A DNA stretch of 43,004 nucleotides from an uncultured Gimesia sp. Its GTDB lineage: Bacteria; Planctomycetota; Planctomycetia; Planctomycetales; Planctomycetaceae. The position numbers and the translations under genes are program-made. This document shows, one piece after another, positions 1 to 43,004 of the stretch (its first letter is position 1; every line of letters starts with the position of its first letter). The stretch spans positions 1 through 43,004 of the forward strand of contig NZ_CALEMX010000442.1 in NCBI RefSeq assembly GCF_937910335.1, read 5' to 3'. Below the pieces are notes generated by a model. That model worked only from the letters and a program-made list of their open reading frames with translations. It did no database searches and was not told the origin of the DNA.

Positions 1-1
1 T

Positions 2-1069
2 GATTTTGAAGAGGAAGAGGAAGAGGAAGACATTATCGAGGCCTTTGATGATGATGAAGAAGAAGATGATGAAATCGATGACGAAGAGGAAATTGAAGAT
101 GATTACACCCCCGCCTCTGCCGTTGTCGATGACGAAGATAAAGAGGAAAGTGCTCTCAAAGTAGCAGACGAGGAAAAAGATACGTACTGGGATGCCCTGG
201 AAGGCTGGAATTGGGATGAAGAAGATTCTAAGTCCGTAAAATCGGTTCGCAAAACTTCGGATGAAACCGTTACTAAGGTCGAAGAAGAAGTTGTTGAAGC
301 GAAAAAGCCCGCTCAAAAGAAACCATCCAAACCGCGCAGCCAGCAAGCAAAAAAACCAAAAACTCAAGCAGCAGCAGACCAATCGGCTCGAACAGATGAA
401 CGACTCGATGATGCTGACGCCTTTGGCTTTGGTCTTGTTTCTGAAGAAGTAGCTTTTCAAAACGAAGTCGCCTATGATTCCACTGACGAAGATGAAGTGG
501 ATGATGAGGGAGAAGCGGTAGCAGAAGAAGCAGATGTCGAAGCAGTAGACGAAGCGGAAACGAAACGTCCACGGAAGCGGCGTAGAAGACGCCGCCGGTC
601 CCGCAAGACTGGAGACATAAAAGAAGAATCATCTGAAGCCGACAGCGTTGATGACGAAAATGAAGATGAGGAAGCGGGGCTTCAGGAGGAGGGCGAATCA
701 GAAGATTCCGAAGAGGATTCCGAAACAGAAGAAAATAAATCGGATCGCCCTACTAAACGTCGTCCCCGTAGACGCAAAAGCTCACGACGTCCCGAAGCTG
801 CTGACTCGGAAGAAACCACTGAAACCTCTGAAGCAGATGAAAGCTCACGCCCTAGAAAAAGAGAAGTTGAAAACAAGTACCCGAACGTTCCCAGTTGGGA
901 AGAAGCGATTTCCTATCTGTTGAATCCGAAACTGGTAGGCGGCAAAGCCGACAACGAGGAAGAAGGCAAAAGTGAATCCTCAGAAGGTGACGCTCGCAAA
1001 CGTTCGCCGCGGCGGCCTTCAAAAAGACGCGGGGGAAATCGTCGTCAAGCTCCTAAAAAGCCATCTTAA
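2..1069 (+). CDS. Partial CDS (5' end outside window): highly charged, probably disordered protein; acidic D/E-rich N-terminal part and Arg/Lys-rich clusters (RPRKRRRRRRRSRK, KRRPRRRKSSRR)
   Basis: Frame 2 is open from the window start to TAA at 1067-1069; the ORF track lists only the part from the internal ATG at 497. Strong compositional bias. Confidence 0.75.
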   Translation, partial: DFEEEEEEEDIIEAFDDDEEEDDEIDDEEEIEDDYTPASAVVDDEDKEESALKVADEEKDTYWDALEGWNWDEEDSKSVKSVRKTSDETVTKVEEEVVEAKKPAQKKPSKPRSQQAKKPKTQAAADQSARTDERLDDADAFGFGLVSEEVAFQNEVAYDSTDEDEVDDEGEAVAEEADVEAVDEAETKRPRKRRRRRRRSRKTGDIKEESSEADSVDDENEDEEAGLQEEGESEDSEEDSETEENKSDRPTKRRPRRRKSSRRPEAADSEETTETSEADESSRPRKREVENKYPNVPSWEEAISYLLNPKLVGGKADNEEEGKSESSEGDARKRSPRRPSKRRGGNRRQAPKKPS

Positions 1070-1188
1070 ACAACGGCCCGCTGAAGCCTGACCCAAGCGA
1101 ACGTCCCTGAGTCTGTTTCGGATGGGATTCTGAATCTGGAGGCATTGGTGATACGAAGAAAATGCAGCCGCCCTGAAAGTTAGAAATC

Positions 1189-2061
1189 ATGTCGGACCAG
1201 TTTACTTCCCCGATCAATACCGTTGAAGAGATTCCTGCACTTCGCGTTTTGGTCCAGGCACAGCGTCAGCAACAGGCCTCTATTGGATTTGTTCCTACGA
1301 TGGGTGCGCTCCATGCCGGGCATGCCAGTCTGATTGAACAGGCACGACGAGAGTGTGATTTTGTTATCGTTTCCATTTTTGTGAATCCTACTCAATTTGG
1401 GCCCAACGAAGACTTTGAGAAGTATCCTCGTTTACGAGAACAAGATCTGTCAATTTGCCAGGCAGCGGGAGCCGATCTGGTCTGGATGCCCACGACCGAA
1501 ATCATGTATGCGCCTGATTTTTCCACGGTCGTTGAAGTAAAAGCGCTTTCACAAATTTTGGAAGGCGCAACCCGCACGACCCACTTTCAAGGTGTTACTA
1601 CTGTCGTCACCAAACTACTGCTGAGTTGTCTGCCTGATGTCGCATTCTTTGGCGCCAAAGACTATCAACAGCAGGCCATCATTCGTCGGATGTGCCTCGA
1701 TTTGAATATCCCAGTGGAAATCAAAACTTGTCCCATTATTCGAGACAGGGATGGTTTGGCGTTGAGTAGTCGTAACGTTTATCTTTCAGAAGCGGAACGT
1801 TCGTCAGCCTTGTCACTTTCTCAAGCATTGAATCTGGCGAAGGAAAAAATTGACGCAGGGGAAACGGACCTGAACCAGTTGAAAGCCGACATGCAACATC
1901 TCCTTAGCACAACCCCTTTGGTCAAACTGGATTATGCTACCATTGTCGATTCGCATACGCTGGAAGAGATTTCCGCCCCGCAACCAGAAATGGTGGCGTT
2001 GATTGCCGCTTATGTTGGGGAGACCCGTCTGATCGATAACTGTCTGCTCCATCCCGTGTAG
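1189..2061 (+). CDS. panC: Pantothenate synthetase (pantoate--beta-alanine ligase)
   Basis: Motifs GFVPTMGALHAGHASLIEQAR, FVNPTQFGPNEDFEKYPR, FFGAKDYQQQAIIRRM, RDRDGLALSSRNVYL. Confidence 0.97.
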   Translation: MSDQFTSPINTVEEIPALRVLVQAQRQQQASIGFVPTMGALHAGHASLIEQARRECDFVIVSIFVNPTQFGPNEDFEKYPRLREQDLSICQAAGADLVWMPTTEIMYAPDFSTVVEVKALSQILEGATRTTHFQGVTTVVTKLLLSCLPDVAFFGAKDYQQQAIIRRMCLDLNIPVEIKTCPIIRDRDGLALSSRNVYLSEAERSSALSLSQALNLAKEKIDAGETDLNQLKADMQHLLSTTPLVKLDYATIVDSHTLEEISAPQPEMVALIAAYVGETRLIDNCLLHPV

Positions 2062-2198
2062 ACACGATAAAACGGTAATCTTTGCCGGTTTCTGCTATCT
2101 GATATTGACGTAACGTGTTAAAAAATAAGAACATACATATATCTATTGCTATAATTTGTCCGAAAACTCCGGTTTTCTTTTGAGAGCGGGAACTTATT

Positions 2199-2849
2199 TT
2201 GTCCCCCATTCGTCAAAAAGATACTGTGACCAATAATGATCAATACCTGATTCAAGAATGTTTGGCAGGTCGTACGGAGGCGTTTGATCAACTGGTTCTG
2301 AAATATCAGGACCGATTGTTTCGAACGTTAGTACGAATTCTGGGCTCGAGCGACGATGCGCGCGATGCAGCTCAGGAAGGTTTTACACAAGCGTTCTTCA
2401 AATTGAATTCGTTTCGAGGTACTGCTGCATTTTATTCCTGGTTATTTCGGATTTCGTTTAATGCGGCAATCTCTCAGAAAAGAAAAACCAAACGAACGAC
2501 TACAACCCTGGATACACAAGATAATCCGGCTGGTAACTGGCTGGTAGATCCTCACCCCGAAAACCATCCCCCCGAATTAGCCGAACAGTCTGAACGGAAA
2601 AAGATTGTTCATCAGGCCTTGAATGAATTACAGGAAGAGTACCGAACCCCGTTAATCTTAAGAGAACTGGAAGGAATGTCCTACGGAGAAATTGCAGAGA
2701 TCACGGCTATTCCCCTGGGAACGGTCAGGAGCCGCATTTTTAGAGGAAGGAATGAACTGAAACAGAAATTGAGCACGCTTTTTCAAGAGGAACCGAGATC
2801 GCGTGTTTCCCTCTCTGACCAAGAGTCATCGATAAGTGAATCAAAATGA
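2199..2849 (+). CDS. ECF-type RNA polymerase sigma factor (sigma-70 family)
   Basis: Region 2 (FDQLVLKYQDRLFRTLVRILGSSDDARDAAQEGFTQAFFKLNSFRG) and region 4 (LRELEGMSYGEIAEITAIPLGTVRSRIFRGRNELK). Start codon uncertain (TTG at 2199 in the track). Confidence 0.92.
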   Translation: MSPIRQKDTVTNNDQYLIQECLAGRTEAFDQLVLKYQDRLFRTLVRILGSSDDARDAAQEGFTQAFFKLNSFRGTAAFYSWLFRISFNAAISQKRKTKRTTTTLDTQDNPAGNWLVDPHPENHPPELAEQSERKKIVHQALNELQEEYRTPLILRELEGMSYGEIAEITAIPLGTVRSRIFRGRNELKQKLSTLFQEEPRSRVSLSDQESSISESK

Positions 2850-4480
2850 GTAGTCACCCATCATCAAATGAAAAATTTTCCGCCTACTTCGATCATGAAG
2901 CCTCACCCGAGGAGCGCCAGGAGTTAGAATCACTTCTGGAAAATTCCGTCGAAGCACGGCAGGAACTTCATGAAATTGGAGAACTATCCCGGCTGTTACA
3001 GGAAACCGCCACGGAATCTGCGCCTCCCGAACTGGCAGCATCCATCCGCCGACGGATTGAGCAGGAAACCCTATTGACAAAAGCAGCACCCGCTGAGGTC
3101 AAACGTGTTCCTTCTCTGCTGCGTTATCGTATTGCTGTTGCCGTCAGTACTTGTTCTTCTCTGGCTGCTCTGATTTTATTTGTCTTATTGATGAACACTC
3201 CTGAAACTCCCTGGCAATTTCAAACACATTCGGCCGACCAGGTGGCATTCCAGCCTGCGACAAAGCCTGACAGTGAATCGACTCTCGTACGTCGCAAACA
3301 TGGCCCCGAAGTCCGTACCAGTGCCAACCTCAGTTATTCCGGGAAGTCTGACATAAAAATCGTAAAGGCAATGCCTGCTCCTTCAATTGATTTTAACTCC
3401 GGAACAAGTCGCTCTGTCGATAAAACCAAAATGAATAATGGGTTGGCGTCAAACGGACGCACGACGAAAGACTTAAAAGGTAATTTTTCAGTAAGGAATA
3501 CCCACGCAGAGCAGAAGGTTGGAAAAAGCCTTCCGAAATCAGCGATGGCGCCCCAATCACAGCCAATGGGGATTCCCGTTCATATTCCCCTCGATTCCAT
3601 TCGCATAGGACAAGCGCTCCCGTATTTTAGCAATATCGATGGAAAAGTCGCTGTGATTGAAGTACACGTCGTTGATGTAAAACGGGCATTGGGAACTTTG
3701 GAATTATTACTGGCACGCAATCACATTCCCGTGGATCAAAAAAAACAGTCTGCCGTCGAACGTCAATTCAGTCGTTCACACATTTTAAAAGCCAAAGATG
3801 TACTTGAAACCAACCCCACTTTGGCCGAATCTGATCAGTCAGAAAATCAATTATTCGCCGTTTACGTGGAAGCGACCGACAAACAATTAGCATCCGCCCT
3901 GAAGGATTTTCAGAAGGACCTGCAGCGAGATCAACTCGTGGGACTTGCTTTACAGCCAGCCATCAAAGCATCCTCTTTGACAGAAGAATTCGGAGAATTA
4001 CCTCAACTGCTGACGCAACGTTCAAACCTCTCTGATATGGACAAAGTAAACAGCGCCAAAGAAAACAGTGCCGTCGCTGGGACCCCCTTGCGTAGTCTCA
4101 AGCAGAAAATGGCAGTGTCCAATTCGCCCCAAAGAGATTCAGAATTCAAAAAATTACCCGTATCCGAATCGCTGACCAAAAAAAGGGAAGCGAGCAAGAG
4201 CAGGCAAAATTCTTTTCAAATGCGTTACCGGATGCAAATACCGGCGGAACAACGCGGTCAACGAGCGAAATTGGCTCAACTGAATGAAGCCAAACAGAAA
4301 ATAGGGAAGAAACTCGTGCCCCCCCACCTTCCCGCGCTCGACGCATCAAAACCCTATAGCGCAGGAAAAAATATCACACCTAAACAAGAAGCTTTCCAGA
4401 ATCAAGCACCTGCACCAGTAAAAGTACTCTTTGTATTCAAAGGGGCTGCCCCTCCCACCACATCCCCGGCTCCTCAGTAA
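2846..4480 (+). CDS. Anti-sigma-factor-like membrane protein with long extracytoplasmic region
   Basis: ATGA overlap with the sigma gene (2846-2849); N-terminal anti-sigma-like segment (SAYFDHEASPEERQELESLL), single TM helix (IAVAVSTCSSLAALILFVLLM), long low-complexity C-terminal part. Confidence 0.8.
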   Translation: MSSHPSSNEKFSAYFDHEASPEERQELESLLENSVEARQELHEIGELSRLLQETATESAPPELAASIRRRIEQETLLTKAAPAEVKRVPSLLRYRIAVAVSTCSSLAALILFVLLMNTPETPWQFQTHSADQVAFQPATKPDSESTLVRRKHGPEVRTSANLSYSGKSDIKIVKAMPAPSIDFNSGTSRSVDKTKMNNGLASNGRTTKDLKGNFSVRNTHAEQKVGKSLPKSAMAPQSQPMGIPVHIPLDSIRIGQALPYFSNIDGKVAVIEVHVVDVKRALGTLELLLARNHIPVDQKKQSAVERQFSRSHILKAKDVLETNPTLAESDQSENQLFAVYVEATDKQLASALKDFQKDLQRDQLVGLALQPAIKASSLTEEFGELPQLLTQRSNLSDMDKVNSAKENSAVAGTPLRSLKQKMAVSNSPQRDSEFKKLPVSESLTKKREASKSRQNSFQMRYRMQIPAEQRGQRAKLAQLNEAKQKIGKKLVPPHLPALDASKPYSAGKNITPKQEAFQNQAPAPVKVLFVFKGAAPPTTSPAPQ

Positions 4481-4516
4481 TGAATTTAGCCGGGAAGTGG
4501 TCTGAAAACGGTAGTG

Positions 4517-4534
4517 AAGCCTTGAAGGGCTTTT
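4517..4534. terminator. Possible weak hairpin terminator between convergent genes
   Basis: AAGCC-ttgaag-GGCTT followed by TT, between the convergent genes ending at 4480 and 4533. Confidence 0.3.
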
Positions 4535-5573
4535 ATCTGGCAGCTCCGACATGCCCCTTTGTTTTGGTCTGAATGCGGACCAGATATGTATCTGCGGTCA
4601 GATACAGAGTCGAGCCATCATTGCCCCAGGCACAGTTGGCAGTTCGTTCTCCGGTACTGATGCGCCCCAGCAGTTCGCCTGATGGTGTAAAGATATAACA
4701 GCCGCCAGGCCCCGTAGCAAAAATATTGCCTTTCAGATCTGTTTTCAAACCATCGGGCAATCCGGGCAGTTTGCCAACGGCAGGAGTGACATCGTAAAAC
4801 AACTTGCCGGTTCCCAATGTCCCGTCTTTTCTGACAGGAAATGCTTTCCAGATAGCCGCTTTGGGATCGGATTGTGCTACGTATAATGTTTTTTCATCCG
4901 GAGAAAAAGCAATGCCATTGGGGCGCGTCATTTCCTTCGTCAACAATGTCAATGTTCCATCTTTTGCCAATCGATAGACGCCACAGAAATCGAGTTCACG
5001 ACGGGGGTCGTCATAACGGTTTGGCAGGCCATAGGGGGGATCGGTGAAATACAGATCGCCATTGGATTTGAATGTTCCATCATTGGGACTGTTTAACCGT
5101 TTTCCCATGTAATTATCGACGAGCGTCCGCTTGCCTCCTTTTTTGGTCATGACGGAAACACGACGATCGCCGTGTTCGCAGGAAACCAGACGCCCCTTCT
5201 GATCCAGAAACAGTCCATTGCAACCAGGCTCATTTCCATAGGGAGTCACTCCTGTATAACCGGAAGGCTTGAGGAACAGCGAGGCCCCTTGCCCTTCTTT
5301 CCACTTCATGACAGAGTTACGTGGAATATCAGAAAACAGTAAATATCCTTCTTTGGCATCTCCGACCCAGACAGGTCCTTCTGACCAGTCAAAGCCGGAA
5401 GAGAGAACCTCTATCCTGGCATCCTTGTCTATCAGTTGATCCAGTCTTGGGTCCAGACGGATAATTTCGCCAATGGTGGGATAATTGGTAGAATCCTGAG
5501 CCTGTAGCTCTGATTGACTAAGACTCAATACAAAAGTTGCTAGAATCATGCAGGTGAAACGAATAGTTTTCAT
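4533..5573 (-). CDS. Secreted SMP-30/gluconolactonase/LRE-like beta-propeller protein
   Basis: DWSEGPVWV, LLFSDIPRNSVMKW, LNSPNDGTFKSNGDLYFTDPPYGLP, RPNGIAFSPDEKTLYVAQSD; signal peptide MKTIRFTCMILATFVLSLSQSELQA supports start at 5573 rather than 5711. Confidence 0.93.
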   Translation of the reverse strand: MKTIRFTCMILATFVLSLSQSELQAQDSTNYPTIGEIIRLDPRLDQLIDKDARIEVLSSGFDWSEGPVWVGDAKEGYLLFSDIPRNSVMKWKEGQGASLFLKPSGYTGVTPYGNEPGCNGLFLDQKGRLVSCEHGDRRVSVMTKKGGKRTLVDNYMGKRLNSPNDGTFKSNGDLYFTDPPYGLPNRYDDPRRELDFCGVYRLAKDGTLTLLTKEMTRPNGIAFSPDEKTLYVAQSDPKAAIWKAFPVRKDGTLGTGKLFYDVTPAVGKLPGLPDGLKTDLKGNIFATGPGGCYIFTPSGELLGRISTGERTANCAWGNDGSTLYLTADTYLVRIQTKTKGHVGAAR

Positions 5574-5847
5574 GTTTTTTTCCCTGTTTTCAGTCAGTAA
5601 GATCAATGTAATATCAGAGGGGAATCTTGAAATAACAATTCTACAGATTGTTCGCAGGAGATGCACGTATAGAGGAAATATTCTTGAATCCGGGGTCTGA
5701 AATCCTTGCATCCTGGAATCAGCCTGGATAACGTGATTTTTGAACCATTTGTCTCAGCCAGAGTCTTTTCAGGTGTGTGAGGATTGGTTAGAATCAGATC
5801 AATTCAGAGAGGGAACTGGCTGCTTCAGCAGCCGGTAGACTTCATAT

Positions 5848-5922
5848 GGTGGGTATAGCTCAGTTGGTTAGAGCGCCGGATTGTGATTCCGGAGGTCGCG
5901 GGTTCGAACCCCGTTACTCACC
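5848..5922 (+). tRNA. tRNA-His (anticodon GTG), CCA not encoded
   Basis: Cloverleaf: acceptor GTGGGTA/TACTCAC, extra G-1 opposite C73, D-arm AGCTCAGTTGGTTAGAGC, anticodon arm CCGGA-TTGTGAT-TCCGG, T-arm GCGGG-TTCGAAC-CCCGT. Confidence 0.95.
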
Positions 5923-6434
5923 CTTTTATTCAGCGATCAGTCTCATCGCCGCTCACTCTTCGCATGTCTGCGATCCCCATTGCATCGTCTAATAGACTTG
6001 ACCCTATCACAGCGTTCTCCTCATTCGCTTCTCTGTATTTTGATACCAGTCAATCGAAAGATGAATCGGCCTGCGGGAATGTGCATCTATCACTTCTGGT
6101 TCACTCTCAATGAACTATTCTCGAAAAAGTACTGATCATTGAGTTTCTTGAACGCCTTCATTTTTTAATTGTATTATTTACAATCATAAGTGCTTGATCT
6201 CTGATTGAAATTGATAACTCAGTTTCGCATCCACTCTGGAACAAGTGCTTTTGTGCAATGAAGTCTCTGAAATCAGTAAAAACTTATATTGCCTGAATTT
6301 TTCGAATTCTATTATACTGGCCGTGTGATTGAAGTCATCACAATTCAATATGACCATCAGCCGGTCTTCAGGCGAGACCGCTGTGAAATCATCATATTTC
6401 GAGAGCGTTTTTTCAGGGACGGAGAGCCAAGCTC

Positions 6435-7079
6435 ATGCATCAGGCCAGTAAAATTTTCTGCCGCAATTTGGAACGATCTATTTCTGCAAAAAAACAAATG
6501 CTGGAAGACACGGAAATGCAGCAGGAATTTTCGAAAGCGGTGGATCTGATCCTCCAAAGCTATCAAAGTGGAGGTCGATTGTACCTCGCGGGCAATGGAG
6601 GCTCAGCAGCTGATGCCCAGCATCTGGCAGCAGAATTTGTCTGCCGCCTGGGTAAAGATCGGGCTTCACTTCCCGCGGAAGCATTAACGACTGATAGTTC
6701 GATTCTCACAGCCATCGGGAATGACTACGGTTTCGATGTAGTGTTCTCGAGACAACTGGAAGGAAAATTGACAGAGAATGATGTTTTCCTGGGAATCACA
6801 ACCTCCGGCAATTCCCCAAACATTCTGAAAGCAGTACAAACCTGTCAGGATAAAAATATTCCCAGCATTGTGTTTACCGGACACGGTGGGGGCGCAGTTC
6901 GGTCTCTCTGTGATGTGTGTGTGATTGCTCATGGCGAACTAACAAGCCAGATCCAGGAAGTGCATCTGGTGCTTGAACACACACTCTGTGAATGTGTGGA
7001 AGCGGCTCTGTTCAACTTTAAACTGGATATCAGTTCGCCCCATCAGGACCAACCCGGCTCTCTGAGACGGGCAGCCTGA
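6435..7079 (+). CDS. gmhA: Phosphoheptose isomerase (sedoheptulose-7-phosphate isomerase, SIS domain)
   Basis: YLAGNGGSAADAQHLAAEFVCRL, LTAIGNDYGFDVVFSRQL, LGITTSGNSPNILKAV; adjacent to gmhB. Confidence 0.9.
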   Translation: MHQASKIFCRNLERSISAKKQMLEDTEMQQEFSKAVDLILQSYQSGGRLYLAGNGGSAADAQHLAAEFVCRLGKDRASLPAEALTTDSSILTAIGNDYGFDVVFSRQLEGKLTENDVFLGITTSGNSPNILKAVQTCQDKNIPSIVFTGHGGGAVRSLCDVCVIAHGELTSQIQEVHLVLEHTLCECVEAALFNFKLDISSPHQDQPGSLRRAA

Positions 7080-7086
7080 ATTAGCG

Positions 7087-7671
7087 ATGCGGGCACAGTC
7101 ATCTCCAAAGAAATCATTCTTTCTCGATCGTGATGGTGTGATCAATGTGGAGAAAGACTATCTGCACCGCATCGAAGATTTTGAATTCATTGATGGAATT
7201 TTTGAACTATGCCGGGCAGCAGAAGAGTCTGGTTACAGTTTGATCATCGTGACCAATCAGTCGGGCATTGCGCGCGGCTATTATACAGAACAGCAATTCA
7301 TTGACTTAATGTCTTGGATGAAAGAGGTATTTGCAAATTGCGGCATCACGATTGCCGATGTGTTCTTTTGCCCGCATCACCCCATTCATGGAACAGGCCT
7401 CTACCGTGCCGACTGTGCCTGTCGAAAACCGAAACCCAAAATGCTGATCGATGCGGCAACGAAGCACAACCTGGACCTGTCTGAATCGATTCTGGTGGGA
7501 GATAAATCATCAGATATCAAAGCTGGTCAGGCAGCCGGCCTGAAAACAACAGCGCTGGTCGGAACGGGACATCGTGTGAGTGAAGCGGATAAAAAAGGGG
7601 CAGACATCTATGCCAGCTCATTATTAGAACTCAAAACAATCCTGTTTCCAGCGACAATCTGCACAGACTGA
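7087..7671 (+). CDS. gmhB: D-glycero-beta-D-manno-heptose-1,7-bisphosphate 7-phosphatase (HAD family)
   Basis: FFLDRDGVINVEKDYLHRIEDFEFIDG, IIVTNQSGIARGYY, FFCPHHP...CACRKPKPKML, LVGDKSSDIKAGQAAGL. Confidence 0.92.
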   Translation: MRAQSSPKKSFFLDRDGVINVEKDYLHRIEDFEFIDGIFELCRAAEESGYSLIIVTNQSGIARGYYTEQQFIDLMSWMKEVFANCGITIADVFFCPHHPIHGTGLYRADCACRKPKPKMLIDAATKHNLDLSESILVGDKSSDIKAGQAAGLKTTALVGTGHRVSEADKKGADIYASSLLELKTILFPATICTD

Positions 7672-7733
7672 TGGTACCTGTGGAAGCTTGCAAGAATCAG
7701 AATATGTCAGAGTCAGCGGATTGATCCTGAAGG

Positions 7734-8918
7734 TTATGCAGCATCACATTTAATGATGATCTCTTCGGGAATGATTTCTTCGACTTGACTGGCATCGAAC
7801 GGTATGGTTTTGACTTCTACATCCGTGTGCCACTCGATTTCTCCAGGCTTTCCGGCACCGCAGTAAGCTGCCAGTAAAACCAACGGCATCCAGGCAGCAC
7901 CCACAAATAAGATGCCCCATGCCGGCCAGATGATCGCACAGGCTGCCCAGGGAAAAAGCCAGCAGACATTGATGGCAAGGATACTCGATGTAACTTTGCG
8001 ATGTGCCGCATGTCGGAGATTATTTTGATCCGCTGATCCTTCCAGCAACCGCGAAACTCTCTGGTAAGCATGGCTTTGATGTCCTTGATACCAACGATCT
8101 CCCCTGAGCATGCGTCGCATGAGCGTTACTGTGGCATCAATCCAAAAGACTCCCGGTAAGATCAACCAGACCCAGAGATTTAACGAACCGGCGGTCAGTG
8201 TCATCAGAGCCAGCATTCCCATGACAAATCCCAGGAAGGTACTACCCACATCACCCATAAAGATTTTTGCAGGTGCCCAGTTAGCCCCGAGAAATCCGAG
8301 CAATGAAACTGCCAGCAAGATCATCAAAGCCTGCTCAGTGGAATAGTCTGCCACTGAAGTTGAGGTCTGAAAGTAAATGAGAATACTTGCCATTACCAGC
8401 ACGCTGATCGCTTCAGAAGCGGCCAGACCATCGATGCCGTCCATAAAGTTAAATAAATTTAACCACCACATCATTCCCAAAACGGCAATCGCCCCCATAA
8501 GCCAGGAGGCCTCCAGCCTGAATCCCCAGAGTTCTACAGCAGGTAAAGGAGACAAAACGGAAACCGATGAAATAATAATTAAGAGCTGTAAGCTAAGTCT
8601 TGTTTTGATGGACAACTGATTTAAATCATCCCAGAACCCGATCGCCGCGATGATTAATCCGCCGCTACAGATTGCAGTGATCGATCCCCGTGTCATCAAT
8701 TCATTCCCATACAACAAACCGATTGAGCAAAGGCAGGTAATGACGAAGGCAATTCCTCCGCCGCGGGGAGTCGGCTGAATATGAGCACAGCGGCTGGTAG
8801 GCTCTTTGACCAATCCTAATTTGGGGGACAGTTTGACGAACAGTCCGGTACAAACCAGAGTAGTGACAAACAGGCTGAAAAGTATCAAGCCGGGCAATAT
8901 TAAGCTGCCGCTAATCAT
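7734..8918 (-). CDS. WecA/MraY-family UDP-sugar:undecaprenyl-phosphate sugar-1-phosphate transferase
   Basis: Multi-TM; PTPRGGGIAFV, FNFMDGIDGLAASEA, NWAPAKIFMGDVGSTFLGFVMG, RGDRWYQGHQSHAYQR. Confidence 0.9.
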   Translation of the reverse strand: MISGSLILPGLILFSLFVTTLVCTGLFVKLSPKLGLVKEPTSRCAHIQPTPRGGGIAFVITCLCSIGLLYGNELMTRGSITAICSGGLIIAAIGFWDDLNQLSIKTRLSLQLLIIISSVSVLSPLPAVELWGFRLEASWLMGAIAVLGMMWWLNLFNFMDGIDGLAASEAISVLVMASILIYFQTSTSVADYSTEQALMILLAVSLLGFLGANWAPAKIFMGDVGSTFLGFVMGMLALMTLTAGSLNLWVWLILPGVFWIDATVTLMRRMLRGDRWYQGHQSHAYQRVSRLLEGSADQNNLRHAAHRKVTSSILAINVCWLFPWAACAIIWPAWGILFVGAAWMPLVLLAAYCGAGKPGEIEWHTDVEVKTIPFDASQVEEIIPEEIIIKCDAA

Positions 8919-9309
8919 CGACTTACATCACCCTTTAGAAAATGGCTGGTTTGATTGGAAATGTATCAGGGTCGAGTTCCCATTGATTGAACAGCAATCT
9001 CTGAAATTCTCATTTGTTTCAACCACACATGTTTCAGCCAAAAAAAAACATTGCCCATTCGAAATCGCAGTGCCCGGATCGGCATTCTCTCCTGATATCT
9101 AAGTCCCCAATGAGGCAGGACATATATCGCGAGGGAGTATACTGCGATACGAAAAGAGGGTCAATCCGATATCTTGCTATCACTCTGTTTACAGAGAGAA
9201 GGTCGGATAAAGGCTGCAAAGGGAGCTGATTGGTCTGAAAACAGTACGTTTCCGCGATTCAAGTGCACACCTTAACAAGTAAAGCGAGCCTAGTTTCACC
9301 TCCAACCAG

Positions 9310-10113
9310 TCATTTTGCAGCGGTTTTTTCGAAAACCAGAATATGCTGGCGCGGCAACACGCCGATGGTCTCTTTCCATTTCAGATTCAGTTCGGGGCGA
9401 GAGACCTCTTTTTTTGCCTGTGCTTCGGACATTTTATGTACGAGTTTAATGGGGACGGCTGGATCTTCTTTGCGATATTCAACCAGTACAACGCGCCCTT
9501 TGGGTTTGAGGGCTTTGGATATTTCCCGCATCATTTCATAGGGAAATTCAAACTCATGATAGACGTCGACCATGATGGCGAGGTCAATCGAAGCTGGTTT
9601 GAGTCCGGGAGATTTTTGCGTTCCCAAGACAGGATGGATATTATTGACGCCTGCTTTTTTGAGTTTTTTGTTTAAGAGATCGAGCATTTCCTGTTGCACA
9701 TCAACGGCATACACGATGCCTCCCGGACTGACGTGATCAGCCAGGATAACAGAAATCACTCCACTGCCCGCGCCGATATCTGCGATCGCCATTCCCGGCT
9801 TCAATTTTAATGCTTTGGGAAGTAAAGACAGCCGTTCTTCCTGCTCACGCGAATTACGTTCCAGCCAGGGTGCGCCCTGATATCCCATCACATGCGCAAT
9901 TTCGCGGCCGCGATAGAATTTGCCAATCCCATTCGGATCATGGTCTCGCGAATAAGAATAGAGCGATTTTTCCGAAAGTGGTTTCGGCTTGGCAGGCGCG
10001 ACGGCAGGTTCTTCAGCAGACAGGGAGACCGTCAATAACAGACATACCAGAGAAGAGCATACAAAGCCGCTGATGCAGTTTCGTGACAGCAAATTCTTTG
10101 ATGCATTCTTCAT
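9310..10113 (-). CDS. Class I SAM-dependent methyltransferase with N-terminal signal-peptide-like segment
   Basis: MAIADIGAGSGVISVILADHVSPGGIVYAVDVQQEML, KPKGRVVLVEYRKEDP; N-terminus CISGFVCSSLVCLLLTVSLSAEE. Confidence 0.88.
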   Translation of the reverse strand: MKNASKNLLSRNCISGFVCSSLVCLLLTVSLSAEEPAVAPAKPKPLSEKSLYSYSRDHDPNGIGKFYRGREIAHVMGYQGAPWLERNSREQEERLSLLPKALKLKPGMAIADIGAGSGVISVILADHVSPGGIVYAVDVQQEMLDLLNKKLKKAGVNNIHPVLGTQKSPGLKPASIDLAIMVDVYHEFEFPYEMMREISKALKPKGRVVLVEYRKEDPAVPIKLVHKMSEAQAKKEVSRPELNLKWKETIGVLPRQHILVFEKTAAK

Positions 10114-10139
10114 CTTCGCTCCTCTAACAGAGTCAGGGT

Positions 10140-10379
10140 TCAGGAGACGACTTCTCCTGTTTCGGGATGTCGATTGTGACGTTTCATGATTTCAGCCCAC
10201 TCTTCCTGAGGAACTTCAGTCGCTTCATCCACCAGCATGACTGGTATGCCATCTTTGATGGGATACTTGAGCCGCGTATTGTGATCAACGGAAATCAGAA
10301 AGTCGCCTTCACAAATCAGTTTCGCTTTTGTTTTCGGGCAGGCAATAATGTCCTGCAAATGCTGCGGGTTAAATGACAT
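10140..10379 (-). CDS. Trm112p-like / UPF0434 family small protein
   Basis: LQDIIACPKTKAKLICEGDFLISVDHNTRLKYPIKDGIPVMLVDEA is the typical Trm112/UPF0434 pattern. Confidence 0.85.
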   Translation of the reverse strand: MSFNPQHLQDIIACPKTKAKLICEGDFLISVDHNTRLKYPIKDGIPVMLVDEATEVPQEEWAEIMKRHNRHPETGEVVS

Positions 10380-10523
10380 TGGATATTTCTCTAAGCTATT
10401 TTCCTAAGATATTTATCGGGGCCAGCTTGATTCAATTGTAGCAAAAGAAACACAAGTTCAACAGTTTTCTCTAGAACTAAAGCTGGTGTTACCGCGATAG
10501 CCGACAGTTGCGGCTTTTTTTTC

Positions 10524-11543
10524 TTAGAAACCTCGCAATTTTTGAATGTCTTTGAACGTCCGCAAATCATAATCAATGCCAACATAATCCAGCACGGAAC
10601 AGAGTGCACGAACGGCAACGCCGATTCCATCGGGGCCACTGAATCCACCAAACTGTCCGCCCCCTTTGAGATGAGGTTCGACTTCCAGGAAGACGCCGGG
10701 GACACCCAGTTTTTTCATTTTCTTTTCCATCTTGGGAAGCATCTCACGCAATTCGCGTAAGACAAACTCATGCCCGGCATCGCCCACGTTGGCGGGAACA
10801 AAGTTTTTCAGTCGTTCTTCATCGACGACGCCCGTCCATTCCAGACTCTTATCGACGGCGTAATCTTTAATGTGCAGCCAACCCATCGATTTACTCATAT
10901 CATGAAACTCGCTCAAGCACTGCATGGCATCTTTATTCTGTGCAGCGATGTTTCCCCCATCATAAATCGTGACCATATTGGGCCGTTTCACTTTACGCGC
11001 TATCTCAGCCAGTAAAGGTCCGGTTTCACCAATCAGATTCGGTTCAATTTCCAGGCCATATACCAACCCTTTTTTTGCACAGAGATCTACAATCTGACCG
11101 ATCTGATCGACGGCCTGATTCATATATGGTTTTGGATCTTCCCCTTTGGGAGGATAAAACGAAAAACCGCGAATCAATTTTGTTCCCAGTGTTGTAGCGG
11201 CGTTAATCGTGTTTGTGACTTCTTTTTTCAAATACTGTTTGAATGGAACAAACACATTGTGCGAGCCATCATCTTTATCAACCAGTTTAATTTTGCCAAC
11301 GCGGGCTCCAACACTGGTGACATTGACTCCATACTCCTCGTGCAGATCGAGTAGTGCTTTATATTCTGACTTATTCAAATCAACGACATGTTTGACGTTT
11401 CCATCACCAAAGACATCAATAAAGCGGGGGCTGTAATACTTCAGGCCTAATGCAGAGAGTGCCACCATTTGCTCAACGGCTGTTTTATGATTGGCTGCTT
11501 CATCTGCAAATGCACTTAAAATCACACGAGGATTATCTGACAT
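10524..11543 (-). CDS. Sugar phosphate isomerase/epimerase (xylose isomerase-like TIM barrel)
   Basis: Pattern LSAFADEAA..., [66 protein letters not shown]. Confidence 0.85.
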
Positions 11544-11717
11544 AACGGATTATTGCCTTTTATTTCTAAATCTAAAACGGATAAGGGTGGATCAATGTAA
11601 TGGACCATGTCGGAGCCATTTTTGACAGGTTTCGGATAAGTTTCAAGAGCTACGAGATGATCCCGGCCGCTTTTTCAAAGGCCGTTCCTGATTTTGTTGT
11701 CTCGCCGAACCAAAACA

Positions 11718-12452
11718 TCAGACAATCAAACGATCCGGCCGCATTCGAGCCGCATTTCGTAAATGCATGGTCATGGCTGCGGAAGCCGTTTCGGAATCTC
11801 GATTCTTTAACGAATCCAGTAGAAGCGTATGATCATATAGTCCGCGCGTCATAATTTCGGGTGTCTCTCCCATTGCAGAATAAGAAACCCGTTTATAACT
11901 CCAGCATTTATGAATGGCTTCAGAAATCGGTAAATTCCCACAATGTTCTGCAATTGTCAGGTGCAACGCATAATCAAACGAACGCGAGGCTGCTCCCCAC
12001 GTCTGTAAATGCTTGCTGGATTGATCGCCATTCTCATACAGCTGCTGGCACGATTTGACCTCAGCAGCCAAGGATTGTAAGCGGACCAGCTCTGTTTCGG
12101 GAATATTTTGTGCTGCCATCGCTGCAGCAGATGGCTCGAGCAATACCCGCAATTCATGGATTTCAACTAGCCAGTTTTCAGCTCCTTCCCTGACAACAGC
12201 GCGATGATTTTTCTGCTGAATCACAATTCCATCTGCCTGCAATCGCGCTAACGCCTGCACAACGGGCGTGCGACTGACACCAATTTCGCGCGCCAACTGT
12301 GTACTTTTCAGCTCGGTTCCATCCGGAAGCTCGCTGCGAATGATGCGTAACAATAATTTCTGGTAAACTTCATCAACGAGTGATGGGCTCACATCATCCT
12401 CAATGACTGTTTGTCCATTCAATTCCATTAACGTAGTACTGTTTTTACTCAT
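11718..12452 (-). CDS. GntR-family transcriptional regulator (FadR/FCD-like)
   Basis: N-terminal wHTH: VYQKLLLRIIRSELPDGTELKSTQLAREIGVSRTPVVQALARLQADGIV; helical FCD-like C-terminal domain. Confidence 0.92.
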   Translation of the reverse strand: MSKNSTTLMELNGQTVIEDDVSPSLVDEVYQKLLLRIIRSELPDGTELKSTQLAREIGVSRTPVVQALARLQADGIVIQQKNHRAVVREGAENWLVEIHELRVLLEPSAAAMAAQNIPETELVRLQSLAAEVKSCQQLYENGDQSSKHLQTWGAASRSFDYALHLTIAEHCGNLPISEAIHKCWSYKRVSYSAMGETPEIMTRGLYDHTLLLDSLKNRDSETASAAMTMHLRNAARMRPDRLIV

Positions 12453-12573
12453 TTGTCTCTCGTCTCAAACGGGGAACCATTCCAAGTGTAAAAACCAGAT
12501 TGATGTCAGATAGCCGCAAATGAATCCTTCTGAAAAAGAGTGCTTTCTTTCCCTCTGAACTCAGTCCAGAGGC

Positions 12574-12602
12574 TTGACAATTCCTGAACCACCCCCTAAA
12601 GT
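12574..12602 (+). promoter_or_regulatory. Predicted sigma70-like promoter: TTGACA, 17 bp spacer, TAAAGT
   Basis: TTGACA at 12574-12579 and TAAAGT at 12597-12602; the -10 overlaps the palindrome at 12597-12614. Confidence 0.55.
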
Positions 12603-12614
12603 GAATTCACTTTA
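12597..12614. promoter_or_regulatory. Perfect 18-bp palindrome TAAAGTGAATTCACTTTA, candidate GntR operator
   Basis: Exact dyad symmetry in the divergent gntR / Gfo-Idh intergenic region; related core TGAATTCACTT recurs at 12699-12709. Confidence 0.65.
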
Positions 12615-12721
12615 ACCCTTTCCGAAGTCTTCTATACTTATTATATCCAATATCATAGCAAGTATTTTGGAAATTAGACACAATAAAACGACCTATATTG
12701 AATTCACTTGGGAATATATTT

Positions 12722-14002
12722 ATGAACTCTGAGGCAAACACAAATCAGCTGAAAGCGGGCATGGTCGGGTTCGGCATGATCGTGGATGAGACGTATCGAC
12801 CTTTTTTTGAGACCGTTCACGAGACGGGGCTTTATCAACGTGCCACTGGTCCGGTTGAGATTTCGCTGGAGGCGGTCGCCACACGAACTGGCTCGCGGGC
12901 GGAAAAATATCTTGCGGAACGGGGGGATAAAGTCGGCGGATTTCAAAGTTTTGCCGGCGATGATGCAATTGAACAGATGGTGAAATCAGGATTGGATTTT
13001 GCCTGTGTGGCGTCCCCCGATGATCGGCACTTTGATTCCTGCAAAAAAGTTCTGGAGTCTGGCACGCATCTGATCGTCGAAAAACCTTCCGTTCTGAAAT
13101 TACAGGAACTGGATGAACTGACCGCATTGGCACTGAAAAACAATGTTGCAGCGAAGATCGTTTACCATAAGTTACTCGACCCGGATCATAAAAAACTGCG
13201 CACGCTGGTTCATGATGATGTACTGCAACATGTAAATAACGGGTACTGTTCTCTGCTGGAACCCAAGTCGATTTCCGGCAGTCAGTTTGCTCAATGGATT
13301 ACGGGCCGCAACCCGGGAACTTATGTTGCCGTCCATTATATTAAACTGATTGATTTCACGTTCGGAGGAAAACTGAAAACAATTACGGCGTCTGGCCAGC
13401 GTGGTTTAGTTGGTGATCAAGATGGTCCTACGTGGGATAGTTGTCAGATGAAGATGGTTTACGAATATGATTCTGGTCGCGAAGCCGCCTTTGATATTCA
13501 TACATCCTGGGTCACACCTGATAATTTTCCCGGTTACGTCGAACAGGAAGTCCAATTTCGTTTTGACAATGGATTATGGAACGGCCATTCCCGCAAGCGA
13601 GGCGTGGAATGTACGGTGGAAGAGAAAACACCCTTTACGCTCAAAAATTCGATGAACAACCATTATAACGGTACTTTTGTCGAACCATGGGGTACTCGCT
13701 CGCAGCGCGGTTATGGGATTGAAGTCATTGAACGATTTGCCCGTGAAGTGGCATTGATTGAGCATGGCGGCCCTGCTTCGGAACGTCAACAACGACTGGA
13801 TGAAGTGCGTTCGCTGAGTTACAACGATTTGTCTGCTGACCGCCAGACGGTCGCCGCCGTCCAGGCGTTGGAAGCCATTCTGGAAAAACATGTGCAAGGT
13901 GAACCCGACTGCGTCGTGCGTGTGAACGACGAACAGGGAGGCCTTGTACTTTATCGTCCCGGTTCCTCTGAAGCGGACGTACTTTATGAGGGAACCGTTT
14001 AA
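12722..14002 (+). CDS. Gfo/Idh/MocA-family NAD(P)-dependent oxidoreductase
   Basis: AGMVGFGMIVDETYRP, DFACVASPDDRHFDSCKKVLESGTHLIVEKPSVLKLQELDELTALA. ATG at 12722 preferred to TTG at 12698. Confidence 0.88.
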   Translation: MNSEANTNQLKAGMVGFGMIVDETYRPFFETVHETGLYQRATGPVEISLEAVATRTGSRAEKYLAERGDKVGGFQSFAGDDAIEQMVKSGLDFACVASPDDRHFDSCKKVLESGTHLIVEKPSVLKLQELDELTALALKNNVAAKIVYHKLLDPDHKKLRTLVHDDVLQHVNNGYCSLLEPKSISGSQFAQWITGRNPGTYVAVHYIKLIDFTFGGKLKTITASGQRGLVGDQDGPTWDSCQMKMVYEYDSGREAAFDIHTSWVTPDNFPGYVEQEVQFRFDNGLWNGHSRKRGVECTVEEKTPFTLKNSMNNHYNGTFVEPWGTRSQRGYGIEVIERFAREVALIEHGGPASERQQRLDEVRSLSYNDLSADRQTVAAVQALEAILEKHVQGEPDCVVRVNDEQGGLVLYRPGSSEADVLYEGTV

Positions 14003-14080
14003 GTTCACTTCGCTTCAAAACGAAGTATCAATTTTTTTATCGATCTGTATTCGCCATTCAGTAACACAAAAGAGAGAACT

Positions 14081-15487
14081 ATGACCACAGCCATTCAATT
14101 TGACAATGAAAATCAATCCAATGCCATCCGAGAGGATTTGTTCCAGACAGAACCATTGGCGCTCCGCACATTTACTCCCAGTCAGGCTGTGCTTGCAAAA
14201 TCAGCGGGCTGTTTTCACTGGACTCCCGAAGGGCGCCGTCTGTACGATTTCACTTCTGGCGTTCTGGTCGCCAACCTGGGACACAACCCACGTCGTTGGA
14301 TGAAACGTTTCAGCGATTACCTGGGCTGGAAGCCGGAAGACATTACGGGCGAAGGTGAAGGAGATTACTTTGAGGCTGCTACTCTAACTGCTTATAACGC
14401 GGTTACTGAAATTGAAACGAAAGCCAGCAAACGCCTGATCTCCAATATTCAATCTTTCAAAGGGGGCAATCGTTGTGAAAAGGTGCTATGGGCCGCCTCT
14501 GGTTCGGAAGCAGTGCAAAAAGCACTCTGGGCCTGTCTGCATCGTGATCCCGAGCGGGACATCATTCTAGCTACGCGTCATGGATTTCATGGCAAAAAAG
14601 GTCTGGCGGGTGCGGTCACCGGATCGGAGACAGATCCGGACCGAGATCCACGTGTCAAATTCATCAGCTTCCCGCGTGAGGAATGCGATGATATCACGAA
14701 ATGTGATCAACCATTGGATACTGCCTCATATCAGAAAGAGCTGGAAGATCTGTGGAACGAATTCGGCACGCGAATTAATTGCCTGATTACTGAACCTTAT
14801 CTTGGTGGTGGCGGAAGTTATCATCCTCAGGTGGAGTATCATAAAGTATTGCAGGATTTCTGCCGTGCCCATGATATCATGCTGATCCTGGATGAAGTTC
14901 AGGCTAACTTCGGTCGTACCGGTTGTATGTATGCCTTTGAAAAATATCAGATCGAACCCGATTTTGTCGTACTCGGCAAAGGACTCGGTAATGGAGTTCC
15001 CGTTGCCGCTGCGGTTGGCCGTGATGATGTGATCGCCAGCTTAAAGTACGGTGAAGCCTCTGATACCTGGAGTGCCAACCCAATCTCGTCTGCTGCGGTG
15101 CTGGCGACCCTGGATGAATTCGAAGGTACTGATGTGATGGAAAACACACAGAAGCTGTCGGCGATGTATATCGACGGTCTGCAAAGCCTGAAAGAGACTG
15201 GTATCGTCGCAAAAGTTCGGGGCGAAGGCATGGTGTTTGGAATTGAATGTGCCGAACTGGGTGGTAAAACCAGCCAGGAAGTGGCCATTGAACTGGTCAA
15301 GTTCTGCTACCTCGGCGAGCAAGGTGGAGACGGCATTCATTTACTGGGTGCTCTGGCCGGCAATGTATTACGTATCAGTCCTCCGATGACGATGACGGAA
15401 GCACAAGCGGCAGAGTCGATTACACTTTTAACGCGTTTATGCAAAAAACTGTCCGAGCAACTGCAAGCGGCGACAGCCTCTGCGTAA
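14081..15487 (+). CDS. Class III (PLP-dependent) aminotransferase
   Basis: LYDFTSGVLVANLGHNPRR, LWAASGSEAVQKALWAC, ILDEVQANFGRTGCMYAFEKYQIEPDFVVLGKGLGNGVPVAAAVGR. Confidence 0.93.
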   Translation: MTTAIQFDNENQSNAIREDLFQTEPLALRTFTPSQAVLAKSAGCFHWTPEGRRLYDFTSGVLVANLGHNPRRWMKRFSDYLGWKPEDITGEGEGDYFEAATLTAYNAVTEIETKASKRLISNIQSFKGGNRCEKVLWAASGSEAVQKALWACLHRDPERDIILATRHGFHGKKGLAGAVTGSETDPDRDPRVKFISFPREECDDITKCDQPLDTASYQKELEDLWNEFGTRINCLITEPYLGGGGSYHPQVEYHKVLQDFCRAHDIMLILDEVQANFGRTGCMYAFEKYQIEPDFVVLGKGLGNGVPVAAAVGRDDVIASLKYGEASDTWSANPISSAAVLATLDEFEGTDVMENTQKLSAMYIDGLQSLKETGIVAKVRGEGMVFGIECAELGGKTSQEVAIELVKFCYLGEQGGDGIHLLGALAGNVLRISPPMTMTEAQAAESITLLTRLCKKLSEQLQAATASA

Positions 15488-15511
15488 ACCAAAATCAAGC
15501 AACTGATAACA

Positions 15512-15550
15512 AAACAGGCCCCGGTTTTTTCCGGGGCCTGTTTCATTTTT
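15512..15550. terminator. Strong rho-independent terminator between convergent genes
   Basis: AAACAGGCCCCGG-TTTTTT-CCGGGGCCTGTTT (13-bp perfect stem) followed by CATTTTTTT. Confidence 0.92.
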
Positions 15551-15572
15551 TTACAGTGAATCTTTATTTGAA

Positions 15573-16556
15573 CTAAAACTGTCGTTGATTGCGCCATTGT
15601 TCCAGTTGTTCTGCTGTCAGATTTGCGGGAGGAGCCGCTGACTGGGCACTTCTGGGACGAGGGTCCTTCTTAGGAATCGGTGCTCCGACTCCTGCAGGAC
15701 TCATCCCTTTCGAAACACCTGGCTTTTGTCTGTTGACTTGCGCTGTCTGTTGATGTTTCGCCTGAGAATAGGAAGCCTGTCTGGTTCCCGCATTGATACC
15801 CGTTGATTCGCTGGCAGACACTCCGGCTAACATCAGACGGTTTTCTTTCTCACGCCTGATTTCATCGAGCCAGTACTGAGCTTCGTTGAATTCGGGTTTC
15901 AGCAGGACTGCCTGGAGGAACTGTTGCTCGCTGGCCTGCATTTGTCCTCGATCTCTCAGAATGTAGCCAATGTTATAATGGGCTTCCGCTTCGCCGACGG
16001 CACGGATCAAATGGGGCATGGCACCCTGATAATCTCCGGAAGAAGCCATCGCAATTCCCAGTTGATAACGCACATTTTTGTCTGCGGGCGTTGATTTCAC
16101 CGCTTGACTCAGCAGAGCAATTGCCTGATCCCATTTTTCTTCTGCTGCATAGAATTGGCCGATATTCGAACGTACTTTGGGATCATTGGGGGCCATCTCT
16201 AAAGCCTTTTGAAACCCTTTTTCGGCTTCGACTTTACGGCCGGCCACTTGATCTAACCTTGCTAACCCGAGAACCGCTTCTACCGATTTCGGGTTTTCCC
16301 CTAATGCGACTTCGTAGGAAGAACGGGCGGCTTTTGTATCACCCATTTTTTCCTGAAGCTGGCCGTGAGTGACGTAAAACTTACCTGGATCCTTCAGTTT
16401 ATTTTTGGCAACTGAAATTTTATCTTTCAAACTGACCGGTGCTGTATCATCTGTTTTCGAAACAATTGAGTTTCGCATGTTAGAACAGCCGTTGCAAATA
16501 AGTAATGCACAAGCGATTCCAGCGATCCATGTCTGTTTTGTCATTTGTATTGACAT
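15573..16556 (-). CDS. TPR-repeat lipoprotein (TadD/PilF-like)
   Basis: Lipobox-like ACALLICNGC after MSIQMTKQTW; several TPR motifs (NPKSVEAVLGLARLDQVAGRKVEAEKGFQKALEMAPND...). Confidence 0.85.
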   Translation of the reverse strand: MSIQMTKQTWIAGIACALLICNGCSNMRNSIVSKTDDTAPVSLKDKISVAKNKLKDPGKFYVTHGQLQEKMGDTKAARSSYEVALGENPKSVEAVLGLARLDQVAGRKVEAEKGFQKALEMAPNDPKVRSNIGQFYAAEEKWDQAIALLSQAVKSTPADKNVRYQLGIAMASSGDYQGAMPHLIRAVGEAEAHYNIGYILRDRGQMQASEQQFLQAVLLKPEFNEAQYWLDEIRREKENRLMLAGVSASESTGINAGTRQASYSQAKHQQTAQVNRQKPGVSKGMSPAGVGAPIPKKDPRPRSAQSAAPPANLTAEQLEQWRNQRQF

Positions 16557-16779
16557 TAAATTACCTCCGTGAGGTGCACTTGAAAGACGTGAATTTTGAT
16601 TCCCCATTTTGCTTGACAGGTCGGACCGATTGCCTTTGATTTTTTCCTGTCAATTCTGAATTGCAAACAGAACTGACGATTAAAAAATCGCAATAGATCA
16701 AGACGTGTGACCATGGGTAAATCAGGTTGCTTTATGGGCCTATTGTGTAAGGCACAATTAAGAAATTCAGGAAAGGAAT

Positions 16780-18348
16780 TTATATTTGACAGAAGAAACG
16801 TTGCGCTGCTTCTGTAATGAGTTGAGAGTTAAGGATGGGTTCCTGTCCTTTAAATCGACAGATTGACTGCAAAATCTCCAGTAAATCTCGCGGGTCGCTG
16901 GATCTGGGGGGTTTTCCCTGATTGTAATAATTGTCATATAGATAACTTACGAAACCTGGGTCGTATGGTATCTCCCTTTGACGGCAACAAAGCTTGCTGA
17001 TCTCGGTAAAGACCTCCCGCGAAGGAGCGTTGATGGGAATCTTATGTCGAATACGACGAAGAAAGGCTTCGTCTACCAGGTCCTTGGGGTCGAGATTGGT
17101 TGAGAAGATAATGAGCTGTTCAAAGGGGACGGCAAATTTCTTGCCTGTCTCCAGGGTTAAGTAGTCAATCCGATCCTCTAGCGGCATAATCCACCGGTTG
17201 AGCAGGTCTTTGGGACTGACAAGCTGCCTGCCGAAGTCATCAATCAGAAAAACGCCGCCGTTGGCTTTAAGATGTAATGGCGCTGTATAAAAATTGCTGG
17301 TTTTGTTGTAGCGTAAATCGAGCATGTCCAAAGTCAGCTCGCCACCCGTAATGACAACCGGACGCCTGATCCTTCTCCAGCGGAGGTCTGTTTCCGGCTT
17401 GACCCATTCTTTTAATTCCGGAATGCGCCCCCCTTTTTTCGAGTCAGATTGAATTCGCTCCCGAAGTTCATGGTCATCGGTTGTCTGATGAAGTGTCGGG
17501 TCAAACAGTGTAATAATGCTGCTTTCCATCTGAATGGCATAGGGGACGTAAATTTCTCCCCCCTGAAGATTGAGAAATCTTCCCAACCCTTTGGCAATCA
17601 GAGTTTTACCGTTACCCGGAGGTCCATAAATAAAGATCGAACGACCGCTGCAGACTGCGGGGCCGAGTTCATCCAGGAGTCCTTCACGAATAATGAATTC
17701 GGAAAAGGCGGCTTGCAGTTTCTCTGGAGTACAATCAATGCCTGTTACTGTTTGCAACCGGCACTGTTTAACATAAGCCTCCAGTGTGACTGGCGCGGGT
17801 CCTACATAACGGCATTGTTCAAACGCTTCCCGGGCACGAATCCGCCCTAGTTCGGTCAGATTAAAACGATAGGAAGAACGACCGATCATCTTGCCGGAGG
17901 ACACTTCGATGCATTTTTCCTCTTTGAGAAAAATGAGTGCCTCATCGATAATACTGAAGGGAAGATGGGTACTGCGAGATATATCAATTCCCAGCGCACT
18001 TCCCTGTAAATAAAGCTGTTTCAGAACCAGATTGCATAGCTGCATTAAAGACAAACCGCTCTCTGCCAGCGTTTGCGGTGCCTGAATCGATTCTCCTTCG
18101 TATCTGACCTGCTTTAAGGGAAGCGCGGGTGCATCCAGTTCATTCTCTATCAGAGCCGTTTGTGAACCATTGGTGGCCTGTTTTTTTTTGAATAGATCGC
18201 TGTAAAGGTCTGTCAGATCATTGTTAGCTGCAGCAAAACGAAGCCCCTGGTCAGGGTCTGTTTCCGGTGGTTCAGAATGTTCATCCTGCTCCGGAAACGT
18301 CTCATCAGTTGGCGCTTGAAGTTCATCTTCTGTAGGACGATCAATCAT
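16780..18348 (-). CDS. AAA+ ATPase with N-terminal acidic region and winged-helix-like domain
   Basis: Walker A SIFIYGPPGNGKTLIAKGLG, Walker B GVFLIDDFGRQ, sensor IIFSTNLDPKDLVDEAFLRRIRHKI. Confidence 0.9.
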   Translation of the reverse strand: MIDRPTEDELQAPTDETFPEQDEHSEPPETDPDQGLRFAAANNDLTDLYSDLFKKKQATNGSQTALIENELDAPALPLKQVRYEGESIQAPQTLAESGLSLMQLCNLVLKQLYLQGSALGIDISRSTHLPFSIIDEALIFLKEEKCIEVSSGKMIGRSSYRFNLTELGRIRAREAFEQCRYVGPAPVTLEAYVKQCRLQTVTGIDCTPEKLQAAFSEFIIREGLLDELGPAVCSGRSIFIYGPPGNGKTLIAKGLGRFLNLQGGEIYVPYAIQMESSIITLFDPTLHQTTDDHELRERIQSDSKKGGRIPELKEWVKPETDLRWRRIRRPVVITGGELTLDMLDLRYNKTSNFYTAPLHLKANGGVFLIDDFGRQLVSPKDLLNRWIMPLEDRIDYLTLETGKKFAVPFEQLIIFSTNLDPKDLVDEAFLRRIRHKIPINAPSREVFTEISKLCCRQREIPYDPGFVSYLYDNYYNQGKPPRSSDPRDLLEILQSICRFKGQEPILNSQLITEAAQRFFCQI

Positions 18349-18416
18349 GACGAGGTTTCGTCTGAATTAATAAGAGAAAGAAACAGGATTGCAATCAAAC
18401 AGAACAGCGACCGTTT

Positions 18417-19100
18417 TTAGTTACTGCCATTTGCCGCTGATCCACCTCCTGATGTGTATTCAATTCGTGGAGGCAAGATCGAACCGACATAGGCTCGGTA
18501 CTTGAGATCTTCCTCACGAGCAGGACGGCCATAAGCTGGTGTCACTCTTAACATTGTGGAAGGAACATTCTGAGTACCCGCCATCTCTGAAGCGGCATGT
18601 TGGACATTCGCCAATCGCTGCTGGCTCTCAATGGATGCATTGGCAGTCTGTACAAAAATGATACGGCGGCTTTCCGGCGCATGTTCGAGAATCCAACGTA
18701 AATGCAGTAAGCCGGCTTCTGTTAACTTGTTACCTTCATTTTCAAAGTGATAGGCATAAAGCGTTGTTTGATCGGTCCAGCCATTATGAATTTGTCGTTC
18801 CATAATATCTTTTACGTAAGCGCGATCTTCACACGTATATGGGTGCGGCCAATAGTGTGCGTGATGGTACTTGTTCCAGAAATGCTGTTTTGGTCCGGTC
18901 GGTCGGGGGTAAGGAGGCCATAGCTGACCAAATTTATATTTTTGGCGCGAACCAATGGGTCGAGAGGCTTTCTCCGCCCATTTTGCCTCTTTATCTTCCG
19001 AGGAACTAAATGGCCAACCCGCCTGAACTTCGACACCGTTTGTCAGGCTAACCATAAATAAGATAAGTAGATACGAATTAATTTTGACGGCAGTCGTCAT
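18417..19100 (-). CDS. Hypothetical secreted protein
   Basis: Long ORF with N-terminal hydrophobic signal-like segment (INSYLLILFMVSLTNGVEVQAG); C-terminal segment RRIIFVQTANASIESQQRLANVQ. Confidence 0.75.
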   Translation of the reverse strand: MTTAVKINSYLLILFMVSLTNGVEVQAGWPFSSSEDKEAKWAEKASRPIGSRQKYKFGQLWPPYPRPTGPKQHFWNKYHHAHYWPHPYTCEDRAYVKDIMERQIHNGWTDQTTLYAYHFENEGNKLTEAGLLHLRWILEHAPESRRIIFVQTANASIESQQRLANVQHAASEMAGTQNVPSTMLRVTPAYGRPAREEDLKYRAYVGSILPPRIEYTSGGGSAANGSN

Positions 19101-19727
19101 GCCATCTCCCCCCTGTTTGAATCGTGATTGAATCAGCGTCCGTTCACGAATGAATCATTCGCGCAAGTCAGACCAACCATCATTTGAGATGATCTGCTTG
19201 TCTTTTTATCGGCTGAGGTGAGGTCCGGTCCTAACGAGAAAAACGATTCTAGCGAGAGAATAAGAGAGATAATTTCATACACTAAAACAAATGGGGGCCG
19301 AATCTTCTATCCCTGCAAAAAGTGGAAAAGACTACCGGAAAAGATGCCAGCCTCGATGAAACGAACCGAATCGAGCTTGTTGATCAAAGGCCTTTCCCAA
19401 AAAATTGCGTTTCCTCAATCAAAATTCTTCTCAGACAAAAGTCAGTAGCCACAAAAGAGGAATCTTGCATCGCGTTCAGATCAGATTCGAGTTGAGTGTA
19501 ACCGCTTTTGAGCGACGTAAGCCTATCCATCGGGAACCGAGATGATTACACTTTGAGAAAGTCAACTTCAGCCATGCGCGTCGTTATTGAAGCTGATACC
19601 CGACAACCATTTCTATTTTTTCTAAAAACCGTTATTCTTAGAGTGAGTCGTTAAGTAAATCGTATTATAGTATCAGATTCCTTATCTAATTTTTCGGAAC
19701 AATTGATCGAAACGAATTGAGATCGAA

Positions 19728-22193
19728 ATGGATGCGGTTGAGATACAAGCGAATCAATCGGGTGCACCTTTCTCTGCAGAAGTTGCAGAGCAAATGGCGT
19801 TGGAGTTGAATCTCACGGCACAGCAGATCCTGAATGTGATTGCATTACTGGACGAAGGAAATACCGTTCCGTTCATTACCCGTTATCGAAAAGAACGGAC
19901 GGGTAATCTGGATGAAGTTCAGATTCGAGATATTCAAAAACGCGTTCAATTCAAACGACAAATTTGGGAACGTGCTTCTACCATTCTGCGATTAATCGAA
20001 GCACAACAAAAAATGACTCCCCGCTTAAAAGCCGAGATAGAAAAAGCGGATACGCTCAAGCGACTGGAAGATCTCTACCGTCCGTATCGTCCGAAAAGAA
20101 CATCCCGCGCAGCAACTGCCAGAAAACTGGGCTTCGAACCGTTGGCCGATGGTATCTGGTCGGGCGATGCCTCTCTGACAAATTTAAGCACAGCGGCAAA
20201 AAATTTCACTAAAGACGAAGACGGTGCGCGGACGACCGAGGATGTGCTCAAAGGGGCCTCTGATATTCTGGCGGAGAAGATTGGTGAAGATCCCGATGTG
20301 CGTGAGATCTCACGCAAGATCGCCTGGGGTTCGGGAAGTCTGACGGTGAATGCTACGAAGAAAGCAGAAGAATCTGGTCAGGAATATCGAGACTACTTTA
20401 ATTACACTGAGAAAGTCGCCAAAGTGCCCCACCATCGCACGATGGCTATTAACCGTGGTGAAAAAACCGGTGCGTTGCGGATTCGTTTTGAATGGGCGGA
20501 AGAATCTGCTTGTGCAACGATTGTCAGCCATTTGAATTTGAACGGTCATCGCTTCCACGAATTTTTGACATCCGTTGTCACCGATGCCTTACAGCGTTTG
20601 ATTCTGCCCAGCCTTGATCGGGAAATTCGTCGTGAGCTGACGGATAAAGCGGAAAAACACGCGGTTTCCGTCTTCGCTCAAAATTTGAAAAATTTACTGC
20701 TACAGCCTCCGCTGCAAAGCGAACGCATTCTGGCGATCGACCCCGGCTTACGCACGGGTTGCAAGCTGGCGGTGCTTGACGAACTGGGAACTTGCGTGGC
20801 TACTGACCTGGTCTATGTCACAGGTTCTGCAGAGAAGAAAGAATTTGCGTGTAAAAAACTGGCTGACTTTATGACGGAACATCAATGTAAGCTGGTCGCT
20901 ATCGGCAATGGTACCGCATGCCGGGAAACGGAAGAAGTCATCACTGAGATGATCGAACAGCATCTGCCGGAGGCCCGTTATTTAATTGTGAATGAAGCGG
21001 GCGCGAGTATTTATTCTGCCAGTCCGGTTGCTCGCGACGAGTTTCCCGATCTGGATGCCACAATTCGCGGTACGATCTCCATCGGTCGTCGACTGCAGGA
21101 TCCTTTGAGTGAGTTGGTTAAGATCGACCCTCAGCATCTGGGCGTCGGCATGTATCAGCACGATGTAAATGCCAAACGTCTGAAAGAATCTCTGGACGAG
21201 GTGATTGAATCATGCGTTAATTATGTCGGCGTGAATTTGAATACCGCCAGTGCTTCCCTGCTGCGTCATGTGTCAGGCATGAACCAGTTGATCGCCCGAC
21301 GGATTACCGAATGGCGCGAGAAGCATGGTTCCTTTCAGAGTCGAAAACAACTGCTGGATGTTGCCGGTGTTGGCGAAGCGACGTTCACACAAGCGGCCGG
21401 ATTTTTGAAAATTGATGCAGGTACCGAACCACTCGACTCCACCTGGATTCACCCTGAAAGTTATGAGCACGCACACAAAGTTTTCACGAAACTCGATCTA
21501 CCTGAAGACAGCCTGAAAACTTCGGCGAAAGACCGCGAGTCCGTGATACAAAAAGTTGCGCAGATCGATAAACGGGAGCTGAGTGACAGTTTACAAATTG
21601 GACTACTGACACTGGAAGACATACTGGAAGCCATCGTACGCCCCAAACGTGACCCACGTTCTGATTTACCCGGCCCGATTTTTAAGCAGGGCGTATTAAA
21701 GCTGGAACAACTGGTCGAGGGCATGGAGCTGCAGGGTACGGTTCTGAATGTGGTAGACTTTGGCGCGTTTGTCGACGTCGGGTTAAAAGACAGTGCTTTG
21801 ATTCATGTAAGTGAGATGGCCAATCACTTCATCAAAAACCCTTATCAGTTCGTCTCGGTGGGTGATGTGATTACGGCATGGGTGCTTAGTGTGGATCTGG
21901 AACGACGACGCGTCTCTTTGACAATGATCAAACCGGGCACCGATCGCCATTCCAAAAAAGAACCGCCTGAAAAAGAGCAGGCTTCGCAACCGACGACTCA
22001 AAAAACGCAACCGAAAAAATCAGAATCCACACTACCGGCAACGGGTGGTCAAACCCGGCAGCAGACAAAGAAACGACCGCGCAAAAGAAAAACGCCCCCT
22101 GCCCCCAAGCTTACGAATGAAATGAAAACCGGAGAACAGCCTCTCCAGGGCTTCGATCAACTGAAAGCGCTTTGGAACCAGAAAAAGAAATAG
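19728..22193 (+). CDS. tex: Tex-family RNA-binding protein/transcription accessory protein with S1 domain and basic C-terminal extension
   Basis: TVPFITRYRKERTGNLDEVQIRDI, RILAIDPGLRTGCKLAVLD, YSASPVARDEFPDLDATIRGTISIGRRLQDPLSELVKIDPQHLGVGMYQHDV, HhH region, S1: GMELQGTVLNVVDFGAFVDVGLKDSALIHVSEM. Confidence 0.97.
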   Translation: MDAVEIQANQSGAPFSAEVAEQMALELNLTAQQILNVIALLDEGNTVPFITRYRKERTGNLDEVQIRDIQKRVQFKRQIWERASTILRLIEAQQKMTPRLKAEIEKADTLKRLEDLYRPYRPKRTSRAATARKLGFEPLADGIWSGDASLTNLSTAAKNFTKDEDGARTTEDVLKGASDILAEKIGEDPDVREISRKIAWGSGSLTVNATKKAEESGQEYRDYFNYTEKVAKVPHHRTMAINRGEKTGALRIRFEWAEESACATIVSHLNLNGHRFHEFLTSVVTDALQRLILPSLDREIRRELTDKAEKHAVSVFAQNLKNLLLQPPLQSERILAIDPGLRTGCKLAVLDELGTCVATDLVYVTGSAEKKEFACKKLADFMTEHQCKLVAIGNGTACRETEEVITEMIEQHLPEARYLIVNEAGASIYSASPVARDEFPDLDATIRGTISIGRRLQDPLSELVKIDPQHLGVGMYQHDVNAKRLKESLDEVIESCVNYVGVNLNTASASLLRHVSGMNQLIARRITEWREKHGSFQSRKQLLDVAGVGEATFTQAAGFLKIDAGTEPLDSTWIHPESYEHAHKVFTKLDLPEDSLKTSAKDRESVIQKVAQIDKRELSDSLQIGLLTLEDILEAIVRPKRDPRSDLPGPIFKQGVLKLEQLVEGMELQGTVLNVVDFGAFVDVGLKDSALIHVSEMANHFIKNPYQFVSVGDVITAWVLSVDLERRRVSLTMIKPGTDRHSKKEPPEKEQASQPTTQKTQPKKSESTLPATGGQTRQQTKKRPRKRKTPPAPKLTNEMKTGEQPLQGFDQLKALWNQKKK

Positions 22194-22257
22194 GAACATT
22201 ATAATTCCGTATCTCCGACGGAATTCCCAACGAATTATTATGCACAAAAATCGCCGT

Positions 22258-22809
22258 ATGAGAACTTTTATTGCAGTCCCCATTCATCCACCTCGGGGTC
22301 TCAGGAAATTATTGCCAAAACTGGAACAGCTGGGCCCTGCCGTCAAGCCGATCGCAGTTGACCAGATGCATATTACTTTGAAGTTCCTGGGAACGACTGA
22401 ATTAGAGGATGTCATGCCGATCAGTTCCATCCTGAAAAAGATGCGAAGTGAATTCCCTCGTTTAAAACTGGCATTCAAAGGCCTGGGTGCATTTCCCCGC
22501 GTTGACCATCCGAATGTCATCTGGGCGGGCATCAGCGATGCCACGTTGCTAACCGCCATGGTAGATTACCTGGAACAGGAAACAGAAAAACTGGGCTACC
22601 CACTGGAACGCAAAGGTTTTCATCCCCACCTTACATTGGCGCGCGTGAATGCCAGGCCTGCGGACGATCTGTTTCAGATTCTGCAGGATCGATCGGATGC
22701 AGAATGGGGAGAGGTGACCGTCGATACGATTAAGTTTTATCAATCTGAAATGAAATCGCAGCGCGCTCAATACCATGAGATGCAAACGGTGAAACTATAT
22801 CAACGCTAA
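22258..22809 (+). CDS. thpR: RNA 2',3'-cyclic phosphodiesterase (2H / 2'-5' RNA ligase family)
   Basis: Two HxT motifs: QMHITLKFLG and GFHPHLTLARV. Start may alternatively be 22240. Confidence 0.92.
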   Translation: MRTFIAVPIHPPRGLRKLLPKLEQLGPAVKPIAVDQMHITLKFLGTTELEDVMPISSILKKMRSEFPRLKLAFKGLGAFPRVDHPNVIWAGISDATLLTAMVDYLEQETEKLGYPLERKGFHPHLTLARVNARPADDLFQILQDRSDAEWGEVTVDTIKFYQSEMKSQRAQYHEMQTVKLYQR

Positions 22810-23699
22810 CTCTTTTCGTGGTCCGGCATTCGTTTGGGTCTGAAGAATAAGAAGCGAACGGCTAGCCCCAGTACAATGAGCGAACAGCCGACAAGTGTTG
22901 TCATTGAAACCGTTTCGCCCCAGAAAATCCAGACCCAGATGGGATTCAAAATTGGTTCGGCCAACACGAACAGGGCGGCTTCCTGCGAGTTTACCGTTTT
23001 GACAGCATGCGAAAAAATCAAGTAAGGGGTCCCCATCTGAATCACCCCCATCAGGGCAATCAGAGCGAATTGCGTTCCCGTTAATGAATGTCCCAAAGTG
23101 AGTGCCCAGGGCGCGACAATCGCTGCAGAAACGAACAGGCACAAAGTCACCAGCCAGGCCGGGTGTTCTTCCCGCAACACGCGAAAGAAGATGACAACCA
23201 GGGCGTAGGCAATGCCACTCATCAGGGCGATAAGATTTCCGGTGAAATTTTTCCCCGACCAATCAGCCATCACGATAAAGAAAATGCCTGACATCACAAT
23301 CAGTATTGAGAGGATTGAGCCTCGTTCAATTCGTTCTTTCAGAAAGAGAAAGCCGAACAGCGTCGCCCAGGCCACACTTGTATTCTGCAGAAAAATGGCA
23401 GCGGCGGCTGACGTTTTTGTCATGGCGAACATGAACAGTAAATTCATGGATGCAAAGGCGATCAAAAGTGGAATCAAGCCGGGACGCCAACGAATTCTGT
23501 TTATTTTGACAAAGGGGAGCAGAAAGAGTCCTGCGAAAAAGACTCGATAACAGGCTAGAATCAGCCCTCGATGCGCTTCAGGAATGGACAGGAAGGGAGG
23601 CGACTTGACAAACAGACCGCTTAGGCTCCAGAGTACTGCAGCCAGCAATACCAGCATACGTGCCCGAAACAGCTTTCCTCGGTCATCGCTCTGGCTCAT
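22806..23699 (-). CDS. EamA/DMT-family transporter
   Basis: Ten hydrophobic segments; VLLAAVLWSLSGLFVKSPP, FFAGLFLLPF, typical EamA duplication. Its stop codon overlaps the thpR stop. Confidence 0.9.
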   Translation of the reverse strand: MSQSDDRGKLFRARMLVLLAAVLWSLSGLFVKSPPFLSIPEAHRGLILACYRVFFAGLFLLPFVKINRIRWRPGLIPLLIAFASMNLLFMFAMTKTSAAAAIFLQNTSVAWATLFGFLFLKERIERGSILSILIVMSGIFFIVMADWSGKNFTGNLIALMSGIAYALVVIFFRVLREEHPAWLVTLCLFVSAAIVAPWALTLGHSLTGTQFALIALMGVIQMGTPYLIFSHAVKTVNSQEAALFVLAEPILNPIWVWIFWGETVSMTTLVGCSLIVLGLAVRFLFFRPKRMPDHEKS

Positions 23700-23744
23700 G
23701 AGAGGTAGTCCGTTCGTGCTGTGATTTGCTGTTTTCGACGGTTC

Positions 23745-24485
23745 TCACAAACTGGCGGCAGAGATGGCGGCGGGCACTTCAATCGTGCCTTCATACAAAG
23801 CACGACCGATGATCGCGCCGACCAGACCCGGCTGTTGTTGACTGACTTCTGCCAGACGCGTTACATCTTTGAGCGTTGTCACGCCACCCGATGCAATTAC
23901 AGGCAAGCCCAGTTCTGCTAGAGAGATCATATCCTGAATGGTTGGTTCATCAACGCCCTGCATCATGCCATCATTGGCAATATTGGTATAAATGACGGCT
24001 GCCAGATCGGCTCCCACATAGTCTTTTGCGAGATCAATGGCCGACGTTTCAGAGACATCGAGCCAGCCTTCCGTCGCGACTTTTGAGTCGCGGGCATCCA
24101 ACCCCAGCGCCAGACGACCGGGATAACGCTGTGTCATTTCTTTGAACCACTGCGGATCTTTCAGCGCCTGTGTGCCGACAATCACGCGGTCGATTCCTAC
24201 TTCATCCAGCATTAACTGAATCGCCGCTTCATCTCGGATGCCGCCTCCCATCTGACAGGGAACAGAGACCGCTTCCACAATTTTTCTGACGACTTCATGA
24301 TTGACGGGTTTACCTGCTTTGGCGCCATCGAGGTCAACCAGATGCAATCGTTGTGCGCCCCCGTCTGCCCAACGACGGGCCATTTCGGTAGGATCATCGC
24401 CAAAGACCGTTTCCTGACCATAATCGCCTTGTCGCAAACGAACACATTTGCCTCCTCGAATATCGATGGCGGGCAGAATTTCCAT
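23745..24485 (-). CDS. hisA: ProFAR isomerase
   Basis: [79 protein letters not shown]. Confidence 0.96.
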
Positions 24486-24520
24486 AGCTGAGCTGACTTT
24501 CTTTTCCGGATGAACAGGAT

Positions 24521-25126
24521 TTATAACGAAGCAAAATTCTGCAGTAGTTTTAATCCTGCAGATTGACTTTTTTCGGGATGAAATTGCGAAGCAAAAATGT
24601 TATCGCGGGCCACAATCGAAGCAAAACGGCTGCCATGTTCTGTATACGCGACGACCGCTGACTCATCTTCCGGCACGACATAATAACTGTGTACAAAATA
24701 GAAATGCTCATGCGAGGGAATGTCCGCGAGTATGGGATGCGGTGTTACCGTTTCAATTTCGTTCCAGCCGATATGTGGGATTTTCAGTCCGGGTTGATCT
24801 TCTAAACGAACCACTTTTCCGGGAATCATTCCCAGACCCTCGTATTCTCCGTCTTCGTAACTGATATCAAACAACAGTTGCAGACCGAGACAGATTCCCA
24901 GAAAAGGTTTCCCGGAATTGACATGTTCCCAAATGGGTTCGACGAGTGACTTGTCTTTCAGGCACTGAATGCCGTCCCGAAAGGCGCCCACGCCAGGCAG
25001 TAGCAATTTTGTGGCCCGGGCAATTTCATCGGGCTTTGAAGTGATCGTAGCCTCGGCCCCAATCTTTTCAAAGGCTTTTTGGACGCTTCGCAGATTTCCC
25101 ATGCCGTAATCGATGATCGTGATCAT
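24521..25126 (-). CDS. hisH: Imidazole glycerol phosphate synthase glutamine amidotransferase subunit
   Basis: [81 protein letters not shown]. Confidence 0.97.
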
Positions 25127-25338
25127 AACTGCTTCTAATTTAAGGTCTTAAGTAATTTTCTGGTTCATACTTCTACTGGAAGGACACAATCAAAACAGAT
25201 GAGTTCGAGGTGTGCAGCCAATTCTAGTGTCTGAATCCATATTTGTGAATGATGTCCACAAAAATGATGGGTTTTCAGAACCTGGAGGAACACATATCCG
25301 AAATCCGTTCGGTATAACAAGGTTAGAGGACCATCGGT

Positions 25339-26169
25339 CTACTCCTTATCCCTATCCTTCCGGCGCTGAGAAATCTCTGCAAGCCACCTATCAATATGTG
25401 GTCGTATCTCTATCAGCGTTGGAATATGAGCGTATATCTCTTCAGGATTTCCGAAGCAACTCCTTAAGTAAGTCTTTCCAACGCCACTATGAACACGGCG
25501 AGTTAGTGTCCAATCAGGACCGATGCCAACATCTGATTCTATCTTGATTTCGAGAATTGTTTGCGAACACAGCTGTGCCCTTTTTTCTAATTCGGACTCT
25601 GATAGCGGGTTTCGACGAACATAACAAATGATACCAGACCCTTCAAAGGTTTCGGAAGTTTCAAGATGATGAAGCCCCGATAAAGGGTGGTCCTGTTCTG
25701 GATAACGTTCCCCAATATAACGTTCCCCAAGTATGCTATCTGCCGATTCAAACCAAATACCAGCGGCCAGCACTTCAATAAACTGATCGTGAAAATGAAA
25801 AACGTAATGTGAGAACTCTCTGATCATCTCATCGACGTCTCCATTGAATCCATAGGAATCACCATAATATTTTTTTTCGTATTTGTATCGCTCCCGAAGC
25901 CACCGTGAATTTGAAATGGTTTGTACCCAATAAAATGATTCCTTTTCTCCGGGTGCGAGTGGGTATGGTGCATACTCTCCACGAGAGGCTTTAATTGAAT
26001 CTAACCTTTCAAACGTGATTCGTCCCCAGTGATTATCTTCCGTCATGAAATGAAGAGCATTTATTACATCGCCATACTGAACAATCGGAGAGTCGACACG
26101 ATCGGCTTCCAAAGGCACTTCAAAATTGTGCGCAAGCTGTTTCGATCTTATAAAGTTTAAGATACTCAT
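25339..26169 (-). CDS. Uncharacterised 276-aa protein, translationally coupled (ATGA) to a short upstream tail ORF
   Basis: Uninterrupted ORF with balanced composition; ATG at 26169 overlaps the TGA of the upstream minus-strand ORF. Confidence 0.7.
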   Translation of the reverse strand: MSILNFIRSKQLAHNFEVPLEADRVDSPIVQYGDVINALHFMTEDNHWGRITFERLDSIKASRGEYAPYPLAPGEKESFYWVQTISNSRWLRERYKYEKKYYGDSYGFNGDVDEMIREFSHYVFHFHDQFIEVLAAGIWFESADSILGERYIGERYPEQDHPLSGLHHLETSETFEGSGIICYVRRNPLSESELEKRAQLCSQTILEIKIESDVGIGPDWTLTRRVHSGVGKTYLRSCFGNPEEIYAHIPTLIEIRPHIDRWLAEISQRRKDRDKE

Positions 26170-26272
26170 GCGTTTTGGCCTAACTTGTTGATCACCTGCA
26201 TAACCAACTGCAGTTCAGGTATTACCGGGATATCACACTGGAGACTATTTCTAAAACAGTCTCTTTCGGGAG
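26166..26272 (-). pseudogene. Short orphan coding tail (...RDCFRNSLQCDIPVIPELQLVMQVINKLGQNA*), possible C-terminal fragment of a lost gene
   Basis: Open frame downstream of the prepilin peptidase stop; stop overlaps the next gene's ATG as ATGA. Confidence 0.35.
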
Positions 26273-27550
26273 TTACTTTCCCTTTTTCCACTGATGATGA
26301 TAGTTTGTGCCGCGGCCTGCTCTGGTGTGCGCGTCGGTGTTTAGATCCCAGCGGCCCTGATTTTCTTCTACGTTTTCCCCCGCCTGATATGTCAATGTAT
26401 CGGCTGAGGTCCATTCATCCAGCCATTCGTCTTGAAAATACAGGGGGATGCCCAACATCCACTTCATCCCCTGGGTAATCGATAAACAACCCGCCAGCAT
26501 GATCAACATCACAATCGCCAGTACAGGCAAGAGTGGGCCAAAATGGCAAATGCGCTCGGCCAAGGGCCAGATTTTTGGCCAGCCTAACAGGACCAGTAAT
26601 GCTCCCAAACTGAGGTAAGGTCCGAAGGGAATTTCACGTGATCGTTTGAAAAAGATAGAGAAAGCTACCACCGCCAGCGCACAGAGAGGTGAAATGACAA
26701 ACACGGTAACCGTCGCCTGCCACCCCAGAAAGCTGCCGATGACCGCCATCAAAATCACATCACCAAAGCCCATCGCTTCCTGACGTAACGTCCATTGACC
26801 GATGATACGAACGGCCCAGACAATGCCGCCTCCCACAACTATTCCTACTAGACTGACAGCCAATCCATGCAGGTGCGGGTATTGAGCCACCCACAAAGGT
26901 ACTTTCTCGACCACAAAAAAACTGCGATACTGTTCCGGAAAATAGACACCCAGTAAGCGGACTATCGATGGTTCCTGAAACCAGACCGGCACCAAATACA
27001 ACATGCCAAACAGAAAGGAGCCGACAACGCCAATGAACAGGGCCGGCATCGTGGCGCCATCGGGAATAATTTTGAGGTCGAAGTCAATGAAGGTGGCGAC
27101 CATCAATGATTCGATCAGTACCAGATGAAATGCAAAACGCAGGTTGAGCAGCATGACCGGTGTCAGCCAGGAGTTGACTGCGAGCGGATCTGGTGCATAC
27201 GCGGAAAACAGTCCGCTTTGTTGTAGAGTGGCCTGACCACTCAAGGGAACTTCTGCGCAATAGAGCAAGACAAAGATGACGCCGTTCAAGAGTTCGACTA
27301 ACGCTTCGCGGTGCGATCGTCTGTAGGATAAGTTCGAATTCCGAGAGCGCGAGAGATAGACGCCGATTATGGGAATATGATAACGAGACCCGAGATGACG
27401 TAGTCTACGGCCGACGCGTTTCCAGGCAGCCCCGACTTTTTCTTCGCGAGGAAGTTCTTCGATACAAATATTGACGATCCGTCCCAGGAATGCTCCCAGC
27501 AGAAACAGCAGCACAAGCATGAGATTCGGATCAATGCCAAACGGGGTCAT
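26273..27550 (-). CDS. A24-family prepilin peptidase (leader peptidase/methylase)
   Basis: N-terminal LGAFLGRIVNICIEELP, DFDLKIIPDGATMP, QEAMGFGDVILMAVIGSFLGWQATVTVF. Confidence 0.88.
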   Translation of the reverse strand: MTPFGIDPNLMLVLLFLLGAFLGRIVNICIEELPREEKVGAAWKRVGRRLRHLGSRYHIPIIGVYLSRSRNSNLSYRRSHREALVELLNGVIFVLLYCAEVPLSGQATLQQSGLFSAYAPDPLAVNSWLTPVMLLNLRFAFHLVLIESLMVATFIDFDLKIIPDGATMPALFIGVVGSFLFGMLYLVPVWFQEPSIVRLLGVYFPEQYRSFFVVEKVPLWVAQYPHLHGLAVSLVGIVVGGGIVWAVRIIGQWTLRQEAMGFGDVILMAVIGSFLGWQATVTVFVISPLCALAVVAFSIFFKRSREIPFGPYLSLGALLVLLGWPKIWPLAERICHFGPLLPVLAIVMLIMLAGCLSITQGMKWMLGIPLYFQDEWLDEWTSADTLTYQAGENVEENQGRWDLNTDAHTRAGRGTNYHHQWKKGK

Positions 27551-27574
27551 GTTCAGGAAAACTTTCGTCGTGTA

Positions 27575-28102
27575 TTAAGGAGTGAAATCCAGCGCGTCTG
27601 TTATTTCATCGACGATCTGGAGAATCGTTTTGGAATCGGTATCGACGGTAATGCTGGTGCATGCCTGATAAATGGGTTCACGCTGATCGAGCAGTTTCTG
27701 TATTTCTTCGCGTTGGGAAGCACTGGAAGTGAGTGCGGGCCGACGAGTGGTTGTTGAAACATCGAGTGACACGCGCTGCTCTAAAACGTTGACGTCGGCT
27801 TTCAGCCAGACGACTGGTCCGGCGTCTTGAACTTCCTGGCGCGTTTCTGTATTCAGGATGGCTCCGCCCCCCGCGGCAATGATTAACTTGTCTCGTCTGA
27901 GTAAACTCTGCATCACCGTGCGTTCCAGCTGGCGAAAGTGCGTTTCCCCTTCGTCGGCAAAGATCTGTGATATCGACTTTCCGGCTGCCCGTTCGATTTC
28001 ATCGTCGGCATCGATCCAGGAAAAGCTTAAGCGTTCGGCTAAGGGCGCAGCTACGCTACTCTTCCCGCTGCCCCGGTATCCTATTAGTGTGATGACCGTC
28101 AT
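27575..28102 (-). CDS. aroK: Shikimate kinase
   Basis: ITLIGYRGSGKSSVAAPLAERL, DADDEIERAAGKSISQIFADEGETHFRQLE, IAAGGGAILNTETRQ. Confidence 0.95.
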   Translation of the reverse strand: MTVITLIGYRGSGKSSVAAPLAERLSFSWIDADDEIERAAGKSISQIFADEGETHFRQLERTVMQSLLRRDKLIIAAGGGAILNTETRQEVQDAGPVVWLKADVNVLEQRVSLDVSTTTRRPALTSSASQREEIQKLLDQREPIYQACTSITVDTDSKTILQIVDEITDALDFTP

Positions 28103-28113
28103 AAGCGATTCCC

Positions 28114-29610
28114 TTAGAGTTTTCCGACTGCGGAAATTCCTGTCCGCAGTGTTTTTCGCATAACTTCCAAAGGAGGTTCTTTCCCGGTAAAGAGCTGGTA
28201 TTGTGCAGCTGCCTGTCTCACAAACATTTCGATTCCTGAAACGGTTTTACAGTTTCTTTCGCGCGACTGTTTGAGGAGCAGTGTATTTTCCGGATTATAA
28301 ACGGTATCAAAGACGAGCATATCGTCGTGCATAAAGTTTTGCGGAAACGGAGTTTCATTGACATTCGGGTACATGCCGACAGAGGTGCCATTAATCAGAA
28401 CGTCATAAAAACTGCTTCCCCGATTTTCCCAGGAAGAGTAAGCACATCCCAGTTCGGTTGCCAGTTTTTCTCCCCGTTTGCGACTACGATTGGAAACGGT
28501 TAGAGCACCTCCGGCATTGACCACCCCGGCTCCAATAGCCTGTGAGACTCCGCCGGCCCCTAACAATAGAACCTGCTTACCATTTATGGGATCTCCGGTT
28601 GCTGTTCCTTGCGGATCGAGTCCGAGTCGAATGCTGTCGAGGGCGGCATTGTAATCGGTATTGCGTGCTTGCCAGGCGTTATTCTGATCACGAATGAGTG
28701 TGTTGGCTACTCCCATACTTTCTGATGCATCATCGGCATTTTCGGCCAGTTTGAGTGCGCCTGCTTTATGTGGAATCGTAACGCTATAACCTTGCACATT
28801 CAGCCATTCAAACTCCTGCAGAGTTTCAGTCAATCTGTCTTTGGGCACGCGGAAGGGCAGGTAGACGGCATCAATTTTATCGTGACGAAACGCAAAATTG
28901 TGAATCAAGGGGCTCAAACTATGGGCAATGGGATCACCGACCACGCCGTACACGGCTGTTTCCGGACCGATCTGGTCATAACCATATATCTTGGTCATTT
29001 CTGAAAATGATAATTGCCCCGGCGCCAGTTCTCTTTCACGACTGAATGTCGCGTAAGTAAAGGGTGCGCCATATTTGCCGCACAGGATCCGACTGATTAC
29101 ACCATATTCCCCCATACAGAAACCAATCGTAGGCACCTTGGCATTGGCGACCAGCTTCAAAATTCGTATCGAATCTTCGGGAGAGTTGGCCATTGTAACC
29201 AGCTTGACGATGTCGGGATCTTTCTTACAGAGCGATGCGTGAATGTCTTCAAGGTTATCAGGTGTTTCATCAAAATTGTGATGACTGATAATGCGTTTGG
29301 TTTTGCCATATCGCGGAATCTGATCGGCGATATCTTCTTCCAGATCGACATACTCGACTTCGGAAACGATGGCCGTCCTTAATACGGCCAGCCTTTGTTC
29401 TTCGGAACGGTTCCAGCGTCCTTTATCTGCCGGTCTGCGGCAGGTAATGACGACGGGTGTGGGACGATCTTTAATGAGACGATCCACATCGGCGGGCCTT
29501 GCGATCCAATCCAGGCGCAACTCCACCAGTTCCGCTCCTTTTTCTGCCAGAGCGCGGTGTTCCATCTTCACCATTTTGTGTCGGGTTCGACCGATGCTGA
29601 CACAAATCAT
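28114..29610 (-). CDS. aroDE: Bifunctional type I 3-dehydroquinate dehydratase / shikimate dehydrogenase (AroD-AroE fusion)
   Basis: AroD: ELRLDWIARPADV, VVITCRRPADKGRW, RIISHHNFDETP, DIVKLVTMANSPEDS. AroE: YGVVGDPIAHSLSPLIHNFAF, VQGYSVTIPHKAGAL, LLLGAGGVSQAIGAGVVNAGG, INGTSVGMYPN. Confidence 0.95.
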   Translation of the reverse strand: MICVSIGRTRHKMVKMEHRALAEKGAELVELRLDWIARPADVDRLIKDRPTPVVITCRRPADKGRWNRSEEQRLAVLRTAIVSEVEYVDLEEDIADQIPRYGKTKRIISHHNFDETPDNLEDIHASLCKKDPDIVKLVTMANSPEDSIRILKLVANAKVPTIGFCMGEYGVISRILCGKYGAPFTYATFSRERELAPGQLSFSEMTKIYGYDQIGPETAVYGVVGDPIAHSLSPLIHNFAFRHDKIDAVYLPFRVPKDRLTETLQEFEWLNVQGYSVTIPHKAGALKLAENADDASESMGVANTLIRDQNNAWQARNTDYNAALDSIRLGLDPQGTATGDPINGKQVLLLGAGGVSQAIGAGVVNAGGALTVSNRSRKRGEKLATELGCAYSSWENRGSSFYDVLINGTSVGMYPNVNETPFPQNFMHDDMLVFDTVYNPENTLLLKQSRERNCKTVSGIEMFVRQAAAQYQLFTGKEPPLEVMRKTLRTGISAVGKL

Positions 29611-29749
29611 TGATCTATTTCATCCTTCTATATTGAACAGTCCTGGCTGCGAATCAGCACAAAAGCCTTGCGCTACCCTGCAGATAGACTAATTTATCGA
29701 CAAAGAGAGTCCACAGTGTAACCAAAATCCTGATTCAATGGAATTAACG

Positions 29750-29791
29750 TTGACATCAAGTTACAATCTAGTTACGTTACTTATTAGTAAC
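29750..29791 (+). promoter_or_regulatory. Candidate promoter/operator: TTGACA -17- TACGTT overlapped by GTTACTTATTAGTAAC inverted repeat
   Basis: TTGACA 29750-29755; GTTAC at 29760, 29771, 29776; inverted repeat GTTACT-tatt-AGTAAC at 29776-29791; upstream of SRPBCC-ArsR genes. Confidence 0.5.
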
Positions 29792-29827
29792 ATTTAAATA
29801 GGGCTGGTTTTTCGAAGGAGAACCAAG

Positions 29828-30259
29828 ATGAATTTAGAGGAATTGATGCTGAATGTAGATCAGCAAATCGTGATTAATGCCCCAGTGGCTGCTGTTTTTG
29901 AAGGGATGTTGAAACGACTCGCTGAGGAGAATGTTCGACCGGATGGCGTACCGATGCCGATGGTTTTAGAGCGCCGGCCCGGCGGTCGCTGGTATCGAGA
30001 TCTGGGTGAGAATAGTGGTCACCTTTGGGGATTCGTGCAGGTCATCAAGGCTCCTCATATTCTGGAGATTTGTGGTCCGCTGTTTATGTCGTATCCTGTA
30101 TCGGGTCATCTGCAAATTCGGCTGGAAGAAATTCCTGAAGGGACGCGAGTCTCATTGCGACATCGAGCACTGGGGCAGATTGAAGAAGCCCATCGAGAGG
30201 GTGTGACACAAGGTTGGGAGCATTATCTGAATGCGATCAAAACAGACAGTGAAGCGTAG
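29828..30259 (+). CDS. SRPBCC/AHSA1-like protein
   Basis: QQIVINAPVAAVFEGMLKRL..., GGRWYRDLGENSGHLWGFVQVIKAPHILEICGPL, TQGWEHYLNAIK. Confidence 0.88.
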   Translation: MNLEELMLNVDQQIVINAPVAAVFEGMLKRLAEENVRPDGVPMPMVLERRPGGRWYRDLGENSGHLWGFVQVIKAPHILEICGPLFMSYPVSGHLQIRLEEIPEGTRVSLRHRALGQIEEAHREGVTQGWEHYLNAIKTDSEA

Positions 30260-30340
30260 TCGAAATCGAGAGTCAGTGCAGGGATTGCCGACTGTTAAAC
30301 AGAGCAGATGTGAAACAGTGGATTTTAAACGGAAGTAAAT

Positions 30341-30679
30341 ATGATGTCAGACCCATTGGACGTTGTCTGGAAAGCACTTTCAGATTCCACGCGTCGCGCG
30401 ATTCTGGACTTTCTCCGCGAAGGTCCACAGAAGACAACCGCCATCGTGGACCAGTTTCCTGCGCTTTCACGTTTTGGTGTAATGAAACATCTGGATGTAT
30501 TGCGTGAAGCGGGACTTGTGAATACGCGGGAAGAGGGACGTTTTCGGGTGAATTCCATTAACGTCATTCCCATTCGGCAGATTTACGAACGCTGGGTCAG
30601 TCGTTATGAAGAGATCTGGGCCAGCCAACTTACGGGCCTGAAAAAATCACTGGAATCAGAAACCAGAAAACGGAAATAA
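30341..30679 (+). CDS. ArsR-family wHTH transcriptional regulator
   Basis: DVVWKALSDSTRRAILDFLREGPQKTTAIVDQFPALSRFGVMKHLDVLREAGLVNTREEGRFRVNSIN. Confidence 0.93.
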   Translation: MMSDPLDVVWKALSDSTRRAILDFLREGPQKTTAIVDQFPALSRFGVMKHLDVLREAGLVNTREEGRFRVNSINVIPIRQIYERWVSRYEEIWASQLTGLKKSLESETRKRK

Positions 30680-30748
30680 ATGGCACGTGCCATTTTTGTT
30701 GAGTACGATCATTATAAAACGCGTTTTTACATACAGGAGAAATGAACC

Positions 30749-31237
30749 ATGAATACCATCGACTTTATCAAGAACGGCCTGGAGAGTAGTAAACAGTTCG
30801 CCTGCATGCTACTGGACGACATGCGCGAGACCCCTTTCGTGGAATCTACACCTGGCGGAAATCATCCGCTCTGGATCCTGGGCCATCTTGCGGTGAGTGA
30901 ATCGTTTCTGCTGGATCAATGTCTGCAGGGAAAGCCAAATCGTTTTCCGGAACTTGCAGAACTGTTTGGAGCAGGCACGACGCCGAATACTGATCCGGAA
31001 AACTATCCGACTTATGACGAACTCCGACCTAAGTTCGATGCAATCCGCGAAGACTCTCTGGCTTATCTAGAGCAACTTACCGACGACGATCTGGATAAAG
31101 CCAGCCATCATACCGAGAACCCGTTCTTCTCGACGGTTGGCAATTGTTATTTAGCAATGATCATGCACGTTATGAATCACGCGGGTACCGTGACCGCGGC
31201 CCGCCATGCTGCTGGGAAACCGCCTTTGATGATGTGA
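30749..31237 (+). CDS. DinB-family protein
   Basis: LLDDMRETPFVESTPGGNHPLWILGHLAVSESFLL, MIMHVMNHAGTVTAARHAAGKPP. Confidence 0.85.
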   Translation: MNTIDFIKNGLESSKQFACMLLDDMRETPFVESTPGGNHPLWILGHLAVSESFLLDQCLQGKPNRFPELAELFGAGTTPNTDPENYPTYDELRPKFDAIREDSLAYLEQLTDDDLDKASHHTENPFFSTVGNCYLAMIMHVMNHAGTVTAARHAAGKPPLMM

Positions 31238-31301
31238 TGTGATTGTGTGCGAGTCTGATAGCAAAAGCAAAACGGGCGGGTAAATATGGTTTTTATGCTA
31301 C

Positions 31302-31328
31302 CACGAAAGGCACGAAAATCACGAAATA
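31302..31328. repeat. Three tandem 9-nt units CACGAAAGG-CACGAAAAT-CACGAAATA
   Basis: Direct reading of 31302-31328. Confidence 0.75.
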
Positions 31329-31438
31329 AAATGATCCTGTTCCGAACTTAACATTTTCGGGATCGGCGGGTACGAATCATCTTCAGGGCTTACGCTTGCG
31401 TGTCACCAACCTGTGAATCAACTCATCACGCGGGATGG

Positions 31439-32074
31439 CTAATCTTCCAGTTTCCAGACGTTAAGGTCGTCGAGATTGAGTGAATCGCCTTTCATGATAA
31501 ATCGGTAGCCGGTTTTGTTGGTATCGAGAGAGGAATGCTGTCCTTCGACTTTCAAGCCGCAGTCGATTTGGGCGACGACTTTATCTCCCTGCATTTCCAG
31601 TTGCAGTGTGTACCATTTGCCGGGGTCTAATTTCCCCTTGGCCTGCGCTAACGTAATGGGCTTTGATTTTGGATCTCTCTTGTTTTTGTCGGTCCGCAGA
31701 ATCATGCCTGATTTGTCGACGATAATGCGGAACAGATGCCCCTTCTGATGATTCAGGCTCACATGAAAGAATTTGCTGTCCTTGAGCTGGAATGAGCAGC
31801 GGATGATGGAATTCCGATTCGGCAATTTCCAGGTCAACACGGCGGCGTGTTTGTCTGCTTGCAATTCCTTACCCGTGAGCACTCCCTCTGTAACCTTCCA
31901 TTCCCCCTTATTCGCTGCCCATTTTTTGCTGAGTTTATTGTGCTTGAAGGAATCGGACTGAGTTGGTTTTCCGGTCTTCGCCAGAACGGACGCGATCTCC
32001 GCATTCTTATCAGCCATCAACAGATTCGGAACCATGAATGTGAAGGAGAGGCAGAGGTACGAAGTGTATTTCAT
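31439..32074 (-). CDS. Secreted DUF1080-like (3-keto-disaccharide hydrolase / LamG-like) protein
   Basis: Signal peptide; KWAANKGEWKVTEGVLTGKELQADKHAAVLTW, GKWYTLQLEMQGDKVVAQIDC. Confidence 0.7.
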   Translation of the reverse strand: MKYTSYLCLSFTFMVPNLLMADKNAEIASVLAKTGKPTQSDSFKHNKLSKKWAANKGEWKVTEGVLTGKELQADKHAAVLTWKLPNRNSIIRCSFQLKDSKFFHVSLNHQKGHLFRIIVDKSGMILRTDKNKRDPKSKPITLAQAKGKLDPGKWYTLQLEMQGDKVVAQIDCGLKVEGQHSSLDTNKTGYRFIMKGDSLNLDDLNVWKLED

Positions 32075-32532
32075 CTCAAGAGGTACTTTCTAGTTGGTAA
32101 TTGAGTTGACTTTGGAACCCGCGGCACTTCTGCCTGGAGGATTTGCGAAAGAAAGAGTCTTTCGAGTGTGAGTCTATCAACTTTCAGGAGCTGATGAACA
32201 ATCTGCCTATTCTATTATTTGTCAGAGGCAACAACAAGAACGCTCACAAGATTAAAACAATGCCAACTCGTACTAATTTTTTGCAACGGCAAGCGAAAAA
32301 GGAGATTACTACTCCTGCACCCACCTTTTACCACCCGTCGGAGGTAGAATAATTTGATGATTTTCTAGATTTCCTCAACGGATTAACTAAGATACATATC
32401 GTGTGAATTCGAATCGACCATGTTATGGTGGTGCCCACATATTTTCTCAGTTAAGTATCTATTCGAGACCATTGATTCGAAGTGAAACTTGGGGACTGAT
32501 ACTCTTTCGCCCCATTGAAAAGGAAAGTGAAT

Positions 32533-33627
32533 ATGATTCATCAGGGAACTCCGTCTAGACGTCTCATATTTTGCGCCTGTATTACCACTCTCTTGCTGGT
32601 GGGGTTTGCCCTGCCACTGTCTATACGTGGGGAACAAAACAAGAAAGCAGCGGAGGAAACTTCCAAAGCTGCCATTTCTCAAAACGATGTGGTTCAGGAT
32701 CTGATTCGGGATGTGAAAAAAAATGAGAAATTGTATGCTGATTTGAAACTAAGCCTGATCAGCGTCTACGAAAAATTTCCTAAACCGGCTGACATCAACA
32801 AACAGATTCAAACCGAGACGGACATCGTCATTGATCTGCAGGGTGAGAAATTTCGCTCAGAATTTAAATCGAACGGTCGTGGAACCGTTCAGAATTTTGT
32901 GGGAACAGAGAATTATACTATCAGTATCAACGACGAAAATATTGATGTCTTTGATGGAAATACATTTCGCAAATTCTGGGCGTTTGATCATATACCAGAC
33001 AAGAAAGACAAGCCTCGAAGGACAATGAGCCGTGGTGAAATTTCTGGTGAGATACCAAGCGTATCGAATCTAGCGCGCCCACATATGTTTCTACGTGGGA
33101 CCGGAGGGCCGCGCGTTCCCCTCTCAACATATCTGGAAGGAGCCAGAGCGATCACAGCCTACCCAGGTTCGGGTGCGGACATGCACCATATGTACTTCGA
33201 AAAAAAGATTCTGGGCAATGAGGAATTTCAGGGCCTGCAATGTATCAAGGTCCAGATGGAATGGATCGGCTCGAAGGGAAAACCAGTTAGCAGAAACGAA
33301 ATCTGGCTGGCCAGTGACCGGAATTTGATTCCCGTGCGTATATTACATTACAAGTACCACAGGTCAAAAGAAATTCCCACCACAGAATTCAGAGTCGATG
33401 CATGGAAGGAACTGTGTCCCGGCGTCTGGTTTCCCATGAAAGCACATAGGGACCAGTATCATTCACTGTCTAAAAAACCAACAGACAAACGGGAATTATC
33501 GTGGCGTGTTTTGTATGACGTCAAAAGTATCACACTTGATCCGCCACAACGAGCGCCCCATGTCTTCACAAAACTGGACTTCCCAAAAGGAACTACAGTC
33601 GACGGCTTGAACGTGCCCGGCAGATAG
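32533..33627 (+). CDS. Uncharacterised secreted protein (outer-membrane lipoprotein-sorting-like)
   Basis: Signal peptide LIFCACITTLLLVGFALPLSIRG; pattern of anti-parallel beta segments with NEIWLASDRNLIPVRI, WFPMKAHRDQYH. Confidence 0.7.
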   Translation: MIHQGTPSRRLIFCACITTLLLVGFALPLSIRGEQNKKAAEETSKAAISQNDVVQDLIRDVKKNEKLYADLKLSLISVYEKFPKPADINKQIQTETDIVIDLQGEKFRSEFKSNGRGTVQNFVGTENYTISINDENIDVFDGNTFRKFWAFDHIPDKKDKPRRTMSRGEISGEIPSVSNLARPHMFLRGTGGPRVPLSTYLEGARAITAYPGSGADMHHMYFEKKILGNEEFQGLQCIKVQMEWIGSKGKPVSRNEIWLASDRNLIPVRILHYKYHRSKEIPTTEFRVDAWKELCPGVWFPMKAHRDQYHSLSKKPTDKRELSWRVLYDVKSITLDPPQRAPHVFTKLDFPKGTTVDGLNVPGR

Positions 33628-33823
33628 CAGGTCAAGAAGGATTTAGACAAAACACGGCCACAGGAATAACAGGGCGACTAAAGTCTTCCATTATCAAGGG
33701 AAGAAAGCGGCATTACAGTCTCTTCGATTGTTGAAAATGTTGCTGATTGTCTCTGAACAGTTTCCAGCAACATTCCAGTGGCTGAATTGATCGCCTTTGG
33801 GCTTCGCATTTATCGCTTTATAA

Positions 33824-33880
33824 ATGTATGATGTGCGTCGAAACGCGCATTCCTGCATAGGAACGCACATTCATACATCT
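33824..33880. repeat. Inverted repeat/operator-like array upstream of the glycosidase
   Basis: ATGTATGATGTGCGT (33824-33838) pairs with ACGCACATTCATACAT (33863-33878) with one bulge; related direct copy ACGCGCATTCCTGCAT at 33843-33858. Confidence 0.7.
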
Positions 33881-33937
33881 CACAAATTTATGAGGCGTGT
33901 CTGCCTCTCACTAAATATTGAAATAGCTGGAACATTT

Positions 33938-36631
33938 ATGTCTGAAGCGGAATGGGAGAGACTTGTCGCTGAATCTCGTCATGAGTCGAGTGCCAACTGG
34001 AAACGCTGGGGTCCCTATTTGTCAGAGCGGCAATGGGGGACTGTGCGCGAAAGTACCGGTGCGGAAGATCCGTGGCTGAATTTCACTCATGAAGAAGCGA
34101 CCTGGCGCACCTATCGTTGGGGGGAAGATGGCCTGCTGGGAATTTGTGATCGACAATGTCGGCTCTGCTTCGGTTTGGCTTTATGGAACGGCAACGATCC
34201 GATTTTAAAAGAGCGGCTGTTTGGTCTGACGGGTCCTGAAGGTAATCATGGTGAAGATGTCAAAGAGGCCTATTATTATCTCGATTCCACGCCCTCGCAT
34301 TCATATCTGAAAGCGCTCTACAAATATCCGCAGACTGAATTTCCGTATGCCCGACTTCGCGAAGAAAATGCGCAGCGTTCACGAAACGAGGATGAATTTG
34401 AACTGACCCACACAGGTATTTTTGATGAAGGCCGTTATTTTGATGTCGAGATGGAATATGCCAAGGCGTCCGATGAAGACATTTTAATCCGGTTCACCAT
34501 ATTCAATCGCGGGCCAGAGGCGGCTCCGCTGCATTTGCTTCCTTCCTGGTGGTTTCGCAATACATGGGGCTGGGGGCCGATACTTGATTGTCCCACTGAA
34601 AAGCCGAGCCTGACCCGTGCGGCAGACGATCAGCTTGTTGCCAAGCACGAAACACTGGGCGACTTTCATGTTTACACCGATGTTGGTCCGGACGGTGAAC
34701 TCCCTCAGTGGCTTTTTACGGAAAACGAAACCAATACGTGGCGATTTGATGATCCCAACAGCCGACGTCCTTCCTGCAAAGATGCGTTTCATTTGGCGGT
34801 GGTCGATGGCATCGAAGGGGTTGTTAATCCGCGTTCTGCGGGAACCAAAGCGGCGGCTCATTTTCAGTGTACTGTTGCAGCCGGCGATTCGGTACAGATT
34901 CGATTGCGGATGTCGAACATCAACAACCTGCCCGAAGATGCGTTTGGAGCGGCATTCGACGAGACCTTCAAACAACGGATTGACGAAGCGGATCGCTATG
35001 CACAGTCGCTTGTATCGCCGGGGCTTTCGTCAGATGAATTACAAGTTATGCGACAGGCCAATGCCGGGCTGCTCTGGACAAAACAGTTTTATCATTATGC
35101 CATTCCCCGTACGTTACCAAATCCGAAAGAGGGCGAAACGGAAAACGTACCGGCGTCTCCCGGCGCGCCGCATCCCCGGAATGCTGACTGGGGGCATTTA
35201 TACAATCGCAATATCATTTCGATGCCCGACAAGTGGGAATACCCGTGGTATGCGGCCTGGGATTCGGCATTTCATCTGATTCCGTTTGCGAAAACCGATC
35301 CCTTTTTCGCGAAGGAACAGGCGATTTTGTTTCTGCGCGAATGGTATATGCATCCCAACGGTCAACTGCCTGCCTACGAGTGGAACTTCAGTGATGTGAA
35401 CCCGCCCGTACATGCCTGGGCTTGTTGGCGCGTGTATCAGATGACGGCTTCGAACGGCGATCGCGATCGTAACTTTCTGGAACGCGTGTTTCAGAAGCTG
35501 TTGCTGAACTTCACCTGGTGGGTCAACCGCAAAGACATTCGCGGCAAGCATGTTTTTAGCGGTGGATTTCTGGGGCTGGATAATATCGGGATCTTTGATC
35601 GCTCGAAACCTTTGCCGACCGGTGGGCATCTGGAACAGGCAGATGGAACCGCCTGGATGGCATTTTACTGTTCTAGCATGTTATCGATTGCCTTTGAACT
35701 GGCTGACAACAATCCCGCGTATGAAGACATGGCCTCGAAGTTTTTCGAACATTATGTTTCTATCGCCGAAGCGATGAATTCGCTCGATGGTACCGGATTA
35801 TGGGACGAAGAGGATGGCTTCTATTACGATCACCTTTATCTTGATGGACGCAGTATCCCGCTGAAAATTCGCTCGATTGTCGGATTGATTCCGCTGTTTA
35901 CCGTCGACGTGCTGTTTGATGAAAAAATCAACAAGCTGCCCGGTTTTCAAAAACGAATGAACTGGTTTTTGCAGAACCGCCCCGAATTGTCGAAGTTCAT
36001 GACGTACATGGAACGTGATCCGGAAACCTCTGACGACGGGCTGCGTCTGTTGGCGATTCCCACGCGTGACCGTCTGCTGCGGATGTTGCGTTACCTGTTG
36101 GACGAAGACGAGTTTTTATCCAATTACGGTATCCGCTCCCTCTCCAAATACCACGAGGAACATCCTTTTGAATACGAATTGAACGGCGAGATGCTGCGGG
36201 TGCAGTATCAGCCGGCGGAGTCCGATAGCGGCTTGTTCGGCGGCAATTCTAATTGGCGTGGTCCGATCTGGTTTCCGCTCAACTATTTGTTGATTGAAGC
36301 TTTGGAACGCTATCACATGTTCTACGGCAAGTCGTTACGGGTTGAATGCCCAACGCGTTCGGGCAACTATATGGATCTGCAGGAAGTGGCCGACGAAATT
36401 CGCAAGCGGCTCTCGAAGTTGTTTCTTTCGAAAGAAGATGGCGACCGCCCCTGTTATCACCGCACCGACGATCTGTTAAACGACCCGCACTGGTGCGACC
36501 TGGTATTGTTCTACGAATACTTCGACGCAGAAACCGGACGCGGCTTAGGCGCCAGCCACCAGACCGGCTGGACGGCGTTGATCTCGCCGATTCTTGGTAC
36601 GTTGGCCAGCCGATGCCAGGAGGAAAAATAA
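33938..36631 (+). CDS. GH63/MGH1-like glycoside hydrolase (glucosidase)
   Basis: [36 protein letters not shown]-like N-terminus, [84 protein letters not shown]. ATG at 33938 preferred to 33824, which lies in the inverted repeat. Confidence 0.92.
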   Translation: [897 protein letters not shown]

Positions 36632-36799
36632 TATTTAAGATTCCTAGCATCTCACCAACGAGCACTGTTGAACCTGTTTTACAATTATGACATTGTTGTG
36701 TTTCTAGCCAAGGAACCACATGGAAAAATCAAGGCTGGGGATCTCGTGAATGCTGTCACACCATCGCTGCAACCAATGATCAACTGGGAACTCAGATGA
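36632..36799 (+). pseudogene. Short orphan coding tail (...YNYDIVVFLAKEPHGKIKAGDLVNAVTPSLQPMINWELR*), no ATG start
   Basis: Open frame from 36632 to TGA 36797-36799, overlapping the next ATG as ATGA. Confidence 0.4.
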
Positions 36800-37263
36800 A
36801 AACTGCCGATGAACTAGGAATAGTCTGGCTCGCTAAGGACGGACATATTGAGGTTTCCGGTATCAATTTTTATGGCTATTGGGGTCAAGATAAACTTCCA
36901 GATGAGATTTCTTCTCTCACTGATCTATTAAAAAGCCTTGAAGCGGAGTTTCTGGTTCAAAAAATTGAGGCTGATGAGGGGAATTTCCTCATTTTTTCCG
37001 TTTGGGTCAAAACTTGGCCGTCGGACAGAATATGGCGTCAAACAGTGGAGGGAATTTTGAACAAAATAGTCTTAATGGGAGCAAGCGTTAGTTGGAGTGG
37101 TGATGAGTATTGCTCTTGGTCGTTGACTGAACTTGATCCAGTCACGTCTGGTGGCTGCGTTTACGCAGCGTCATCGAGATCTACAGGATTGTTATTTCAT
37201 TCTGATTTATCTGAAGAAATTTCATATTTATCCGACGATGAACTACAGCGATTGCTCCGATAG
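36796..37263 (+). CDS. Uncharacterised 155-aa protein, immunity-protein-like by context
   Basis: ORF with balanced composition, ATGA-coupled to an orphan tail. Confidence 0.65.
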   Translation: MKTADELGIVWLAKDGHIEVSGINFYGYWGQDKLPDEISSLTDLLKSLEAEFLVQKIEADEGNFLIFSVWVKTWPSDRIWRQTVEGILNKIVLMGASVSWSGDEYCSWSLTELDPVTSGGCVYAASSRSTGLLFHSDLSEEISYLSDDELQRLLR

Positions 37264-37431
37264 AATCATTTTATTCCTCTGAGTATAAGCTTATCAATAC
37301 ACAGTGAATATAAAATGACACGAATAAAAGCGTCGGGATTCGTTTTATCTGAAGTTAGTATCTCGACTCGCATGATTGGATGATATCATATCGACAATAG
37401 GGGATCACTTCTTCATCAAGGCTGGCAGTCC

Positions 37432-38094
37432 ATGTTTCGCAAGCTGATCGACAAACTAAAAAGCTTATCAACAGAGGGGAGTGAACGGTTTGATCCGGCG
37501 ATACTGGACGATCCGATCGCGATGGAAACGGAATGGTCGCCGCTCAAAGAGGGTGGTTCGAACTTCTGCACGCGGAAGCTGGTGCGGGTCTCGCCCCAGC
37601 GCTACGAGTTCCGTGCCACGGTGGGAGCAATCGTTTTTTACTTAATCTTTTTTTTCATCGGGGTGGGAGTCTCGATGATTGCCATCTCTCAAAGCATCTC
37701 GAGCGGAAAAATATTTACAGCGGAGGTACTCTTCCTGGGAGTGTTCGGGCTGATCTTTACATCAGCCGGTGGCCTGCTGTTTTATTTCGGTACCAAACGG
37801 GTTGTGTTCGATATGCAGCATGACTGTTTCTGGAAAGGAAAGATTCCGGACGACGAATTACTGTATGCCACCGCCAATGAGTTGCTGATGCCTTTCAAGG
37901 AGATCCATTCGATTCAGTTAATTTCAGAATATCTCAGCGGTAGCGACAGTTCGTATTACAGCTATGAAATGAATCTCGTCTCCCAAGATGGCGTGCGTAC
38001 TAATGTCATCGACCACGGTAATTTGGAAAAGATTCGTGAAGATGCGAGTACGCTTTCGGAGTTTCTGGAAGTGCCGGTGTGGGATGGGATCTAA
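37432..38094 (+). CDS. Hypothetical membrane protein with two TM helices
   Basis: TM segments AIVFYLIFFFIGVGVSMIAI and VLFLGVFGLIFTSAGGLLFYF. Confidence 0.75.
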   Translation: MFRKLIDKLKSLSTEGSERFDPAILDDPIAMETEWSPLKEGGSNFCTRKLVRVSPQRYEFRATVGAIVFYLIFFFIGVGVSMIAISQSISSGKIFTAEVLFLGVFGLIFTSAGGLLFYFGTKRVVFDMQHDCFWKGKIPDDELLYATANELLMPFKEIHSIQLISEYLSGSDSSYYSYEMNLVSQDGVRTNVIDHGNLEKIREDASTLSEFLEVPVWDGI

Positions 38095-38112
38095 GGTGGA
38101 GACGAGAAAAAA

Positions 38113-38142
38113 GGTCAGGTGTCGTTTTACGTGTTCCTGACC
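38113..38142. repeat. REP-like/terminator-like hairpin GGTCAGG-N16-CCTGACC between convergent genes
   Basis: Perfect 7-bp arms at 38113-38119 and 38136-38142, A-run before and T-rich after. Confidence 0.6.
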
Positions 38143-38159
38143 CCTTATCTCTTTCTTTC

Positions 38160-39731
38160 TTAGAGAAGGCTAACTCTTTTCAGGTCCACTCTAATTAAGT
38201 TACCATCATTATGCTGAATTAGATTTTTTAGTTCCTTTACTGGGATGTTTGTGGGGACATAACGAATGGAACCATCCATCATGACCGCTATAAAGGCAGG
38301 ACTGGAATGTTGTCCTGTAGGCTTAATGGGGTCGACGGGATCGAATACAAGATCAACGGGTTTTGTCCACGGCACCGCTTTGTCCGGAGCTGCCTTAATT
38401 AACATGATGGTATTTGAAAATCCATCTGTGACATCTCTCAATCCTACTCCAGGGCCGCCAGTAAAGGGAGTCTTCTCGCCTGAAAATGTCATGAACTGTG
38501 TTTCTCCCGGTTTCGTTCCAGGATCAAGCTTAAAGACCTTCGGCATTTTTTTTATCAGACCTTTGTTTTGAGGACTGTCCCAAGGCTCGTTCAAATGGAA
38601 TTCTTTATAGAGCGCAGCTTCACCGAGAAACGGAAGCAGGTGAACCCGCCAGCTTAAAAGTGACTTCCCGTTGGTCAGGTGTTCTTTAGCAGGGGGAAAA
38701 CTCCTGAATTTATCAAGGTAGTTATGAAATGCAAGTGTGATTTCTTTTATGTTATTGAGCTGCCTGAGCTGTTCTGGTGAGAGACTTGTGTGAACAATGA
38801 TAAACTTATGCCATTCGACTCGCACTCCATCATCTGGACGAATCAATTTTTTCCACATGTCGTCCCCCGCATTTTTCATGACACATTGGACGCTTCCATC
38901 AACGAATAAGGCAGGAACACCTTCAGCAGTATTCCCCATAGCTTCGAGTGGTAACTTCTCGTCAAGCCCATCCGGCTTAGTCCATTTGACTGCCTGATCG
39001 GCGCCGACTTCGACAAGCATGACTGTATTTGATGCTCCATCTGTGATGTCACGAAAACTTGTTGCTTTACCAAGGGGGAATACTGTCGTCGGTTTTTTCT
39101 TACCCTTTGAATTCGGGGCCCATTGCCCTTCAAAAACATGGAAGCGAGTCAAATCAGAATTAGATGGGGTATCGGGAGAACGAAAAATATCTGGCATATT
39201 TTTGGCAAGAGGTGCATTGTTCGGACTGTCCCAGGGTTCATCCAACTTAAAACGTTCATATAGAGGTTTTTGATCCAAGTAAGGTAGAAGATGGACTTTC
39301 CAACTGACCTTGAGCCGCCCATTTTTATCATAATATTGAGGATACGTTTCCGGGTCTGGCATGAAACAGGGACCATTCTTGTTTTGATACGTATGGAAAG
39401 CAAAGCCGATTGTATTCAGCTTCTGTTTAACATTTTTATAGCGTTCGACTTTCATTCGTTTGCCGGGCGTAATGATCATTGATGGATCAATTGGCTTGTT
39501 CCGGGAGGTCGTGGATGTTTTGTCAGTTGAAGCAGCAGGCTTTGGAGAACTATTTTCATCGGGTGTTTTCGCTGCAGGTGTCTTCGCTGCTTGTGTATCG
39601 GCGGTCTGATCTTTCTTGCATCCGCCGGCGAGTGTCAGCAAGCTGACAGTACCTGCCAAAAGAATCGCCAACACGGGGTGCTGATGATGTATCGAAGACT
39701 GCTTGTGTCGAACGATGATTGACATTTTCAT
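38160..39731 (-). CDS. Lipoprotein with two tandem DUF1559-like domains
   Basis: Lipobox SLLTLAGGC; SWKVHLLPYLDQKPLYERFKLDEPWDSPNNAPLAKNMPDIFR and SWRVHLLPFLGEAALYKEFHLNEPWDSPQNKGLIKKMPKVFK; two ITDGASNTVML/VTDGFSNTIML segments. Confidence 0.88.
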   Translation of the reverse strand: MKMSIIVRHKQSSIHHQHPVLAILLAGTVSLLTLAGGCKKDQTADTQAAKTPAAKTPDENSSPKPAASTDKTSTTSRNKPIDPSMIITPGKRMKVERYKNVKQKLNTIGFAFHTYQNKNGPCFMPDPETYPQYYDKNGRLKVSWKVHLLPYLDQKPLYERFKLDEPWDSPNNAPLAKNMPDIFRSPDTPSNSDLTRFHVFEGQWAPNSKGKKKPTTVFPLGKATSFRDITDGASNTVMLVEVGADQAVKWTKPDGLDEKLPLEAMGNTAEGVPALFVDGSVQCVMKNAGDDMWKKLIRPDDGVRVEWHKFIIVHTSLSPEQLRQLNNIKEITLAFHNYLDKFRSFPPAKEHLTNGKSLLSWRVHLLPFLGEAALYKEFHLNEPWDSPQNKGLIKKMPKVFKLDPGTKPGETQFMTFSGEKTPFTGGPGVGLRDVTDGFSNTIMLIKAAPDKAVPWTKPVDLVFDPVDPIKPTGQHSSPAFIAVMMDGSIRYVPTNIPVKELKNLIQHNDGNLIRVDLKRVSLL

Positions 39732-40126
39732 TTCTCCAAACATAGATTGTAACACGTGAAAGATTGTGCATTGAATAACCGTTGAATATCTTTTAGTGCC
39801 TGATAGCCCAATACCTGTAATAAAAAGGGGGCAGCAATTGATATTACTGGACCTGCCTCCTTATATCATCCTTGCTTATGAATACTTTGATTCATCGTCT
39901 TCAAATCCTCCAAGAAAATATCTCTGTAAACATCATACGGACTCGTCTCACGTTTCCCTAATACATGCTGTTACGATTGATTATAAAAACATTCAGCAGC
40001 ATTATCGAGTTCTCTCGCTCTTTTTGCCGGGTAGTGTTTCTGATTTCCAATAGTTCATTGCAACCTGAGAGTAACCGTGGCTAACGCCATTCGGCTAATG
40101 ATCAAAAACAAGATCAGTCGCAAGGC

Positions 40127-40142
40127 ATTAACCGCGGTTAAT
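40127..40142. repeat. Perfect 16-bp palindrome ATTAACCGCGGTTAAT
   Basis: Exact dyad symmetry. Confidence 0.8.
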
Positions 40143-40146
40143 ATCG

Positions 40147-40320
40147 ATCTCGTTAAAGGCGTCTTTTGATTTTTTCTTGTATCCTGACCGTGTCTGGTTT
40201 AGGCTATTGTGATCATTGGGGCTGCGACGATTTCTGACTGCACAATTCGGCCTTGAAAGCATTCATTAACCAAGAGAAAAGCCCAAAAGAACAGTTTTGG
40301 ATCCGGACACCTTTATTTTT
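40147..40320 (+). repeat. Dispersed direct repeat, copy 1
   Basis: TTTTTCTTGTATCCTGA...TTTAGGCTATTGTGATC...ACGATT...ACTGCAC...TCATTAACCAAGAG...CCCAAAAGAAC...CCTTTATTT matches copy 2 at 42758-42905. Confidence 0.85.
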
Positions 40321-40321
40321 C

Positions 40322-40530
40322 GAGACAGTGACAGACAACTATCTCTATAGTGTGTTTGGCGAAGTCAAAAGCAGTACGGGAACTTCAAGGTGATTCTCCG
40401 GGAGGATATTTTCGCAATCATTACGGCATATGACAATCAGCCACATACACGTTGGTCGAACCGAAATAATTGGCGAACGGATTTTGTAGAGGAGACATAC
40501 AAGGCTTTCCGTTGTAACACTCAACGCTGA
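40322..40530 (+). pseudogene. Frameshifted Rhs/YD-repeat protein remnant and orphan C-terminal tail
   Basis: Frame 2: ETVTDNYLYSVFGEVKSSTGTSR* (40322-40393), Rhs-core-like; frame 1: CVWRSQKQYGNFKVILREDIFAIITAYDNQPHTRWSNRNNWRTDFVEETYKAFRCNTQR* (40351-40530). Confidence 0.6.
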
Positions 40531-40549
40531 AGGGTAATTAACAGATCAG

Positions 40550-41017
40550 ATGGATGTTTCCAAATATAGCTGTAGTAACAAACCTACTCGTGACCAATTG
40601 GTGAGCGTTTCTGACTCTCTGGTGAATACGCTCGCTGAAACGATTGGCATCCCACTAGCCTGTTTCAAACGCCACATTGTTGAGGGAGAGTCGACCGTTA
40701 CGACAATCCAGGGTTCGATTGGTAATGGCGCTATCCTTGACATGTGTATTGAGGGGGTTGTGTTGGTTCAAATGAGAAACAATGAGCCACCTAACATTAA
40801 CGCAGAACTTCTCTTGTTCAGTAGAGGTGAGAGGTTGGGGACGCAGCGATACAATGGGCGCAGCTATCTATTGTTGGATTTTGATTCTACGCAGAATCCT
40901 GCCTCATGGACTAGCCAGGAATGGATAAACGATGGTCCAGATGATTGGGAGGCCATTTCGCAGCCGAGGACGGATTTATACGGAGAATTAAAGGAATCTT
41001 GGGAAGACAACGACTAA
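40550..41017 (+). CDS. Uncharacterised 155-aa protein, candidate orphan immunity protein
   Basis: Intact acidic ORF starting 19 nt after the Rhs-tail stop. Confidence 0.6.
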   Translation: MDVSKYSCSNKPTRDQLVSVSDSLVNTLAETIGIPLACFKRHIVEGESTVTTIQGSIGNGAILDMCIEGVVLVQMRNNEPPNINAELLLFSRGERLGTQRYNGRSYLLLDFDSTQNPASWTSQEWINDGPDDWEAISQPRTDLYGELKESWEDND

Positions 41018-41073
41018 GACGATTCTAGACCGCACACACTCCTGAAGGATTTCCTCCTGTGAAACAGACTGAT

Positions 41074-41178
41074 ATGCGGAATTCATCCGCAACGAAAAGT
41101 AATCGTCGTCTCTTATTGAAACAGATTACGGCGACAACAACGCTACGTCGAACTGTGGTTCCTAACATCGTTTATTAA
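41074..41178 (+). pseudogene. Possible Tat-signal remnant MRNSSATKSNRRLLLKQITATTTLRRTVVPNIVY*
   Basis: Short ORF resembling the twin-arginine N-terminus of planctomycete exported oxidoreductases, then stop. Confidence 0.4.
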
Positions 41179-41216
41179 GCGTTCACTCGCGTGGTTTAGC
41201 GCAACTCTTTATACGT

Positions 41217-42650
41217 TTATTTCTGTTGATAATCTTTTCCATTGAGGCTTTGGATCACTGACCGCATCCATGCATCGAGCTCTTGCTGCATCCTTGCCAG
41301 TCGTGGGGCTTGTTGGGGATCTTTGGAAAGATCGGTTTTCTCCATCGCGTCATCGGTCAGGTTGTACAATTCGAATTTTGTGCCGCCGATACGATGCAGC
41401 TTCCAAGGCCAATCGGTCCAGGCGGCATGTCCGGTTGTGGTGTGTTCTGGAAACTGCGGGAATTCGTCGACGTCTTTGCGCATTCTTGGTGGATCATGCG
41501 GTAGCGGTGCGCCGGCCTGTTGCTTTTCCATGATCGCCTTCTGAATCCGGTCGCTCCGAGTTCCCTGCCCGCCCTGGATTTTGTGCCAGAACCCCATTGG
41601 CTTACTGCGTTCTGTCACCGATCCCGCAATGATGCCGCTGACATCCATACCATCGAGCGGATGCGGCGCATACAATTCTATGCCCGCCATGGCTAAGAGG
41701 GTTGGATAGATATCAAAGGTCGACGCGGGTACCGAGGTTCGACCTTTGAGCTTGCGTGCGGGCCATTCGATGATCCCCGGCACGCGCAGGCCCCCTTCGT
41801 AGATGCTGCCCTTCCTCTCGCGGCCACCGGAAGTTTCCTTGACCAACCCGCCGTTATCACTGCAGTACCAGACGATGGTATTCTCTGCGATGCCCATTTT
41901 CCTGATCGCAGCCCGAAGACGTCCGACTTGCTGATCAAGCAGCGTAATCTCGCGGTAGTAGCCCGCATGCGGTTTACCATCGTAGAGGCTGGGGCCATCC
42001 GGCACTTCCGCGTGCGGGTCATGCGGAGACGGGAACCAGATGACGGTGAATATTGGACGATCACCGGCCTTGTGTTTCTTGAGGAAGTCGATCGCATCAT
42101 CCATCAGGATGACCGAGCCCTTCCCCTGGCGATGCTCGATCTTTCCCTTTCGGCTCAAGTAGGGATCGTTGTCGAAAAAGTTGAGGCCGACCACCCATTC
42201 ATCGAATCCCATGCCACTGGGATTGCAGGGCGAGTTTGGTTGTCCCGAACCCAAGTGTACTTTGCCGAAAATCCCGGTTACGTATCCGTTGGCTTTTAGC
42301 GTCTCGGCGATGGTCTGTTCATGCGGGCGCATGTAGCGGCCATGGTTGGTGACTTTGGTTCGAATCGGGTTGCGCCCGGTCATCACGCTGGCGCGGGTCG
42401 GTGAGCAGACCGGCGCGCCGGCATAGAACCGATCAAATACGAAGCCGTCTTTGGCCATGGCATCGAGTGCTGGTGTCTGCACAAACGGATGACCATTATA
42501 GCCGGTATCTCCCCAGCCCTGGTCATCCGCCATCACAAGAATGATGTTGGGTTTACCAGAGTTTTCCAAAGTTGCGGCAAAGGATATTCCTGTCGCGGAC
42601 AAGCAAAATATAAATTCCATCGCTGCTAAAAAGCTACGTTGATTCAGCAT
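41217..42650 (-). CDS. Secreted type I sulfatase (formylglycine-dependent)
   Basis: KPNIILVMADDQGWGDTGYNGHP, sulfatase signature APVCSPTRASVMTGRNP, TGIFGKVHLG, SDNGGL; signal peptide. Confidence 0.96.
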   Translation of the reverse strand: MLNQRSFLAAMEFIFCLSATGISFAATLENSGKPNIILVMADDQGWGDTGYNGHPFVQTPALDAMAKDGFVFDRFYAGAPVCSPTRASVMTGRNPIRTKVTNHGRYMRPHEQTIAETLKANGYVTGIFGKVHLGSGQPNSPCNPSGMGFDEWVVGLNFFDNDPYLSRKGKIEHRQGKGSVILMDDAIDFLKKHKAGDRPIFTVIWFPSPHDPHAEVPDGPSLYDGKPHAGYYREITLLDQQVGRLRAAIRKMGIAENTIVWYCSDNGGLVKETSGGRERKGSIYEGGLRVPGIIEWPARKLKGRTSVPASTFDIYPTLLAMAGIELYAPHPLDGMDVSGIIAGSVTERSKPMGFWHKIQGGQGTRSDRIQKAIMEKQQAGAPLPHDPPRMRKDVDEFPQFPEHTTTGHAAWTDWPWKLHRIGGTKFELYNLTDDAMEKTDLSKDPQQAPRLARMQQELDAWMRSVIQSLNGKDYQQK

Positions 42651-42757
42651 CAGTTACTCTTTTCTGCATTGTGGTCGAAGTATTGAATAAAAGCCCGTTT
42701 GAAATCAGGATCGCCCGTTACGATCATACCAGTGCCAGTCCCTGATTCACATTACCA

Positions 42758-42905
42758 GATCGTAACAGGATGGTATTTTTCTTGTATCCTGAGCAGGGCT
42801 TGTTTAGGCTATTGTGATCTTCATGCCTGAGACGATTCCTTACTGCACTCATCAACCAAGAGGAAGGTCCCAAAAGAACCACTTTGGTTCTGGGTACTTT
42901 TATTT
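42758..42905 (+). repeat. Dispersed direct repeat, copy 2, containing hairpin AGAACC-acttt-GGTTCT
   Basis: Match to copy 1; lacks ~19-20 nt (aattcggccttgaaagcat) present in copy 1. Hairpin arms 42875-42880 / 42886-42891. Confidence 0.85.
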
Positions 42906-42934
42906 GTTTATACAGCGCAGTCGTGCCCCCTTTT

Positions 42935-43003
42935 TTAGATGGAAGTAGCTTTAACCCGCATTTCCCAGATGACTTCCCTCGCTTTGGCACGTAATTTGCG
43001 CCA
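42935..43003 (-). CDS. Partial CDS, C-terminal end only (...WRKLRAKAREVIWEMRVKATSI*)
   Basis: Open minus-strand frame from the window edge to TAA at 42935-42937, followed on that strand by the hairpin in repeat copy 2. Confidence 0.4.
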   Translation of the reverse strand, partial: WRKLRAKAREVIWEMRVKATSI

Positions 43004-43004
43004 T

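Follow-up and report, generated by a model that had tools for sequence, protein, structure and literature searches.

A Probable Orphan Immunity Gene of an Unnamed Protein Family Behind an Rhs Relic in a Planctomycete Contig

The segment at 40322–41017 of a 43,004-nt stretch of DNA from an uncultured Gimesia sp. very probably represents the remains of an Rhs toxin–immunity module, with its 155-aa open reading frame (ORF) being an orphan immunity gene of an unnamed family. The whole stretch, called the window throughout, comes from contig C442 of a genome that totals 6.5 Mb in 635 contigs. A sequence-only reading had proposed that a toxin remnant is followed here by an immunity gene kept after toxin loss, and had regarded the proposal as lost if the upstream segment lacked an Rhs match or if homologues of the small protein never occurred beside polymorphic toxins. 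The opposite was found on both counts. Rhs proteins carry toxins as their C-terminal domains, and the immunity gene follows each toxin gene immediately, in many cases with translational coupling (PMC3482391 and PMC10539506).

The upstream segment, previously likened to the YD-repeat end of an Rhs core, is a genuine but severely truncated Rhs core relic. A DNA profile (nhmmer) built from 15 Rhs cores of same-genus genomes was searched over the whole window and gave one significant match, 63 nt at 40322–40384 on the plus strand (ETVTDNYLYSVFGEVKSSTGT; E = 9.4e-12), and the DNA at 40322–40383 is 76–82% identical to same-genus Rhs genes. The frame reads TVTDNYLYSVFGEVKSSTGTSR*, with its stop at 40391–40393. 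In intact relatives, the core continues for approximately 70 codons to ..NNAATLTDPSGL and then enters the variable toxin region. The window core breaks off after SSTGT and no core similarity is detectable past 40384; instead of an intact run to DPxG and a C-terminal toxin domain, there is a frame change and a stop. We accordingly regard the relic as real but cut short to a large extent. The host genome carries two further Rhs cores elsewhere, and a same-genus relative (G016, 5330–5362 kb; L102 and L103) has at least five clustered Rhs cores with differing C-termini.

The change of frame into an open tail can be read directly from the DNA. The second frame, at 40385–40530 on the plus strand, stays open through KVILREDIFAIITAYDNQPHTRWSNRNNWRTDFVEETYKAFRCNTQR* to a stop at 40528–40530, giving a tail of 53 aa (~146 nt). 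As a query by itself, the tail retrieved no significant homologue, and a search across 199 genomes of the class returned three weak matches, none in frame with a toxin. It aligns weakly with the C-terminus of the toxin encoded in genome G694 (GNFKVILREDIFAIITAY / GNVVITQADDVTRVITAY; score 39, shuffle p 0.002–0.003), at a nearly equal distance from the stop codon. Values were p 0.04 in shuffles against the toxin of Stanieria and p 0.026 against a two-sequence toxin profile. This likeness was first noticed by eye and tested afterwards, and for that reason we count it as suggestive only. Of the proposed toxin remnant, the Rhs part stands, while the tail as the possible C-terminal end of a lost toxin is only weakly supported (shuffle p 0.002–0.04). 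Reading the tail as a shifted continuation of the decayed Rhs core (DSESGLYSLRNRF versus DSPGGYFRNHYG) was not significant (p 0.26–0.75).

As the earlier reading had noted, an intact ORF begins 19 nt past the tail-frame stop. It runs from an ATG at 40550 to 41017 on the plus strand and encodes an acidic 155-aa protein (pI 4.4). An open stretch of this length has a chance of approximately 3% within the surrounding 1461-nt gap. Codon usage is atypical, with a codon score inside the range of non-coding frames, and the 3-base periodicity is marginal (p = 0.01). The ORF is present as a single copy, and we found no convincing promoter or terminator for it, with sites at chance level. The protein matched nothing in Pfam, NCBIfam, PHROGs, PADLOC, the PDB, phages, or plasmids. 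Searches of plasmids, phages, and IMG/VR gave zero matches, and two scans of GTDB contigs yielded no new relative. A single-sequence AlphaFold2 model reached a pLDDT of 39.8; adding one relative raised this to 55.5, a low-confidence model that predicts a helix, six strands, and a helix. The top PDB structural match of the protein, CapZ beta (E = 0.03, TM 0.4), is not interpretable.

Decisive evidence that the ORF is more than chance comes from its protein family. By profile comparison, the 155-aa protein belongs to a real, previously unnamed family, for which neither Pfam nor NCBIfam has a model. Its 11 members are divergent and come from Planctomycetota and Cyanobacteriota. Among 170 genomes of the window's taxonomic family, two tandem genes in G617 were retrieved (E = 1.3e-16 and 5e-8). 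A four-sequence profile searched against 398 genomes of the class then matched proteins in G691 (6.5e-16), G697 (2.6e-11), G462 (3.2e-9), G071 (1e-3), and G694 (0.011), and the Stanieria and Calothrix members were added by tblastn, with toxin and immunity genes from G694 and Stanieria as queries. The first candidate relative, in G161, was not significant alone and was accepted only once the family profile existed; other early weak matches (L078–L080, L082, and L089–L094) proved to be chance. In leave-one-out comparisons, all 11 members scored 29–73 bits against the profile of the rest, versus 4–10 bits for the best of 2000 shuffles. The window protein itself scored 70.4 bits against the profile of the ten others (E = 7e-18 at Z = 1e6), where 2000 shuffles reached 6.7 bits at most. 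Against a profile of four toxin- or array-linked members, it scored 19 bits (E = 0.064 at Z = 1e6; best of 2000 shuffles, 6.6). Pairwise identity is 13–28%. The alignment (A6) shares an ..A.L.LF....R.. stretch and a C-terminal W...GW..D...EW motif, and the window protein is full length with the family motif positions kept.

The genomic context of the relatives points to immunity. In G694, the start of the family gene overlaps the stop codon of an Rhs ORF (TGATG). This Rhs ORF starts at the contig edge as ..RYVSNSPTNLVDPSGR, includes a PT-HINT domain (E = 1.6e-19), and closes with a C-terminal domain that Pfam does not name. On a plasmid of Stanieria cyanosphaera, an RHS-repeat gene (PF05593) is followed by a toxin-domain gene and, 3 nt on, by a family member. 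Over its C-terminal 123 residues, the product of this toxin-domain gene (WP_051036133.1) shares 48% identity with the toxin domain of G694 (E = 4e-27). Since the same toxin domain stands beside a family member in both, the pairing of toxin and small protein is conserved across two phyla. A third member, in G691 (L121), has five SUKH immunity genes and an ankyrin-repeat gene as neighbors. Approximately 6 kb downstream of it are two fragments, one with RHS repeats (PF05593, E = 1e-9) and one HINT-like, the latter assigned by eye and lacking a Pfam match. Together, these neighborhoods support the orphan-immunity reading that had been put forward. Within the window's own genus, no family member was found beside an Rhs gene. 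The G691 region at 1730–14800 of L121 resembles a polyimmunity array and also contains several unnamed small genes.

Other members occur in a range of settings. Plasmids p3 (L131) and p2 (L132) of Calothrix sp. PCC 7716 each carry the same intact immunity gene behind a stop-riddled stretch. The last 31-aa piece of this stretch (PWADNPNYVEISSRQNC) is weakly recognizable as a toxin end (E = 0.017 among 598 frames). The two G617 members are tandem and overlapping. In G697, a member is accompanied by a 36-aa remnant of a second (E = 0.012), with a DDE transposase fragment upstream; in G462 (L123, 7884–9053), the member directly follows an ADP-ribosylglycohydrolase gene (E = 1.5e-70). The gene preceding the G161 member matches a PHP domain weakly, and no toxin was seen near it or near the G071 member.

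The window gene is an orphan in that no intact cognate toxin adjoins it: upstream lie only the 63 nt of Rhs core and the ~146-nt tail. Its wider setting is a 1.5-kb intergenic gap (1461 nt) consisting of relics and this single intact ORF, flanked by a gene for a 531-aa protein (38160–39755, minus strand) and a sulfatase-like gene, its function assigned by eye (41217–42650, minus strand). Outside the cassette, as background, a MITE-like repeat copy occupies 40026–40166 (plus strand), with the terminal sequence GGTAGTGTTT at its 5′ side and lacking its 3′ end. This repeat, ~195 bp long, has ~30 matches in the genome at 73–94%, several of them at contig ends; intact copies terminate in inverted AAACACTACC(T)GG and have the terminal inverted repeats CCAGGTAGTGTTT / AAACACTACCTGG.

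The Rhs and immunity sequences split a second decayed gene, of BNR/sialidase type. Its upstream, promoter-side region (40155–40246, plus strand) is 84–89% identical to sequence in G000:C143 and G004:C62, where the counterpart runs straight into the gene start. The relic of its 5′ end (41014–41165, plus strand; VKQTDMRNSSATKSNRRLLLKQ.., Tat-signal-like) is 80–82% identical to the same two contigs, and the intact C143 gene is assigned to BNR_2 (E = 1e-21). Upstream region and first codons (40155–40246 and 41018–41165) adjoin each other in G004 and on a different contig of the host genome; in the window, the Rhs/immunity stretch lies between them. It is bracketed by direct repeats of 25 nt at 40222 and 41014, which are imperfect (68%), and the junction between the insert and the BNR relic is at the stop codon of the 155-aa ORF. 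Between the BNR upstream region and the Rhs relic lies a spacer (40247–40321, plus strand) with a second copy at 42849–42915, upstream of the sulfatase gene (direct repeats D2 and D4, 74–80%). A second copy of the BNR upstream region, including this spacer, is located at 42776–42915. The window also contains another 155-aa ORF, at 36796–37263, which has low GC3 and atypical codon usage, falls outside the immunity family, and went unmatched in searches of Pfam, NCBIfam, PHROGs, and PADLOC.

Several observations weigh against the orphan-immunity reading: the window protein has diverged from those relatives whose toxin is visible, several other relatives come without any toxin in view, codon usage is weak, a convincing promoter is lacking, and the tail–toxin similarity is weak. 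Some of these would fit a family gene that arrived separately, for instance from a polyimmunity array, and came to lie beside the Rhs relic by chance. The atypical codon usage, the other members likewise without a toxin in view, and a tail that is not securely a toxin end are all compatible with such an origin. We nevertheless consider it unlikely, as the arrangement here, Rhs relic, short tail, and then immunity gene with a gap of 19 nt, matches that around the intact toxins of G694 and Stanieria.

Slightly less probable still is that the ORF is a decaying passenger, the former immunity gene of a lost Rhs toxin that has simply gained no stop yet and is neither expressed nor protective. The single copy, the weak codon-usage signal, the chance-level promoter and terminator sites, and the relics all round (the MITE fragment and the BNR-gene relic) would be expected of such a passenger. 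However, the ORF has kept its full length and the family motif positions amid badly decayed Rhs and BNR relics, and intact orphan copies recur, in Calothrix and as the G617 tandem. That the ORF is spurious, as its codon score inside the non-coding range might suggest, is negligibly probable and already refuted by full-length family membership at E = 7e-18.

Under the preferred reading of an orphan immunity gene, a deletion would have taken the remaining Rhs core together with the larger part of the C-terminal toxin domain, leaving remnants in different frames, while the downstream immunity gene stayed open. The 155-aa protein would most likely bind and block a C-terminal Rhs toxin domain of the G694/Stanieria type, and, lacking its own toxin, the gene could protect the cell from such toxins delivered by neighbors. 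We infer neutralization, expression, binding, and selective retention alike. Orphan immunity proteins may protect from incoming non-self effectors (PMC3482391 and PMC10539506).

An orphan immunity gene is an ordinary kind of object; its family is absent from the libraries we searched. Rhs polymorphic toxin systems, as presented in PMC3482391 and, for orphan Rhs modules, PMC3967940 and PMC3150448, share with the window an Rhs core fragment, a variable tail, and a small acidic gene, and the relatives of the window protein are coupled to PT-HINT/Rhs toxins. The differences are that core and toxin are only relics here and that Pfam and NCBIfam both lack a model for the immunity family. Orphan immunity genes, such as that for Serratia Rhs NADase immunity (PMC10539506), similarly have no intact cognate effector adjoining, whereas the present case is in a planctomycete and its protection is putative. 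Polyimmunity loci (PMC3482391) are resembled by the G691 member in its SUKH-rich array with Rhs fragments; the window, in contrast, has one immunity gene only. SUKH (SMI1/KNR4) proteins are of similar size and neighbor the G691 member, but the window protein had no SUKH match in Pfam, and profile–profile comparison with five SUKH proteins (hhalign, probability 0.2%) left kinship with the family unsupported.

These results define an immunity family missing from the searched libraries, whose candidate toxin partner is conserved across two phyla. They also provide at least two independent cases, the window and Calothrix, in which the immunity gene is intact and the toxin region next to it has decayed. 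Protective retention of orphan immunity genes thereby becomes testable in environmental bacteria, beyond gut and proteobacterial models. We tentatively propose, at somewhat less than even confidence, that this Planctomycetota/Cyanobacteriota family blocks an uncharacterized Rhs C-terminal toxin, possibly a BECR-type nuclease, and that its members have repeatedly been kept as orphans for protection against non-self toxins. The only hint of this activity is that the toxin domain matched PBECR3 nucleases below threshold (E = 0.17). Separately, contig 219 of G538 (L106) carries near-identical HINT-containing toxin-like ORFs in tandem, with small ORFs interleaved.
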